This document shows positions 1 through 64,000 of a stretch of 64,000 nt of DNA, piece by piece. The notes beneath the pieces are model-generated. The model made no database searches. It saw only the letters and a list, made by a program, of their open reading frames with translations, and had not been told where the DNA came from. Each line of letters starts with the position of its first letter. Position 1 is the stretch's first letter. Source of the stretch: Dissulfurimicrobium hydrothermale. GTDB lineage: Bacteria; Desulfobacterota; Dissulfuribacteria; Dissulfuribacterales; Sh68. The stretch is from contig NZ_CP085041.1 in NCBI RefSeq assembly GCF_022026155.1, forward strand, positions 1,086,306-1,150,305, given 5' to 3'. The position numbers were made by a program, and so were the translations under genes.

Positions 1-356
1 TCCCGAAGCAGACGCGCATGTTTCAGATCAAATGGCGTGGAAAGAAAATGGATATTCAATGAGTTGCAGTATGCCGCTAGTTCGACGTGCCATTCATTAG
101 GGAGCTCATATTTTCTTAAAATCGGAATTGCCTTGGAATCCATCAATCGTCCATCTGTACCGACCTCTTTGACATTATTAAGTAGTTCCGCCGTCCAAGA
201 TTGGAATTTGACGGCATCCGCTCCGGCTTCGGCACAGGCATTGATCAGCCCTTTAGCCCGCTCAAGACTGCCGCCGTGGTTGGTTCCGATCTCTGCAATA
301 ATGAAAGTAGGATGGTCGGCCCCGATGGCTGTGTCACCGATTGTTATTCCCCTCAT
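1..356 (-). CDS. pseI: Pseudaminic acid synthase, N-terminal part (cut by window edge)
   Basis: Only the first ~118 residues are present; the gene runs off the left edge. The protein opens MRGITIGD and continues with the NeuB-family signature IAEIGTNHGGS, then a stretch with AGADAVKFQSW and, near the edge, FLSTPFD. NeuB-family enzymes condense phosphoenolpyruvate with a hexosamine to make a nonulosonic acid. Because pseB, pseC and pseF precede it on the same strand, the product is most likely pseudaminic acid (PseI) rather than sialic acid (NeuB); this rests on context. Its ATG lies inside the end of pseF (23-base overlap), so translation is probably coupled. Confidence 0.88.
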   Translation of the reverse strand, partial: MRGITIGDTAIGADHPTFIIAEIGTNHGGSLERAKGLINACAEAGADAVKFQSWTAELLNNVKEVGTDGRLMDSKAIPILRKYELPNEWHVELAAYCNSLNIHFLSTPFDLKHARLLR

Positions 357-1071
357 ATTTTTCTTCCTCTGATAGTTGCAATGCCTTAAAAATAAGTTCC
401 GCTCTTTGCCAGTCTTCAAGTGTGTCAATATCCTGCACCCTGTATCTCGGAAGAATTATCGGTATTGCGTCCTCAGGAAAGCCTGATGGTGAATTTAAGA
501 TCGAGGTACTTCTAGCCCAATAAAACTGGCCTGCGTCGTGATAGGCCGGCTCCAAATCCTGCGATCGGGCCTGATAATTCTCTGGATGAAACATTGTTAC
601 CCTACCGCTTGATGTAATCCTGAGGGCCCGTTGTATGGGAGACGGGAATGTGGTTACGGTAAATGCCTGTTCGCTGCCGCTGGATAATAACATATCCAGC
701 CCCTTACATATATCGGACGACCGTATGAACGGCGCCGTGGCGTAGATGGTGCAAACGAACCCCGGCATCCCTACGTGTTCAGCGAACCATTCGACGGCAT
801 GTTTGACGACGGCCCCCGTACCTACATAGTCATCGGCGAGTTCTGCAGGCCGTATAAAAGGCACTTCAGCGCCCCATGTCTTTGCAACCTCGGCGATCTC
901 TGCGTCATCCGTTGTCACAATGATATGGTCGAACAATCCGGATGCCTTCGCCGCCTCAATCGACCAGGCGATCATGGGTCTGCCGCAGAAGTCCTTGATG
1001 TTTTTGCGCGGGATGCGTTTACTGCCGCCGCGGGCAGGGATCACGGCAATGATCATCGTTGGCTCTTTCAT
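334..1071 (-). CDS. pseF: Pseudaminic acid cytidylyltransferase
   Basis: A 245-residue enzyme expected to activate pseudaminic acid with CTP to CMP-pseudaminic acid, the donor for glycosylation of flagellin or surface glycans. The nucleotide-binding start IAVIPARGGSKRIPRKN is at residues ~8-24 and is diagnostic of CMP-sugar synthetases; TTDDAEIAEVA and the following region match the PseF branch. The chosen ATG is preceded by a purine-rich GGAG/AGAGAAG stretch and lies 7 bases after the pseC stop. A second Met at residue 6 is possible but has a poorer ribosome site. It overlaps the downstream synthase gene. Length is normal for the family. Confidence 0.9.
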   Translation of the reverse strand: MKEPTMIIAVIPARGGSKRIPRKNIKDFCGRPMIAWSIEAAKASGLFDHIIVTTDDAEIAEVAKTWGAEVPFIRPAELADDYVGTGAVVKHAVEWFAEHVGMPGFVCTIYATAPFIRSSDICKGLDMLLSSGSEQAFTVTTFPSPIQRALRITSSGRVTMFHPENYQARSQDLEPAYHDAGQFYWARSTSILNSPSGFPEDAIPIILPRYRVQDIDTLEDWQRAELIFKALQLSEEEKYEGNNNR

Positions 1072-1078
1072 ATCTTCT

Positions 1079-2263
1079 CTACTCCATTATCTCATGGATT
1101 GTCTGAACAACCCTTTCCATATCACCCTGATCCATGGAAGGGAAGAGTGGGAGACTCAGGGCGTTTCGGGCGAATTCAAGGGCGTTCGGGGCCTTTGAAG
1201 GGCCGTAGTCGTATTCCATGGCATAGTAGGGCTGAAGGTGTATGGGCCAGTAGTGAACCTGGCAGCCAATGGATATATCCTTCAGCCTTAAATAGAGGTC
1301 ATCCCTGTCAATGGGAGAGGTCTTTGTAAGGAGCAGGACGTAGAGATGCGGGCATGGGTCATGCCTCTCTTGCCATGTTGGGAGTTTAACCAATCCCTTT
1401 GACTCGAGATCCCTCAATGCACTGTTATAAAATGCAAAAATTTCCTGTCTCTTCTGCTTGATACCAGGGAGCCTTTTTATCTGACTCAGCCCGAGCGCGG
1501 CATGGATGTCGCTCAGGCGGAAGTTCAAAGAGAGCTCCTGCATCTCGTAGGCCCAGGGCATCCTGGGGATGTCCGTAACAAAATTTTCATGCCTTCTTTC
1601 TATCCCGTGTGTTGCAAGCATCTTCACACGTTCGGCCAGGCCATCGTCATTTGTAAGCACGACCCCGCCCTCGCCGCAGGTTATGGTCTTTACAGGGTGA
1701 AAGGAGAATATCGCAAGGTCGGAGTGGATGCACTCCCCGCAGTTGATCCATCTTTCATCGCAGAGGTATCTGGAGCCGATGGCATGGGCCGCATCTTCAA
1801 TCACATGAAAACCAAAGCGCCCTGCCAGGTCCCAAATGGTCGGGAGAGCGGCCGGTATGCCTGCAAAATCCACCGCGACCACGACCTTTGGCGGTCCGGA
1901 TTTAAGGCAGAACCTCTCCAGGGCCTCGGGGTCCATGCAGTATGCGCCCATTTCGATATCAACGAAATCCACCCTTGCGCCACAAATGGCCATGCAGTTT
2001 GCCGATGCCACGAAGGAAAGCGGCGTTGTAATTCCCAGGTCACCTTCTTTTATATCGAGCGCCCGGCAGGCAAGATACAGGGCCGCAGTGCCGTTTGACA
2101 CGGCCACTGCATATCTTGCGCCGGTGAGTCTACACAGGGCCTCTTCAAAGGCGCTCACCTCCGGCCCTTGCGTCAGCCAGTCAGAGCGCAGGACCCTGGA
2201 GACCGCCTCTATGTCTTCTTCCGTGATGAAATGCCTGCCGTATGGAAGAAATTTCCTGCTCAA
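1079..2263 (-). CDS. pseC: UDP-4-amino-4,6-dideoxy-N-acetyl-altrosamine transaminase
   Basis: A PLP-dependent aminotransferase of the DegT/DnrJ/EryC1 family, the second step of pseudaminic acid synthesis after PseB. Near the start FLPYGRHFITEEDI is typical of PseC; SNGTAALYLA, EDAAHAIGS and the PLP lysine in SFHPVKTITCGEGG (Lys ~192) follow. The reading frame stays open to an ATG at 2314, which would overlap pseB by 55 bases. I prefer the TTG at 2263: it overlaps the pseB stop as TTGA, has AGGAAGG about 6 bases upstream, and gives the N-terminus usual for the family. Confidence 0.88.
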   Translation of the reverse strand: MSRKFLPYGRHFITEEDIEAVSRVLRSDWLTQGPEVSAFEEALCRLTGARYAVAVSNGTAALYLACRALDIKEGDLGITTPLSFVASANCMAICGARVDFVDIEMGAYCMDPEALERFCLKSGPPKVVVAVDFAGIPAALPTIWDLAGRFGFHVIEDAAHAIGSRYLCDERWINCGECIHSDLAIFSFHPVKTITCGEGGVVLTNDDGLAERVKMLATHGIERRHENFVTDIPRMPWAYEMQELSLNFRLSDIHAALGLSQIKRLPGIKQKRQEIFAFYNSALRDLESKGLVKLPTWQERHDPCPHLYVLLLTKTSPIDRDDLYLRLKDISIGCQVHYWPIHLQPYYAMEYDYGPSKAPNALEFARNALSLPLFPSMDQGDMERVVQTIHEIME

Positions 2264-3249
2264 AGGCTGCCTTCCTGCTGCAGAAGAGACCTGAGCTCTT
2301 CGACTGTAAGCCATAGGTCGTTTGTATCGCTCGTGTACATAAAATTTTCTCGTACCGGTTTACCCTTTTTGGTTCCGCCGTTTGGATATACGATAAATAT
2401 ATCGTTAAATTTGAAGGTATGTCTGCCTTCGTCTTCGTTTATCAGGACCTCATGGAGCTTCTCCCCTGGGCGTATCCCTGTAATCCGTTGCTCGCATCCA
2501 GGGGCAATGGCCTCGGCCAGATCTGTTATCTTCATGCTAGGTATCTTGGGTATGAATATCTCGCCACCATCCATGAGCGCAAGGGCCTTCGTCACGAGGT
2601 TTACAGCCTGGTCAAGGGTGAGCCAGAAGCGTGTCATCCGTGGGTCTGTAATCGTTACGTAGCCGTTTTCTTTTTGACGCATAAAAACAGGTATGACGCT
2701 TCCCCTTGAGCCAAGGACATTGCCGTATCGGACGCAGGCGAAGCGGGTTGGTCTCTCGCCTGCATAGACGTTTGAGTGGATAAAGAGCTTGTCTGAGCAG
2801 AGCTTTGTGGCCCCATAGAGGTTTACCGGATATACGGCCTTGTCCGTGCTCAGGGCGATTACGCGGGGCACTGCGTTTTCAAGGGCTGCATCAATTACGT
2901 TGGTTGCGCCGATTATATTGGTCTTGACCGCCTCGAACGGGTTGTATTCACATGCCGGCACCTGTTTCATGGCGGCGGCATGGACGATCACATCCGCATT
3001 CCGCGCGGCCTTGATAAGGCGCTCCTTGTCCCGCACATCGCCTATGAAAAAGCGAAGTCTCGTGTCGTTTATTTCCTGTTGGATATGAAACTGCTTTAGT
3101 TCGTCGCGGCTGTATATCCTTATTGCCCTTGGGTGGTATTCGGAGAGCAGTTTTTTTACAAAGGCCTTTCCAAATGAACCCGTTCCACCCGTGATCAAAA
3201 TGACCTTGTCGTCCCATTCGAACCCATTTTGCAGCTCGTATTTATCCAT
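2260..3249 (-). CDS. pseB: UDP-N-acetylglucosamine 4,6-dehydratase (inverting)
   Basis: A short-chain dehydrogenase/reductase that removes water from UDP-GlcNAc and inverts C5, the committed step towards pseudaminic acid. The NAD(P)-binding ILITGGTGSFG lies near residue 18. MKQVPACEYNPFEAVKTN and STDKAVYPVNLYGATK are characteristic of the PseB/FlaA1 group and carry the catalytic Lys/Tyr region. The ATG at 3249 has GAGG about 6 bases upstream; an in-frame TTG at 3270 would add seven residues but has a weak site. It is the first gene of pseB-C-F-I, all overlapping or nearly so. Confidence 0.9.
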   Translation of the reverse strand: MDKYELQNGFEWDDKVILITGGTGSFGKAFVKKLLSEYHPRAIRIYSRDELKQFHIQQEINDTRLRFFIGDVRDKERLIKAARNADVIVHAAAMKQVPACEYNPFEAVKTNIIGATNVIDAALENAVPRVIALSTDKAVYPVNLYGATKLCSDKLFIHSNVYAGERPTRFACVRYGNVLGSRGSVIPVFMRQKENGYVTITDPRMTRFWLTLDQAVNLVTKALALMDGGEIFIPKIPSMKITDLAEAIAPGCEQRITGIRPGEKLHEVLINEDEGRHTFKFNDIFIVYPNGGTKKGKPVRENFMYTSDTNDLWLTVEELRSLLQQEGSL

Positions 3250-3368
3250 GCGTACCTCGCTAGAATTCAATCTTCTTTAATGGAATTAAGCAAAATTTGT
3301 ACCAGGTTGCATGGATATTGTGTTTTTCTTTCTTACGCCGGCATGGGGCGGGCGGGCGGTTTGTCTCT

Positions 3369-5825
3369 TTAGCCGTTTTTACCCTGTCTGTCGCCTGTTT
3401 TATTACGTCGCGAGAGGCGGAGTCGCAACGAGCGCCAGAAGGTCGATGCGCGAGCAAATCGTATTAGCCGGCGATTGGTGAATTCATGCACCATCGCAGT
3501 CTCAAAATTCTGAAACCGTTTGAGATAGGCGTCGATCTTTTGTGACTGTATGTGTAACCCACTGATGCGCCCATAGTCGCATACGAGTTCGATAAAGAGT
3601 CTCCTGAGGCGTTTCGCCCCTTCGTCTTTCAGCATATATTCAGCCCGTTCAGTGGCGATGCGTGCCAGATCAAGGGTGCGGTCCAGCAGCCGTCTGATCT
3701 CTTTGGTGCCGTAAAATAACTTTAGATGTTTGAATTCCCTTAGGTGTAAGGCAGCGTTGACTTCCAGTAGCCGCCGCAGGTCTTTGGCTGCAGCGTCGGC
3801 CAGCCGTCTGTGTGAACGGCTAAATTGAATCGGCTCATCTATGGCGGCGATCGGCAAATGGGTGCGCAGATCTTCAAGATAGAGGCGGCGATCTCCACCG
3901 AAACCGGTTATCTGCCTTGTGACGGCGTTTCCCAATGAATCAGGATGGGAATCCTTTATGATCAGCGCCATTGAACGTAGAGGCTGTCGTATAGACAGGG
4001 GAAACCTGGAGAAGCGATAGCTTGCATGTGTCCCTGGTATCTGTCGGTAAGCTACGAGTTCTACACGCAAAGAAGGATCGTTTTCGAATACAGCCCTTGC
4101 CCGTTCAAATACATCCAGGGGCATTGCGGGTAAACCCAATTTGTCGAGTAATGTAGGGGGGTTGCTGTAGCCGCCGGCATGCAGAATGCGTTTGACAATA
4201 TCCGCACAGTTAAAGTTGCTCCTGTCCCAACGTAGTTTGCCGCTCCTAAAACCATCTTCTATTTGGTTTGCTTCGTTCACCATGGCGTCTATGCGCCAGG
4301 GGGCGATCCCGCTGACCCTTAGACCGATATTTTCTCGACCGTAAGCCATGCCATAGGTATTGGTATGTATCTGAAGTGGAGATGGGCGGCATACGCCATA
4401 TAAATAATCGGCAAGGCCCATATGCTGCAAAAAATTGGGGTCTACAGAGGGATCGGCAATGTAGTTGGCGCTGTAGACTGTGTCGTGGATTCGAATGGCT
4501 ATGTGACCAAAGGGGTTTTCCAGTACAATTCGTTGTGGTTTTTGTGAGGTTGAATAGGAAAGAAGTAGCTCCAGTTCTGCCGGGACCTGTGCGTCCAGTT
4601 CCGCCAGCGTCTCGTTCATATTCAGGACAGGTGCCCCGTTTTCGACGCCGAAATCTGGTGGTGGTACTACTGGAACGAATGTCTCGTCCAGGGCAAATTC
4701 GGCGATCCTGGCGATATTGATGTTTTCTTTGAATTCCCTTTGGGCCTTGCGCATCGCATCCGCGCGTTTACGGTCGGCAAGGAGACTGTTTACCAATTTA
4801 CCTGCGTGCTTAGGGTCAACGGCCTGTTCCGCCACACCGAGCCGAGTAAAAAGGGCTGCATTTTCTCGTTCATGGCCGCTGACCGCATCAATGAGGACGG
4901 TAGGCGTGCTCATGGCAAAGGCCTCTACAGGGGTCATACCGCCGGCCTTGGTAATCAGGATGTCTGCGGCCTTTACCCATGAGAGCAAGTCGTTGTGAGG
5001 TACCAGACCGAAGACGCGTATGATTATGCGTTCTGCCAGCCGTCCCTTAAGTTCGTTGAGCATGGCCTGTTGCCTGGTATTTTTGCCGCACACGGCTATA
5101 ATTTGTATATGATCTTGATAACCCTCGGCAATGCCTTCTATTATGGCTGAATAATTGCTGACCCCTTCCTTGCCGGACGTAATCACTACGGTGGGCCAGT
5201 GCGCATACAGCCCTATGGCGTTTAAAATTGCCTCTCGACCCCTATCATCGTTGCAGATACATACCGGTAGACCACTGGTGACTACCTTTTCCGCCGGTAC
5301 CCCTGCCGCCAGCCAGCGCGATTCCAGCTCGTGATGGGCAAGGAATGTACGATCAATACGCTTGGATATCCGCGGCAGATATCCTTCAAAGAAATCCGTG
5401 TGCAGCCAACCGATCCTAATATCTGTTAATAGACCCTTTTCGCGCAGATTTCCGAGCACCTGCGCCGATCCATAATGCGTGGCAAGGACAGCATCCGGCG
5501 CCAGATTTTTCAGGAATTCAAGGACCTTTTCTTCAGGGTAGTCGTTTGGTAGTTGCGATAGCGACAGCGCTGAATTTCCTCGCGCCTGCACGTTGTGAAA
5601 GAGGGCGTCGAAGCACTCCGGGAGGTTGGCTGCCACAAACCAATACAGCCTTTCGTCGATCCTGCGCCAGATTGGGTGCATGAACTCACGGATATCCTGG
5701 AGAAGTACCTGCGCCTTTGGGTTTAGTTTGGATATTTCCTCTTTAACGGCCTGCGCCGCGCTGATGTGTCCATAGCCTATGGAGGAATAAAATATGACGA
5801 TCTTTCTATTTGGGTAAGCGCTCAT
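3369..5825 (-). CDS. Glycosyltransferase fused to a permuted papain-like (LRAT/DUF4105-type) domain
   Basis: An 818-residue protein with at least three parts. Residues ~1-385 are a GT28/MGDG-synthase-like glycosyltransferase: GYGHISAAQAV near the start, GWLHTDFFEGY, and the nucleotide-sugar-site region ITKAGGMTPVEA around 290. Residues ~425-600 look like a circularly permuted papain-fold hydrolase: FGHIAIRI with His ~441 first, then NFNCADIVKRIL with Cys ~540, followed by a Pro-rich P(A)MPLDVFERA segment. The last ~200 residues are predicted helical, rich in Arg and Leu, and unrecognised. No signal peptide is seen, so it is probably cytoplasmic or membrane-peripheral. GGAGG 5 bases before the ATG at 5825 decides the start over an upstream ATG at 5852. 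A lipid- or glycan-linked role is an inference. Family lookalikes usually carry only one of these domains. Confidence 0.7.
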   Translation of the reverse strand: MSAYPNRKIVIFYSSIGYGHISAAQAVKEEISKLNPKAQVLLQDIREFMHPIWRRIDERLYWFVAANLPECFDALFHNVQARGNSALSLSQLPNDYPEEKVLEFLKNLAPDAVLATHYGSAQVLGNLREKGLLTDIRIGWLHTDFFEGYLPRISKRIDRTFLAHHELESRWLAAGVPAEKVVTSGLPVCICNDDRGREAILNAIGLYAHWPTVVITSGKEGVSNYSAIIEGIAEGYQDHIQIIAVCGKNTRQQAMLNELKGRLAERIIIRVFGLVPHNDLLSWVKAADILITKAGGMTPVEAFAMSTPTVLIDAVSGHERENAALFTRLGVAEQAVDPKHAGKLVNSLLADRKRADAMRKAQREFKENINIARIAEFALDETFVPVVPPPDFGVENGAPVLNMNETLAELDAQVPAELELLLSYSTSQKPQRIVLENPFGHIAIRIHDTVYSANYIADPSVDPNFLQHMGLADYLYGVCRPSPLQIHTNTYGMAYGRENIGLRVSGIAPWRIDAMVNEANQIEDGFRSGKLRWDRSNFNCADIVKRILHAGGYSNPPTLLDKLGLPAMPLDVFERARAVFENDPSLRVELVAYRQIPGTHASYRFSRFPLSIRQPLRSMALIIKDSHPDSLGNAVTRQITGFGGDRRLYLEDLRTHLPIAAIDEPIQFSRSHRRLADAAAKDLRRLLEVNAALHLREFKHLKLFYGTKEIRRLLDRTLDLARIATERAEYMLKDEGAKRLRRLFIELVCDYGRISGLHIQSQKIDAYLKRFQNFETAMVHEFTNRRLIRFARASTFWRSLRLRLSRRNKTGDRQGKNG

Positions 5826-6103
5826 CTTTGCCTCCAATGGATTATGTAACATAATATTTATTTTATTGCATTTTCTTCAAAGAAGATAGAAGCTTGAATC
5901 TGCGAGCTTACACTATAACCAACTTGTTTTTAACGGCTTTTTGTTTGTTTTAGGTGAATCGCCAAAGATTATTTGCGATAGAGATCTAGGGTCACCTGTC
6001 CAGGGTCCTAGATGTTTACGAAACGGCAGCTCAGGGAATTTGACTTGACGTTTGAGTGACTATTCGGGTAAGAAATAGAGAATAAAGTAAGTGGAGAAGA
6101 GAA
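5826..6103. other. Divergent intergenic region with inverted repeat
   Basis: This 278-base stretch separates divergent genes and must hold promoters for both. I see a 7-base inverted repeat ATCTAGG...CCTAGAT at 5984-5990 and 6007-6013, a candidate operator, and TTGACTTGACG near 6041-6051, a possible -35 for the export operon, without a clear -10. No ORF or RNA gene is evident. Confidence 0.4.
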
Positions 6104-7141
6104 ATGAGGCTTACAAAGAAGCAAATCGTCTTGCGCTTAGTGATACCCCTGCTTGTCCTGGGGGGCGTAGCCTTTTATGTCTTTGGTATCTATAAAAGAC
6201 CGTCCGGTAATGTCATAACCCTTTACGGCAATGTGGATATACGCCAGGTGAATTTGGCATTTGACGCATCGGGCAGGATAGAGCGGATGCTCGTGAAGGA
6301 AGGTGACGTTGTGAAATCTGGTCAGCTCCTTGCCGAGTTGGACGTCACGCGCTATGAGGCAAATCTGAAAAAGGCTGAGGCGCAGGTAGCCTCTCAAAAA
6401 GAGGTGGTTGCAGCCCTGCTTGCAGGCACGAGACATCAACAGATAGCGGCTGCCCGCGCCAGGGTGAGGAGGGCGGAGGTGGTGATGAGAGATGCGGAAG
6501 CCAATTATGGGCGTCTTAAGGGGCTGGTGGACAAGGGCCTTGTGTCAAAACAGGCATTCGACGATGCGGAGGCGAACTTCAAGGCGGCCAAGGCTGAATT
6601 GGACGCAGCCCATCAAGACCTTGACCTTGCCGTGGAAGGACCGAGAAAGGAAGACATAGCAGCTGCCAAGTCCACACTAAAGGCCTATGAGGCTGCACTT
6701 GATTATGCAAGGCGCGAATTTGAAGATACCAGACTCTATGCCCCATCCAGTGGGATTATTGAAAACCGCATCCTTGAGCCAGGCGATATGGTCTCACCGA
6801 ATACCCCGGTCTTTACGCTTGCGCTTTTTGATCCTGTCTGGGTCAGGGCCTACATCGATGAGCCGGATCTCGGCAGGATCAGGCTTGGGATGCCTGCAGA
6901 GGTAACTACTGACAGTTTCCCTGGCAAAGTCTATAAGGGATGGGTAGGTTTTATCTCGCCTACTGCCGAGTTTACTCCAAAGCCAGTCGAGACGACTGAA
7001 TTGAGAACCAAGCTCGTTTATCAGGTACGCGTGTTCGTGTCAAATCCACAGGGCGAGCTGCGCCTTGGTATGCCGGCCACGGTGAAGATTGTGTCTTCAG
7101 ACGGTGCCGGGTCGAAAGGCACCGTTGCTGGAGAAAGCTAA
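6104..7141 (+). CDS. Periplasmic adaptor (membrane fusion) subunit of an ABC exporter, YbhG-like
   Basis: A 345-residue HlyD-type adaptor linking an inner-membrane ABC pump to an outer-membrane channel. It has one N-terminal membrane anchor (residues ~9-27), a lipoyl/barrel half (GRIERMLVKEGDVVKSGQLLAELD), a long alpha-hairpin rich in Ala, Lys and Glu (~75-200), then the returning barrel (LYAPSSGIIENRILEPGDMV) and a C-terminal beta-barrel ending LRLGMPATVKI. GGAGAAGAG precedes the ATG. It is followed five bases later by the fused ATPase and then two permeases, the order of YbhG-F-S-R in E. coli. No outer-membrane factor gene is nearby. Substrate unknown; related systems export drugs or hydrophobic compounds. 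Confidence 0.85.
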   Translation: MRLTKKQIVLRLVIPLLVLGGVAFYVFGIYKRPSGNVITLYGNVDIRQVNLAFDASGRIERMLVKEGDVVKSGQLLAELDVTRYEANLKKAEAQVASQKEVVAALLAGTRHQQIAAARARVRRAEVVMRDAEANYGRLKGLVDKGLVSKQAFDDAEANFKAAKAELDAAHQDLDLAVEGPRKEDIAAAKSTLKAYEAALDYARREFEDTRLYAPSSGIIENRILEPGDMVSPNTPVFTLALFDPVWVRAYIDEPDLGRIRLGMPAEVTTDSFPGKVYKGWVGFISPTAEFTPKPVETTELRTKLVYQVRVFVSNPQGELRLGMPATVKIVSSDGAGSKGTVAGES

Positions 7142-7146
7142 TAATT

Positions 7147-9015
7147 ATGTCGGCCTTGGAAACCGTTCAAGCGTCAGGCAGTGTACCTGTTGAAAGACCT
7201 GCAGCGGCTGTTTCCATAAGGCATGTCAAAAAGATGTTCAAGGCTGGATCACGTATTATAACCGCCCTTGACGACCTGTGCATTGATGTGGCGCCTTCGT
7301 GTATCACGGGGCTTATAGGTCCTGACGGTGCGGGAAAGACCACGCTCATGCGTTTGATCCTTGGCCTCATTTTACCAGATGAAGGCGAGATAACGGTCTT
7401 TGGTACGGATGTAATAAAAGACCCAGGGGTGGTTCAAAAGGATGCTGGTTACATGCCACAGCGTTTCGGTCTGTATGAAGACCTGACGGTACTTGAGAAT
7501 ATGGAGCTCTACGGTGATCTCAAGGATCTCCCGGCCGATCAACGCAAAAAACGCTATGAAGACCTCTTTAAGATGTCAGGCCTTGCGCCATTTACATCCC
7601 GCCTTGCAGGGAGACTTTCGGGCGGCATGAAGCAGAAGCTTGGTCTCATATGTACCCTCCTGAGCAGTCCGCGACTCCTCATCCTCGATGAACCGACTGT
7701 TGGTGTGGACCCTTTGTCGCGCCGTGAGCTCTGGACGATAGTGAATCGCATGGTGGAGAAAGAGGGCATGACGGTCATTTTGAGCACGGCATATCTTGAT
7801 GAGGCCGAGCGTTGTCAGGATGTGATACTCCTGCATGAAGGAAGGCTTATAAAGCAGGCTGAGCCAAAGGTCTTTACTGATATGATGGCAGGTCAGAGTT
7901 TTATGGTTACCGCACCGTCTCTTGGGAAGCGGGCGCTCAGGCAGCGGCTTTCTGGTATCAAGGGCGTAATCGACAGCACCATTCAGGCCGATGGGGTGCG
8001 GCTTGTAGTTAAAAAAGGCATGGATACAGCCGCTTCTGTGTCAGACGTCTGTCCACAGGCTAATGTCAGCCCTGTTCCGGCCCGTTTTGAAGACGCATTT
8101 GTCTTTCTTGTCCGGCAGAAAGAGATCCCGTCCTCCGTTGGTCCTCTGATGCGCGATGCCGGTCTTGATGTCTCTGCCGCCTCGGATGTCGCTAACGGCG
8201 TGATTGATGTCGAGATCCAGGCAGTCGAGTGTCAGCCGGAAGGCGCATCAAATTTGGATGATCTCCATGATGTGATTGTTGTGAAGGGTCTTGAGCGGTG
8301 GTTCGGCGGGTTTTGTGCGGTCAAAAACGTAAGTTTCTCAGTAAAAAAGGGCGAGATATTCGGGCTTTTGGGGGCAAACGGCGCTGGCAAATCCACCACC
8401 TTCCGGATGCTCTGTGGCCTTTTGCCGCCAAGTGACGGACACCTTGAGGTCGCAGGCGAGGATTTGAGGCGCGCCCCTGCCAGGGCCAGGGCGAAGATCG
8501 GCTATATGGCCCAGAAGTTTTCCCTCTATGTTAATCTCACCGTGGCCCAGAATCTGAATTTTTTTGCAGGGGTCTATGGTCTGAACGGGGCACGGAAGAA
8601 AGAGCGCATCAGCTGGGCGCTTGAGGAATTTGAGCTTGAGTCATATAAAGATACGACAAGCAGCGAGCTGCCGCTCGGCTACAAGCAGCGCCTTGCCCTA
8701 GCCGCGTCGCTTATGCACGAGCCGCATATACTCTTTCTGGATGAACCGACCTCCGGGGTTGACCCGATAGCCAGGAGGGAGTTCTGGACAAGGATCAACA
8801 CCCTTGCCGAGAGCGGCGTGACCGTCCTTGTAACTACGCATTTCATGGAAGAGGCCGAGTACTGCGACAGGCTTGCCATCATGGCCCGGGGTGAGGTGTT
8901 GGCGCTCGGGGCGCCGGATGAGCTGAAGGCAAAATATCTCCCAGATATCAAGCATGCAACAATGGAGGAGGTATTTATTTCGATATTGGAGGGGAGGAGA
9001 GAGAATGTCCATTGA
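7147..9015 (+). CDS. ABC exporter ATPase with two fused nucleotide-binding domains, YbhF-like
   Basis: A 622-residue tandem ATPase energising the two permeases downstream. The first domain has Walker A GPDGAGKTT (~58-66), signature LSGGMKQK and Walker B LLILDEPT. The second, from ~residue 375, has Walker A GANGAGKST, Walker B ILFLDEPTSGVDP, but the signature reads LPLGYKQR instead of LSGGQ. An unequal pair of sites is common in asymmetric ABC proteins; here site two is the degenerate one. The end overlaps the start of the next permease gene by 11 bases. No obvious membrane segment. The name follows from domain layout and the operon. Confidence 0.88.
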   Translation: MSALETVQASGSVPVERPAAAVSIRHVKKMFKAGSRIITALDDLCIDVAPSCITGLIGPDGAGKTTLMRLILGLILPDEGEITVFGTDVIKDPGVVQKDAGYMPQRFGLYEDLTVLENMELYGDLKDLPADQRKKRYEDLFKMSGLAPFTSRLAGRLSGGMKQKLGLICTLLSSPRLLILDEPTVGVDPLSRRELWTIVNRMVEKEGMTVILSTAYLDEAERCQDVILLHEGRLIKQAEPKVFTDMMAGQSFMVTAPSLGKRALRQRLSGIKGVIDSTIQADGVRLVVKKGMDTAASVSDVCPQANVSPVPARFEDAFVFLVRQKEIPSSVGPLMRDAGLDVSAASDVANGVIDVEIQAVECQPEGASNLDDLHDVIVVKGLERWFGGFCAVKNVSFSVKKGEIFGLLGANGAGKSTTFRMLCGLLPPSDGHLEVAGEDLRRAPARARAKIGYMAQKFSLYVNLTVAQNLNFFAGVYGLNGARKKERISWALEEFELESYKDTTSSELPLGYKQRLALAASLMHEPHILFLDEPTSGVDPIARREFWTRINTLAESGVTVLVTTHFMEEAEYCDRLAIMARGEVLALGAPDELKAKYLPDIKHATMEEVFISILEGRRENVH

Positions 9016-10126
9016 TCGCGTAAGGCTCTTTGCTCTTATGAAAAAGGAGACGCTTCAGATCGTGCGCGATCCATCGAGCATAGCCATTGCTATTGTATTG
9101 CCAGTGGTGCTCCTCTTTATATTTGGTTATGGGGTTACTCTCGATGCGAGGCATGTCCCGATAGGGGTGGTGATCGATAACCCTGGGCCGGAGGCCGCTG
9201 ATTTTGTAAGCGGACTCCGGCAGTCGGAGTATTTCGAGCCCATTGGATTTAGCTCTATAGGCGAGGCACAGCTGGCCATGATGAGGGGAAAGGTGGATTC
9301 AATCATCTGGTTCAAATCGGATTTCGCCAGAAAGATAAAGGAAAAGGATGCGTCTATAGGCGTCTTCGTAAACGGCGTCGACGCCAATACGGCGCGTCTG
9401 ATTGAGGGATATCTTACAGGGGTTTGGGGACAGTGGCTTACGAGGCGCGCTCTGATGTCATTCGGTGCAGGCCTTGGTCAGGGGGCAGTGCTCGAATCAA
9501 GGATATGGTTCAATCCAGAGGTCAGGAGCAGAAACTACCTAGTCCCTGGGCTTATAGCGGTCATTATGACCTTGACCGGGGCGCTTCTTACGGCCATGGT
9601 TGTGGCAAGGGAGTGGGAACGGGGCACAATGGAGGCCCTGATGTCAACTCCTGTCACGATAGCCGAGATATTGGTCGGCAAGGTCATCCCCTATTTTATG
9701 CTCGGCATGGGCGGTATGGGGCTTTCAGTCTTGATGGCCGTATATCTGTTTAATGTCCCGTTTTATGGTTCATACGTCGTGCTTTTTATTGCGTCGTCTC
9801 TCTATCTCCTCGCCGCGCTCGGCATGGGGCTCTTGATCTCGACCGTAGCGAGGAGTCAGTTCGTCGCCGGTCAAATGGCGATCATTGCAACCTATTTACC
9901 CGCATTCATCCTCTCCGGTTTCATCTTTGACATACGGAGCATGCCGTTTCCCATCAGGGTCATAACACATGTGATCCCTGCAAGGTATTTCGTATCGATA
10001 CTCCAGACCGTCTTTTCAGCAGGGGATGTCTATCCGGTCATATTTGCAAACGCCGCAGCCCTTGTAGTTATAGCGTCTTTTTTTATGGGTGTTGTGGCGA
10101 TAAAGAGCAAAAAGCATCTGAGGTAG
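9005..10126 (+). CDS. ABC-2 type permease, YbhS-like
   Basis: A 373-residue integral membrane subunit. It starts MSIDRVRLFALMKKETLQIVRDP, the usual cytoplasmic amphipathic lead, then one membrane helix, a periplasmic domain of ~150 residues, and about five C-terminal helices containing LVPGLIAVIMTLTG and EWERGTMEALMSTPV, the conserved ABC-2 motif. I place the start at the ATG at 9005 rather than an upstream in-frame Met because it has GGAGGGGAGG just before it and begins with the family N-terminus. It overlaps the ATPase gene and is six bases from its paralogue. Confidence 0.88.
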   Translation: MSIDRVRLFALMKKETLQIVRDPSSIAIAIVLPVVLLFIFGYGVTLDARHVPIGVVIDNPGPEAADFVSGLRQSEYFEPIGFSSIGEAQLAMMRGKVDSIIWFKSDFARKIKEKDASIGVFVNGVDANTARLIEGYLTGVWGQWLTRRALMSFGAGLGQGAVLESRIWFNPEVRSRNYLVPGLIAVIMTLTGALLTAMVVAREWERGTMEALMSTPVTIAEILVGKVIPYFMLGMGGMGLSVLMAVYLFNVPFYGSYVVLFIASSLYLLAALGMGLLISTVARSQFVAGQMAIIATYLPAFILSGFIFDIRSMPFPIRVITHVIPARYFVSILQTVFSAGDVYPVIFANAAALVVIASFFMGVVAIKSKKHLR

Positions 10127-10132
10127 GAAAAC

Positions 10133-11242
10133 ATGTTGGCTAGGGTTATATCACTCGTGATAAAGGAATTTCTGGCCCTTTTAAGGGACAAACAAGGCAG
10201 ATTCGTCTTGATCGGTCCGCCTGTCATTCAGCTTATCGTCTTTGGCTATGCCGCTACATTTGATCTTAAAGACGTCCCCTATGCGATCTATGACGAAGAC
10301 AGGAGTCCTGCATCCAGAGAGCTTATAGCGCATTTCGATGGCTCAAGGGCCTTTGAAAAGGTGGCCTATATCCTGGACGAGGGGTCCATCAGACCCATTA
10401 TAGACGATCAGAAGGCGTTGATGGTCCTTCATATAGGGAGGAACTTCGAGCGTGATCTCTTGGAGAGGCGTCCTGCGCCGGTCCAGGTGATAATCGACGG
10501 CCGTAATTCCAACACCGCCATGCTGGCCCTGAATTATGTAAACGAGATAGTGGCCAGGTTCAATGAGGATCTGGCGATGCGATATGGCATTGGCGGTGCA
10601 CCTGTCCGGCTCGATATCCGCGCTTGGTTTAATGAGAATCTTGAGAGCAGGTGGTTCATAGTCCCGGGAATCGTCGGTCTCTTGACCTTGGTAGTGACGC
10701 TTATAGTGACTGCCCTTTCCATAGCTAGGGAGCGGGAGGCCGGTACCTTTGATCAGCTTCTGGTCACCCCCTTGAACCCGTTTGAGATTCTCCTTGGAAA
10801 GACCATTCCAGGCATGATAATTGGCCTTATTGAAGCGAGTTTTATTATACTTGTGACGGTTTACTGGTTTGACATCCCTCTGAGGGGCAGCGTCATCGCC
10901 CTTTATCTTGGGCTCGGTCTCTTTATTTTATCTGCAATAGGTGTAGGTCTTATGATCTCATCCTTTGCTGTGACCCAGCAACAGGGGCTTCTGGGTGCGT
11001 TTTTGTTTCTGGTGCCGGCTGTGACGCTGTCCGGCTTTGCGACACCCATCGCCAATATGCCGGTCGTCGTGCAGAAATTGACACTCATAAACCCGTTTCG
11101 ATATTTTCTAGTGGTGGTCCGGGAGGTCTTTCTGGAAGGGGCTGGGGCCAGACTTTTGGTCAATCAATACTGGCCCATGGCGGTCATTGGGCTCGTAACC
11201 CTTTTTACTGCCGCATTGATGTTCAGACATAGGATGTATTAG
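10133..11242 (+). CDS. ABC-2 type permease, YbhR-like
   Basis: The second 369-residue permease of the exporter, similar in layout to the preceding gene: N-terminal helix at ~25-42, large periplasmic domain, WFIVPGIVGLLTLVVTLIV, then EREAGTFDQLLVTPL and four further helices. The two probably form a heterodimer with the fused ATPase. The stop codon TAG overlaps the TAA stop of the convergent sensor kinase gene, so there is no room for a conventional terminator between the two transcripts. Confidence 0.88.
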   Translation: MLARVISLVIKEFLALLRDKQGRFVLIGPPVIQLIVFGYAATFDLKDVPYAIYDEDRSPASRELIAHFDGSRAFEKVAYILDEGSIRPIIDDQKALMVLHIGRNFERDLLERRPAPVQVIIDGRNSNTAMLALNYVNEIVARFNEDLAMRYGIGGAPVRLDIRAWFNENLESRWFIVPGIVGLLTLVVTLIVTALSIAREREAGTFDQLLVTPLNPFEILLGKTIPGMIIGLIEASFIILVTVYWFDIPLRGSVIALYLGLGLFILSAIGVGLMISSFAVTQQQGLLGAFLFLVPAVTLSGFATPIANMPVVVQKLTLINPFRYFLVVVREVFLEGAGARLLVNQYWPMAVIGLVTLFTAALMFRHRMY

Positions 11243-13602
11243 GCCTGTATCTTATCCAGCATCGCGGCCAAGTCTTCCATCCGATATGGTTTGGGCAGGG
11301 CCGCTGCAAAGCCATATTCCTTATAATTAGACATAATCGGATCCTGTGAGTAGCCGCTCGACACGACGCCCTTGCACCCAGGATCTATCTTTAACAATTC
11401 GGGCATGGTCTCTTTTGCGCCCATGCCGCCTAGGACCGTGATGTCCATGATGACCGCACTCACTGGGCGGCCTTCATTCATTGCGGCTTTATAGAGGTCG
11501 ACAGCCTGTCTCCCATCTCGTGCCGTCAAGACCTGATATCCCATGTCTTCAAGGAGTATTTTGGCCAGTTCGAGGATCATCTCGTCGTCATCCATGAGTA
11601 TGAGCCTCCCGTCCCTTTTTGTGTGCTCGCTTGGTCCGACATGTAGGGTATGACCCAAGGCATGCCCTGATGATGCAGGTAGATAGATTGTAAAGGAGGC
11701 ACCTTTGCCTTTGTTTGAACTGACCGTTATGTGCCCGCCGTGCCTTGTAACTATGGAGCGAGTCACCGCGAGACCAAGGCCGCTCCCCTCCGTCTTGGTG
11801 GTGAAATAAGGCTCAAAGATACGGTCAAGGATGTGTTGTGGTATTCCTGGGCCACTATCCTCGATCGTCAGCTTTACATAACGTCCTGGTGCAAGCGGTA
11901 TATCCTTTTCTCCTTCGCACCCAGTCTCGTTTGTATACTCGAGATTCTCGGCCCTGATAGTGATGAGGCCGTTGTTTTTCATGGCCTGTCTGGCATTTAA
12001 AACAATGTTTTGGATGACTTGGCTGATCTGACGTTTGTCAACGCTGGCCAGCCAGAGGTTCGGGGCGAACTCGTAGTGGCATATAATGCTGGCGCCGCTC
12101 AATACAAATCCGGCTGTGTCCTTTACTATTTCCTCAAGAGAGGCGTCTTCTTTCACCGGCTCACCGCCCTTGGCGAAGGTCAGGAGCTGATGCGTAAGGC
12201 CTACGGCCCTTTCGGCTGCCTTGAGGGCTGGCCTAAGCAGCTTTTCAAGCCTCTGTGGTTCATTTATGTGGCTCAGGGCGGCGCTGATGCCTGAGTGTAT
12301 CGGGGTCAGGATGTTGTTGAAGTCGTGTGCTATACCGCCTGCCAGCAGGCCCACTGATTCAAGTTTTTCAGCAATTAAGGCCTGTTCGACTAGACGGTTG
12401 TGTTCAGTTATGTCCCTGAAGACGAACACCGTTCCGATTGCGCAACTCGAGCTGTCCAGTATGGGCGAACAGGCGTAGGCGCAGTCGAATCCACCCCTTG
12501 TTTTTGGTACGAGACTTTCCCTGCCGCGGCTTTCTATGAGTCTGTTCTGTGTCAGCGCATCCCTGACTGGATCGATATTATGCCCGTTTTCATCATTGAT
12601 GGTGAATATCTCGCCGATCTCTTTTCCGATGGCCTGGACATGGCTAATCCCCAGGAGTCTTTCGGCCGTCTTGTTTATGAGGGTAACTTTTGACGAAAGG
12701 TCTGTGGAGATAACACCGTCGCCCATGCAGCGGATGGTGACAGTCAGGCGTTCCTCGTTCAGTTGTGAGGCCTTGAGCGCCTCGTCCCTCTCGGCCCCCC
12801 TTTCCTTTATGATCTCCAATTGCCTTACTATTTCGGCCATATTTTCCTTGACCCTGCCTACCATTCCTTCAAAGGCGGCCTTCAGCACCCCGATCTCCAT
12901 AGGGAAACGGCCTTCTATCTCGACCCCGTAGTTGCCCTTGGAGATCTCCATCGCATAGACCGAGAGGGAGATGAGCGGTGCTATGATAAAGCGATGCACT
13001 GCGAGCGCAAGAAGGGCGGCCAGCGCGAAGGCCGCTGTAATGGCAGCGAGGCTGATCTCCGTGAAGCGCTTGTGCAGGGCATGGATATCGTCAATATTGA
13101 CCCCTATCCCGACATATGCCTGCCATGGCGGGTAATATCTGAGACAGGCTATCTTCTTTGTGCCGTGCACCGTATAGGTTGCGACCCCCCTTGCCTTGCC
13201 GTCCATCTCATTTAAGAGCCCCCGGACCACGCCGTTCTGACTTTTCAGGTCCTGGATGTCATTGCCTATAAGGACGGTGCCGTCTTTGGTTATTACTAGC
13301 GCAGTGCCGGGGACGATATAGGTTTTTGACGAGAGATCTCTGGAGAGGTCGCGCAGGCTGCCAGCCTTTAATGTTGCCAGGTGTTCAGGGCTGTCGTCAA
13401 GGCCAAGGATGCGCAGTTCCTCATAACGTTGGTCGATTTTGTTTAGGCTACCATCTATCCTTTCGAAGATTCCCTCTGTTGCCAGGTTGAACGCAAGGTC
13501 GTGCAGGGACCCTTCGGCCACGAAGAATATGGGCAGGGCCGTTGCTGAGGCGAATAAAAGCCCGAACAGAAAGGAGAGCGTGCGAAGGGACTTGACGGCC
13601 AT
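11239..13602 (-). CDS. Hybrid sensor histidine kinase (sensor, HAMP, PAS, kinase, receiver)
   Basis: A 787-residue membrane kinase. Helix ~7-29, periplasmic Cache-like sensor ~30-180 (with LRYYPPWQAYVGIGVN), second helix ~184-206, HAMP ~207-260, PAS ~280-400 (GDGVISTD...FVFRDITEH), HisKA with phospho-acceptor His ~427 in GGIAHDFNNIL, HATPase with GPGIPQHILDRIFEPYFTTK and GSGLGLAV, and a C-terminal receiver with DDDEMI and the Asp in VIMDITVLGG. It lies six bases after a periplasmic binding-protein gene on the same strand, whose stop codon sits within its ribosome site; the two are probably one sensory operon. No DNA-binding partner is adjacent, so the output target is unknown. Confidence 0.9.
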   Translation of the reverse strand: MAVKSLRTLSFLFGLLFASATALPIFFVAEGSLHDLAFNLATEGIFERIDGSLNKIDQRYEELRILGLDDSPEHLATLKAGSLRDLSRDLSSKTYIVPGTALVITKDGTVLIGNDIQDLKSQNGVVRGLLNEMDGKARGVATYTVHGTKKIACLRYYPPWQAYVGIGVNIDDIHALHKRFTEISLAAITAAFALAALLALAVHRFIIAPLISLSVYAMEISKGNYGVEIEGRFPMEIGVLKAAFEGMVGRVKENMAEIVRQLEIIKERGAERDEALKASQLNEERLTVTIRCMGDGVISTDLSSKVTLINKTAERLLGISHVQAIGKEIGEIFTINDENGHNIDPVRDALTQNRLIESRGRESLVPKTRGGFDCAYACSPILDSSSCAIGTVFVFRDITEHNRLVEQALIAEKLESVGLLAGGIAHDFNNILTPIHSGISAALSHINEPQRLEKLLRPALKAAERAVGLTHQLLTFAKGGEPVKEDASLEEIVKDTAGFVLSGASIICHYEFAPNLWLASVDKRQISQVIQNIVLNARQAMKNNGLITIRAENLEYTNETGCEGEKDIPLAPGRYVKLTIEDSGPGIPQHILDRIFEPYFTTKTEGSGLGLAVTRSIVTRHGGHITVSSNKGKGASFTIYLPASSGHALGHTLHVGPSEHTKRDGRLILMDDDEMILELAKILLEDMGYQVLTARDGRQAVDLYKAAMNEGRPVSAVIMDITVLGGMGAKETMPELLKIDPGCKGVVSSGYSQDPIMSNYKEYGFAAALPKPYRMEDLAAMLDKIQA

Positions 13603-13607
13603 GGCAA

Positions 13608-14606
13608 TTACCTGATGACGAGATCGGCGGTCTCGAGGGCTTGGAGGTCAATCGGGATGAGGAACATCTTGGACGCAGTGAGGTTTATGAATAGCATTTG
13701 CCTTGCGGCCTCCGGTGCGATTTCCCCGGCTTTGGTGCCCGTTAAGATCCTGGCGGCCATGAGACCCGCCCGGAATCCGCAGTATGAAAAGGGGTTGAAG
13801 TAACCTGCCAGTGTCGCCTTTTCTTTAGCAAGCCTCTTCTTGAGCGCCGTTTCGTCCACGTCAAAGGCGTAGGCTGTGACTATTGGGACTCCTAGCTCGT
13901 TAAGTTCCTTTACATATCTCATGCCGCCGACAAGATAGCAGACGGCCTGGACATCGCTGCGCCTTATCACCCTTGTCACTTCGTTCATGCCCTTCGCAAT
14001 GTCTGGGTAGATTACTTTGACTGCGCCGGTCTCGGTGACGGCTTCAAAGGCCTTTTTGTAGGAGAGGTCTGCTGGGATGCGGGAATCATACACATAGGCC
14101 ATGCGTTTTAGACCGGGGATGAGCGCCATTGCCAGGCGCAGGACTTTGCCGGGTGGATACATGAGATAGACGCCGGTTATGTTCAAGCCGGATGGATGGC
14201 TAAGGCCGGGTACCAGTTCCAGAGCCACGCTGTCCAGTACCGGGACAAATATTTGCGGGGTGTCCGAGCCTTTCAGGGCCTGTTTTACATATAGAGAGAC
14301 CCAGCCGCAGGTGACGAAGAGGGCCGCTTTTTTCTTATAGCGCTTCACAGCGTCCAGCACCTCAGGAACCGAACGTTCATCCTTCCATCTGGTAAGGATG
14401 TCGATATAGATCACATCCCTGCCCTCCCTTAACCCCTGTGATGCCATGGCCTTTTTAAATCCGTCCACAACGCCTTGAAAGGCCATAGGTTCTATGGGAT
14501 AGCGGATTATGACCACCTGTTTTATATCTTCGTCCGCCGCGATAATGGGTTGAGAAAGGAATAGGACAGTGGCGGCAAAGGCAAGGAGGAATATGAATCT
14601 TTTCAT
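13608..14606 (-). CDS. Periplasmic ABC-type substrate-binding protein (ABC_sub_bind family), orphan
   Basis: A 332-residue exported protein with a signal peptide (MKRFIFLLAFAATVLFLSQP, cleavage near IIAADE). The body resembles the ABC_sub_bind family (PF04392-like): two Rossmann-like lobes, with VIIRYPIEPMAFQGVVDGFK, LKRMAYVYDSRIPADLSY, and a C-terminal GYFNPFSYCGFRAGLMAARIL. Members bind small solutes, often amino-acid-like. No permease or ATPase lies beside it; the neighbour is a membrane hybrid kinase. I infer that it presents a ligand to that kinase rather than feeding a transporter. GGAG precedes the ATG. Confidence 0.8.
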   Translation of the reverse strand: MKRFIFLLAFAATVLFLSQPIIAADEDIKQVVIIRYPIEPMAFQGVVDGFKKAMASQGLREGRDVIYIDILTRWKDERSVPEVLDAVKRYKKKAALFVTCGWVSLYVKQALKGSDTPQIFVPVLDSVALELVPGLSHPSGLNITGVYLMYPPGKVLRLAMALIPGLKRMAYVYDSRIPADLSYKKAFEAVTETGAVKVIYPDIAKGMNEVTRVIRRSDVQAVCYLVGGMRYVKELNELGVPIVTAYAFDVDETALKKRLAKEKATLAGYFNPFSYCGFRAGLMAARILTGTKAGEIAPEAARQMLFINLTASKMFLIPIDLQALETADLVIR

Positions 14607-14685
14607 GTCTCCGTCCTGGTTAATAGAGGCCTATATGCCTTTAAGGCCGTATATACGATTGTGTTTTGCGCTGCTGCAAGAGGCC

Positions 14686-15657
14686 TTAGGCCTGCCCCTT
14701 TGCATAATCTTTAGCGAAATATGTTATTATGATGTCGGCGCCTGCCCGTCGGATGCAGGTCAGTGATTCATCTATGGCCCTTGCCTCGTCTATCCAACCC
14801 GATCGGGCCGCTGCCTTGATCATCGAGTATTCGCCGCTTACTTGATAGGCCGCTATGGGCAGTGTGAATTCCTGTCTCAGGAGGTGGATTATGTCAAGAT
14901 AGGGCATGGCCGGTTTGACCATGAGGATGTCAGCGCCCTCTTCAAGGTCCAACATGGCCTCGCGAACGGCTTCTCTCTGGTTTGGCGGGTCCATTTGATA
15001 GGAGCGACGGTCTCCGAATTGTGGGGCGCTGTCAGCCGCCTCACGGAACGGACCATAAAAGGCGGAGGCGTATTTGACTGCATAGGACATGATAGGGATG
15101 TGTTCAAAGCCATTTTCATCCAAGGCCTCTCTTATCGCCCCGATCCTGCCATCCATCATGTCGGATGGTGCAACCATGTCGGCCCCAGACCTTGCATGGG
15201 AGAGGGCGATCTTTGCGAGAGATTCGAGTGTTGCGTCGTTTTCCACCCCGTCTTTGGATACGACGCCGCAGTGGCCGTGCGATGTGTATTCGCACATACA
15301 TACATCGGTTATCACCACAAGGTCGGGAGCTGCTTTTTTTATGGCTGGCACAGCCTTTTGAACGGTGCCGTGCTGCGACCAAGCCTCTGTCCCCCTTGAA
15401 TCTTTGTGTTCAGGTAGGCCGAAGACTATGACCGCAGGTATCCCGAGGTCGAGTATCTCTTTTGCCTCTTCGGCGGCCTTGTCCACAGAGAGGTGGAAAC
15501 AGCCTGGCATGGCGTTTATCTGTTCCTTGATCCCGCTCCCAGGGATGATAAAGAGCGGATATACAAGATGTTTTACGCTCAATTCCGTCTCGCGCACCAT
15601 GGCGCGCAGGGCCTCGCTACGCCGCATCCTCCTTGCCCGATACTCAGGAAACATCAT
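14686..15657 (-). CDS. hemB: Delta-aminolevulinic acid dehydratase (porphobilinogen synthase)
   Basis: A 323-residue enzyme that joins two 5-aminolevulinate molecules to porphobilinogen in heme, siroheme and cobalamin synthesis. Seen: [13 protein letters not shown] near the N-terminus; the metal-site region [12 protein letters not shown], with cysteines as in Zn-type enzymes; [15 protein letters not shown]; the Schiff-base lysine regions [18 protein letters not shown] and [12 protein letters not shown]. The ATG at 15657 overlaps the preceding stop as ATGA and has GAGAGGTGG about 6 bases upstream; longer versions in the same frame are unlikely. It is the last gene of an operon with a receiver-like protein and a ClpX-like ATPase. 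Confidence 0.93.
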
Positions 15658-16025
15658 GGCAACCACCTCTCTAATATCTCGATAACCCTTTGATCTGAAA
15701 AGGGTTCTTCCAGGCAGCCGCAGCAACCTGCATCTTTGAAGCGCTCCCGTTCCTGTGTCGATGCCTCAGTACAGATGATGATTACAGGTATGTCTTTGGT
15801 ATTCGCCGATTGCTTTAGGAGTACACTGAAGGAAAGGGCATCCAATACGGCTGCATTTCTCCTTATAACTATGAGGTCGGGGAGTTTTTCGACAGCCAAA
15901 TCAAGCGCCTCCTGGCCGTCTTCAGCAAGTATGAGCCTCAGTTTAAGCCTTTCGGCAGCCGTTTGGAACTGTCTTCTTATCCTCTCGGATGTGTCGGCAA
16001 GCAGTATAGTTTGATTTTGTTTCAC
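15654..16025 (-). CDS. Stand-alone receiver-like protein lacking phospho-acceptor residues
   Basis: A 123-residue single-domain protein with the fold pattern of a response-regulator receiver: [45 protein letters not shown] and a C-terminal [15 protein letters not shown]. The position where the phosphorylated Asp belongs (PDLIVI then R55) is Arg, and the usual Lys before Pro-Phe is Glu107. It therefore probably cannot be phosphorylated in the normal way and may act as a binding adaptor. Four-base overlaps with the ClpX-like gene before it and hemB after it point to coupled translation. Unusual Cys cluster GCCGC at ~100-104. Confidence 0.75.
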
Positions 16026-17860
16026 ATCGCCTCGCTTTTTTGCGGTGAACGATAACTTGCACGGATGAGTCTATTGATATAGGATTCGATGCCCTTCACC
16101 GCCTCGGCTGGAATGCTGAAATTTTCCTGGCCGGTCTTCTCTTTGATGAGCGTCAGACCGTATTCCAGGATATTGCATATAGTTTCGCACGCTGTGCGTA
16201 GGTTTTCTGGGTCATCAAGGCAGCCTTCAATCAGCGCATCAATCGCCTCTTCTTCGAAGATGATTTTTATGCCGCATCTGTCAAAAAAGGCGTCTTCGTA
16301 GCCTTTTATCTGCTCAATCCGGGAAAGGATTGTTTCTTGGGCCGCATCTAGGCACATGTCTTGCTCCAGGATCAGACGGTTTATCATCTTTAGCCTGTTT
16401 GGGTTGAAGGGCACATCCGTATTTCGCCAGCACCTCGACACATCCACTTCAATGCGCTCCATGAGGTCTCTTTTTTCGGCATCCACTATCTCCTCATATC
16501 TCTTGATAAGTGAGTGGTCATAGGGGTGAGACAGGAGGCCCTTCAGGGCAGTTTCTGGATCTTTGACCAGCTCTTCGGTTACGAGCAAGAATTTGATCTC
16601 GGTGGACGGCAATGTTTTTTCAAAGGGCATAAGGGCCTTTTCCATGACGCTTACCAGCGCCCTGGCCCCGGTGTGCTCTTGATATGCCTGGGCGGCAAGC
16701 AGCCTCAGGGCGTCGTCTTCAAACCTGAGATCTATACCGTAGATCTTGAAATCCTGTTTTTTCCCTCTGACGACCGCACTTTCAGGATTTTTGAGTATCT
16801 GATAGAGATCGTCCTCGCTCAATTCATGGAGTACGGCTACAACAGGAAAACGGCCTATAAACTCCGACTCGAATCCGTATTCGATAAGATCCTGCGGTTT
16901 GACAAAATCCAGCCAGTATTCGTCGTCTTTTATGCAGATATCCGCACCAAAACCGATACCCTGTCTGGTGAGTCTCTTTTTTATAATCTCCGAGAGCCCT
17001 GAGAAGGCGCCGCTTGCAATAAAAAGGACATCGCGGGTATTTAAGGTCTTCTTTTCCCTCTTGCCAGTCTGTCTGTATCTCTCTATGGCCTCTATCTGGG
17101 AGATGGGATCATGTGGTACGCGCAGATCGACCTCGGTCTCTTCGAGGGGTTTAAGCAAGGCCCTCTGGACGCCGGCGCGCGAGATATCAGGTCCATGTAC
17201 ATTAGGCGACGATGCTATCTTGTCTATTTCATCTATATAGACAATGCCACACTGAGCTAGCTCTATGTCACCATCGGCCTCTTGGACAAGGTCGCGGACA
17301 AGGTCTTCGACGTCGCCCCCGACATAGCCTGTTTCGCTGAATTTGGTGGCGTCTCCCTTGACGAAGGGCACGCCCAAGCGATCTGCTATGAGCTTTATAA
17401 GGAATGTCTTTCCTGAGCCAGTAGGACCGATGAGTATGATATTGTTTTTTATGTTGCCGGGCCCATGCGCCTGTACGCTTTTGCCCATCTTTCTTAGGTA
17501 TTCTATGCGATTGAAGTGGGTGCAGATCTTGGTCGCTAGGATGGCCTTAGCCTTTTCCTGTCTTACGACGAACCTGTTGAGCCAGGCCTCCAACTCCTCG
17601 GGCTTGAGGTTGAAGTGTATCTTATGTCCGCCATGCACACCCCTTCCCGTCCCATCGGAAAGTCTTTTGTGGTCAAGTTCTTCTGGCAAGAGCATGTGTG
17701 ATATCACGCGGACCTTGCCGCCGTATCGTTTTGAGAGATAGTCGCTTATTTCTTTCTCTAGGTCTTTTTGGGACGGGACTTCCCTTGCCGCCGTTTCTTT
17801 AGTGGTGTCGCTGTGCATTGGTTCTTCTTTAGGACCCAGATCGTTTTTTTGATTATCCAT
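16022..17860 (-). CDS. ClpX-like AAA+ ATPase, extended form without zinc finger
   Basis: A 612-residue relative of the unfoldase ClpX (usually ~420 residues). The N-terminal ~80 residues lack the four-Cys zinc-binding domain. Walker A GPTGSGKT is at 145-152, pore loop GYVGG ~178-182, Walker B IVYIDEID ~206-213, and the ClpP-docking IGF tripeptide is kept at ~302-304 (GIGFGAD), which suggests it can still work with ClpP. After the normal C-terminal small domain (~375-430) there is a further ~150-residue helical part that itself resembles a second small domain (FEEEAIDALIEGCL). First gene of an operon with a degenerate receiver and hemB. Substrates unknown. Confidence 0.8.
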   Translation of the reverse strand: MDNQKNDLGPKEEPMHSDTTKETAAREVPSQKDLEKEISDYLSKRYGGKVRVISHMLLPEELDHKRLSDGTGRGVHGGHKIHFNLKPEELEAWLNRFVVRQEKAKAILATKICTHFNRIEYLRKMGKSVQAHGPGNIKNNIILIGPTGSGKTFLIKLIADRLGVPFVKGDATKFSETGYVGGDVEDLVRDLVQEADGDIELAQCGIVYIDEIDKIASSPNVHGPDISRAGVQRALLKPLEETEVDLRVPHDPISQIEAIERYRQTGKREKKTLNTRDVLFIASGAFSGLSEIIKKRLTRQGIGFGADICIKDDEYWLDFVKPQDLIEYGFESEFIGRFPVVAVLHELSEDDLYQILKNPESAVVRGKKQDFKIYGIDLRFEDDALRLLAAQAYQEHTGARALVSVMEKALMPFEKTLPSTEIKFLLVTEELVKDPETALKGLLSHPYDHSLIKRYEEIVDAEKRDLMERIEVDVSRCWRNTDVPFNPNRLKMINRLILEQDMCLDAAQETILSRIEQIKGYEDAFFDRCGIKIIFEEEAIDALIEGCLDDPENLRTACETICNILEYGLTLIKEKTGQENFSIPAEAVKGIESYINRLIRASYRSPQKSEAM

Positions 17861-18094
17861 AATTAATTATATTTTTAATGGCAGTTAGACAGGCTGTAAA
17901 GTAGACAACTGCTGCTTAACAATTAATCCATCGTCTTGTTTTTGACAAGGCCGTCTAGGGAAGGGCGATGAGCCTTATTATTTTCATCTATAAAACCGTA
18001 TTGAAAGTTGAATTTATTTGACATAAAATTCGTTATATATTGAAAATAATTTCATAAATAAATTCAAATTATTTTAAGCTGTAAACTGAGAATT
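17861..18094. other. AT-rich divergent promoter region
   Basis: These 234 bases lie between the ClpX-like operon (minus) and the PhnD-like gene (plus) and are much more AT-rich than the surroundings. TTGACA followed by TATATATT is present around 18018-18045, but the 12-13 base spacing is too short for a standard sigma-70 promoter. No ORF or RNA gene seen. Confidence 0.35.
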
Positions 18095-19063
18095 ATGAAA
18101 GGCATCCGATGCCCCCGAGTTGCATATCTACTTTTCACAATGGTCTTTGTTCTCTCTATCTATATCGGGTGCAGTAAAGATAAAGATAAAGAATCGAGAC
18201 AAGACCAAGAAAAAAACAAAGGCGTCATACGACTTGACAAGCTCTCCGCCCTTCCTGAGAAAAACAGCACAGGCGGCCCGCAACCCCTGAGGGTCGCGGT
18301 TGCCGCCATTATCTCGCCGGAAGGGACTGTTGAGTCCTACAAGCCGCTTTTAAAATATCTTGGAAAGGTCACTGAAAGACCTGTCAAACTTATACAGCGG
18401 CGCACTTACTGGGAGGTAAATGAGCTGATCGCAAAAGGCAGGGTCGATCTTGCCTTTGTCTGCACAGGGGCCTATATCCAGCAAGGCAGCGACAAAAAGA
18501 TGTCCCTGCTGGTTACGCCTCAGATAAAAGGCAAAGTGACCTACCGTGCAGTCATAATCGTGCCCTCCGCGTCGAAGGCGAGGACATTTATGGACCTCAA
18601 GGGAAGTGTCTTTGCCTTTACTGACCCCCTTTCCAATACGGGATATCTCTACCCTGCATATCTGATCAAAAAGGCCTGTTATAAGCCTGAGGATTTTTTT
18701 AAACGCACCTTTTTCACCTACAGCCACGACCGCTCCATACAGGCCGTGGCCCAAGGGCTTGCGGATGGGGCGTCTGTGGATGAAATCGTCTATGAAAACG
18801 CCATAAACAAAGACCCAGGCATAGCAAAAAAAATCCGCATCATACTTACCTCGCAGGAGTTCGGAATGCCGCCGGTCGTAGTGCCGCGCGAGCAGAACCC
18901 AACGGAAACAAAGAGATTAAAAGACATCTTTCTCCGCATGCACAAAAACAGAGACGGCAAAACCGCCCTCTTTGCCCTGGGTATTGAGAAATTTGTCGAG
19001 CCAAGGCCTGCCATCTACGAGGCCTTTTGCATAGACTACAAAGACCAGCCATGCAAAAAATAG
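18095..19063 (+). CDS. PhnD-like periplasmic binding lipoprotein, probable sensor component
   Basis: A 322-residue lipoprotein: hydrophobic leader ending in YIGC, with Cys ~26 as the lipid-attachment residue, then a charged linker rich in Lys and Asp. The rest is a PhnD-type (phosphate/phosphonate-binding-like) domain: LRVAVAAIISPEGTVESYKPLLKYL, VNELIAKGRVDLAFVCTGAY, DLKGSVFAFTDPLSNTGYL, GLADGASVDEIVYE. The same fold forms the sensing half of TtrS-type tetrathionate kinases. The gene overlaps the kinase gene that follows and no transporter genes are present, so a signalling role is more likely than uptake. The ligand, perhaps an inorganic sulfur anion, is inferred from the downstream molybdoenzyme operon. 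Confidence 0.8.
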   Translation: MKGIRCPRVAYLLFTMVFVLSIYIGCSKDKDKESRQDQEKNKGVIRLDKLSALPEKNSTGGPQPLRVAVAAIISPEGTVESYKPLLKYLGKVTERPVKLIQRRTYWEVNELIAKGRVDLAFVCTGAYIQQGSDKKMSLLVTPQIKGKVTYRAVIIVPSASKARTFMDLKGSVFAFTDPLSNTGYLYPAYLIKKACYKPEDFFKRTFFTYSHDRSIQAVAQGLADGASVDEIVYENAINKDPGIAKKIRIILTSQEFGMPPVVVPREQNPTETKRLKDIFLRMHKNRDGKTALFALGIEKFVEPRPAIYEAFCIDYKDQPCKK

Positions 19064-20532
19064 CCACACAAAACGATCGGGATGCAGCCATTCCTGGAAA
19101 AACACACTTATCTTCCAGACTTTCCTTTTTCTGGAAAATGGCGGATGCCGTGCCTTTGAATCTAAAGATCATTGGCATGGTCGTGGGCACCGCCATACTC
19201 ATCGGGACCTTTACCACACTTCAGGTCTATCGGGCCATGGAGCAGGAGTCATACAGACAGCTACGGGAGATGAGCCGCTCCATAGCAAGGGAGCTTGCAG
19301 CCAGGAGCCAGGATTATATCCTCTTAAACGACATGTTCGGCCTTACCCGTATGCTCAAGGATGCTGTAAGGAACCTGCCGGACCTCCGTTATGCCTTTAT
19401 TGTCTCTCCAAACAAGGAGGTCCTTGCGCATACCTTTGAAGGCGGGTTTCCGCTGGATCTTTTAAGGGTGGAGCATGACGCCCAGGCAGGCGTTGGGACC
19501 AAAATGCTTCAAACAAATGAAGGGCTGGTATTGGATTCATCCGCCCCCATACTTAACGGGGACATAGGGGTTGTTCGTGTGGGGGTTTCAGGGAAGGGCT
19601 CTGAAGACGCCATTACAAGGCTTATAAAGGCCCTCGTCTTTACGACACTGGGCGTGATAGTGCTTGGGATCGCCTTTTCAGGGCTTCTCACATGGGTGAT
19701 TACAAGACCTGTCATGATCTTGCTGAACGCCACGCGCATCCTCACAGAGGGTGATTTTTCAGTAAGGGCGCAAAAAAATTCCGGAGACGAGATCGGCCAG
19801 CTCACATCGGCCTTCAATCAGATGGCAGCAAAACTCGAAATGGCTGAAAGGGAGCGGCTCGAAAGGGAAGGGATAAGAGAGGAACTCCTTCAAAAAATCA
19901 TCACCGCCCAGGAAGAAGAGAGAAAGCGCATAGCAAGGGAGCTTCACGACCAGGTCGCCCAGTCTCTTGCGTCTCTGATGCTGGAGCTTAAATACCTCGA
20001 GCAGACGCAAGAGCGCAGGCTCATAACAGAGAGCATCAAGCGTCTGAGGGCCACCCTTGTCAGCGAACTTGAGTCGATCCATAACATAGCCGTTGAGCTT
20101 AGACCGTCGGTCCTGGACGACATGGGGATCACCGCGGCTCTTGAGATGTATGCGGATAAATTCATGGCAAAATACGGGATCAAGGTGGAACTCTACATAT
20201 ACGGGCTTAAAGACATACGCCTTGAGTCCTATATCGAGACAAGCCTCTATCGCATAGTACAGGAGGCCCTTACGAACGTCGCCCGCCACTCAAAGGCGGA
20301 TGCGGTGACTGTCATAATAGAATTGATCAACGGAGAGATAAGGGGTATTCTGGAAGATAATGGGGTTGGATTCGACATGGTGGCAAAGACCAGAAACAGA
20401 CTTGGCATCTACGGCATGGAAGAGAGGACAAAACTCCTCGGAGGTGAATTTAAGGTTGAATCCGAGCCTGGCCAGGGCACGATGGTGACGTTTACCATAC
20501 CCGCGGGTGTCTCAAGCGAATCGCCTCGATGA
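19051..20532 (+). CDS. NarL-type sensor histidine kinase (HAMP, HisKA_3)
   Basis: A 493-residue membrane kinase. Helix ~35-58, periplasmic sensor of about 140 residues (RYAFIVSPNKEVLAHTFEGG), helix ~193-216, HAMP ending DEIGQLTSAFNQMAAKL, then a HisKA_3 dimerisation domain with His ~299 in RIARELHDQVAQSL and a short HATPase with YRIVQEALTNVARHSKA and EDNGVGFD. The start is the ATG at 19051, inside the end of the PhnD-like gene (13-base overlap); a TTG 24 bases upstream is possible. The response-regulator gene overlaps its stop by four bases. Together the three genes form a split TtrS/TtrR-like system. Confidence 0.88.
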   Translation: MQKIATQNDRDAAIPGKTHLSSRLSFFWKMADAVPLNLKIIGMVVGTAILIGTFTTLQVYRAMEQESYRQLREMSRSIARELAARSQDYILLNDMFGLTRMLKDAVRNLPDLRYAFIVSPNKEVLAHTFEGGFPLDLLRVEHDAQAGVGTKMLQTNEGLVLDSSAPILNGDIGVVRVGVSGKGSEDAITRLIKALVFTTLGVIVLGIAFSGLLTWVITRPVMILLNATRILTEGDFSVRAQKNSGDEIGQLTSAFNQMAAKLEMAERERLEREGIREELLQKIITAQEEERKRIARELHDQVAQSLASLMLELKYLEQTQERRLITESIKRLRATLVSELESIHNIAVELRPSVLDDMGITAALEMYADKFMAKYGIKVELYIYGLKDIRLESYIETSLYRIVQEALTNVARHSKADAVTVIIELINGEIRGILEDNGVGFDMVAKTRNRLGIYGMEERTKLLGGEFKVESEPGQGTMVTFTIPAGVSSESPR

Positions 20533-21212
20533 AAAAGACGCGGGTAATAATAGTAGATGACCACACGCTGCTCCTTGCAGGACTCAAGATGCTCATTGAC
20601 GCGCAGGAAGACATGGAGGTGGTCGGAGAGGCGACGGAGGCCCATGGCGCTATCCAGGCCGTGACAGAACTCAAGCCTGATTGCGTTCTGCTTGACATAT
20701 CCATCCCTGGTGCAAGCGGGATTGAAATACTCCCTAAGCTACGCGAAAATTCCCCCGAATCGCGCATAATCATGCTCACCATGCACGAAAATCAGCAATA
20801 CCTTGAGCGAGCCATGGATGGCGGGGCCGCGGGGTTCCTCCTCAAAAAAGCCATGGACGAAGACCTGATTTACGCCATAAGATCAGTGACAAGGGGAGAG
20901 ATGTATATCTCTCCGAGCATGTTAAAAGGGCTGGTCGGAAAGATGGCGAAAGGACCTTCAAAGACCGGCGCAACCCTTGAGGACAAGGAGACCAGACTCT
21001 GGGAAGGCCTGAGCCCAAGGGAAAAAGAGGTAATGGAGAACGTCGCCAGGGGCTTTACATGCAGGGAGATCGCCGAGCTCTATAACCTCAGCGAAAAGAC
21101 TGTAACTACATACCGGTCAAGGGCCTTCATAAAACTGGGTCTCCAGAGCCGGTCCGAGCTCGTGGCCCTGGCGTTGAAACTTGGCATCCTGAAAAAAGAC
21201 GATGAGATGTAA
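20529..21212 (+). CDS. LuxR/NarL-family response regulator
   Basis: A 227-residue regulator. The receiver has the acidic pair in VIIVDDHTLL, phospho-acceptor Asp56 in CVLLDISIPG and the conserved Lys in GFLLKKAM. The C-terminal helix-turn-helix reads LSPREKEVMENVARGFTCREIA and KTVTTYRSRAFIKLGL, typical of the LuxR class. It is the cognate partner of the kinase whose stop it overlaps. The next gene downstream, 167 bases on, starts the molybdoenzyme operon on the same strand, which is its most likely target (inference). No binding site could be defined. Confidence 0.92.
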   Translation: MKKTRVIIVDDHTLLLAGLKMLIDAQEDMEVVGEATEAHGAIQAVTELKPDCVLLDISIPGASGIEILPKLRENSPESRIIMLTMHENQQYLERAMDGGAAGFLLKKAMDEDLIYAIRSVTRGEMYISPSMLKGLVGKMAKGPSKTGATLEDKETRLWEGLSPREKEVMENVARGFTCREIAELYNLSEKTVTTYRSRAFIKLGLQSRSELVALALKLGILKKDDEM

Positions 21213-21379
21213 TCATTTTCCCTACAAATATCTCTTAAACATAGACATTATCCTGACATAACCCCGCAAGTCCCTTCCTTTAATTCCTACAAAAGTATCA
21301 AGCTTTCCCCGCTTATTTTTTTATTCAACAACCCTATTATTCCATATCATGATTACAAAATCATACGAGGGGGCTGTGA

Positions 21380-22108
21380 ATGGCCATAATTGACATCGAA
21401 CCTCAGGAAGAAATACGGCAAAGGATGATGAATGATCTCAAACGCGCCCTTAAAAAACCCATGAATAAAAGGCACTGGGTCATGGTGATCGATCTGGGAA
21501 AATGCGTCGGATGCCACGCCTGCACCACGGCGTGCGTGGCTGAAAATCACCTGCCGCCAGGGATTGTTTACCGCCCGGTCATGGAAAAGGAGATAGGCCG
21601 GTATCCAAATGTCAGAAAGACATTTCTGCCAAGGCCCTGCATGCAGTGCGACAATCCGCCCTGTATCAAGGTCTGCCCGGCAAGCGCCACATGGAAACGG
21701 CCGGACGGCATAGTCGAGATCGACTATGACAAATGTATCGGCTGCCGTTATTGCATAAACGCCTGCCCATATTCTGCCAGGACCTTTGACAAGGGTTTTT
21801 ATTATTGCGACGACACGCCCTTTGTCCCTGACTATGAAAAACTGCCTTCCTTTGAATACGGCAAGGAATGGCCGAGAAAGAACAGGGATGACTCCCCTGT
21901 CGGCAACGCGCGGAAATGCACCTTTTGCCTGCATCGGGTTGAAAAGGGCATCCTGCCCGCCTGTGTCACCACATGCCTTGGAGACGCCACCTACTTCGGC
22001 GATTCCAACGACCCAGACAGCCTGGTCTCCGCGCTGCTCGGCTCGCCGAGGCTCATGAGGTTGAAAGAGGAATTCGGCACCCATCCAAGCACATTTTACC
22101 TGGTCTAA
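21380..22108 (+). CDS. Iron-sulfur subunit of a molybdopterin oxidoreductase (DmsB/TtrB/PsrB type)
   Basis: A 242-residue electron-transfer subunit with four ferredoxin-type Cys clusters: [35 protein letters not shown], and a fourth built from CTFC and CVTTC. It would carry electrons between the NrfD-type quinone subunit and the molybdenum catalytic subunit. There is no signal peptide; such subunits usually cross the membrane with their Tat-exported partner. GAGGGGG precedes the ATG. A short inverted repeat ATGATT..AATCAT lies just upstream of the ribosome site. First gene of a B-C-A ordered operon. Confidence 0.9.
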
Positions 22109-22125
22109 TAAAAGGAGGCTTGAAT

Positions 22126-23388
22126 ATGAAAAAACAGATCGCAAGCTTGATATGGCTTATCGCCATTATAGGATTCGTTATAGGGTGTTACGGCATATAC
22201 CAGAGGTTCGCCTTCGGGCACAGGTTGACCGATTACGGCTCCTACATCCCATGGGGCCTCTGGGTTGCAACATATATCTACTTCATCGGCCTTTCTGCAG
22301 GCTCCTTCCTTCTCTCTACCCTCGTTTACGTGGTCAAGATCGAAAAACTGGAAAAGATAGGCAAGCTCTCACTCTTTACCGCCTTTGGTTGTCTGATAGC
22401 CGCGCTCATCTCCATCTGGCTCGATCTTGGCCATGAATTCAGGGTTTACAGGGTTATCCTCCACCCCAACTTCAAATCCATGATGTCCTGGATGGGTATA
22501 CTATACTCAAGCTATTTCGTGGTCATCCTGTTTGAGCTCTGGTTTGCAATGCGGGTAGATCTCATCAAAACGGCCTCAATCGGGACAGGGCTCATTGCGG
22601 CTGTCTGTCGATTCCTCGCGCTTGGAAGTTCAGACACCTCGGATAAGTCAAGGGCCAGGGACAGCAGGGTCTTAAAGGTCCTGGGTTCCATCGGCGTACC
22701 CCTTGCCATCGCATTCCACGGCGGGGTCGGTATGCTCTTTGCTGTAGTAGGTGCGCGCACTTACTGGCACAGTGGACTGACGCCGATAGTATTTCTTGTG
22801 GGGGCGCTTGCATCAGGCGGGGCGCTTCTGACCGCCATCGTCTATGTCTGGGGACCTGACAGAAACAGACCTCAATTTGAAGACATGATGCGGTTTCTGG
22901 GCAAAATAGTCCTGTCCCTTGTCCTTTTAGACCTACTGTTTGAGATATCCGAATATTTTGTTGGCATGTATGCCGGTATCCCTGACGAGGCCATACCGAT
23001 AAAGGCGGTGCTCTTCGGGCATTACTGGTACGTATTCTGGGTCGTCCATGTCCTTTTCGGTGTCATCGTACCTGTCTGGATATTCACCAGAAACGCCGTA
23101 TCAAGACCTGTTGGAAAAACCAGTCCAGGGGCTATCGCCTTTGCCGCACTGCTGGTGGCAGTCACCTTTATGGCGCTGAGACTCAATATCGTCATTCCGG
23201 CCCAGATAAACCCGGAGATAGAGGGGCTTCAGTATGCCTTTATGGGCCCAGGACTTAACTACACATATCTGCCGACCGTATCCGAGTGGCTGGTTACTAT
23301 CTGGATCGCATCTTTTGGGCTGCTTCTCTTCCTGATCGGATACAACGTGCTCCCAATAGTAAACAAAGATGATAAGGAGGTTGCATAA
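22126..23388 (+). CDS. NrfD/PsrC-family membrane subunit
   Basis: A 420-residue polytopic membrane protein with about ten helices that anchors the complex and exchanges electrons with quinone. The start MKKQIASLIWLIAIIGF, GSYIPWGLWVATYIYFIGLSAGS and FHGGVGMLFAVVGAR fit the NrfD/PsrC family. The ATG at 22126 has a strong AAGGAGG 8 bases before it and falls 17 bases after the FeS subunit; the reading frame is open further upstream but that part overlaps the FeS gene. The stop overlaps the next ATG by one base. Confidence 0.9.
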   Translation: MKKQIASLIWLIAIIGFVIGCYGIYQRFAFGHRLTDYGSYIPWGLWVATYIYFIGLSAGSFLLSTLVYVVKIEKLEKIGKLSLFTAFGCLIAALISIWLDLGHEFRVYRVILHPNFKSMMSWMGILYSSYFVVILFELWFAMRVDLIKTASIGTGLIAAVCRFLALGSSDTSDKSRARDSRVLKVLGSIGVPLAIAFHGGVGMLFAVVGARTYWHSGLTPIVFLVGALASGGALLTAIVYVWGPDRNRPQFEDMMRFLGKIVLSLVLLDLLFEISEYFVGMYAGIPDEAIPIKAVLFGHYWYVFWVVHVLFGVIVPVWIFTRNAVSRPVGKTSPGAIAFAALLVAVTFMALRLNIVIPAQINPEIEGLQYAFMGPGLNYTYLPTVSEWLVTIWIASFGLLLFLIGYNVLPIVNKDDKEVA

Positions 23389-26300
23389 TGAGCGCCAAAA
23401 AACAGGAAAAAGATATGAAGACAAACAAGGTTATCGAGGTTGATGGCGAAAAGATACATATACAGATGACCCGCAGGGGTTTTTTAAAGAGCACTGCGTT
23501 CCTGGGCGGCCTTGCGGCGGCATCTCAGGTCCCGGGCCTTGGACTCCTGGAGACTGCGAGGGCAAAGGGTCTTCTTGGCAACAACTATCCATTCGACAAC
23601 GCGGAAAACGTCATCTATTCATGCTGTCTCCAGTGCCATACCGCGTGCACCATCAAGTGCAAAATATTAGACGGTGTCATGGTGAGCGTGGCTGGCAATC
23701 CATATAGCCCTATGAACATGAACCCTCAGCTTTCATATGACACAAAACCCCAGGAAGCAGTCCTGTATGATGGTCGTCTCTGCCCAAAGGGCAACGCAGG
23801 GGTCCAGACCCTCTATGACCCGTACAGGATAAGAAAGGTCTTGAAGAGAAAGCCCGGCACCAACCGTGGTGAAAACAAATGGATCACAGTGGACTTTGAT
23901 CAGGCCATAACCGAGATAGTAAACGGCGGTAACATCTTTGGCGAAGGAAATGTCCCTGGACTTAAAGAGATTTACGCGGTTCGCGACCCTGCCATTATGA
24001 AATCCCTGAAGGAAGACTCTGAAAAGGTCGCAAAGAAAGAGATGAGCCTTGATGACTTCAAGTCGAAGCACCAGGAATACCTCCACCTCCTTATAGACCC
24101 GGATCACCCTGACCTTGGCCCGAAGAACAACCAATTCGTATTCCTGGCCGGCCGTATCGAGGGTAGCAGGCATGAATTTGCAAAGAGGTGGACCAAGGAC
24201 GCCTTTGGATCGGTCAACTGCTATGAGCACACAACCGTGTGTGAACAGTCACACCATATAGCATACAAGCAGTTTACGGCCTCATACGAATATGACAAGA
24301 AAAAATGGAAAGACGGCAAGGCCCATATGAAACCGGATGTGCCGAACTGCGAGTTTGTAATCTTTTTCGGCACAAGCCCGTTTGAGGCGAACTTCGGCCC
24401 GACGAGCTGGACGTCATACATCATGAACGCCCAGGCGAAACGCAATTTCCGTTTTGCCGTGGTTGACCCGCGGCTCAGCAATACCGCGGCCAAGGCAAAC
24501 TACTGGGTGCCAATAAAACCAGGTGGAGATGCGGCCTTTGCCCTTGGCATGGCGAGATGGATCATCGAAAACAACAGATATAATGAGGCCTACTTAAGGG
24601 CGGCAAACCGCGTGGCGGCCAAGGCAAACGGGGATACCACCTGGTCCAACGCATCTCACCTTGTCATGCTCTCTAAAGACGGGAAGCGCGGCGAGAGGCT
24701 GTTGAGAAGCGATGACTGCGGGCTTTCTCCATCTGATCGCTTCGTCGTAAGCGCAGGGGGAAAACTTGTGGCCTTTGACCCCTATACAGAAGAGGGCCAG
24801 CCAGTAGTGGGCGATCTCCTTGCCGAAGGCGAGATAAGAGGCGTCAAGTACAAGACGGCATTTTCGCTCTTTAAGGACGTCGTCATGGAAAAGGGCCTTG
24901 ACGAGTGGGCCGAAGAGGCGGGCATCCCGGTCAAGCAGATAATAGAGGTCGCCAGGGAATTCACCAGCCACGGCAGAAAGGCCGTGGCTGACATGTACCG
25001 CGGCCCGGTACAGCACACGAATGGCTACTATAACGGCCGGTGCATACTCGCCCTAAATCTTATGGTCGGCAACGGCGACTGGAAGGGCGGCCTCTCGGCA
25101 GGAGGCGGCGGCTGGGATATGGACGGCGGCAAGGAGGGGCAACCCTTCCCGTTAAAGACGCTGCATCCCAATAAGCTTGGTTCTTTCGGGGTGCATATCA
25201 CCAGGGAGCAGAGGCATTATGAGGATACCACCATGTTTCAAAAATATGGGTATCCGGCCAGGAGGACCTGGTATCCATATACCGGCGATGTCTATCAGGA
25301 GGTGATCCCGAGCGCGGCCGACGGATACCCATATGCCATAGGGGTGCTCTTTATACACATGGGCACCCCAGCCCTTTCAGTCCCGGGGGCGAATTCGACC
25401 ATCGATATCTTACGTGATCCAAAAAAGATACCCCTCGTATTGTCCGACGACATCGTAATTGGGGAGACCACGATGTATTCGGACTACATCTTCCCTGACA
25501 CCGCTATATGGGAAAGATGGACAACGCAAAGCTGCCCTCCGAACATCTTGACAGCTTCAAGTACTGTGAGACAGCCTGCTGTGGAACCCCCCACGGAGAT
25601 ATGCACTGTTTTCGGCCAGAAACAGCACATCTCGATGGAGGCCGTGATGCTTGCCATTGCCGAAAAACTGGGGCTTTCCGGTTACGGGCCGGACGGCTTC
25701 GGACCAGGCATGCCGTTTACCCATCGGGATGAATATTATCTTAAGTTTGTCGCCAACATCGCCTATGGCAACAAGGCCGGTAAAGACAAGGCGCCCATTG
25801 CGGATCAGGAAGAGCTCGAACTCTTCAGAAAGGCAAGGAGGCACCTTTCCAAGGCGGTCTTTGATGAAGAAAGATGGAAAAAGGCCGTTGGCAATGATGA
25901 AGATCTCTGGCGCAGGGTCGTCTACGTGCTAAACCGCGGCGGGCGTTTTGAAGACGCAAGCAAGGCATACGAAGGCGACAAGGTAACGCATCAATATAAA
26001 AATCAGTTCAACCTGTTCTGTGAGGCGGTGGCCACTGGAAGACACAGCATGACAGGGAAGAACTTCTCCGGTCTTCCAATTGCCGAGCCAGTGCGTGACG
26101 CAGCGGGCAGAGATATCCATTTCTCAGGCGAATTTCCATTCCAGCTCTTTACCTACAAACTGATCATGGGCGGTCAGTCAAGAACCATAGGTAACTACTG
26201 GACCATGGTGGCCCAGCAGGGGCAGAACTATGTTCAGATGAATAGACGGGATGCAGAGAAATTTGGCCTCAAAGACGGAGACCTGGTGCGTCTTGAGGGA

Positions 26301-26612
26301 CCAACCAACCTCAAAGGGACCATCCCGCTCTTGCCGGGCGTTGAGAAACCTGTGACCGGCGTGCTCAAGACCGAGGAAGGCATACGCCCCGGAACCGTGG
26401 CTGTAAGCTGGAGTTACGGCCACTGGGCCTACGGTTCACAGGATGTGTCGGTTGACGGCGCACTTATCAAGGGGGACAAGAGGCGCGCAACAGGTATCTG
26501 TCCGAACTCAGTAATGATGGTGGATCAGACAGTCAAAAACACATGCCTCTCCGACCCGATCGGCGGGAGCTGTTCCTTCTATGATTCATGGGTCAGGGTG
26601 GTAAGGGCCTGA
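23388..26612 (+). CDS. Tat-exported molybdopterin oxidoreductase catalytic subunit (TtrA/PsrA/ArrA-like)
   Basis: A 1074-residue catalytic subunit of the DMSO-reductase superfamily. A twin-arginine signal (TRRGFLKS, residues ~28-35) is followed by a hydrophobic stretch and ARA cleavage region, placing the enzyme in the periplasm. One 4Fe-4S site is formed by Cys80, Cys83, Cys87 and Cys132 (LCPKGNAG). HTTVCEQSHH at ~281-290 offers Cys285 as a possible molybdenum ligand, as in polysulfide, thiosulfate and tetrathionate reductases. The length fits TtrA and ArrA better than the shorter PsrA/PhsA. The rhodanese lipoprotein next door favours a sulfur substrate, but the exact substrate and direction cannot be settled from sequence. 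Confidence 0.85.
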   Translation: MSAKKQEKDMKTNKVIEVDGEKIHIQMTRRGFLKSTAFLGGLAAASQVPGLGLLETARAKGLLGNNYPFDNAENVIYSCCLQCHTACTIKCKILDGVMVSVAGNPYSPMNMNPQLSYDTKPQEAVLYDGRLCPKGNAGVQTLYDPYRIRKVLKRKPGTNRGENKWITVDFDQAITEIVNGGNIFGEGNVPGLKEIYAVRDPAIMKSLKEDSEKVAKKEMSLDDFKSKHQEYLHLLIDPDHPDLGPKNNQFVFLAGRIEGSRHEFAKRWTKDAFGSVNCYEHTTVCEQSHHIAYKQFTASYEYDKKKWKDGKAHMKPDVPNCEFVIFFGTSPFEANFGPTSWTSYIMNAQAKRNFRFAVVDPRLSNTAAKANYWVPIKPGGDAAFALGMARWIIENNRYNEAYLRAANRVAAKANGDTTWSNASHLVMLSKDGKRGERLLRSDDCGLSPSDRFVVSAGGKLVAFDPYTEEGQPVVGDLLAEGEIRGVKYKTAFSLFKDVVMEKGLDEWAEEAGIPVKQIIEVAREFTSHGRKAVADMYRGPVQHTNGYYNGRCILALNLMVGNGDWKGGLSAGGGGWDMDGGKEGQPFPLKTLHPNKLGSFGVHITREQRHYEDTTMFQKYGYPARRTWYPYTGDVYQEVIPSAADGYPYAIGVLFIHMGTPALSVPGANSTIDILRDPKKIPLVLSDDIVIGETTMYSDYIFPDTAIWERWTTQSCPPNILTASSTVRQPAVEPPTEICTVFGQKQHISMEAVMLAIAEKLGLSGYGPDGFGPGMPFTHRDEYYLKFVANIAYGNKAGKDKAPIADQEELELFRKARRHLSKAVFDEERWKKAVGNDEDLWRRVVYVLNRGGRFEDASKAYEGDKVTHQYKNQFNLFCEAVATGRHSMTGKNFSGLPIAEPVRDAAGRDIHFSGEFPFQLFTYKLIMGGQSRTIGNYWTMVAQQGQNYVQMNRRDAEKFGLKDGDLVRLEGPTNLKGTIPLLPGVEKPVTGVLKTEEGIRPGTVAVSWSYGHWAYGSQDVSVDGALIKGDKRRATGICPNSVMMVDQTVKNTCLSDPIGGSCSFYDSWVRVVRA

Positions 26613-26630
26613 GGTAAAAGCGCTGACGAT

Positions 26631-27410
26631 ATGACAACGAGGACGTTGCTCTACTACACGGTCATCTTCATGACCCTCCTTCTCACACTGGACGGTTGCT
26701 CAGGCGATGGGGGCCAAAACCCTCCAGCCCCAGCGCCTGAGAACAGCCGCCAGACTGGGGCATTACCCCCAACAGGGGATGCCGCCTCGCTGATACAAAA
26801 GGGAGAAGATGCATTCAAGGCGGCAAGATACAAGGATGCCGTATCATTCTACAGACAGGCCGTCTTGCTGACACAGCCAGGATCCGCGGGGTCTTCAAGG
26901 TCTCCAAAGTCACCAAAGTCAGATGATGTCTGTACCCTCTACAACCAGGCGCTTCTGGCCTGGGCCGGGGATCAGTACCTCTCATCCATACCTAAAGACA
27001 GATACGAAATCCCGCCTGGGCGATTCTCGGCAGACATAAAGCAGGGCAAAAGGTATTTCATTGTCGATGTAAGGGAACCGTATGAATTCGACAAGGGCCA
27101 CCTTGAAGGGGCGATAAATATCCCGCTTCGGGAGTTTATGAAACACCTTGATCTGCTTCCAGGGAAAGGGGCCTCGATACTGCTTGTCTGCCATACAGAG
27201 AGGCGGGCCAACCATGTGTTGGTGATCTTGAGGGAACTTGGATACTCAAATGTATATGTACTTAAGAGTGGCTATGAGGAATACCTCAAGTGGCTTAAAA
27301 ATCCAAAAGAAGGGGGTGGTAGTAAACAAAATGGAGGTAAGGGTCCATCATCGCATAAACCTAAAAGTTCACCAAATGGTTCGGATGAAGAAGAGGATTT
27401 CGGATGTTGA
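26631..27410 (+). CDS. Rhodanese-domain lipoprotein
   Basis: A 259-residue lipoprotein with a leader ending LDGC (Cys ~23), a short TPR-like helical region (DAFKAARYKDAVSFYRQAV) and a rhodanese domain at ~130-225: FIVDVREPYEFDKGHLEGAINIP, then the active-site loop beginning at Cys in LLVCHTERRA. Rhodaneses carry sulfane sulfur as a Cys-persulfide. The C-terminal ~35 residues are a low-complexity tail of Gly, Ser, Lys and Pro ending in acidic residues and Cys. It lies 18 bases after the catalytic subunit, so it is probably part of the same operon and may accept or deliver sulfur for that enzyme. Confidence 0.85.
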   Translation: MTTRTLLYYTVIFMTLLLTLDGCSGDGGQNPPAPAPENSRQTGALPPTGDAASLIQKGEDAFKAARYKDAVSFYRQAVLLTQPGSAGSSRSPKSPKSDDVCTLYNQALLAWAGDQYLSSIPKDRYEIPPGRFSADIKQGKRYFIVDVREPYEFDKGHLEGAINIPLREFMKHLDLLPGKGASILLVCHTERRANHVLVILRELGYSNVYVLKSGYEEYLKWLKNPKEGGGSKQNGGKGPSSHKPKSSPNGSDEEEDFGC

Positions 27411-27442
27411 TGGGATGCTGGAGCTGATCACTGTAACATTTT

Positions 27443-27469
27443 TGTCATAGTCTCGTTACGGCTATGACA
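27443..27469 (+). other. Hairpin-forming inverted repeat
   Basis: TGTCATAG and CTATGACA form an 8-base perfect stem with an 11-base loop between the rhodanese gene and the porin gene. No T-run follows on the plus strand, so it is not a standard terminator; it could be an mRNA processing or stability element or a binding site. Confidence 0.4.
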
Positions 27470-27529
27470 CAAGAGGCGTTTAATAAAAAAGTATTTCCAA
27501 CCATCAATAAATAAAAAGGAGGAAGTGAA

Positions 27530-28903
27530 ATGGGAATCGTTTCAAATAGAACCAAGAGGGTGTCATGCCTGGCGTCGATATTCTGCGCGCTTTTGTTCAT
27601 GACCACGGGCCTTTTTGGGAGCGCATGGGCTGCCGGCAGCTCCGATGACGCTCTTATACAGGTACTCATAAAAAAGGGGATTTTGACCAAGGAGGAGGCT
27701 GCTGTCATACAGAAAGAGGCGGCCGTCGCCCAGAAAAAACAGCAGGAAGAGGTGGTGAAAGAGGTATCAAAGAGCGGTGTCGCGCTTCCGGACGCCTTTA
27801 AGGGTCTCAGTATCAGCGGGCTCGGCTATATCGACTATTCAGCAGGCCAGCAACCGCTTTCGGGCAACAGGTCCAAAAACTTTAACACATTTGATCTCAC
27901 CCGTGGTTACCTGACTGTCCAGAAGGCGGTCACTCCATGGCTCAGTGGACGCATCACGACCGACATCACTAGGATCAGTACTGTACCTGGTGATAATGAC
28001 TCCGGAAGCTGGGAGACCAGGATAAAATACCTCTATGTCCAGATGAATCCAAACGACCTAGGTCTGCTCACCAACATGAGGGTGGAGTTTGGGCAGGGCC
28101 ACAACCCATGGCTTGATTTTGAGGAAAGCATAAATCCATATCGTGCACAGGGCACCATGGCTATAGAGCGGGCTGGTGTCTTTAACTCCGCTGATATGGG
28201 CATAAGCATGATAGGCAATATAGGAGGAAAGCTTGCCAATGCCAAGGCTGCGACCGGCAATGGTAATTATGACGGCCGTTACGGGAGCTGGCATATAGGT
28301 GTCTTTAACGGAAGCGGATACCATGACGCAGAGGCCAACAACAACAAGGCCCTGGAAGGCAGGATCTCAATCAGACCGCTTCCGGATATGATCCCAGGTT
28401 TTCAGGCGAGCTATCTTGGCATGTTCGGCAAGGGCAATAAGGATGGAACCGCAGGCTATGAGCCAAACTATGTGGTCAACATGGGCATGTTGAGCCTGGA
28501 AAATCCACTCTATATCCTTACTGCACAGTACTTCCAGACCACAGGCAATGCGGCTGGCACATGGACATTTAAAAGGGCAGATGGCAGCTATGACACACTC
28601 AGGACCGAGGGCTATTCTTTCTTCGGAAGGGTGAGATTGCCGTTCATCACAGAGAAACTCGCAGCCTTTGGCCGCTATGACCACTTCGATCAGGACAAGG
28701 ACAACAAGATCACGAATAACGGCGCATACGACCTCTACATAGCCGGCCTCTCCTATGACATCTACAAAGGAAACATGGTGCTGGCCGACTTTGAATCCAC
28801 CAACTATGACAACGACACCGGACTGAAGACCAAGATCCCAAGTCTGAACGATAAGCTGGGGAACGACTACAAGTTCCAGGTCGTATATCAATTGGCGTTC
28901 TAG
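27530..28903 (+). CDS. Outer-membrane porin with N-terminal coiled-coil/SLH-like lead
   Basis: A 457-residue exported protein. The signal peptide ends near AWAAGSSD. A short helical part follows (IKKGILTKEEAAVIQKEAA, then Gln/Lys/Glu-rich), as in phosphate-selective-porin-like proteins of delta- and epsilonproteobacteria, then a beta-barrel of alternating residues from ~85 on (LSISGLGYIDYSAG, WLSGRITTDITRI), ending VVYQLAF with the C-terminal Phe expected of outer-membrane barrels. AAGGAGG precedes the ATG. It follows the sulfur operon by 119 bases and probably admits anions for it (inference). Confidence 0.8.
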   Translation: MGIVSNRTKRVSCLASIFCALLFMTTGLFGSAWAAGSSDDALIQVLIKKGILTKEEAAVIQKEAAVAQKKQQEEVVKEVSKSGVALPDAFKGLSISGLGYIDYSAGQQPLSGNRSKNFNTFDLTRGYLTVQKAVTPWLSGRITTDITRISTVPGDNDSGSWETRIKYLYVQMNPNDLGLLTNMRVEFGQGHNPWLDFEESINPYRAQGTMAIERAGVFNSADMGISMIGNIGGKLANAKAATGNGNYDGRYGSWHIGVFNGSGYHDAEANNNKALEGRISIRPLPDMIPGFQASYLGMFGKGNKDGTAGYEPNYVVNMGMLSLENPLYILTAQYFQTTGNAAGTWTFKRADGSYDTLRTEGYSFFGRVRLPFITEKLAAFGRYDHFDQDKDNKITNNGAYDLYIAGLSYDIYKGNMVLADFESTNYDNDTGLKTKIPSLNDKLGNDYKFQVVYQLAF

Positions 28904-28985
28904 GCCTTATTAAATAAGGCACTCTAAAGACCCCCCTGTCCTTTAAGGCTAAACCTTCATGAAGGCCTTAGAGACAAGTTCCGCT

Positions 28986-29014
28986 GCGGGCGAGATTATT
29001 TCGCCCGCATTTTT
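28986..29014 (+). terminator. Rho-independent terminator after the porin gene
   Basis: GCGGGCGA and TCGCCCGC form a perfect 8-base G+C-rich stem with a 7-base loop, followed by ATTTTT. It lies 83 bases after the porin stop. A second, weaker hairpin (GCCTTA...TAAGGC) begins right at the stop codon, at 28904-28920, without a T-run. Confidence 0.75.
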
Positions 29015-29038
29015 AAAGTAAAGGGAGGATATGGGAAA

Positions 29039-30287
29039 GTGGAATTCCTATATAAAAAACTACAATTTGTAATGCCCCTTGTCATAATTGCGGCGTTTTT
29101 TATCTTCAGCCCGGCTGTCTTTGCAAATGATGAGGCGTCTATCAACACCCTTATGGAGCAGATGAAAATGATCCAGGCCAGGATGTCCGAACGGGATTCC
29201 GCCCTTCACAAACTGGTGGAGGAGACAGAGGCCTTAAAGAGTGAGCTTGCGGATTCAGTTTGAGCCTGGACACACCAATAACAATATTTCTACTACAAAT
29301 TCCAGTTCTCGCCGCACAGATATCTCCATCCGCCATGCGGTCATGGACTATACGTTCCGGAATGGCGTAGAGGCCAAGGCCGGAATAGTACCCTTGAGCG
29401 ATGCCTTTGATGATATACTCTTTTCATCTGACTGGGACTACAACCCAGTGGCCCTCTCAATTGAGAAAGACCTCGGCCCTGGCAGGCTCAAGGTCTTCGG
29501 CGCACAGCTGAACGAAGGCGACGAGCCCATTGCCCACGATGATTTCTCTCATTACCAGATAGATTATAGATTTAAACCGACAGAGGGTTTTACACTGAAC
29601 ACGGGTGTCACCTGCGCCGATGTAGCTGACGCCTATGGAACGCATACCAAACCACACATCAATTATGGCCTTGGCGCCATGATAGATCTCGGAATGGGCC
29701 TGAAGGCCAAGGCCATCCTGCTTGGTTCCCATACCGACAGACATCTCCTTGCGGCCAGCAGAGACGGAGAAGGCCTTGCCTCCAAGATCGAACTCGCAGG
29801 AACTGTCGGAAAGGACAGATTTGGCCTCATGGGCACATACGCCTCAGGCGAACGTGCGGCACGGGATTCCTTCTGGTCATGACCCTTGCAAAGACCTATG
29901 GTTATTGGGGCTACACAGGGCTTCTGACTGTTCAGGGCCCGACTGACACGGGCTTCGATGGTGATGCAGTCAATATTTCAAATAACGGCTATGGTCTTAC
30001 CACCTTTCAGACAAAAAGAGACGACACAGATATCTACCTTGGCGCCGGATGGTTTGGAAACAGCCGCACCCCAGATGGAAGGAGCAGCTATCTTGGGACA
30101 GACTTGTTGACCATATTGACCTATCACTTTACCAAGATACTCGCCTTGGATGCAGGGATGGCCTATGCCCATCTGGCCGACGGGGTAAGCGGGTACTCAA
30201 AAGGCGTGATTGGAGGAACAGCCTTCAACAGCAATACAGCCAGGGACAAGACGGCGTTTTTTTACAAGACTCCAGGTTAAATTCTGA
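29039..30287 (+). pseudogene. Second porin gene, disrupted by frameshifts
   Basis: Three consecutive reading frames read as one outer-membrane porin. Part 1 (from GTG 29039) has a signal peptide ending in VFAND and a coiled coil. Part 2 (~29241-29882, another frame) starts within RIQFEPGHTNNN and gives barrel strands such as VMDYTFRNGVEAKAGIVP. Part 3 (29879-30280, first frame again) continues TLAKTYGYWGYTG. The apparent end YKTPG is wrong for a porin; dropping one T from the seven-T run at 30257-30263 gives FFTRLQVKF and a stop at 30285-30287, a proper C-terminal barrel strand with terminal Phe. So at least three shifts separate it from a whole gene; some sequence is probably also missing at the first junction. 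Sequencing error is possible for any one, less so for all. Confidence 0.75.
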
Positions 30288-30365
30288 TTATTTGTGTGCG
30301 AAGGTTTTGTGTCGGGATTGAATTGCGGATTGCAGTCTTGCTGCGTTGGCACCAATCATTCTGAT

Positions 30366-31112
30366 CTATCTTTCTTTAAAATACCTGATGAGGGCGTTCA
30401 GTGTCGTCATCGGGTGCGGAGGGCAGCCCGGAATGTAGAGGTCCACTGGCAGGAGGGTCTCAAGGGGTATGATCTCAGGGCTCCCCCTGAAAGGCCCGCC
30501 GGAGATAGCGCAGCTTCCGGCTGCGATTACCAGCTTTGGCGAAGGTACGGCCTCATAGGTCATTAAAAGCGCCCTGGCCATATTCCGGGTGACAGGGCCG
30601 GTGACGTGTAACCCGTCAGCGTGGCGCGGGGACGCCACAAACTGGATGCCGAAACGGGAGAGGTCATAAAATGGGGTGTTCAGCACGTTTGTATCCGCCT
30701 CGCATGCGTTGCAGCCGCCGGCTGAGACCTGCCGGAGTTGCAGAGACCTGCCGAAAAGGTCTTTGAAGCGCTTCTTTGCATTGGCTGCGATATCCGGGAG
30801 ATTTCCATCTGTTATCAGGTGATCGCGTTGCGTTGCAGCGAGTTCAAAGTTGTTTGTAAATCTGATGAATTCCCCTTTGGATATCCTTTCGCACAGACCG
30901 CAGAAGACACAGCGTCCGAGGTCGATCAGCCTGGTTCCAGGATCAATAGCGTCCTGCGGGCATGAGGCTGCGCACTTCTCTACAATGTTCTGGTCGCAAT
31001 TGAGGTTCAGCCTTGGGAGACCCTTAAAAGCGGGGTGTAGAGTGACCTCTTTGCCGGGATAATTGCAGGTCTTATAGCCTTGATGAATCCTTGTCCTTAT
31101 TAATTTAAACAT
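30366..31112 (-). CDS. Ehr-like complex: small subunit, NuoB/HyfI-like with ferredoxin-like N-terminus
   Basis: A 248-residue fusion. Residues ~35-80 are ferredoxin-like with KCAASCP and CVFCGLC, enough for one 4Fe-4S cluster; a second cluster looks incomplete. The C-terminal ~140 residues are the NuoB/HyfI small-subunit fold with all its cysteines: GGCNACEAD, AAGSCAISGG and YIPGCPPHP, which hold the terminal (N2-like) cluster. In formate hydrogenlyase these are two proteins, HyfH and HyfI. It is the last gene of the operon and would pass electrons to the large subunit encoded just upstream. Confidence 0.85.
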   Translation of the reverse strand: MFKLIRTRIHQGYKTCNYPGKEVTLHPAFKGLPRLNLNCDQNIVEKCAASCPQDAIDPGTRLIDLGRCVFCGLCERISKGEFIRFTNNFELAATQRDHLITDGNLPDIAANAKKRFKDLFGRSLQLRQVSAGGCNACEADTNVLNTPFYDLSRFGIQFVASPRHADGLHVTGPVTRNMARALLMTYEAVPSPKLVIAAGSCAISGGPFRGSPEIIPLETLLPVDLYIPGCPPHPMTTLNALIRYFKER

Positions 31113-31149
31113 GTTTTCTTGTCCTCAAGAGGGTCATTATGCCCGCCTG

Positions 31150-32724
31150 TTACAGATCAAATCCGCAGTATGACAGGTTGAAGCTCTTGTTGTTCAAAGG
31201 GAAGTCCGATATCTCTTCGTTTCGAAGCGCCATGGCCAGGCCCATCCAGTTGTGGAATGAAGGGTCTTTGATCTTGTAGCGAAGTATCCCGCCCTTTGAA
31301 TCCGTGAGCACGCAATGCGAAAGCTCCCCCCGCCAGGCCTCGTTGATTGTCACCACCAACGAATCGGGTTCAAGGGCCGCATCTTCTTCAAGAGGCGCAT
31401 TTAAGGTCTCTATCGGGCCGCGGCCAGTGAGTAGTTCAATAATATCAAGCGAATGCAGTATCTCTTCATATCTTACCCAGGCCCTGGACAATACGCCCCC
31501 GTTGGTCCTTTCATGAAGACATGGGGGCAACTCAGCATACTTTTCAGTTGGAAAATCACGTCTTGCGTCATAATCAATGCCAGAGGCCCTGCCAGCCACG
31601 CCTACCATGTCGATTTCCCTGCTCACTACACCGCAGCCTTCAAGACGGGCAAGTACTGTGTGGGCTGTAAAAAGGAGATCGGCCACCTCCAAAATTTCAG
31701 GCCTCAGGGCCCTGATCCTGTCAAGGATGAATTGTCTTGAGTCTTCGGAAAGACCCGCCGTTACGCCGCCGGGCCTGATAAGGCCCTTGCCGAACCTGTT
31801 GCCGGAGAGGACAAGTAGGAGGTTTAGAAATTCACCCCTTATTCTCCCGAAATATGCGGCGCACGAATTGAACGCCACGTCCCCGCTCAGCGCCCCCAGG
31901 TCCCCGACATGGTTGGCTATGCGTTCAAGCTCTAGTGCGACCGTGCGGATTATTTTTGTCCCATCGTCTATTTTTTTACCGCTTAAAGCCTCTATCGCCT
32001 GAGAAAAACAAAGGCTGTTTCCTATGGCCGTATCCCCTGCGATACCCTCTGCTATCACGGGCAGCCGTTTAAACGGGACCGAGGCAAGGAGTCTTTCTAC
32101 CCCGCGGTGCTGATAGCCAAGCTGTATCTCAAGGTGCAAGATCCTTTCTCCGATGCACTGAAAACGGAAATGCCCTGGCTCAATGATCCCTGCATGTACA
32201 GGACCTACGGCAACTTCGTGTATCTCTTCGCCCTCTACCTGAAAGTAGGGATAATTTCCTGGTATGTCTTTATTATAGTCGTTGTCGAAGACGTCTTTAA
32301 CCCCTCGCCAGTTGGTGTGATAACGTACCGGTTTCAGCCATGGGTGCCCGAGCGGGGTCAGGCCGAATTGTTCTGCTATCTCCCGCTCGAAGAGCTGAAA
32401 TTTTATCTCATGCTGGCTCAGAGACTCGAAGGATTCAGGCGCCGTGGTCTGTATCGCATAGAGATGACCGCCCATTCTCATGACAGCCAGGAGTTGAACC
32501 GAGCCCTCTTCTTCATAGCCGAAGAATTCCCTTGAAGGGGCGTTGAAGTTCAAGGAAATATCCTGTTGAACCAGGGGGTCTTCTTTATAGCCAAAAAATT
32601 GCACCACCGAGGCGCCCCTGGCTGCTACCCGCAGAAGACCTTTGCAGAAATCAGCGAAATTCAGATAGGGTATGGCCCTGCGGCCGATCATTTCTCCATT
32701 TTTGATCTCCAGAAATTTATCCAT
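31150..32724 (-). CDS. Ehr-like complex: large subunit, NuoCD/HyfG-like without Ni-Fe ligands
   Basis: A 524-residue fusion of a NuoC-like N-terminal part (~1-160) and a NuoD/hydrogenase-large-subunit-like part. In [NiFe] hydrogenases the metal is held by two CxxC pairs; here the first site reads EGIAGDTAIGNS with no Cys pair, and the C-terminal site reads FNLSYCGFDL, keeping only one Cys. The protein also ends here, with no cleavable extension. It therefore cannot be a normal [NiFe] hydrogenase. The start overlaps the end of the preceding antiporter-like gene by 8 bases. Its electron partner is unknown. Confidence 0.85.
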   Translation of the reverse strand: MDKFLEIKNGEMIGRRAIPYLNFADFCKGLLRVAARGASVVQFFGYKEDPLVQQDISLNFNAPSREFFGYEEEGSVQLLAVMRMGGHLYAIQTTAPESFESLSQHEIKFQLFEREIAEQFGLTPLGHPWLKPVRYHTNWRGVKDVFDNDYNKDIPGNYPYFQVEGEEIHEVAVGPVHAGIIEPGHFRFQCIGERILHLEIQLGYQHRGVERLLASVPFKRLPVIAEGIAGDTAIGNSLCFSQAIEALSGKKIDDGTKIIRTVALELERIANHVGDLGALSGDVAFNSCAAYFGRIRGEFLNLLLVLSGNRFGKGLIRPGGVTAGLSEDSRQFILDRIRALRPEILEVADLLFTAHTVLARLEGCGVVSREIDMVGVAGRASGIDYDARRDFPTEKYAELPPCLHERTNGGVLSRAWVRYEEILHSLDIIELLTGRGPIETLNAPLEEDAALEPDSLVVTINEAWRGELSHCVLTDSKGGILRYKIKDPSFHNWMGLAMALRNEEISDFPLNNKSFNLSYCGFDL

Positions 32725-34144
32725 TTATGCCGCCTCCTATGGTGGAGATGGCCTTTAATATGGTCTGGTAAAGCGTATCAGGCATCCAGATTGAAAGACC
32801 TGCAGAGACAAGAAGGAGGATACAGGGCGGCGCAAGGCGCATAAACTTTTCGCCAACCAGCAACTCGCCGTTAAAGTTGCCAAACGACATGCGGATCACG
32901 CCCTTTGACGCCCCGGCGAAGACAAGGATGAGGCTTATGATAAAGATGCCGAGGCTGATATATGCACCTTTTCTAAGTGCCCCCAGTATGATCATGAGTT
33001 CACTTAAGAATATGCCGAACGGTGGAAAGCCCGAGATGCCGGCAAAACCTCCCATGAATGAGATGGATGTGCCGGGCATGAAGAGCGGCATCCTGCCTGT
33101 CTCCTTGATCTTTTTGCTGCCATAGCCAAGAAGTATGTTCCCTGACGTAAGAAACAGCGAAGATTTTATCAGTGCGTGATGAATCAGGTGCAGCATGGCA
33201 CCGAAGGCTGCAAGTCCGCCTATACCGGTTCCGAATGCGATAACCCCCATGTTTTCGATGCTTGAATAGGCGAGGAGGCGTTTGTAATTATCCTGCTGCA
33301 TGATGAATACCGCAGCCACCACCATGGATATGAGCCCGAAGACCACGAGGATGCGGCCTGAATACCACCCAAGCCCAGCTGCCTGCATAATTCCGTGTGT
33401 CTTGTAGATGCCCAGAAAGGCGCAGTTTAAAAGCGCCCCGGAGAGCAGGGCCGATACAGGACTTGGGGCCTCGCTGTGTGCATCAGGCAGCCAGGTGTGC
33501 ATTGGGGCGAGCCCCATCTTGGTGCCGTAGCCGATCAGGATAAAAATGAAGCCGGCCTTGAGCCATGTCGGATCAAATCTGCCTGATGCCCTTGCAAGGT
33601 CTGTAAAGGTGATTGGCACATTGATGTCGCTTGTATCTATGGCGAGGATGGTGAAAAAGACGCCGAGGAGGGCCAGAGCTATACCGACCGAGCAGATCAT
33701 GACATACTTCCATGTTGCCTCGAGTGCCTCCTTTGATTTGTGCAGAAAGATAAGCGGCGCGCTCATGAGGGTGGTGGCCTCGATGGCGATCCAGAGGACG
33801 ATGATGTGGTCAGTCACCGCCACCATGCTCATTGCGCCCAGGAAAAGTAGCATACAGCCTGCAAAGACCGGTTCGTTGTGCATCTCCACCTCTGCCATGT
33901 ATGAGACGGTGTATGCCGCGATCAACAGGTACAGAAAAGAGGTCACGAGAAGCACTATCTGCCCCTCTGGAGCGATGCCAAAGTAAGGCGCCCAGTAGGG
34001 CGCGACGCCCTTCAGCCAGATTGAGGCCGTAAATGCGAGGTGAAAGACCCCGGCCATGATGAGCAGGAAGCGCCCTGCTGTTCGCGGCAGAAAAAAGGTT
34101 ATGACGCCCAGAAAGACAGGTATGATAAAGATAAGCTCTAACAT
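32717..34144 (-). CDS. Ehr-like complex: antiporter-like membrane subunit (HyfF/NuoN-like)
   Basis: A 475-residue membrane protein with about 14 helices of the proton-translocating NADH-quinone oxidoreductase family (Proton_antipo_M). The key charged segments are present: WIAIEATTLMSAP with Glu in a helix, and GYGTKMGLAPMHTWLPDAHSEAPSPVSALLSGALL with the Lys and the loop that follows it. It is expected to move H+ or Na+ across the membrane, driven by electron transfer in the hydrophilic arm. Twelve bases separate it from the HyfE-like gene. Confidence 0.88.
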   Translation of the reverse strand: MLELIFIIPVFLGVITFFLPRTAGRFLLIMAGVFHLAFTASIWLKGVAPYWAPYFGIAPEGQIVLLVTSFLYLLIAAYTVSYMAEVEMHNEPVFAGCMLLFLGAMSMVAVTDHIIVLWIAIEATTLMSAPLIFLHKSKEALEATWKYVMICSVGIALALLGVFFTILAIDTSDINVPITFTDLARASGRFDPTWLKAGFIFILIGYGTKMGLAPMHTWLPDAHSEAPSPVSALLSGALLNCAFLGIYKTHGIMQAAGLGWYSGRILVVFGLISMVVAAVFIMQQDNYKRLLAYSSIENMGVIAFGTGIGGLAAFGAMLHLIHHALIKSSLFLTSGNILLGYGSKKIKETGRMPLFMPGTSISFMGGFAGISGFPPFGIFLSELMIILGALRKGAYISLGIFIISLILVFAGASKGVIRMSFGNFNGELLVGEKFMRLAPPCILLLVSAGLSIWMPDTLYQTILKAISTIGGGING

Positions 34145-34156
34145 GGCGATATATTT

Positions 34157-34810
34157 TTATCCTTTTAGCCGCTCAAGAAACATGGTGTCAGCATCATCGA
34201 ATGAGCGGCTTATCTGGTGCAATATGATGCCCATAATCATGATCCCGACCAGGAGGTCCAGAAGTACGCCGAATTCCACGATAAACTGTGTATGAGTCTG
34301 TTTGGCAAGGGCGGAGCCCGCGAGATATATGCCGTTTTCCATCATGAGATAGCCGATCACCTGGGTAATGGCCTTGCGTCTGGCCATCATCAGAAAGAGA
34401 CCTGCCGCCAGGGTAGTGAATGCAGCTGGCAGGAGGAGTTGATGGCCGCTTAAACTTACTGGTTCCATACGGTTGCTGATGAAGGTCGCTACAAGGATTA
34501 TAAAGAGTCCGGTCAGGATGGATGCATGATAGCCTACGATGGGCTCCGCATCCCTCTTGATCGAGACCTTGCGGCTTGCAAACCACAAAAGAAAAGGGAT
34601 AATCCCGCCCTTGATGGCAATGAGCACCAGGAGAAAACCTATGTCAAGCCAGCTTGTTTGTTCATGCCTTTCCAGCAGAAACGGGACAAGGGAGACAAGC
34701 ACCCCCTGAAAACTCATGATTCTTATAAATTCCTGAAGCCGGCTGCCGCCAATGGACAAAAGTACGGATAAAAGGATCAGCACAAGCAATACGTCAGGCG
34801 TATTGATCAT
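34157..34810 (-). CDS. Ehr-like complex: HyfE/NuoK-related membrane subunit
   Basis: A 217-residue protein with about six to seven helices, similar to HyfE of the hydrogenase-4 complex, which holds a NuoK-like C-terminal part (QVIGYLMMENGIYLAGSAL, with Glu in the helix). The start codon overlaps the stop of the NuoH-like gene by one base. It is a structural membrane part of the ion-translocating arm. Length and order match hyf operons; identity otherwise rests on hydrophobic pattern and a few motifs. Confidence 0.82.
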   Translation of the reverse strand: MINTPDVLLVLILLSVLLSIGGSRLQEFIRIMSFQGVLVSLVPFLLERHEQTSWLDIGFLLVLIAIKGGIIPFLLWFASRKVSIKRDAEPIVGYHASILTGLFIILVATFISNRMEPVSLSGHQLLLPAAFTTLAAGLFLMMARRKAITQVIGYLMMENGIYLAGSALAKQTHTQFIVEFGVLLDLLVGIMIMGIILHQISRSFDDADTMFLERLKG

Positions 34811-35724
34811 TATTTTAGCTCCAACACGAGGATGGTGGCGAAAAAGGCAAGGGCAAAGGATGTAAGGATGAATTTTGGCACAAGTCCCATCTTGAATCTT
34901 GCCGTGATCGATTCTATGACACCGACTAGGGCATAGATTACCGAAATGGCCACAAAAAACGATGCAATGCCGGCAAACCCCACTGTCGGCCTTGAGGGAA
35001 GTACCAGGTTGGCAATGAAGGCCGCATAAAAAAAGAGTTTCAGGAATGCCCCAAGTTCGATAAACGCCAGGTCAGGGCCGCTGTGGTCCAGTACCATGAC
35101 CTCGTGGATCATGGTGAGCTCCAGGTGGGTGGCCGGATCATCAACCGGAACCCTGGAGTTTTCTGCAAGTAGGACCATGAACATTGCAGCGATTACAAGG
35201 AGCAGCAGCGCCCCCTCAGGCCGCCAGAGGTTGATGACGTCCGGGCCGGTAAAGTAGCCTGTAAGGCTCAATGAGCCGGTAAGCCGGTAAAAGAGGACAA
35301 GGACCGTAAAGACCGCGGCCTCGCACAAAAAGGCAAAATAGGCCTCACGCGCTGCCCCCATGCCTTCAAAGGGCGAGGCCGTGTCCAGCGCCGCGCATAT
35401 GGTGAAGAAGCGGGCAAGGCCGAAGAGATAGAACACCAGTATGACGTCGCCCTGGAATGAAAGGATGGGGGCTGCCCCGGCAAACGGCATAAAGAGCAGG
35501 GCGGTCATGGACGCCGCAAGGGAGATCACAGGGCTTAAACGGAATATAAATGTGGTCGAGGCGCTGTACACTGAGCCTTTGGCAAGGAGCTTCGCCAGGG
35601 TGAAATAATTGATGAAGAGAGGCGGGCCCTGCTTTCCGACCAGAAAGGCCTTTACCTTCTGGATGATGGTTGAAAAGAATGGCGCCAGAAAAAGAAAAAT
35701 AATGAGAAGAACCAGGCCCTCCAT
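34810..35724 (-). CDS. Ehr-like complex: NuoH/HyfC-like membrane subunit
   Basis: A 304-residue protein with about eight helices, the connector between the hydrophilic and membrane arms. VKAFLVGKQGPPLFINYFTLAKLL near the N-terminus, ENSRVPVDDPATHLELTMIHEVMVLDHSG and further helices are characteristic of HyfC/NuoH; the acidic residues match those proposed for the quinone/proton path. The start is the ATG at 35724, with GGAGG 7 bases upstream, rather than an in-frame Met 24 bases earlier that would overlap the previous gene. Confidence 0.9.
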   Translation of the reverse strand: MEGLVLLIIFLFLAPFFSTIIQKVKAFLVGKQGPPLFINYFTLAKLLAKGSVYSASTTFIFRLSPVISLAASMTALLFMPFAGAAPILSFQGDVILVFYLFGLARFFTICAALDTASPFEGMGAAREAYFAFLCEAAVFTVLVLFYRLTGSLSLTGYFTGPDVINLWRPEGALLLLVIAAMFMVLLAENSRVPVDDPATHLELTMIHEVMVLDHSGPDLAFIELGAFLKLFFYAAFIANLVLPSRPTVGFAGIASFFVAISVIYALVGVIESITARFKMGLVPKFILTSFALAFFATILVLELK

Positions 35725-35728
35725 AGGA

Positions 35729-37702
35729 TTACCTCCAGAGTCCGGCAAGCAGCAGGGCAGCTATAGCTATCACGATATATGCGATGTAGAGCTGGATGTT
35801 GCCGTGCTGTATCCAGCGCAGGTGCCTCATAAGCCGCACTATGGGCAGGGCCATCCAATTGACCTCAAGGTCTTCTGCTATATCATTAAGCCTTGAATGA
35901 TAGCTTGCCCTTGATGGAAACACCCCTGCCGGACCGATGTATTCCTCATGCACCGGTGCAACCGGCCGAAAAAATTCAAGGATGGATGCGGCAAAAGAGG
36001 CGCCGGTATATTGGATCCTCGGACTCGGCCTGGTGAAGCCGCACCCCCATGTAGGACCAAGGCCCGTCTCTTTCGCCCTGTAAAAACCCTTTCGCATCAT
36101 GGCGACTATCACAAGTAAGACTAAAAATACTACCGCACCGAGCGAGATATCCTTGCACAAGGTCATCAGGTCTGAATAGATTGTGTTGTCATAAGGCGTC
36201 TTTGCAAGTAGCGTGGCCGCCGCCATTGCTGAAGGTCCAACGAACAGGGCCGGGGCGAGTCCTATGGCAATTGAGCACACAGCCAGGATTCCCATTGCGT
36301 AAAGCATGGAAGGATCTGATTCGTGCGCCCTTCCGGCCTCATCTGTCCTTGGCTCACCCAGAAAGACGATGCCGATCACCTTTGTAAAACAGGCCACGGC
36401 CAGCCCGCCTATAACGGCAAGGGAGATAACGGCCAGCATAACTAATAGAAAGTCTGTCTTTTCAAGGGTTCTGCCCTGGAACGCCCCGTTGTAGATAAAA
36501 AATTCGCTCACAAAGCCGTTTAATGGCGGAAGCCCGCAGATGGCGACAGAGCCGGCAAGAAAGGTAAGACCCGTAATCTTCATCCGCTTCATAAGCCCGC
36601 CCAGTCTGTCGATCGCAAGCGTGCCCGTACCGTGGAATACGCTTCCTGCGCCCATGAAGAGCAGGGCCTTGAAAATGGCGTGGTTTAACACATGCATGAG
36701 ACCGCCTGTAAAGCCCAGAAAGGCCATGGCCGGATTGCCGACCGACACCCCTGTCATGCCAAGACCAAGGCCTATCAGGATGATGCCGATATTTTCAATG
36801 CTGTGATATGCCAGTAGCCGCTTGAGGTTATGCTGTCCCATTGCATAGACTACGCCCAGCACCCCTGAGACGATCCCGAAGATGAGGATGCCCCTTCCGA
36901 ATATGACCGAATCCGGGCTTAGTGCGAGGTACAGCCTCAGGATGCCGTAGATACCCATCTTGATCATCACGCCTGACATGAGGGCCGAGACATGGCTCGG
37001 CGCTGCCGGGTGGGCATGGGGAAGCCAGATGTGAAGCGGAAAGACGCCGGCCTTTGAGCCAAATCCTATAAATGCCAGGAAAAAGACCAGGAGTTTTATA
37101 TCAGGTAAAAGGGATGCCGCGGATGTGAGGTTGAATGAGCCGGTTACGGCGTAGATGACGCCAAAGGCGGCGAATATAAAGAGCGCCCCTGCCTCGGTGA
37201 AGATAAAGTAGATATAGGCCGCATGCCTGGTCTCTTTCTGTTCATAGTCGTAGACTACGAGAAAGCAGGATGAGATGGACATGAATTCCCAGGCAAGCAG
37301 AAATGTGACCATGTCATCCGCCATGACAACAAAGGCCATGGCCGCGATAAGGAGGCTGAAAAAGAGATAGTGGGCCGCAGTTCTCAGGCCCTTTGTCTGA
37401 TCGCTCAGATAGTGAAAGCTGTACAGGGCTGAAAGAGACCCTATCAGAAAGATGGGGATGAGAAAGAAGGCGGTTAGCGTATCCACGTGGAGCGAGAGCG
37501 GCAGGATATGGAGCCATGTCCAGGCTGCAGCCGCAGGTCTTGCCGTATAAAGGCTGTTTATGGCCCCGGACAGGCCTATCATACACCCCAGGGAGATGCC
37601 GCCTGCGGCTAAGGCCTTTAAAAGGGTGAACCTTTTATAAAAGAAAAGGGGCAGGACGCCAGAGGCCAGGATTGTGATCAGGGATAAAAAAAGCGGCTTC
37701 AT
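35729..37702 (-). CDS. Ehr-like complex: antiporter-like membrane subunit (HyfB/NuoL-like)
   Basis: A 657-residue membrane protein with some 16 helices, the larger of the two antiporter-like subunits. LLAWEFMSISSCFLVVYDYE has the conserved helix Glu, and FIGFGSKAGVFPLHIWLPHAHPAAPSHVSALMSG has the conserved Lys and loop; HAIFKALLFMGAGSVFH has a further His/Lys. The C-terminal ~140 residues, with a soluble segment YTGASFAASILEFFRPV, match HyfB. Its ATG overlaps the stop of the regulator gene as ATGA, coupling regulator and complex synthesis. Confidence 0.9.
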   Translation of the reverse strand: MKPLFLSLITILASGVLPLFFYKRFTLLKALAAGGISLGCMIGLSGAINSLYTARPAAAAWTWLHILPLSLHVDTLTAFFLIPIFLIGSLSALYSFHYLSDQTKGLRTAAHYLFFSLLIAAMAFVVMADDMVTFLLAWEFMSISSCFLVVYDYEQKETRHAAYIYFIFTEAGALFIFAAFGVIYAVTGSFNLTSAASLLPDIKLLVFFLAFIGFGSKAGVFPLHIWLPHAHPAAPSHVSALMSGVMIKMGIYGILRLYLALSPDSVIFGRGILIFGIVSGVLGVVYAMGQHNLKRLLAYHSIENIGIILIGLGLGMTGVSVGNPAMAFLGFTGGLMHVLNHAIFKALLFMGAGSVFHGTGTLAIDRLGGLMKRMKITGLTFLAGSVAICGLPPLNGFVSEFFIYNGAFQGRTLEKTDFLLVMLAVISLAVIGGLAVACFTKVIGIVFLGEPRTDEAGRAHESDPSMLYAMGILAVCSIAIGLAPALFVGPSAMAAATLLAKTPYDNTIYSDLMTLCKDISLGAVVFLVLLVIVAMMRKGFYRAKETGLGPTWGCGFTRPSPRIQYTGASFAASILEFFRPVAPVHEEYIGPAGVFPSRASYHSRLNDIAEDLEVNWMALPIVRLMRHLRWIQHGNIQLYIAYIVIAIAALLLAGLWR

Positions 37703-38376
37703 GGCCTTTTGGAGAATATCTCCCCCTCCTTTTTCTGGATAAAGGACAACAGCTCTTTCCTTGTCATATGCAGTTTGATTCCCTCTATAAACTCGTTATC
37801 CATTGAGAGGCGGCGAAGTTTCATGTCTATAATGGCCTGTTCAGCCCTGTTGGCTGGCAGCGTAAGAAATATTATGCTTGTCTTTATATCGTCCATTGCC
37901 TTGAAGTCTGTCTCTTCTTCAAGAAATGCGACAATGAGCATTGTTCTTTCAAAAAAGACAGGGCGCTCAACGCTTGGCGTCATGAATGCGATTCCTTTCA
38001 ATGAAGACGAGACCAGGGATTCGTTGGCAAAGATAGAGATCTTAATGGCCTTTTTATCAAAGGAGGCCGAATAAGGGATGGCGGAAAGGAGTTCATCTAT
38101 AGCCTCGTCGCGGTTGCCTCCTTGGACACGATAGATGACGGTCCCATTTTCAATGGCCTTATGGACTGTGATGGCTGAATTTATCCTCCTGTTTCCTGTC
38201 TCGGTGTTGGTTTGGGCGTTTATCCAGTCCTCCATAGCATCCGCCCTGAAACGCCACTGTCCGCCAATCTTGACCGCGAACGGGAGCTGATTTTCATTGA
38301 GCATGCGATAGATTGTTTTATCAGAAACACCCAATTTTAAAGCAACATCCTTGATCGCAAGGAAGGTTTTGTCCAT
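37699..38376 (-). CDS. Regulator: excisionase-type HTH plus EIIA-like (PtsN-type) domain
   Basis: A 225-residue protein. Residues ~1-55 are a MerR/excisionase-type DNA-binding domain (LGVSDKTIYRMLNENQLPFAVKIGGQWRF). Residues ~65-215 resemble the PTS EIIA type-2/PtsN fold (KAIENGTVIYRVQGGNRDEAIDELL...LLSFIQKKE). The phospho-acceptor His found in EIIA is absent; the aligned position is Thr133 in GIAFMTP. It probably senses something by binding rather than phosphotransfer. I chose the ATG at 38376 because it starts the HTH and lies ~40 bases from a good promoter; the frame is open upstream. First gene of the Ehr-like operon, likely autoregulatory. Confidence 0.75.
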   Translation of the reverse strand: MDKTFLAIKDVALKLGVSDKTIYRMLNENQLPFAVKIGGQWRFRADAMEDWINAQTNTETGNRRINSAITVHKAIENGTVIYRVQGGNRDEAIDELLSAIPYSASFDKKAIKISIFANESLVSSSLKGIAFMTPSVERPVFFERTMLIVAFLEEETDFKAMDDIKTSIIFLTLPANRAEQAIIDMKLRRLSMDNEFIEGIKLHMTRKELLSFIQKKEGEIFSKRP

Positions 38377-38417
38377 ATCTGTCCAATCATGTCTAGAAAT
38401 GTCTCGAGCAGCAAGGA

Positions 38418-38445
38418 TATATATGCCGTTTTTGTCTGATGTCAA
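38418..38445 (-). promoter_or_regulatory. Sigma-70-like promoter for the Ehr-like operon
   Basis: On the minus strand TTGACA (38445-38440) is followed after 16 bases by TATATA (38423-38418). The -10 lies about 40 bases before the regulator ATG at 38376. Confidence 0.6.
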
Positions 38446-38485
38446 TAGGAATTTTATCAAAATCAAAAAAATACAGTTGGGCAGC

Positions 38486-38514
38486 TTGTTAAGGCAGTTA
38501 TTATTTTCTATAAT
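38486..38514 (+). promoter_or_regulatory. Sigma-70-like promoter for pyruvate carboxylase
   Basis: TTGTTA at 38486-38491, a 17-base spacer and TATAAT at 38509-38514. A second TATAAT at 38531-38536 has no clear -35. Transcription would begin near 38521, leaving a ~200-base leader. Confidence 0.55.
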
Positions 38515-38726
38515 GTTTAATTAGGCTTTGTATAATTTTCATTATCATTCATGCTGGCCGGGCGGCATCTCGACAAGGAGTCAGGGTGCGGCTTTAGTCC
38601 GACCTGTATGCATGTGTTATCAACTGTTTATGAAGAAAGAGAAGGTATCGATCTCACTGGGTCAGTTGTGCATGGAGTACTGAATATTAGGTAGCTGTCT
38701 TATGGTCAGATCAAAGGAGTCTCTGG

Positions 38727-40184
38727 ATGGAATGTAAAATTAACAAGATCCTTGTGGCGAACCGCGGGGTGCCGGCGGTTCGCATCATGCATACGTGCCG
38801 CGACAGGAAGATATCTACGGTCGCAGTTTATAGTACCCCGGATCGGCTCGCACACCATGTAAGGGTGGCCGATTCGGCGATCCATATAGGCGAGGCGCCT
38901 CCAGCCGAGTCATATCTCAATATGCAAAAGATGATAGACGCCGCACTTATGACAGGAGCTGACGCCATACATCCCGGCTGGGGTTTCCTTGCAGAAAACA
39001 GCACCTTTGCACAGATGGTGATAGACGCAGGGCTCATCTGGATTGGGCCGCCGCCGAAGGTCATAAAGGCCATGGGAGACAAGATGGAGGCCAAGAAATT
39101 CGCCGTCAGGGCGAACGTCCCGACTATTCCAGGTGTCAGCGATGTTGCCGATATAGGCCAGATCAAGAAATGGCTAAAAGAAGAAGACGTCTCATATCCT
39201 ATCATGATAAAGGCGGCATTGGGCGGCGGCGGCAAAGGTATGGTAAAGGTCGAATCCGAGGACTATCTTGGCCCCGCACTTGAGCAGGCGAGGTCAGAGG
39301 CCAGGAAGGCCTTTGGCGATGACAAGCTTTTGGTTGAAAAATATATCGAGCGCGGACGTCACATAGAGGTACAGATAGTTGCAGACGAATATGGCAATGT
39401 CTTCCATCTCTATGAAAGGGAATGCACACTCCAGAGGCGGAACCAGAAGATCATAGAAGAGGCCCCTTCTCCATCCATAGACCACGACATAAGAAACGAG
39501 ATGTGTTTTACGGCGGTAAGACTCATGCGCGAAATTGGGTACAGGAGTGCGGGTACGGTGGAGTTCATCTTTGATTCCGCTACAAAGCGTTTTTATTTCC
39601 TGGAGGTCAACACCCGCCTTCAGGTGGAGCACGGCATAACCGAACTCATAACAGGTCTTGATATAGTGGACCTCATGATAGACGTGGCGGAAGGGAAACG
39701 TTTTGTCTTCAAGCAGGCTGATATACATCCGAACAGATGGGCCCTTGAGGTGAGGATCAATGCTGAGGATCCAAAGAATTTCAGTCCTTCATTTGGCAAG
39801 ATCACCCGCATGGAGGTCCCGCAGGGGCCAGGCGTCAGGATCTCTCAGGGGGCCTATGAAGGTGCGGATATCCCTGCCTATTATGACTCGCTCATCATGC
39901 TTATCATGACCGCTGGTCCTGACAGGGAAGATGCCGTCAGGGTCATGGACAGGGTCTTGAGTCGGAATTTCAGGGTCGAGGGGATCAAGACCCTGGCCCC
40001 CCTACTCCTCAGCATAATAAGACATGAGTCATTCAGGCGCGGCGAATTCTCGACGCGGTTTATAGAGGAGCACATGGATGAGCTCGTCTCCACATTTAAA
40101 GAGAAAGATATGGAAGATGAGGTGTTGAAGATCGCAAGTTTTGTTGCAAGGATCTCGGCCCTTGGACCGCAGGAGTGGATGTGA
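38727..40184 (+). CDS. pycA: Pyruvate carboxylase biotin-carboxylase subunit
   Basis: A 485-residue ATP-grasp enzyme that carboxylates biotin with bicarbonate. ILVANRG near residue 8, HPGWGFLAENSTFA, the ATP loop LGGGGKGMV, HIEVQIVADEYGN, REC(T)LQRRNQKIIEEAPSP and FLEVNTRLQVEHGITE are all present. Two positions differ from most members: ANRG is followed by VPAVRI (usually EIAVRI), and EHG replaces EHP. It is followed directly by the carboxyltransferase gene, the two-protein form of pyruvate carboxylase; oxaloacetate from it would feed gluconeogenesis or the TCA cycle. Acetyl- or propionyl-CoA carboxylase is less likely given the partner. Confidence 0.87.
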   Translation: MECKINKILVANRGVPAVRIMHTCRDRKISTVAVYSTPDRLAHHVRVADSAIHIGEAPPAESYLNMQKMIDAALMTGADAIHPGWGFLAENSTFAQMVIDAGLIWIGPPPKVIKAMGDKMEAKKFAVRANVPTIPGVSDVADIGQIKKWLKEEDVSYPIMIKAALGGGGKGMVKVESEDYLGPALEQARSEARKAFGDDKLLVEKYIERGRHIEVQIVADEYGNVFHLYERECTLQRRNQKIIEEAPSPSIDHDIRNEMCFTAVRLMREIGYRSAGTVEFIFDSATKRFYFLEVNTRLQVEHGITELITGLDIVDLMIDVAEGKRFVFKQADIHPNRWALEVRINAEDPKNFSPSFGKITRMEVPQGPGVRISQGAYEGADIPAYYDSLIMLIMTAGPDREDAVRVMDRVLSRNFRVEGIKTLAPLLLSIIRHESFRRGEFSTRFIEEHMDELVSTFKEKDMEDEVLKIASFVARISALGPQEWM

Positions 40185-40185
40185 C

Positions 40186-42207
40186 ATGAGTGCAGAAAAT
40201 CGATTTGTCAGACCGGGCATGAAGCCCTCAGAGATTGTAAGGCGGGTTAGGGAGCTGGATGGTGTGGCTTTGACCTCTACAGGGATGAGGGATGCCGGTC
40301 AGTCGGATTATAAGAACCGCCATCGCATATATGACCTCATAACCCTTGCCCCTTTTTACGAGAAGATGAATCTCTTCAGCGCCGAGTGTCATGGTGGGGC
40401 AAGGTGGCATGTGGGTATAATGAATCGGAAGGAGAGCCCGTTTGAAGAGATCAGGCTCTTGAGGGAAAGGATGCCGAGCATCCTTCTCCAAACCCTCATC
40501 AGGGAGACCAACCTCTGGGGTTACAGGCCTTATCCGAAAAATGTCATAGAGTACGTCGTGGCAAATGTTGATATAGACATATGGCGGTGCTTCTCTTTTT
40601 TAAACGATATAAGGAATATGAGGGCGGTCGCGGAGGTGGTCATGAAGAGGGGGCGGCTTTTTCAGCCAGCCATCTCCTTTACCCAGGCCGATTGGACCAC
40701 CAATGAATACTATCTTAAGCTGGTTGACGAGATCGTTGACCTGTGCGGCGGTGTTGACGAGATTATCCTGTGCATAAAAGATATGGCGGGTGTTGGGAGC
40801 CCTGAGCGTATCTCAAGCCTTGTCGACGCGATCAAACAGGTCTATCCTGAACTCGTGGTCCAATATCACCGCCATGCGACAGACGGCCTTGCGGTGCCTG
40901 CACTCCTGGCTGCGGCCAAGGCAGGGGCCAAGATAATAGACGTCGAGGAAGATGCCCTTACTCGTTTTTATGGTCAGGCGCCCATGCTTACCGTCCAGGC
41001 GTATCTTGAGGAATCCGGGATAAAGGTCATTCTCAATAGAGAAGAGGCCGAGAAGGCCTCACAAAAGGTGAGGGACTGGATCAAGCAATACGAGTGGGCT
41101 GAATCGCCGTTCAAGGGCTTTGACCATACAGTGACTCAGCACAAGATGCCCGGAGGCGCATTCCCAAGCTCATTCGAACAGGCCGAAAAGGGCGGTTTTC
41201 TGCACCTTATGCCTGCGATCCTTCGTGTCATGTCTCTTTACAATCGCATCGTCAGATACTTTGATGTTACACCTGGTTCGCAGATCACATGGGTGACCTG
41301 CAGTGGTATGGTGAATAAATATGTGAAGGCCAAAGGGGATGCAGGGGTCAAGGAGCTGATCGGTCTCCTTACAAAATTTGTAGAAGAAAAGGATCAGAAT
41401 TTTGATGCGATGCCCCAAGATGAACAAAATGAGCTGCTAAGCCTATTTCGGACTGCGCCTGGTGATTTTAAGAATCTCATCCTTGGACATTACGGCAGAC
41501 TCCCCATGGGTTGGCCTGCGGAGTGGGTCTATAGGAGTGCATTCGGCGACGAGTGGCAGGAAAAGATAAAGGAGAGAAAGGAGCTTTCTCCGCTTGAAGC
41601 CATCCCCAATGACGACCTCGGACAGATCCGCGATGATCTGCGCGGGCATTTGATGCGCGAACCAAGCGAGGAGGAGTTTATCCTATATCTTATGCATCCG
41701 AAAGACGCCCTTGCATTTATAGAATTTAAGGATGTATATGGAGAGGCCCCTATGGTGCTTCCTACGAATGTCTGGAGAGAGGGGCTCAAGAATCCTGGTG
41801 ATAAGGTGGAGTTTGAATTCTGGGGCAAACCTTATTGCATCGAGCTTGTATCTCTTGGCAAGGAACATGAAGGCGTTGTTCATGTGGTCATGCGTGTGAA
41901 CAACAAGACCAGGGTCTATACCGTTGAGACGCCAAGGGCGAAAAAGGTCGAGGTTCGCATGGCCAAGGGGCCGCTTCAGATAGGCGCACCAATAAACGGT
42001 AGCGTATGGAGGATAGGAAATCCTGTTAGGGGCACATTGAGGCCGGGAGATATGGTTCATAAGGGCGAGGAGATCGCCAACATTGAGGCCATGAAGATGG
42101 AAAATGCGGTCATTGCGCCGTTTGATGCACAACTGAAGGAGATATGTGTAAAACTCAATGAATCTGTGCAGGAAGGCCAGCTGCTTTTTGAGTTAAAAAA
42201 GCTTTAA
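40186..42207 (+). CDS. pycB: Pyruvate carboxylase carboxyltransferase/biotin-carrier subunit
   Basis: A 673-residue protein with a TIM-barrel carboxyltransferase (~15-300), a middle helical region and a C-terminal biotinyl domain with the biotin lysine (~637) in IEAMKMENA. Metal and active-site elements: CIKDMAGVGSP (carbamylated-type Lys) and QYHRHATDG with the paired His. The usual RDAHQS is RDAGQS here, and the region after it (IYDLITLAPFYEKMNL) is divergent from standard enzymes. Start ATG 40186 has AGGAG upstream and follows pycA by one base. Oxaloacetate decarboxylase alpha has the same architecture but its membrane partners are absent. Confidence 0.8.
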   Translation: MSAENRFVRPGMKPSEIVRRVRELDGVALTSTGMRDAGQSDYKNRHRIYDLITLAPFYEKMNLFSAECHGGARWHVGIMNRKESPFEEIRLLRERMPSILLQTLIRETNLWGYRPYPKNVIEYVVANVDIDIWRCFSFLNDIRNMRAVAEVVMKRGRLFQPAISFTQADWTTNEYYLKLVDEIVDLCGGVDEIILCIKDMAGVGSPERISSLVDAIKQVYPELVVQYHRHATDGLAVPALLAAAKAGAKIIDVEEDALTRFYGQAPMLTVQAYLEESGIKVILNREEAEKASQKVRDWIKQYEWAESPFKGFDHTVTQHKMPGGAFPSSFEQAEKGGFLHLMPAILRVMSLYNRIVRYFDVTPGSQITWVTCSGMVNKYVKAKGDAGVKELIGLLTKFVEEKDQNFDAMPQDEQNELLSLFRTAPGDFKNLILGHYGRLPMGWPAEWVYRSAFGDEWQEKIKERKELSPLEAIPNDDLGQIRDDLRGHLMREPSEEEFILYLMHPKDALAFIEFKDVYGEAPMVLPTNVWREGLKNPGDKVEFEFWGKPYCIELVSLGKEHEGVVHVVMRVNNKTRVYTVETPRAKKVEVRMAKGPLQIGAPINGSVWRIGNPVRGTLRPGDMVHKGEEIANIEAMKMENAVIAPFDAQLKEICVKLNESVQEGQLLFELKKL

Positions 42208-43048
<841 letters not shown>

Positions 43049-43063
43049 TTGTCTCGGTTTATT

Positions 43064-43098
43064 GGAGCACGGGTTGCCTAGCGGCCTGTGCTCCTTTC
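43064..43098 (+). terminator. Hairpin after adk, possible terminator
   Basis: GGAGCAC (43064-43070) and GTGCTCC (43088-43094) form a 7-base stem around a 17-base loop and are followed by TTTC only, so termination strength is doubtful. It lies in the 86-base gap between convergent adk and the phosphorylase gene. Confidence 0.4.
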
Positions 43099-43134
43099 GG
43101 CAAGTGGCATCTTAATTTTTTTATGTCCCTGTCT

Positions 43135-45696
43135 TTAGTTCCAGGTGAGAAGCCCCATCTCGAACTTATGCCCGAGCTCTTTTCTGTACGGATAGCACCG
43201 TACGGAGAAGCCTATTTGCCCGCTTGAAAGGCACAGAAGGTTCCCTTTAAATATATGGGCGCTTCCTTCATTTTCGCCGGAAGGAAGGAGCGGGAGTGGA
43301 GAGCCTAGCGATATCTCACCTTTTTCATCGAGCCTTCCTAGGTAGGCCTCTGCCCTGATCTCGTTCGGATCCAGGCCTGCAAGATCTATTATAGCGCTGA
43401 TGGGCAGCCGGTCTCCGACCTTTATAGAATCGTTAAGCGGTACGCGGATTTCAAGTATCCTGACATTCGGCCAGGTTTTGATTATATTTTGTTTCCAAAG
43501 GGTAAGGGATTTAAGTTCATTCCAGTTGTTTTCTTTGAGTATCCGCCACTTGTTTGTGTTTGGTAGGTAGAATTGTTTGGCATAATCTTCAACCATGCGG
43601 TTTGTATTGAAAAATGGACAGATGGTCTTGATGGAATTTTTGATGATTTCAATCCATTCATCCGGAATGCCATGGACGTTCCTCTTGTAGAATAGTGGGA
43701 CGACGGAGTTTTCGAGCAACTCATATAGGAGCCTGCTTTCGACCTCGTCCTGATATTCATGATCCTGGTATTCCTCGCCTGAGCCTATGGCCCACCCGTT
43801 TCCGTCTTTGTATCCCTCGACCCACCAGCCGTCAAGGATGCTCAGATTTATGCCGCCGTTGGCCGTTACCTTCATACCGCTCGTGCCGCTTGCCTCATTG
43901 GGCCTTCTTGGGGTGTTGAGCCAAACGTCCACACCTTGGACCAGGTGCCTTGCCACCTCAATGTCGTAGTTTTCAATGAAGACTATATGATTCCTGAATT
44001 CAGGCAGACTTGCCGTCTGTACCACCTGGTGGATGAGTTCCTTGCCTAATTTATCCTGTGGATGTGCCTTTCCACTGAAGATGATCTGAACGGGACGCTC
44101 AGGGTCTGTAAGGATCTTCTTGAGTCGTTCAAGGTCCTTGAAGAGGAGTGCAGCGCGCTTGTATGTAGCGAAACGCCTTGCAAAGCCTATGGTCAGGGCC
44201 TCCGGATCCAGCACCTCTTCAGCCTTTTCGATCTGATATGAAGAAAGTCCTTTTGCCTGGAGTTGTTTTTTAAGCCTGGTCCTTGCAAATGAAATGAGCG
44301 TTTCGATCATCCTTTCTCTAGAGCGCCATATTTCAAAGGCCGGTATCTGTTCCACCCGTTTCCAGATGGCGTGATCCGTCGGTTCGTCGATCCATCTTGT
44401 CCCCAGGTAGCGTTGATACAGACGGGCCATTTCGCTTGACATCCATCCAAGGGTGTGGATACCGTTTGTGATATGGGTGATCGGAACCTCATGTTGTGGT
44501 ATCTGCGGCCATATATTGGCCCACATCTTTCTGGAGACTTCACTATGGAGCTTGCTTACCCCATTGGTCTTAGAGGCCATTTTTATGGCAAGGACGGCCA
44601 TCGAGAAGGCCTCAGTCGGGTCACTCGGGTTGATCCTGCCGAGGCCAAGGAATTCTTCCATGTCGATCCCAAGCCCTTCAACTGTTTTTGTAAAATAGCG
44701 GCGTATCATCTCAGGAGGAAACCTGTCTATGCCCGCTTGAACAGGTGTATGCGTCGTAAAGATGCTGGTGGAGCGGACCGCCTCTACTGCCTCAGTGTAA
44801 GAAAGTCCGTCGTTTTGCATGAGTTGGATTAGGCGTTCTATGGCCATGAACGCCGAATGCCCTTCGTTCATATGACATACAGTCGGGGTGAGGCCCAAAG
44901 CCATCAGCAGCTTTATCCCGCCCATCCCCAAGATTATCTCCTGCTGGATGCGTGTCTCCAGACCACCGCCGTAGAGGTATGAGGTGATCTGCCTATCGGC
45001 CTGTGAATTTGACAGTACATCCGTATCAAGCATATATATCTCAACACGCCCTACCGCTATAGACCATGCCCGTGCATACACAACCCTGCCGTCCATTTCT
45101 ACCTGTACCGTGACCGGCTCCCCGTCCGACCCCTTTAGCGGTTTCAGGGGCATGTTGTAAAAATCGTTTGACGGATAAGTCTCGAGCTGCCATCCATCTG
45201 TGTTTAAATATTGCTGAAAATATCCATGCTTATAGAGAAGCCCTATACCTACCAGCGGCAGGCCGAGGTCGCTTGCTGATTTCATGAAGTCGCCAGCCAG
45301 TATCCCAAGACCTCCCGAATAGAGCGGCAGGCATTCGTGAAGCCCGAATTCTGCTGAAAAATAGGCTATGAGCCCCTCCGACTGCTTGCCTTCAGCTAGT
45401 TGTTTCTTATGCCACGTCTTGCTCTTCAGATAACGTTCAAGTTCGCTGTATATCTCGTCAAGTCGAGCCAGGAATATTTCGTCGCGTTCAAGCTCCTCAA
45501 GCCTAGGCTGCTCAATCATGCCGAGCATTGCCACGGGGTTGTGGCCGCTCCGCTCCCATACATCCCTATCCATGTCTTGGAAGAGATATATAGCCTCAGG
45601 GGTCCATGTCCACCACAGGTTGTTGGCTATGGCAAGGAGCGGTTTAAGGCGCTCCGGGAGATTCGGGGAGATGTTTACGGTCCGCACAGTGGGCAT
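43135..45696 (-). CDS. glgP: Alpha-glucan (glycogen) phosphorylase
   Basis: An 853-residue enzyme that releases glucose 1-phosphate from glycogen or maltodextrins. The N-terminal ~100 residues (LLAIANNLWWTWTPEA) are the extra domain of the bacterial short-type phosphorylases, then AYFSAEFGLHECLPLYSGGLGILAGD, CHMNEGHSAF, and the PLP-lysine region EASGTSGMKVTANGGI near residue 615. The C-terminal ~130 residues are a beta-rich extension. The ATG is at 45696. No glycogen synthase or branching enzyme lies in the window. Confidence 0.92.
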   Translation of the reverse strand: MPTVRTVNISPNLPERLKPLLAIANNLWWTWTPEAIYLFQDMDRDVWERSGHNPVAMLGMIEQPRLEELERDEIFLARLDEIYSELERYLKSKTWHKKQLAEGKQSEGLIAYFSAEFGLHECLPLYSGGLGILAGDFMKSASDLGLPLVGIGLLYKHGYFQQYLNTDGWQLETYPSNDFYNMPLKPLKGSDGEPVTVQVEMDGRVVYARAWSIAVGRVEIYMLDTDVLSNSQADRQITSYLYGGGLETRIQQEIILGMGGIKLLMALGLTPTVCHMNEGHSAFMAIERLIQLMQNDGLSYTEAVEAVRSTSIFTTHTPVQAGIDRFPPEMIRRYFTKTVEGLGIDMEEFLGLGRINPSDPTEAFSMAVLAIKMASKTNGVSKLHSEVSRKMWANIWPQIPQHEVPITHITNGIHTLGWMSSEMARLYQRYLGTRWIDEPTDHAIWKRVEQIPAFEIWRSRERMIETLISFARTRLKKQLQAKGLSSYQIEKAEEVLDPEALTIGFARRFATYKRAALLFKDLERLKKILTDPERPVQIIFSGKAHPQDKLGKELIHQVVQTASLPEFRNHIVFIENYDIEVARHLVQGVDVWLNTPRRPNEASGTSGMKVTANGGINLSILDGWWVEGYKDGNGWAIGSGEEYQDHEYQDEVESRLLYELLENSVVPLFYKRNVHGIPDEWIEIIKNSIKTICPFFNTNRMVEDYAKQFYLPNTNKWRILKENNWNELKSLTLWKQNIIKTWPNVRILEIRVPLNDSIKVGDRLPISAIIDLAGLDPNEIRAEAYLGRLDEKGEISLGSPLPLLPSGENEGSAHIFKGNLLCLSSGQIGFSVRCYPYRKELGHKFEMGLLTWN

Positions 45697-45735
45697 CGGC
45701 TCTGCTCCAAATAATGTCTCGTTTTGAAAAATATA

Positions 45736-47982
45736 TTAGGCAACGACAATGCCGCCGTCTTTTAACTCAATAGTCAGTATGTCCCCCTTCTTGGTCTTGC
45801 CAGAGAGAATGGCGTCTGCGATCTGATCTTTTATTGTCTGTTGTATAAGGCGACCAAGGGGTCTTGCGCCGTATTTGGGATCATAGCCATGCTTTGCAAG
45901 CCATGAACGGGCCTCATTACATACCTTGAGGCCTATTTTTTTGGCTGCAAGTTGGGCTTCCACCTCCTTTAACATCTTGTCCACAACACGTATCATAACA
46001 TCAGGGGTGAGTGGATTGAATTGCACGATCGCATCTAACCGATTCCTGAATTCAGGGGTGAATGTCTGTTTTACAGCCTCTGTGCCTTTGTGGGTGGTAT
46101 TTTCAAGATCTTGCCCGAATCCTATGGTCCTACCTTCCATCTCTCTTGCCCCTGCATTAGATGTCATTATCAGTATGACGTTTCTGAAGCTGGTTTTTCT
46201 GCCAGTATTGTCCGTAAGCGTTGCATGGTCCATGATCTGTAGAAGGATATTGAATACGTCAGGGTGGGCCTTTTCTATCTCGTCCAATAATAAGACGCAA
46301 TGCGGATTTCTTCTTATGGCCTCGGTGAGCAATCCACCCTGATCGAATCCGACATAGCCTGGAGGGGCACCTATTAACCTCGCGACCGCATGTCTTTCCA
46401 TGTACTCACTCATGTCAATGCGGTGGAAGCCTATGTTCAGGAGCGACGCGGTCTGCCGGGCGAGTTCGGTCTTGCCTACCCCTGTCGGGCCAACAAAGAG
46501 GAAGGACCCTATCGGGCGGTCGGGATGAGAAAGCCCTGCGTGTGCGCGCCTGATGGCCTTTGAAATGAGATCAATTGCGCTGTTTTGTCCGAATATTAAT
46601 GATTTCAGCGATGATTCAAAACCATCGAGCTTGAGTCTTGATGCACGCGAAATGGACTTGGCTGGTATCTGTGCCATCTTTGCCACGACGCATTCTATAT
46701 GACGGGCCGTCACTAGTCTGGGGCTGTCGCTGGATGACATAAGCCTCAGAGACGCCGCCGCTTCGTCTATTACGTCGATGGCCTTGTCGGGAAGATATCG
46801 GTCTGTCAGATACCTTGCAGACAGCTCTACAGCCGTCTTCAATGCTTCATCCGTATATCTCACCTTATGATACCTTTCATAATTCAATTTTACACCCTTC
46901 ATGATCTTGATGCTTTCAGGTATCGCAGGCTCCTTTATCTCTATCCTCTGGAATCTGCGTGAAATAGCCCGGTCTTTTTCAAAGAAGTTTCTGTATTCCT
47001 CATAAGTAGTGGCACCTATGCACCTCAGTTCGCCGCTTGCAAGGACCGGTTTCAGTATATTCGCTGCGTCCATTGAACCGCCGCTTGTGGCGCCTGCACC
47101 GACAAGGGTGTGGATTTCGTCTATAAACAGGATGGCGCCTGGCGTTTGTTGCAGCCTGGCTATAACATCCTTGAGCCTTGATTCGAACTCGCCCCTGTAT
47201 TTGGTTCCGGCGATGAGCGCGCCTAGGTCCAGGGCGAATATCTGCGCCCCGGCAAGGGCCGGCGGCACACTTTTTTTCCAGATGCAGAGCGCCAGTCCTT
47301 CGGCTATAGCTGTCTTCCCAACGCCTGGTTCGCCGACGAGCACTGGGTTGTTTTTCCGCCGCCTGCAAAGTATCTGCATGGTCCTTTCCAACTCCAGTTC
47401 ACGCCCGATCAGGGGGTCTATTTCACCTGCCGCTGCTTTTTTGATGAGATTTGAGGTAAAGGCCTCAAGCGGATCTCTTTGATCTTCATCGGCGTCAGGC
47501 ACCCTGTCAAGGGGGCACGGTTCATCTGATGGGCGTCCAGCAGGGTCATGGCTGGCCTTTGTAATGCCATGAGAGATGTAATTTAATACATCAAGGCGGC
47601 TTATCCCCTCTAGTTTAAGGAAATATGCGGCATATGATTCATGTTCGGTCATGATCGCTGACAGCAGGTCGCCGATCTCGGCGCGTTTTTTGCCGGCGGA
47701 TTGGCAGTGCATTATGGTGATTTGGAGCACCCTTTGAAGTGCAAGGGTAGGTTTTGGCGCCTCAGTGTGCCTTTCCGTTTTTTCAAGGTGGGTATCAAAA
47801 AAATTTTCCACGCGCGCCTTGATCCGGTCCGGTTTGCCGCCGCATGCCCTTATGAGCCTTGATCCGGCTTCATGGTTTATGATGGCATACAACAGGTGTT
47901 CCAGCGAGAGAAATTCATGACCCCTTAGATGCGCCTCACGGTTTGCAATATTTAGGATCAGGTCTATGTCTTTACTTATCAT
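45736..47982 (-). CDS. clpA: ATP-dependent Clp protease ATP-binding subunit ClpA
   Basis: A 748-residue Hsp100 unfoldase. N-domain repeats ~1-150, first AAA+ domain with Walker A GEPGVGKTAIAEG and LFIDEIHTLVGAGA, second with GPTGVGKTELARQ and LLLDEIEKAHPDV, and a C-terminal small domain. The absence of a middle coiled coil separates it from ClpB, and the clpS gene upstream on the same strand supports ClpA. It would feed N-degron and other substrates to ClpP, which is not in this window. Confidence 0.92.
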   Translation of the reverse strand: MISKDIDLILNIANREAHLRGHEFLSLEHLLYAIINHEAGSRLIRACGGKPDRIKARVENFFDTHLEKTERHTEAPKPTLALQRVLQITIMHCQSAGKKRAEIGDLLSAIMTEHESYAAYFLKLEGISRLDVLNYISHGITKASHDPAGRPSDEPCPLDRVPDADEDQRDPLEAFTSNLIKKAAAGEIDPLIGRELELERTMQILCRRRKNNPVLVGEPGVGKTAIAEGLALCIWKKSVPPALAGAQIFALDLGALIAGTKYRGEFESRLKDVIARLQQTPGAILFIDEIHTLVGAGATSGGSMDAANILKPVLASGELRCIGATTYEEYRNFFEKDRAISRRFQRIEIKEPAIPESIKIMKGVKLNYERYHKVRYTDEALKTAVELSARYLTDRYLPDKAIDVIDEAAASLRLMSSSDSPRLVTARHIECVVAKMAQIPAKSISRASRLKLDGFESSLKSLIFGQNSAIDLISKAIRRAHAGLSHPDRPIGSFLFVGPTGVGKTELARQTASLLNIGFHRIDMSEYMERHAVARLIGAPPGYVGFDQGGLLTEAIRRNPHCVLLLDEIEKAHPDVFNILLQIMDHATLTDNTGRKTSFRNVILIMTSNAGAREMEGRTIGFGQDLENTTHKGTEAVKQTFTPEFRNRLDAIVQFNPLTPDVMIRVVDKMLKEVEAQLAAKKIGLKVCNEARSWLAKHGYDPKYGARPLGRLIQQTIKDQIADAILSGKTKKGDILTIELKDGGIVVA

Positions 47983-48211
47983 GGTCTTTACCTTTGTCTT
48001 TAAATATATATTAAACCATGCCTTAAATAGATGATAGGGCTTATCATTTAGGACCTATTAAAAAAACGAACAGCCTGGTCGTTCATAACCGTATCTTTAG
48101 TTTCGGCTGGGGATTGGGTGGTGAAAGGGATGCACTTTATCGTGCAACACCCTTCCATACATCGGCGATGTGCCTCCAGGCTGGATCCTGGGCTGTAGAA
48201 AAGGGGGTCCA
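47983..48211. other. Spacer between clpS and clpA
   Basis: A 229-base gap in the same-strand tlyA-clpS-clpA set. It contains a possible terminator for clpS and an AT-rich stretch just ahead of clpA (TTTAATATATATTTAAAG on the minus strand) that may be its own promoter. No convincing ORF. Confidence 0.35.
48061..48082 (-). terminator. Possible rho-independent terminator after clpS
   Basis: On the minus strand AACGA and TCGTT make a 5-base stem around a 9-base loop, followed by a run of T. The stem is short, so confidence is limited. Confidence 0.35.
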
Positions 48212-48532
48212 TCAGGCCTCTTCGCAACTGGCGAGGAGTGGAAATCCGTTTGCAGCCGCCAAGGCATGCACCATTTCCACCTTCGTCTCAGCCAGTTCCT
48301 TTGGGTAGAGGCCGCATACACCGCTGCCTTCATTATGAATACGCAGCATGATGTTGGTCGCCTCCTGTTGAGATTTATTAAATATCTCCATCAGCACCTT
48401 CACCACAAATTCCATGGTTGTGTAGTCGTCATTATAGAGTAGGACCTTGAACATGGGGGGTTCTTGTATATTTTGATCCAGCTCCAGTTCCAGTGCTTGG
48501 AGCGGCCCTTCCTTGGCCAGCCGTTTACTCAT
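48212..48532 (-). CDS. clpS: ClpS adaptor protein
   Basis: A 106-residue adaptor that delivers N-degron substrates to ClpA. The core motif FKVLLYNDDYTTMEFVVKVL is followed by ATNIMLRIHNEGSGVCGLYPKELAETK, all typical of ClpS; the Asn-Asp-Asp region binds the substrate N-terminus. Its start overlaps the end of tlyA by 8 bases, so it is probably in the same transcript, with clpA 229 bases downstream. Confidence 0.95.
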   Translation of the reverse strand: MSKRLAKEGPLQALELELDQNIQEPPMFKVLLYNDDYTTMEFVVKVLMEIFNKSQQEATNIMLRIHNEGSGVCGLYPKELAETKVEMVHALAAANGFPLLASCEEA

Positions 48533-49280
48533 AGCGATTATTTACCTGCATGTATATTAGAAATTCGGTATTGCCTCTTATTCCAAGGATTGGTGAGGGC
48601 GTGACGCCGATTACGTCTAGACCCAGGTCGTATTTGAAGAAATGGATCAAGTCATCCACCGCCTCTTGCCTAGAGGCTGGATCTTTGACTATTCCCCCCC
48701 TCTCAACCCTTTCCCTTGCCACCTCGAATTGAGGTTTTATAAGGGCAACTATCTTCCCTCCAGGTTTCATGAAGCGGAGGAGTGCCGGCGTCACCGCCTT
48801 AAGCGATATAAAGGAGACATCCACCGCCGCTATCTCTATAGGATCGCGGATGGCGTCGCCTGGGAGATGACGTATATTCGTGCGTTCCATCAAGACAACC
48901 CTTGGATCGTTTCTTAAGACCCAATCCATTTGGCCATATCCAACGTCTACTGCATAGACCTTCAGCGCCCCGTTTTTTAGGAGGCAATCGGTGAATCCTC
49001 CAGTCGAGGCCCCTACATCCATACATATAAGCCCTGAAACGTTGATTGAAAAGTAGCTAAGGGCATGGATGAGTTTTATCCCACCGCGGCTTACATAGGG
49101 ATGAGAAGGAGTTGTTATCTCTATGTCTGAATCGATCAGGACTGCTGTGCCTGCCTTATCTGACAGAAGGCCGTTTACCTTTACCTTGCCGGCGCCTATC
49201 AATGCCTGCGCCTTGTCCACAGCAGGGGCAAGGCCTCTTTTGACCAGCAGAAGGTCAAGGCGTATCTTTTTCTTTGCCAT
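48525..49280 (-). CDS. tlyA: TlyA-family rRNA (cytidine-2'-O-)methyltransferase
   Basis: A 251-residue protein with an N-terminal S4 RNA-binding domain (RLDLLLVKRGLAPAVDKAQALI...GKVKVNG) and an FtsJ-like Rossmann methyltransferase with the SAM site DVGASTGGFTDCLL and VYAVDVGYGQ. Homologues methylate 16S/23S rRNA and some act as haemolysin-like proteins. I place the start at MAKKKIRLDL (49280), where the family begins; the frame stays open far upstream without a good ribosome site. Confidence 0.9.
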   Translation of the reverse strand: MAKKKIRLDLLLVKRGLAPAVDKAQALIGAGKVKVNGLLSDKAGTAVLIDSDIEITTPSHPYVSRGGIKLIHALSYFSINVSGLICMDVGASTGGFTDCLLKNGALKVYAVDVGYGQMDWVLRNDPRVVLMERTNIRHLPGDAIRDPIEIAAVDVSFISLKAVTPALLRFMKPGGKIVALIKPQFEVARERVERGGIVKDPASRQEAVDDLIHFFKYDLGLDVIGVTPSPILGIRGNTEFLIYMQVNNRYE

Positions 49281-49418
49281 GTCAGGTATTGTTTGGTAGT
49301 TTTGTTTTGACATATGACCATATGATTGGTTTATTGTTTTGAAACCTTTGTCAAGATTGATATTAAACTCATTTATATTTTTTGGGAATTCCCTAACAAA
49401 GGCAAGGAGTGAAAAGAG

Positions 49419-50477
49419 ATGTCGGTTACAAAAGAAGCGGTTTTGGAGGCCTTGAAGGGGGTTGATGACCCTGAACTCCATAAAAGTCTGGTGGATCTGG
49501 GGATGATACATGAGATAGAGATAGCTGGCGATGCCGTTAAGGTGACCGTTGCCCTGACCATGGCAGGCTGCCCCCTTAAGAATAAGATCAGAGCGGATGT
49601 CGAAGATGCGGTGCGAGCCATAAAGGGTGTAAGTCATGTTGAGGTGGTCTTGGGGACGATGACGTCTGAGGAGCGGGCAAGGCTTATGGGGGAGGCGCCA
49701 TCTGAGATGGATGGAATGAAGGGCATAAAATACATTATAGCCATAGGGAGCGGCAAGGGTGGGGTTGGAAAGACCACTGTAACGGTCAATCTAGCTATAG
49801 CACTTAAGAATTTTGGGGCCAGGGTGGGCATCCTCGATGCAGACATGCACGGCCCTGACATCCCGATTATGCTAGGCATTGATGAGCATCCAGTTGGTAT
49901 GGGTGGGATGCTCCTGCCTCTCGAGAAATACGGCGTCAAGATGATGTCTGCTGGCTCCCTTGCAGGGGCCGGGGCACCTATCATCTGGCGCGGGCCGCTT
50001 GTGAATAAGGCTATAAAGGAGTTTCTTGGTCATGTCATGTGGGGCGATCTTGACTATCTTCTTATAGATTTGCCGCCAGGTACAGGGGACGCCGCGATTA
50101 CGGTAGCGAATACAATTCCTTTAAACGGCGTTATTATGGTGACGACCCCTCAAAAAGTGGCGCTTGAAGACGTTCGCAGGGCGATAGGTCTTTTCAGGAG
50201 TAAGGAGATCAGGGTACTTGGTATAGTGGAGAATATGTCATTTTTCCGCCTGCCAGGCGAGGCAGGGGAGATGGTCGACATTTTTGGAAGCGGTGGCGGG
50301 GAGAGACTTGCCAAGGCCTTTAAGGTACCTCTCCTTGGCAAGATACCTATCGACCCGGCCATACGAAAGGGCGGAGACGAAGGGCGGCCCGTGACACTGG
50401 ATGCAGGAGGCGAGGTTGCCCTTGCATTTGCCGGCATTGCAGAACAGGTGATCTCTGAGTTCAGATGCGGGCGTTAA
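49419..50477 (+). CDS. Mrp/ApbC-family P-loop ATPase with MIP18 domain, lacking the Fe-S CxxC
   Basis: A 352-residue protein. Residues ~1-85 are a MIP18/DUF59 domain (GVDDPELHKSLVDLGMI, MAGCPLKN). The rest is the Mrp ATPase with deviant Walker A GSGKGGVGKTT (~110-120), DADMHGPDIP and LLIDLPPGTGD. Mrp/ApbC/Nbp35 proteins carry Fe-S clusters bound by a CxxC pair after ENMS; here that region (271-290) reads ENMSFFRLPGEAGEMVD with no Cys. Cluster delivery of the usual sort is therefore doubtful. Purine-rich AAGGCAAGGAG lies before the ATG. Confidence 0.85.
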   Translation: MSVTKEAVLEALKGVDDPELHKSLVDLGMIHEIEIAGDAVKVTVALTMAGCPLKNKIRADVEDAVRAIKGVSHVEVVLGTMTSEERARLMGEAPSEMDGMKGIKYIIAIGSGKGGVGKTTVTVNLAIALKNFGARVGILDADMHGPDIPIMLGIDEHPVGMGGMLLPLEKYGVKMMSAGSLAGAGAPIIWRGPLVNKAIKEFLGHVMWGDLDYLLIDLPPGTGDAAITVANTIPLNGVIMVTTPQKVALEDVRRAIGLFRSKEIRVLGIVENMSFFRLPGEAGEMVDIFGSGGGERLAKAFKVPLLGKIPIDPAIRKGGDEGRPVTLDAGGEVALAFAGIAEQVISEFRCGR

Positions 50478-50481
50478 AACG

Positions 50482-51144
50482 GTGGCAGATAACGGGCTGA
50501 ACATATTTAATGAAATAGCCAGGGAATATGACCTGTGGTATGAAGATAACGCCATTTTTTTAAATGAATTAAACGCATTAAAATTGGCCACTTCAACCGT
50601 TGGTCTTGGTCCTGGCGTTTCCATAGAGATAGGTGTCGGCTCAGGGAGGTTCGCTCACGCCCTCTCGATCGGATTCGGCATAGACCCTGCCATTGAACCC
50701 CTCAAGATTTCAAGGTCACGCAATATCTTTGTTGTTCAGGCGCGCGCCGAGGCCGTTCCGTTTAAATCGCGCACGTTCGACAGCGTCTTCTTTATCACGT
50801 CTCTGTGTTTTGTGGATGATCATATTATGGCACTCCGCGAGGCTGCAAGGGTCGTTAAAAAGGGTGGACTGGTTATAGTGGGCCTTATACCTGGCGAATC
50901 TCCATGGGGCGTATTTTATCAGAAAAAAAAGGAAGAAGGGCACAAGGTCTATAGACATGCACGGTTTTTCAATTCAGAAGGGTTGATATTGTTGGCGATG
51001 AAAGAAGGGCTTTTGTTGAAAAGTGCAGTGTCGACACTATTTCAGCCTCCGAATGCAAGAGAATATATCTCGGAGGCCCCGAAAAACGGTGCAGCTAAAG
51101 GGGCCGGATTTCATGTGCTGGTTTTTATTAATGATAATGCTTGA
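50482..51144 (+). CDS. SAM-dependent methyltransferase (type 11)
   Basis: A 220-residue class I methyltransferase. The SAM site is IEIGVGSGRFAHAL (~45-58), with RAEAVPFKSRTFDSVFFITSLCFV and LREAARVVKKGGLVIVGLIPG following the standard order. It starts with GTG at 50482, four bases after the Mrp-like stop, so both are probably cotranscribed. Substrate unknown; a link to the Mrp-like protein is only positional. Confidence 0.8.
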   Translation: MADNGLNIFNEIAREYDLWYEDNAIFLNELNALKLATSTVGLGPGVSIEIGVGSGRFAHALSIGFGIDPAIEPLKISRSRNIFVVQARAEAVPFKSRTFDSVFFITSLCFVDDHIMALREAARVVKKGGLVIVGLIPGESPWGVFYQKKKEEGHKVYRHARFFNSEGLILLAMKEGLLLKSAVSTLFQPPNAREYISEAPKNGAAKGAGFHVLVFINDNA

Positions 51145-51429
51145 AGGAAGATCAAGGCCATATTGCATAATATGCATGGGGACCGGAAGTCCAGGTCTAT
51201 ATCCGATACGTGTATAATATATTTTGTCTTGAATGGTTCGGGCATGCGGATGCCATGACTGGCCTCCAGGAGACGGGTGGCAAAAGGGTGTGGGGGTTCA
51301 GGGACAGATAAAATTTTTATTAAACGAAGAGATTCAACGCCATCATGAGGTTAGGTAATGGGAAGATCGATATAGCATAGCAGGAAATCAAACAGTCTGA
51401 GATGCTCAAACAGTTCAATATGCCGAGGC
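51145..51429. other. Convergent intergenic region
   Basis: 285 bases between convergent genes. Present are a small hairpin GGCAT GCGG ATGCC at 51241-51254, an imperfect second one just after it, and two copies of TCAAACAGT at 51388-51396 and 51406-51414. I recognise no RNA family, tRNA or ORF here. Confidence 0.3.
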
Positions 51430-52080
51430 CTAGTTCCTCGCCGCATTGGCCTTGCAGTCCAAAAAAACTCTATATTTTTTTTCTTTCGAGGTTATTTCGT
51501 CCTGTATGATCTTGGCAAGGTTTAAGAGATCTGCTGGCTGTATTATGAAGTCGGCACCGAGCGAAAAGGCCGTCAGTGGATTGCGGCTATAGGCGTTCGG
51601 CATGATAACTACCACAATCGACTGTCTTCTTGTATCAGGCGGCATGAAATTTATATAATCCAAAAACGCATTAATATCTTCCGTAAAGGCAGGGTCTTGT
51701 TGATGCAGAAATATGAGGTGGTATGTATTGTATTTAAGTTTTTTTATTAAATCTTTATAGTTTTCTATATATCTTGTTTCATAATTCATAGTTGATAATT
51801 GTTCTTTTATATTTGTTTTGAGTAATTCGTTTTTTGAATATACGAGAGCCGTTTTTATTTCTGGTGGGAATATCTCATGATCTTGTATTATATCTTCTAT
51901 TTCTTTTATAGAAAAATTTGTAGTCATTTTGACTTCTTCCTCTCTTTTTATTGCACTTTGATTAATTGTTATTGTACTTTTACATTTTGGGCATTTTAAA
52001 TAAAAACATCCTTTTTTAAATAATTTATTGTCGTCGATATAATAATGTTGTCCACATCCACTGCATGTAATTTTCATCAT
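51430..52080 (-). CDS. Zinc-ribbon protein with degenerate receiver domain
   Basis: A 216-residue protein of unknown function. The first ~35 residues are an MJ0042-type zinc ribbon with Cys6, Cys9, Cys30 and Cys33. From ~75 to 205 the pattern is receiver-like (KTALVYSKNELLKTN, YHLIFLHQQD, IVVVIMPNAYSRNPL, LGADFIIQPADLLNL), but the phospho-Asp position is His126 and the conserved Lys is Gln. The middle of the gene is strikingly AT-rich with AT-ending codons, unlike its neighbours. It follows two PilT-type genes by two bases and may regulate or be regulated with pilus retraction. Confidence 0.65.
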   Translation of the reverse strand: MMKITCSGCGQHYYIDDNKLFKKGCFYLKCPKCKSTITINQSAIKREEEVKMTTNFSIKEIEDIIQDHEIFPPEIKTALVYSKNELLKTNIKEQLSTMNYETRYIENYKDLIKKLKYNTYHLIFLHQQDPAFTEDINAFLDYINFMPPDTRRQSIVVVIMPNAYSRNPLTAFSLGADFIIQPADLLNLAKIIQDEITSKEKKYRVFLDCKANAARN

Positions 52081-52082
52081 TA

Positions 52083-53255
52083 TTATCTTTTTCTTTGTAT
52101 ATCCCAATCCATATCGATCTTTAATTCTTCGATATCTGATGTTTTTTCACCTTTGGTGTTTTTTATATGGTCTATTCCTATCCTTACAGCTGATTTGCTG
52201 GTTGCATATGTTATTGCAGTATCTTCATCTATTATACCTTCTGAGAAAAGTTTGATGATATGTTGGTCGAATGTTTGCATATGATAGCTTTTCCCAGCCT
52301 CGATGATTTCATAAAAAGTCTTTCCTTCTGATTCACCGTTTATGATAGAGTCTTTGACCCTTACATTGTTTTGCATGATTTCGAATATGGCAACGCGCCC
52401 GCCATTGATTTTCGGAAGAAGTCTCTGGCCTACAACCCATTTTAAGGAATCAGCAAGGCGAGAGCGTATTTGGCGTTCTTCTTCTGTGTCGAACATGCCG
52501 AGTATCCTGTTTATTGTATGGCCTGCGCTTATTGTATGGAGGGTCGAAAAGACCAAGTGTCCTGTTTCAGCGGCGTTGAACGCTATCTCAGCGGTCTCTC
52601 TGTCGCGCATCTCTCCTACAAGTATGACATGGGGCGCCTGACGTAGCGCCGCTCTCAGGCCGTTTGCATACGTATCAAAGTCTGTCCCAAGCTCCCTTTG
52701 ATTAAATGTGGCCCTTTTCTGTTGATGCAGATATTCGATCGGGTCTTCAAGCGTGATTACATGCAGAGGGAAGTTTTCATTTATCTCATTCAATATTGTG
52801 GCTAAAGACGTAGTCTTTCCTGCGCCAGTGGCACCTGTAAAGAGGATGATCCCGTTTTTTTCCCTTGCCATCAGTTTGAAGCATTGCGGCAGACCTAATT
52901 CGTCTATGGTCGGGACCTTGTTGGCCAGGAGACGCATCACTATACTCAAGAAACCCTTTTGAGAAAATATGTTGACTCGGAAGCGCGGACCTTCTTTGAT
53001 ATGATAAGACAGATCGCATGAACCATGCCTAAGCAGATCCGTGATGAGGCGCCTGTTGTTGCCAAGAAGGGAAAGCGCTATCGTTTCGGTGTGGAAAGGC
53101 GTTAATTTTCCGCCGGCCAAGGGGAAGTTAGCTGCGTGAAGCTGCCCATCCGCCGCTACCTGACATGGCTTTCCTACGGTAAAATTGAGGTCTGATATCC
53201 GTGGATGGGCCGCAAGGAGTTCGTTTAGAACGATGTCCAGCTCTATCCGTCTCAT
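52083..53255 (-). CDS. Type IV pilus retraction ATPase, second PilT/PilU-like
   Basis: A 390-residue secretion ATPase of the PilT/PilU group, lying directly after another PilT-type gene. Walker A GATGAGKTTS (~148-157), the Asp box ITLEDPIEYLHQQ, Walker B ILVGEMRDRETAEIAFNAAETGHLVFSTLHT and the arginine-finger region are intact. The N-terminal domain (LNELLAAHPRISDLNFTVGKPC) is more divergent than in PilT. The C-terminus runs ~40 residues beyond the usual end, with charged residues and DWDIQRKR. Its ATG abuts the preceding stop. Confidence 0.85.
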   Translation of the reverse strand: MRRIELDIVLNELLAAHPRISDLNFTVGKPCQVAADGQLHAANFPLAGGKLTPFHTETIALSLLGNNRRLITDLLRHGSCDLSYHIKEGPRFRVNIFSQKGFLSIVMRLLANKVPTIDELGLPQCFKLMAREKNGIILFTGATGAGKTTSLATILNEINENFPLHVITLEDPIEYLHQQKRATFNQRELGTDFDTYANGLRAALRQAPHVILVGEMRDRETAEIAFNAAETGHLVFSTLHTISAGHTINRILGMFDTEEERQIRSRLADSLKWVVGQRLLPKINGGRVAIFEIMQNNVRVKDSIINGESEGKTFYEIIEAGKSYHMQTFDQHIIKLFSEGIIDEDTAITYATSKSAVRIGIDHIKNTKGEKTSDIEELKIDMDWDIQRKR

Positions 53256-54341
53256 CTATGCCACCTCTGTAAAATCCAATGGGGCGCTCTTTGCAAAGGG
53301 TTTAAATCTCGCCTTGTCAACGCATTTGTTGTACGCCTCATCCGGATCGATCTTCCCTGCCTGGAGGAGTTCCATAATGGCATCATCGAGGGTTTGCATC
53401 CCATATTTCTTGCCGGTCTGCATTAAAGACGGCAACTGGTATGTCTTGCCTTCACGGATGAGATTCCTCACCGCAGGGGTTGCAATGAGTATTTCAAAGG
53501 CAACGCACCTGCCCTTTATATCAATTCTTTTAAACATGGTCTGCGATATGACTGCCCTTAAGGCATCGGCAAGCGTGGCCCTTATCTGCGGTTGTTGGTG
53601 TGCAGGGAATATCTCTATCACCCTGTCAACTGTCTTTGCGGCGCTTATGGTATGGAGAGTGGCCATTACGAGGTGGCCGGTCATGGCCGCCTCTATAGCG
53701 AGTGAAATGGTTTCAAGGTCCCTCATCTCACCCACCAGGATGATGTCAGGATCCTCACGGAGCGCCCCTCGTAAGGCGGCATGGAACGACTTGGTATGGG
53801 TGCCCACCTCCCTATGGTTGATAAGACAGCCCTTGTTTTCGTGCACAAACTCGATAGGGTCTTCTATGGTGATTATATGATCCTTGCGGTGTTGGTTTGC
53901 ATAGTCGATCATTGCGGCAAGCGTTGTGGACTTGCCGCTGCCTGTAGGGCCTGTGACTAGCACAAGGCCCCTTGGCAGCATGGCCAGCTTAGTGATTACA
54001 GGGGCAAGCCCAAGCTGCTCTGCCGATAGTACTCGGTTTGGGATTTCTCTAAATACAGCCCCTACACCGTATTTCTGCATGAAAAAATTCACCCTGTATC
54101 TGGCAAATCCTGGGATCTCGTAGCCGAAGTCTATATCTCCGGTCTCTTCAAAGGCCTTTATCTTGTTTTCAGGCGTTATTTCATATAGCATGGCCTTTAG
54201 CTCGTCGTTTTCCAGTACCTTGTACTTGACCCTCTGGAGATCTCCCCTTATGCGTAGTATGGGTGGAGAATTTGACGTCAGATGTAGGTCCGATGCCCCT
54301 TGTTCGTTCATAAGTTTAAAAAAAGCGTCGATCTTTGCCAT
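53256..54341 (-). CDS. pilT: Twitching motility ATPase PilT
   Basis: A 361-residue hexameric ATPase that powers pilus retraction. MNEQGASDLHLTSNSPPILRIRGDL is the typical PilT N-terminus; then Walker A GPTGSGKSTT (~131-140), IITIEDPIEFVH, HREVGTHTKSFHAALRGALREDPDIILVGEMRDLET and HLVMATLHTISAAKTVDRVIE. It is the first of three same-strand genes and is closer to canonical PilT than the next gene. Other pilus genes are outside the window. Confidence 0.92.
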   Translation of the reverse strand: MAKIDAFFKLMNEQGASDLHLTSNSPPILRIRGDLQRVKYKVLENDELKAMLYEITPENKIKAFEETGDIDFGYEIPGFARYRVNFFMQKYGVGAVFREIPNRVLSAEQLGLAPVITKLAMLPRGLVLVTGPTGSGKSTTLAAMIDYANQHRKDHIITIEDPIEFVHENKGCLINHREVGTHTKSFHAALRGALREDPDIILVGEMRDLETISLAIEAAMTGHLVMATLHTISAAKTVDRVIEIFPAHQQPQIRATLADALRAVISQTMFKRIDIKGRCVAFEILIATPAVRNLIREGKTYQLPSLMQTGKKYGMQTLDDAIMELLQAGKIDPDEAYNKCVDKARFKPFAKSAPLDFTEVA

Positions 54342-54518
54342 TGAAGACCTTTCCTCCCTGGAATTTGAGTGCCGTTTCGATTGGATCGATAAGTAATGAG
54401 GGCGTAAATGCCATTGGGCTGCTTTTCAAATTAGATTGTAACATTAAAATTTATCGGATATACCAAAGATTAGCTTAAACCTGGTGATTAAAACAAAATA
54501 TAAATAAAAAGACCACTC

Positions 54519-55193
54519 ATGACAAATCATAAGATTTCAATTATACGCATGGAAGGGGTTTTGAAGAGATATCCTCCTGACATTGTAGCTCTTTATGATA
54601 TAAATTTAGATGTGGACAAAGGCGAGTTTCTCTTCGTCACAGGTCAGAGCGGTTCGGGCAAGACCACCCTTCTGCGCCTCCTGTGTTGCGCAGACAGGCC
54701 TTCTTCAGGTGAGATATACATAGACGGCATCGCCCTCTCCACGGTTACCCCTTCGCAGCTCCCTTTTATTAGGAGAAAGATAGGGGTGATATTTCAAGAC
54801 TTTAAGTTGCTTGAGCGGCGTACAGTATTTGAAAATGTAGCATTGAGCCTCGAGGTGATCGGACTTACGCGTGAACAGCTTGAGCGGCGCGTGAGACAGA
54901 TCCTCGAAAGGCTTGGGCTCGGCAATAAGATGGATCGCTTTCCACTGCAGCTCTCGGGCGGTGAACAGCAAAGGGTCGCGATAGCACGGGCGGTTGCGAA
55001 TCGTCCTCAGATAATATTGGCTGATGAGCCGACCGGAAATCTTGATAGATCGAGGGCCAAAGAGGTTATGTCAATACTAGAGGAGTTAAACGCAGAGGGT
55101 GCGACAGTAATATGTGCGACCCACAACGAACGCCTTTATGAACACGGTTATAAAAGGATCCTGAGATTGGTTGATGGGAAATTGACACCATGA
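54519..55193 (+). CDS. ftsE: Cell division ATPase FtsE
   Basis: A 224-residue ABC ATPase of the FtsEX divisome complex. Walker A GQSGSGKTT (~41-49), FQDFKLLERRTVFENVALSLEVIG, signature LSGGEQQRVAIARAV and Walker B IILADEPTGNLD are all canonical. There is no good Shine-Dalgarno before the ATG at 54519. Its stop overlaps the ftsX start by four bases. With EnvC-like, CtpA and YibQ-like proteins it forms a peptidoglycan-hydrolysis control operon common in proteobacteria. Confidence 0.93.
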   Translation: MTNHKISIIRMEGVLKRYPPDIVALYDINLDVDKGEFLFVTGQSGSGKTTLLRLLCCADRPSSGEIYIDGIALSTVTPSQLPFIRRKIGVIFQDFKLLERRTVFENVALSLEVIGLTREQLERRVRQILERLGLGNKMDRFPLQLSGGEQQRVAIARAVANRPQIILADEPTGNLDRSRAKEVMSILEELNAEGATVICATHNERLYEHGYKRILRLVDGKLTP

Positions 55194-56074
55194 ATCTAGG
55201 CATAGCCTTTAAGAGGGCGTTTTTCGACCTCAAAAGACGCATCGTTATCCACTTAATGACCGCTGCGGTGGTCACCCTATCTGTCCTGATCTTCACCTTT
55301 TTTTATTTCATTTATTTTAATCTCGAGCATTTTGTCGAGCGGTTCGGGACCGAGTTGGGCCTTGTGGTCTTCTTAAAACAGGATGTTGCAGCGGCGCAGA
55401 TTCCGGATATATATCAACGTTTTTTAAGGTTGCCCGAGGTTGAATCTGTGAAATATGTTTCCAGAGAAGAGGCCATGAGAAGGCTTGTGGCGTTTCTGAA
55501 GGACGAAAAGGATGTCTTGGAAGGGGTTGATCCTGGCTTCCTTCCCTCTTCTTTTGAATTGCAGATGAAGAAGGGGTTTCGAGCCCCTGAAAATATGCAG
55601 TCCCTTGCGGCGCAGATCGAGAAGTGGCCAGGCATATCAGAGGTCAAATACGGCAAAGAATGGATGGAAAAACTCAAGGCCTTTTTGAAGACGGCAAAGG
55701 TGGTCGTATGGATAAGTGCGATTTTTCTCTTATTGGCTGCGGCCTTTGTGGTATCGAGTACTATAAGGCTTGTATTTTATGAAAGACGGGAGGAGATAGA
55801 GATACTCAGGTTGGTTGGGGCGACCCGCGGGTTTATCCAGGGCCCGTTCCTTATCCAGGCCCTTATACAAGGCCTTCTGGGGGCGTCTTTGGCAGTATGC
55901 ATCGTATTTTTCTGCTATCTTTACCTGAAAGGTCTCGTTACCGGATCCGCGTTCTTGATGGGGGTAGGGTTTTGCTTTTTGCCCTGGCTGCATGTCGCAT
56001 TGATTATTATATTTAGCGGTTTCGTCTGTACTATATGGACGGCCTTTGTTATGAGGGGGCCTCTTAGTCTGTGA
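55190..56074 (+). CDS. ftsX: Cell division permease-like protein FtsX
   Basis: A 294-residue membrane protein with an N-terminal helix (~22-44), a periplasmic loop of ~120 residues (FGTELGLVVFLKQDV, VESVKYVSREEAMRRLVAFL) and three C-terminal helices with FYERREEIEILRLVGATRGFI. It relays FtsE ATP hydrolysis to the periplasmic hydrolase activator encoded next. Its stop overlaps the following ATG. Confidence 0.93.
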   Translation: MNLGIAFKRAFFDLKRRIVIHLMTAAVVTLSVLIFTFFYFIYFNLEHFVERFGTELGLVVFLKQDVAAAQIPDIYQRFLRLPEVESVKYVSREEAMRRLVAFLKDEKDVLEGVDPGFLPSSFELQMKKGFRAPENMQSLAAQIEKWPGISEVKYGKEWMEKLKAFLKTAKVVVWISAIFLLLAAAFVVSSTIRLVFYERREEIEILRLVGATRGFIQGPFLIQALIQGLLGASLAVCIVFFCYLYLKGLVTGSAFLMGVGFCFLPWLHVALIIIFSGFVCTIWTAFVMRGPLSL

Positions 56075-57252
56075 TGATGCGCCTTTTAGCGCTTGTCCTT
56101 TTAAGCCTGGCTTTTTTTGTGGTTACTGAGGCAGGTTGTGAGGCAAGTGATCGAAACGGGAATGCCGTTTCCAAGCCTTCTGGCAACTTGGCGTTGGTGC
56201 AAAAAGAGTTTGCTGGCCAGGCGAAAAAAGTCAGCGAGCTAGAACTTAAAAGACAATCCATTCTTGATGAGCTGCGCAGATTTGATGAAAAGATTGTTAG
56301 ACAGTGGACATTGATCGATAGCCTCAAAAAGAAGAGGACCGAGATGGAGTTGAGGCTTTTGGACATTAAAAACGACTATGAAAGACAATATATGGCCTTT
56401 CAGGATATCAGCAGGCATATAGAAACTAGGTTGAGGGCGATCAGTAAGGTTGGCGCAATAGGCATGCTCAATATATTATTCTCTGCATCGACGATACCTG
56501 AGATGATCTCCTATGAAAACTATATAAAATTGATACTGGATCATGATCGCAAAATAAGGGATGCATATTTGTTGCGGTTAAAGAGGCTTTATCAGACAAA
56601 AAAAGATATGGAAGATGAGGAAGGGCTTCTTGTCAAGACGGCAAAGGATATAGAGGCACAGACGTTGTTGCTTGAGACTCAAAGGAAGGAGAGACAGGCC
56701 TATCTTGCACAGATTGAAAAACAGATGGAAGGCCACAAGGCGCTTTTGCGGGACATTAAAAAAGCGGCACAATCCCTTCAGGATATTGCCGCCGGACCTG
56801 GTCAAATGGGTTCGGCTTCAGGAAGGAGAGTGGGGATTGGAGAAGGAAAGGATGCGGAGAATTACTCATTCGCAGCACAGAGGGGCGAATTGCCACTGCC
56901 TGTGGATGGGCGCATCATAATGAGCGACAGGAACGGCGGTCAGAGAAAGATGCCCGGCATTATCATTCAGGCACCTTTAGGTGCGGAAATAAGGGCTGTC
57001 TTTGATGGAAGGGTGGTATATTGTAATGAATTGCCGGGATATGGAAATGTGCTGATAATAGATCACGGCGGTGGTTATTACAGTCTCACGGCCCAGGGGA
57101 GGTTTTTCAGATCCGTTGGTGATAGGGTTATGGAAGGGGATGTCATAGGGGTTGTAGACGGCGGGCCCTTGGTGTCTGAGGGGATATATTTTGAATTGAG
57201 ACATGGTAGGGTCCAAATAAATCCATTGAAATGGTTGAATGTCAAAAACTGA
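56074..57252 (+). CDS. EnvC-like murein hydrolase activator (degenerate M23 domain)
   Basis: A 392-residue exported protein: signal peptide, long coiled coil (~45-250), linker, then an M23/LytM-fold domain (~285-390). The zinc-binding residues of active M23 enzymes are missing: the first motif region reads PGIIIQAPLGAEI and the last reads GIYFELRHG instead of the usual His-x-His. As in E. coli EnvC, it is therefore an activator rather than an enzyme. It is translated from ATG overlapping the ftsX stop (TGATG), consistent with an FtsEX partner. Confidence 0.85.
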   Translation: MMRLLALVLLSLAFFVVTEAGCEASDRNGNAVSKPSGNLALVQKEFAGQAKKVSELELKRQSILDELRRFDEKIVRQWTLIDSLKKKRTEMELRLLDIKNDYERQYMAFQDISRHIETRLRAISKVGAIGMLNILFSASTIPEMISYENYIKLILDHDRKIRDAYLLRLKRLYQTKKDMEDEEGLLVKTAKDIEAQTLLLETQRKERQAYLAQIEKQMEGHKALLRDIKKAAQSLQDIAAGPGQMGSASGRRVGIGEGKDAENYSFAAQRGELPLPVDGRIIMSDRNGGQRKMPGIIIQAPLGAEIRAVFDGRVVYCNELPGYGNVLIIDHGGGYYSLTAQGRFFRSVGDRVMEGDVIGVVDGGPLVSEGIYFELRHGRVQINPLKWLNVKN

Positions 57253-57320
57253 TCATTGCTTATTGCCTATCTTTTTAAATAGTGCTTTAATGTTTGTAAT
57301 TCAATCGAGGTATATAAAAG

Positions 57321-58691
57321 ATGTTTAGGTCTCCAAGAGCCATTCGCAAGTGGGCGGTTATAGCCGCCTTTTCCCTGTTTTTTATAGCCGCCGGCATCTA
57401 TCAAGCCCATTATCTGTCTGCAGCCAAGGAAGGTGGGACCTATGAGCAATTAAAGCTCTTTGCCACAGTCTTTGATCTTGTCCAACGTAACTATGTGGAG
57501 GAAGTCAATCCACAAAAACTTATATATGGCGCCATTCAGGGCATGCTTACATCGCTTGATCCCCATTCCTCTTTTCTCACACCAGATGAATATAAAGAGC
57601 TTCAAGTGGAGACCAAGGGCGTATTCTCCGGAATTGGTATAGAGATAAGCATGAAAGACGGCATAATTACGGTTGTTTCGCCCATAGAAGGCACGCCAGC
57701 TGACAAGGCAGGGCTGAAGGCGAACGACAAGATAATAAAGATAGGCAATAAGAGCACCAAAGATATGACGCTGATGGAGGCTGTAAAGCTCTTGAGGGGC
57801 GAAAGAGGCACCAAGGTCACGATCACGGTCTTCCGCGATGGATGGACGCAGCCTAAGGATTTTACCATCACGAGAGACGTAATCCCTATCAAAAGCGTGC
57901 ATTCAAGGATGCTTGAAGATGGTTACGGGTATATAAGAATCAGTAATTTTCAGACCAATACGACCTCTGATTTTGAAAAGGCCTTGTCAGAGTTAGAGGG
58001 CAAGAGCGGCGGGCTCAAGGGCCTGGTTCTTGACCTGCGGAATGATCCAGGTGGTCTTCTGGATCAGGCGGTGAGTATTTCCAACGAGTTTATAAACAAA
58101 GGCCTTATTGTTTATACGGATGGCAGGATGCCCGATCAGAAGATGAGATTCGATGCCCGTCCTAAAAAACATGTCAGAAAGTACCCCATTGTGGTGTTGG
58201 TCAACGAGGGGACAGCCAGCGCCTCAGAGATAGTGGCTGGCGCGCTTCAGGACCACAAGAGGGCTATAATTATGGGCACGCAGACCTTTGGAAAGGGCTC
58301 CGTGCAGACCATTATTCCCCTGGAAGACGGTTCGGCGGTCAGGCTGACAACAGCGAGATATTATACACCGAATGGGAGATCCATCCAGGCAAAGGGGATA
58401 ACGCCTGATATAGTAGTGCCCTATATACCTCAGACAAAGGCTGAAGAAAACGGCGAACCCACGCATTTCCTTAAGGAGCGGGACCTTGACGGCCATTTGC
58501 CAAGTGAAGACGATAAGACGTCCAAGACCAAAAAAGAGAGGCGTCAGATCGACGAACAGCAAAAGGGTAACATTTCGTTAGACCACAAACCGCTGGATAA
58601 TCAGGTCGAAGAAGCCCTCAGGATATTAAAGGCGTGGTCTTTGTTTACTCAGCTTTCAGGAAAGACCGTTACGGCCGCAGCCGCCAACTGA
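57321..58691 (+). CDS. ctpA: C-terminal processing protease (S41A)
   Basis: A 456-residue periplasmic serine protease. Signal anchor ~14-34, PDZ domain ~95-180 (IGIEISMKDGIITVVSPIEGTPADKAGLKANDKI), catalytic domain with LVNEGTASASEIVAGAL (nucleophile Ser) and GTQTFGKGSVQTI (Lys), then a Lys/Glu-rich tail. CTPs in this operon position are proposed to trim or degrade EnvC-type activators and amidases. A Shine-Dalgarno-like GAGG precedes the ATG. Confidence 0.93.
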   Translation: MFRSPRAIRKWAVIAAFSLFFIAAGIYQAHYLSAAKEGGTYEQLKLFATVFDLVQRNYVEEVNPQKLIYGAIQGMLTSLDPHSSFLTPDEYKELQVETKGVFSGIGIEISMKDGIITVVSPIEGTPADKAGLKANDKIIKIGNKSTKDMTLMEAVKLLRGERGTKVTITVFRDGWTQPKDFTITRDVIPIKSVHSRMLEDGYGYIRISNFQTNTTSDFEKALSELEGKSGGLKGLVLDLRNDPGGLLDQAVSISNEFINKGLIVYTDGRMPDQKMRFDARPKKHVRKYPIVVLVNEGTASASEIVAGALQDHKRAIIMGTQTFGKGSVQTIIPLEDGSAVRLTTARYYTPNGRSIQAKGITPDIVVPYIPQTKAEENGEPTHFLKERDLDGHLPSEDDKTSKTKKERRQIDEQQKGNISLDHKPLDNQVEEALRILKAWSLFTQLSGKTVTAAAAN

Positions 58692-58759
58692 GAGCCTTTG
58701 GATCTTCAAGCCATTCTTCGAGTCGACACCATTTCCTTTAGGGCGTCAGGCAAGCGGGT

Positions 58760-59761
58760 ATGACCGGAACAAAGCCAAGGCCATCTAAGAGGCCGACCAA
58801 GAATCGGCTTTGGCACTCCATGAGTGTGGTCTTTATACTGGCGGTAATTGCAATAATAGCGGCGTTGGTGGTCTTTATATATTTGCTTCCGGCACCGGAG
58901 GTAAAGGGTCCGCAACATCAAGGCCAGCAGCCGCTCCGTCCCCTGCTTGAAGAACCAGGTATAATCGTGCCGCCATCCTCTATTCAGACGAAGCCGCCTC
59001 AGGTTCGGCCAAGCCAGCCTGCAATCCCGCCTGCGAAGCCTGGGCCGCTTGCCAAGACAAGAGGAAGAGAGGCCCGGCACCCTTTGCCTCAAAAGGAAAG
59101 GCCCGAGATCGCTATTCTGATTGACGATATGGGTTATAATCTAGCTATAGACGATGCCCTTTTGTCGCTCGATGCCCCCATTTCGTTCGCCTTTCTGCCG
59201 TTGGCACCGCATACGGCAAGGCTGGCCAAAAAGGCCTCTCAAATGGGAAGGGATGTTCTCGTCCACCTTCCGCTCGAACCATTGGACCCACATATAGATC
59301 CTGGACCAGGGGCGCTCAAGGTCGACATGTCGCCTGACGTCATGCTCATGATGCTCAAAAAAGACCTGGATGCTGTACCTGAGGCGATAGGGGTCAATAA
59401 TCACATGGGTTCCAGATTCACCGCCGATAGACAGGCTATGGAGGTCATTATGCCGGAGATAAAAAGGCGTGGTCTTTTTTTTGTGGACAGTAAGACGAAC
59501 AATAAGTCAGTAGCCTATTCTGTGGCCCGCGAGATGGGCGTGCCATCCGCGGCTAGATCGGTTTTTCTTGACCATAATCAAGACCCTTTACTCATAAAAA
59601 TGGAACTTAACAAGGCTGTGCGGCTTGCAAAACATGGCAGAGGCGTTATCGTAATAGGGCACCCGCTTCCCAATACAAAAAAGGTGCTCTGCGAGGAGCT
59701 ACCGATGCTGAAAAAGGAAGTGAAATTGGCGCCGATACATGCCCTTGTACGTACTGATTGA
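58760..59761 (+). CDS. Divergent polysaccharide deacetylase, YibQ-like
   Basis: A 333-residue protein with one N-terminal membrane helix (~17-40), a Pro/Lys-rich linker and a divergent polysaccharide deacetylase fold (DUF610-type): IAILIDDMGYNLAIDDALLSL, HLPLEPLDP, INNHMGSRFTADRQAM and FFVDSKTNNKSVA. Members usually lie next to envC and ctpA as here and probably act on peptidoglycan or glycan in the periplasm; the activity is not established. The Asp pair in IDDMGY is kept. Confidence 0.85.
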   Translation: MTGTKPRPSKRPTKNRLWHSMSVVFILAVIAIIAALVVFIYLLPAPEVKGPQHQGQQPLRPLLEEPGIIVPPSSIQTKPPQVRPSQPAIPPAKPGPLAKTRGREARHPLPQKERPEIAILIDDMGYNLAIDDALLSLDAPISFAFLPLAPHTARLAKKASQMGRDVLVHLPLEPLDPHIDPGPGALKVDMSPDVMLMMLKKDLDAVPEAIGVNNHMGSRFTADRQAMEVIMPEIKRRGLFFVDSKTNNKSVAYSVAREMGVPSAARSVFLDHNQDPLLIKMELNKAVRLAKHGRGVIVIGHPLPNTKKVLCEELPMLKKEVKLAPIHALVRTD

Positions 59762-59803
59762 TCTATTGCGGTTGCAATGACTATTTTGATTTAAAGGACT
59801 TCC

Positions 59804-60163
59804 ATGAAATACGGCGAAAAGGCGGTGATGGAGGCGACACTTGAGCCGTGGCCGAATCCATGCCCTGAGCGGGATTATATAATTGAGATAAGTTTTCCGG
59901 AATTCACCTGCCTTTGTCCGCGTTCGGGCTACCCTGACTTTGCGACCATCAAAATACAATACATACCGAATGATTTCATAGTGGAGCTCAAGTCCCTGAA
60001 GCTCTATCTCAACAGTTTCAGGGACAGGTATATCTCCCATGAGGAGGCGGCGAATGCAATCTTTTCGGACCTCCTTGATCTTTTAAAACCGCGTTTTTTA
60101 AAACTGGAAGCCGATTTTCATCCAAGGGGCAACGTCCATACCGTTGTAAGGATTGAGACATAG
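59804..60163 (+). CDS. queF: NADPH-dependent 7-cyano-7-deazaguanine reductase
   Basis: A 119-residue short (type I) QueF, which reduces preQ0 to preQ1 in queuosine synthesis. [23 protein letters not shown] holds the nucleophilic Cys and the substrate-binding Asp; [25 protein letters not shown] and [11 protein letters not shown] complete the T-fold signature. It stands alone between the cell-wall operon and acs; no preQ1 riboswitch is visible in the 42-base upstream gap. Confidence 0.92.
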
Positions 60164-60285
60164 ATATGCCTCATGCGGTTGGCCATGTTGCCGATAAAAA
60201 TCGATGCAGGCGGTCTGGCTTGTCGAATAGCTGGAGGACTGGATATTTTTGTGGTCTAACAAAAAATATTTAATTGGAGGAATTC

Positions 60286-62274
60286 ATGGCTGAGAAAGAC
60301 ATAGAGAGCTTGATGCATGAAAAGAGGATCTTCAGACATCAAAGACAGGATGCCTGGATCAACAGTTTTAAGGATTATGAGGCAATTTACAGATATTCAA
60401 TGGAGGATCTCGAGGGATTTTGGGCGCAAAAGGCAGAGGAATTCGTCCGCTGGGACAAGAAATGGGATAAGGTACTTGAATATGATTTTTTCAAACCCGA
60501 GATTAAGTGGTTTTTGGGCGGTAAGTTGAATGTCTCTTATAATTGTTTGGATCGCCATCTCATTGACGGCAGACGCAACAAAGCTGCGATTATCTGGCAA
60601 GGTGAACCCGAAGATGATGTCAAGGTCTATACATACCAGATGCTCCACCGCGAGGTGTGCCGTTTTGCCAATGTGTTAAAAAAGATGGGGGTCAAGAAGG
60701 GAGACAGGGTGGCGATATATATGCCGATGATCCCGGAGACCGCAATAGCTATGTTAGCGTGTGCGCGTATCGGTGCGGCGCATAGCGTGGTCTTTGCAGG
60801 CTTTAGTGCTGCAAGTTTCATGAGCCGTGTCAAGGATTGTCAGGCCGAGGTGGTTATAACCTCTGACGGTGTTTTCAGGAACGGCAGGATTATACCGCTT
60901 AAAGACCGCGTGGATGAGGCGCTCGACCAGTTTCAATGTTGTCCATTTGTGCGACATTGCCTAGTGGTGAGAAGGACTGGCTGCGACGTCACGATGAAGA
61001 GTGGGCGCGACAGATGGTGGCATGAAGAGATAGGGGCCGAGGATATATCCGATTCCTGTGAGCCGGTTTCGATGGATTCAGAAGACATGTTCTTTATACT
61101 CTACACCAGCGGCAGCACTGGTAGGCCGAAAGGGGTTGTTCACACTACTGGAGGTTACCTTACCTATGTGGCCAGTACGACCAAATGGGTCTTCGATCTC
61201 AGAGACGACGATGTCTATTGGTGCACCGCGGATGTAGGCTGGATTACAGGTCACTCGTACATCCTTTACGGACCCTTGGCTTTGGGCGGTACATCTCTTA
61301 TGTTTGAGGGTATGCCGAGCTGGCCGAGACCTGACCGCTTTTGGCGTGTGGTTGAAAAGTTCAAGGTCAATATATTTTATACTGCGCCCACTGTCATACG
61401 TATGCTCATGCGAGAGGATGTAAAGTGGGTCAAGCGACACGACCTTTCCAGCTTGAGATTGCTCGGATCCGTGGGTGAACCAATCAATCCTGAGGCCTGG
61501 ATGTGGTATCATGAAAATGTCGGGCAAGGCCGGATGCCAATCGTAGATACGTGGTGGCAGACGGAGACGGGCGGCATACTCATCTCGCCTATCCCTTATG
61601 CAACGCCTTTAAAGCCGGGTTCCGCAACCTTTCCTCTTCCAGGTATTGAAGCCATGATTGTAAGAGGTGATGGTACACCTGCCAATGTAAACGAAGGCGG
61701 CAACCTTGTCATAAAGCGTCCGTGGCCTGGGATGTTGAGGGGTGTATATGGGGACCCTGGTCGTTTTAAGACCCAGTATTTTGACCACTTTCCTGGTATG
61801 TATGAATCAGGCGACGGCGCGCGCCTTGATGAAGATGGGTATTTCTGGATCATGGGGCGTATCGATGACGTAATCAACGTCTCGGGTCACAGGCTCGGCA
61901 CTGCGGAGATAGAGTCGGCCCTTGTGGCCCATCCTGCTGTGGCCGAGGCGGCGGTCGTAGGGATGCCGCATGAGATAAAGGGGCAGGCAATATATGCCTA
62001 TGTAATCCTGAAGGCCGGTATTGCAGGGACAGAGGCCTTGAGAAAGGAATTGAAAGACCATGTCAGGAAGGAGATAGGACCCATTGCAAACCCTGAGGTG
62101 ATACAGTTTGTGGAGGGGTTGCCGAAGACCAGGAGCGGCAAGATCATGCGCAGGATACTCAGAAAGATTGCTGCAGGCGATACAGGAGACTTTGGAGATA
62201 CCTCTACCTTGGCGGATCCAGCTGTGATAGACTGGCTTATAAAGGGCAAGGAAGAGCTGTTTAAGACACGCTGA
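60286..62274 (+). CDS. acs: Acetyl-CoA synthetase
   Basis: A 662-residue AMP-forming acetate:CoA ligase. [20 protein letters not shown] is the ATP-binding loop; [45 protein letters not shown] and the C-terminal Lys of [15 protein letters not shown] are diagnostic of Acs. The Lys is the usual acetylation-controlled residue. The ATG at 60286 with GGAGG 5 bases upstream is preferred to an in-frame start 12 bases earlier. It lets the cell assimilate acetate or, in reverse, is not expected to make ATP. Confidence 0.93.
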
Positions 62275-62294
62275 AACGCTGATATTGCGGAGGC

Positions 62295-62690
62295 ATGATC
62301 AAAGTAATGGGCAAAGGCCATGATGCAAATGCGCCGAGAAGGACACATCTTGCAAATGAAAGGACGTTTCTCGCCTGGATAAGGACTGCCATCGCCATCA
62401 TGGCCTTTGGTTTTCTGGTGGCAAAGCTTTCCCTTCTGACAAGACTGCTTTCCGAGACCCATCCTGAGGCTGCGACCTTTCAGTCTGACATACCCCTATA
62501 TCTCGGGGCAGGCACTATAGCCATAGGCGGGCTCCTGGGTATATTTGCCGTCGTCAGGCACTATCAGATCAAGCGCCAGATAGATCAAGATACATTCAAA
62601 CCGTCGATATTGCTTGATATCATGGTGGCCCTCATACTTTTGATGATTTCTTTGTTTGTCGTATTCTATCTCATACGTCTGCTTGGTTGA
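62295..62690 (+). CDS. DUF202 (YidH-family) membrane protein
   Basis: A 131-residue protein with three predicted membrane helices (~27-47, ~65-85, ~103-126) and the family motif LANERTFLAWIRTAIAIMAFGF, typical of DUF202. Function is not known. It lies 20 bases after acs and is probably cotranscribed. Confidence 0.85.
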   Translation: MIKVMGKGHDANAPRRTHLANERTFLAWIRTAIAIMAFGFLVAKLSLLTRLLSETHPEAATFQSDIPLYLGAGTIAIGGLLGIFAVVRHYQIKRQIDQDTFKPSILLDIMVALILLMISLFVVFYLIRLLG

Positions 62691-62760
62691 TTGTTTGTCG
62701 GGATGGAAGGTGCAAAAGCCAAACAATCCGCCGCAGTCGATTCTTGAGCGATTTATATGC

Positions 62761-62789
62761 TTGACAACCTTTCTGAGGGCAAATAGAGT
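62761..62789 (+). promoter_or_regulatory. Sigma-70-like promoter for the riboswitch transcript
   Basis: TTGACA at 62761-62766, a 17-base spacer and TAGAGT at 62784-62789. Transcription would start near 62796, just before the riboswitch. Confidence 0.55.
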
Positions 62790-62812
62790 TTTATATTAAA
62801 ATTAAACAAGAC

Positions 62813-62964
62813 AACAGGCGCCGCGAGGCTTAATGGGGAACCCTGTGAGAATCAGGGACGGGCCCGCCGCTGTGATCGGGGACGGAGGTCGTAGTAATGC
62901 CACTGGCTTAGGCTGGGAAGGCGCGGCCGGTAGATGGATCCGAAAGTCAGAAGACCTGCCTGTT
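62813..62964 (+). ncRNA. Cobalamin (B12) riboswitch
   Basis: The conserved B12-aptamer parts appear in order: TTAATGGGGAACCCTGTGAG, the GGGCCCGCCGCTGTGATCGG core (62860-62879), GCCACTGGCTTAGGCTGG, and GATCCGAAAGTCAGAAGACC with CTGCC. AACAGGC (62813-62819) and GCCTGTT (62958-62964) form the closing P1 stem of seven pairs. It should repress the downstream gene when adenosyl- or another cobalamin is abundant. Confidence 0.93.
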
Positions 62965-63049
62965 TGATAGCTGCCCTTTCGAGGCAAGGAGTGGGGCGGT
63001 TGCTGTCCTGTTCGGTAGCTGTAGGATTTAAGCGGATAAAAGGGCTATT

Positions 63050-63096
63050 CCGGATCCATGCACCTGTTTTCTTAAGGTGTTGATCCGGTTCTTTAT
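63050..63096 (+). terminator. Attenuator terminator of the riboswitch
   Basis: CCGGATC (63050-63056) and GATCCGG (63082-63088) form a perfect stem with an inner CACCT/AGGTG stem, followed by TTCTTTATTT. It lies between the aptamer and the start codon, the position expected for riboswitch-controlled termination. The left arm could instead pair with GGATCCG inside the aptamer (62937-62943). Confidence 0.75.
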
Positions 63097-63129
63097 TTGG
63101 AGCTCTATTCTATTAAGAGAAGGTGTCTG

Positions 63130-64000
63130 ATGTATTGCTGGATTTTTACTGTCATAACTATTTTTTCATTTTTTATCCCGAAAACCGCCTCGGCCCAAGG
63201 GCTGATGGTCTTTTTTGTCGGGGATTCTGACGTCTATACCTGTCGGAAAGCGTTATCGTCCATTGATCTTCCTGGACTTAAGGTCTTGGTCTTAACTGAA
63301 AAGGATCTCGATGCCCCAAGGGCCTCGGCTGTGCTTTCGTCTATGGATGTAGCTGTCTTGGATGCTATGCAGGGGGGACTTACCGATTGGTTGACCTCGC
63401 ATAAAAATTTAATAAATCCAATGGCTAAGATATATGCCGTCCGTTCGCCAGGCAGATCAAGGGAGTTGAAAGGTCAGGGTGTCATATTCGACGAGACGGT
63501 CAGGAGATACTTCGATTATACGAGTGAAGAAAATATCCGAGGGCTCATTCTATATCTTGCGAAGACCGATTTAGGCGTTCATGTCTCTCCGCCAGCGCCG
63601 GTCGTGCCGCCCGAAGGGGGTTTTTATCACCCCGATGCCCATGCCTTTTTCGCTGACGTCGGCGAATATGTGAACTGGTATAAAAAAACAGGCCATTTCA
63701 ATGACAAAGGTCTCTGGTCACTAGTGGTCGTATTTCCAACTTTTACCGTTGATTCAAGGAAAGGGCCGCTTGACGCCCTTATAAGGGCATATGAGGCCAA
63801 TGGTATAAATACGCTGACACTCCTCTATTCCCCAAAGGACGGGCCATCCGAGATAGACCGTTTGATCTCTGAACCGCCCTTAAATGACGCCCTTGGTTCC
63901 ATCACGAGTTTTGTATTCAGATTCAGCTCTCTCCTTTCCCCTAGACTTTTGAAGGTACTTGAGAAGGCGAATTGCCCCGTTTTCAATCCCCAATATCTTT
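63130..64000 (+). CDS. Exported CobN-like cobalt-chelatase-family protein, N-terminal part (cut by window edge)
   Basis: The first ~290 residues of a longer protein; the frame stays open to the right edge. A signal peptide is clear: hydrophobic stretch WIFTVITIFSFFI, then KTASAQG with an Ala-x-Ala cleavage site. The mature part has EGGFYHPDAHAFFADVGEYVNWYKKTG and VVVFPTF, which fit the N-terminal region of CobN/ChlH-type proteins, the large subunit of cobalt or magnesium chelatases. AGAAGG precedes the ATG. Ordinary CobN is cytoplasmic, so the export signal is unusual. Control by the B12 riboswitch links it to cobalt or corrinoid handling. A different role in the periplasm, such as corrinoid or cobalt binding, is possible. 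Confidence 0.75.
   Translation, partial: MYCWIFTVITIFSFFIPKTASAQGLMVFFVGDSDVYTCRKALSSIDLPGLKVLVLTEKDLDAPRASAVLSSMDVAVLDAMQGGLTDWLTSHKNLINPMAKIYAVRSPGRSRELKGQGVIFDETVRRYFDYTSEENIRGLILYLAKTDLGVHVSPPAPVVPPEGGFYHPDAHAFFADVGEYVNWYKKTGHFNDKGLWSLVVVFPTFTVDSRKGPLDALIRAYEANGINTLTLLYSPKDGPSEIDRLISEPPLNDALGSITSFVFRFSSLLSPRLLKVLEKANCPVFNPQYL

Follow-up and report, generated by a model that had tools for sequence, protein, structure and literature searches.

An Ehr-type complex of Dissulfurimicrobium hydrothermale with a conserved pocket in place of the NiFe site and a reduced electron inlet

The closest described relatives of the operon considered here are the Ehr (Ech-hydrogenase-related) systems, known from Geobacter sulfurreducens (GSU0739-0745) and also from comammox Nitrospira, Margulisbacteria, and CPR. 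The Geobacter complex is composed of NuoL-like and HyfE-like proteins together with a large and a small subunit; its abundance is higher when the cells grow on formate, and it has been suggested to work in reverse electron transport (PMC7894505). Two other members of the wider group serve as reference points, namely complex I, in which His38 and Tyr87 of NuoD are the quinone-headgroup residues, and the Pyrococcus complex MBS, a characterised relative that is free of NiFe (both PMC7684303).

The host, D. hydrothermale Sh68T, belongs to the Desulfobacterota and is an autotroph that lives obligately by sulfur disproportionation, fixes CO2 by the Wood-Ljungdahl pathway, and cannot grow on H2 (PMC8780430); the hydrogen section of that report does not name the Ehr operon. 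Its genome, a single contig of 2,025,450 bp, encodes a CODH, a POR, and the genes of the futalosine pathway to menaquinone, along with an 11-subunit complex I without NuoEFG. Family searches recovered no PF01512 protein from this genome, and therefore neither NuoF nor RnfC; combined with the composition of complex I, this leaves few other visible membrane routes for the electrons of ferredoxin.

The window analysed, a stretch of 64,000 nucleotides, carries at positions 30366-38376 seven genes arranged head to tail on the reverse strand, with intergenic distances of -20 to +37 bp. The operon is headed by a regulator that joins an excisionase-type HTH to a PTS EIIA-like domain (37699-38376; PF12728, 1e-14; PF00359, 3e-5; alternative starts at ATG 38376 and TTG 38466) and that overlaps the following gene by 4 bp. 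Then come EhrA, a HyfB-like antiporter-type proton channel subunit with a C-terminal extension (35729-37702; NF005086, 9e-175), EhrB, a HyfC/NuoH-like membrane anchor (34810-35748; PF00146, 2e-29; alternative starts at TTG 35748 and ATG 35724), EhrC, a HyfE-like (NuoJK-like) membrane subunit (34157-34810; NF008556, 2e-21), and EhrD, a second antiporter-type proton channel subunit, of the HyfF type (32717-34144; NF005044, 1e-96). The last two genes encode EhrL, a NuoC+NuoD-like large subunit of 524 aa without NiFe ligands (31150-32724; NuoD/PF00346, 5e-30), and EhrS, a protein of 248 aa in which a HyfH/NuoI-like N-domain is fused to a NuoB/HyfI-like domain (30366-31112; NuoB, 1e-32; N-terminal HyfH/HycF-like match, 5e-15). 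The initial annotation had described a six-gene hydrogenase-4-like membrane arm with NuoB/NuoCD-like parts and no adjacent gene for NuoEFG, formate dehydrogenase, or CO dehydrogenase; all six genes are indeed found on this strand with strong family matches, and none of the named partners lies beside the operon. Genes for a rhodanese and a TtrA-like enzyme lie at a distance of 3-4 kb, and a pyruvate carboxylase gene is also local.

Regarding its relation to known complexes, the operon follows E. coli hydrogenase-4 (Hyf)/formate hydrogenlyase (FHL) in gene order and homology, B-C-E-F-G-(H)I, and each of the six structural subunits matches its E. coli Hyf counterpart. The closest solved relatives of EhrL in a phmmer search of the PDB are HycE (2e-38) and MbhL (3e-37), with NuoD-type proteins behind, and HycE is also the top fold match found by Foldseek (7z0s_E, 2e-27); EhrS matches MbhJ and HycG. 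Unlike Hyf/FHL, Ehr lacks the NiFe ligands, the maturation tail, and HyfA, HyfD, and HyfJ, while its HyfH and HyfI parts are fused and shortened; as a formate hydrogenlyase would have a NiFe site and a linked formate dehydrogenase, and the operon has neither, it does not appear to be one. With complex I (14- or 11-subunit), Ehr shares NuoB/C/D/H, the antiporter-like core, the pump residues, and a large subunit that ends just past the second ligand site. It differs from complex I by having E182, by lacking H38 and Y87, and by binding its N2-type cluster through a CxxC motif rather than adjacent cysteines.

The name Ehr, already proposed in the initial annotation, is borne out by an operon composition like that of the Geobacter complex and by trees of the large subunit, which took in the orthologue of Geomonas (L101) and left out the G. 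sulfurreducens sequence itself. In these trees EhrL and the Geomonas protein fall in one clade (support 99-100), apart from HycE/HyfG and NuoD. The locus thus groups with named Ehr and has both the HyfB/C/E/F + EhrL + EhrS cluster and a large subunit devoid of CxxC, which together argue for Ehr membership. The subunit set, the fused small subunit, and the absence of the NiFe cysteines are the same as in Geobacter-type Ehr, whereas many loci of that type (Ehr-2, see below) have two HyfB genes and the window operon has one. Relatives of EhrL at 43-75% identity occur in Desulfobacterota, Omnitrophota, Planctomycetota, Verrucomicrobiota, Acidobacteriota, and others; within the phylum of the host, 27 of 148 genomes encode one (E ≤ 1e-70).

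Alignment of EhrL with E. coli HycE and HyfG places A229-G230-D231-T232 at the first metal site (C-G-I-C) and S518-Y519-C520-G521 at the second (C-Y-S-C), so that none of the four NiFe-ligating cysteines is present and A229, T232, S518, and G521 occupy their positions. The protein ends at D523-L524, three residues past the last ligand position, and is therefore without a maturation tail. Accordingly, EhrL does not look like the large subunit of a group 4 [NiFe] hydrogenase, for which four Cys ligands and a C-terminal tail removed by a protease are expected. It had been claimed earlier that the first site has no CxxC, as is the case, and that the second has one Cys; this Cys, C520, sits between two ligand positions and not at one of them, and both CxxC pairs are absent. 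Since C520 is in addition not invariant (Cys in 49 of 56 relatives, A or S in the other 7), the ligands have been replaced and not displaced. A second large subunit to stand in for this one was not found either: family searches of the genome gave no other group 4-type large subunit, the proteins recovered being a single NuoD and a group 1 NiFe hydrogenase, the latter a separate enzyme at 1.89 Mb adjoined by hyp genes. The window operon belongs to a known family, Ehr, in which loss of the NiFe site has already been described, and this loss is therefore not new.

What stands at the former metal site is not a simple loss, as first annotated. Across all 56 relatives of EhrL, which come from many phyla, the residues E182, H185, H206, G230, D231, R465, H470, K513, S518, Y519, G521, and D523 are invariant, and conservation at the replaced ligand positions is roughly on a par with that of the remaining EhrL core; on this alignment the pocket is a conserved replacement rather than a decaying site. 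About 18% of all EhrL alignment columns are invariant, and therefore invariance alone is no proof of a catalytic role. E182 falls at the position of the HycE glutamate and of E21 in MbhL, which is the residue of proton transfer (the proton-gate Glu of hydrogenases), while D231 and K513 occur in none of the hydrogenases or NuoD proteins compared. The complex I quinone residues are both missing, with I181 at the position of H38 and G230 at that of Y87, although the host's own NuoD retains the two. By the His38/Tyr87 pattern EhrL would not be a quinone reductase of the complex I type, and quinone binding in it must therefore be different or absent.

These features could also be accommodated if the complex were an ion-pumping oxidoreductase with a small-molecule acceptor other than quinone, and with D231, K513, E182, and H185 forming a new catalytic site. 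Such an acceptor would agree with the missing quinone residues, with the retention of the hydrogenase-type E182, R465, and H470, and with D231 and K513 being invariant in Ehr but absent from the hydrogenases and NuoD proteins compared. Gene neighbours point to no substrate, however, and many of the hosts are respiratory, so that quinone would be the natural acceptor there; we regard this reading as possible, if somewhat unlikely.

Another NiFe-free relative provides a more specific alternative, in which the proximal cluster of Ehr would reduce sulfane sulfur or polysulfide directly, as in MBS. This would suit a host that disproportionates sulfur and that encodes a rhodanese and a TtrA-like enzyme nearby, and the loss of NiFe is common to both complexes. 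In their details, though, the two differ: MBS keeps two of the metal-site cysteines and has a three-Cys proximal cluster, whereas Ehr keeps none of the four and has a full four-Cys cluster (PMC7684303). MBS requires this three-Cys, site-differentiated cluster, in a motif shortened by 3 residues, and EhrS instead has the full CxxC of Pyrococcus MBH with no deletion relative to MbhJ, which makes it an unsuitable candidate for a sulfane reductase of this kind. Both the proximal cluster motif and the E21 equivalent of Ehr are those of MBH, and E21 is absent from MBS. In addition, Ehr occurs in Planctomycetota, Verrucomicrobiota, relatives of Geobacter, and others, and the TtrA-like enzyme carries a Tat-type leader and would therefore be located outside the cytoplasmic membrane. 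Of all the readings considered, a sulfur-reducing role seems to us the most improbable.

Neighbourhoods were compared for 80 Ehr loci, and no redox-partner gene is conserved beside Ehr across this set; regulators, transporters, and unrelated genes are found instead, among them a SulP transporter in 5 of the 80, hence not a general feature. This bears on the proposal, made for Riflemargulisbacteria and Saganbacteria (PMC6349859), that Ehr is the membrane arm of a formate-dependent complex (FDH-Ehr), here with an unlinked formate dehydrogenase. The rise of Geobacter Ehr on formate (PMC7894505) and the presence of formate dehydrogenases in the host speak for it, but in the 80 loci, to the extent that their neighbours were clustered and read, no gene for such an enzyme was recognised close to Ehr. 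Moreover, a NuoE/NuoF-like bridge is missing, as is PF01512 from the whole genome, and CO2 fixation accounts for the formate dehydrogenases of the host. A formate-dependent complex is, in our judgement, quite unlikely.

The electron inlet of Ehr varies among its branches. In the two-cluster ferredoxin fold, motif 1 provides the outer, N6a-type cluster with three cysteines and the inner, N6b-type cluster with one, and motif 2 does the reverse, as established for NuoI. The ferredoxin-like domain of EhrS has one complete 4-Cys set (C51, C68, C71, and C74), and its NuoB/HyfI-like domain holds the ligands of the proximal cluster (C134, C137, C201, and C230). The fusion of the small subunit to a ferredoxin-like part, noted in the initial annotation, is thus real and family-wide, though reduced in this protein to a single 4-Cys set. 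Among 46 curated small subunits, three branches were distinguished: Ehr-2, the Geobacter type (n = 18), with both ferredoxin-domain sets in 15; Ehr-1 (n = 21), with the inner set in every member; and Ehr-0 (n = 7), all seven without either set. C44 is present in none of the 21 Ehr-1 proteins and C78 in one, which precludes an outer cluster of the usual make; wherever a single cluster was lost, it was the outer one.

These states track the tree of the large subunit, which is a different gene, and all rows are accounted for by 3 to 5 changes. Ehr-1 forms a clade (support 100/100), the window operon lies inside a well-supported one-cluster branch of Desulfobacterota, and two small lineages (L093/L096 and L086) lost the outer cluster separately. 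One tree recovers Ehr-0 as a single clade; in the other, which has a very long outgroup branch, it is paraphyletic at the root, and we are unsure of the direction of change in this branch. Overall, Ehr branches with two, one, or zero ferredoxin-type clusters present, as judged from their cysteines, a graded erosion of electron entry. Neither the one- and zero-cluster variants nor the invariant replacement motif of EhrL was found described in the full-text literature searched, a body that has most subscription papers and the original Ehr papers outside it.

This stepwise loss, with no ferredoxin-domain cluster left in Ehr-0, could be taken to mean that Ehr is a residual complex, in which a former hydrogenase now serves as an ion antiporter or gated channel while its redox arm degenerates. 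The proximal-cluster cysteines are nevertheless kept in all 46 small subunits, hence in every branch, and the pocket does not vary; such conservation across phyla is unexpected for a decaying redox arm, and a non-redox role is accordingly very improbable. With the proximal ligands retained throughout, redox activity has very probably been preserved. The pump subunits have likewise been maintained: HyfB-like EhrA has E139, K217, K248, and K345, HyfF-like EhrD has E122, K209, K288, K327, and E382, and HyfC-like EhrB has the acidic loop ENSRVPVDDPATHLELTMIHEVM, all of them conserved to 90% or more among some 57-64 relatives. EhrA and EhrD thereby retain the Glu/Lys series of antiporter-type subunits, and ion translocation is predicted.

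The reading that we tentatively prefer, with a confidence somewhat short of even, is that Ehr pumps protons as a ferredoxin/menaquinone oxidoreductase, that its pocket is non-canonical, and that it may run in reverse to serve CO2 fixation; a membrane oxidoreductase of this kind, working in either direction, is the simplest role for Ehr in this host. In Desulfitobacterium, an 11-subunit complex I is considered to accept electrons from ferredoxin (PMC11238625). The sequences themselves show the make-up of the complex, the loss of the NiFe ligands, the conserved pocket, the cluster ligands, and the pump residues; for redox activity, donor, acceptor, direction, and coupling ion we infer the following scheme. 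The complex, a member of the complex I superfamily, would derive from a hydrogenase of the Hyf/FHL type whose NiFe centre was lost. A soluble carrier of low potential, in all likelihood ferredoxin, would exchange electrons with the single inner cluster of EhrS, and through it with the proximal [4Fe-4S] cluster. The acceptor in the remade pocket would most likely be menaquinone, held unlike in complex I, and the redox step would drive H+ across the membrane by way of HyfC and of the two antiporter-like subunits, HyfB and HyfF. A reverse mode may occur, in which the proton gradient and electrons from quinol reduce ferredoxin for the Wood-Ljungdahl pathway. In a host without NuoF, Rnf, or growth on H2, Ehr would be among the few visible candidates to supply reduced ferredoxin for CO2 fixation.

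Several observations go against this preferred scheme. The 80 loci share no partner gene, Ehr-0, having no ferredoxin-type cluster, is a poor fit to a universal ferredoxin input, and the host's 11-subunit complex I could do the same job. The pocket, moreover, is not visible in the structure model of EhrL, whose loops at residues 176-183 and 520-524 are weak (pLDDT <50), and neighbours and genomes were sampled to a limited extent. Together with the Ehr-0 branch, the absence of the quinone residues weighs against the quinone/ferredoxin reading and therefore leaves room for another substrate. A broader view, which we consider unlikely, would set Ehr apart as a class of ion-pumping oxidoreductases with a distinct active site (E182, H185, D231, K513, and S518-Y519), whose substrate is either something other than quinone or quinone handled by unfamiliar chemistry. 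Its inlet would have lost clusters starting with the outer one (two, one, zero clusters), so that the donor reaches the proximal cluster directly in some lineages. Ehr is present in many phyla, and the conserved specific pocket and the clade-dependent inlet supply concrete residues and cluster counts for testing.

Finally, HTH-EIIA genes stand at the head of many Ehr-2 and Ehr-0 operons. Most of these regulators keep the phospho-His of the EIIA domain, unlike that of the window operon, which has GIAFMTP where most relatives have GIAIPH; the same residue is also missing in four desulfobacterotal or proteobacterial loci (L076, L082, L091, and L099).

Two group 4 NiFe hydrogenase large subunits, encoded on the minus strand in loci from the host's phylum, i.e., L013 (genome G054; 1387-2367) and L014 (G056; 1393-2361), have an in-frame TGA codon within their first metal-site motif, and therefore one or both of their N-terminal metal ligands may be selenocysteine. 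With the TGA read as U, this motif becomes AERI-U-GIC in L013 and AERI-U-GI-U in L014, and a hairpin, alike in both loci, is located 3' of the TGA. In addition, G056 encodes SelB, with a score above the cut-off. To our knowledge, the selenocysteine of known NiFeSe enzymes is instead in the other metal-site motif.

Loci L011 (1126-2802) and L012 (1210-2811) each encode a NuoCD-like large subunit of a second kind that is devoid of the NiFe cysteines. Both proteins contain ERFTGTSAFAHS, end with SVAESDR, and lie on a long branch placed outside Ehr. Regarding the host, its complex I genes (L117:8839-19430, corresponding to 836.8-847.4 kb of the genome) encode the 11 subunits NuoABCDHIJKLMN, without NuoEFG.

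Among the Ehr-1 operons examined, only that of the window is directly preceded by an HTH-EIIA regulator gene (37699-38376, minus strand), whose product has lost the EIIA phosphohistidine that most relatives retain. Elsewhere in the window, a porin-like gene (28950-30330) is split over two reading frames, apparently with two frameshifts. At 23388-27410, a rhodanese lipoprotein-like gene comes after that of a TtrA-like molybdopterin oxidoreductase, which has a Tat-type leader.

Ehr operons have SulP-type anion transporter genes nearby in five loci, which belong to different phyla (L072:2301-3983, L073:393-2123, L081:6047-8248, and also L075 and L087). In Desulfobacterales, a conserved protein of ∼480-500 aa is encoded near Ehr (L063:12271-13788, minus strand, and 11 more loci); in some cases, CBS-domain and SLC13-like transporter genes are present as well.
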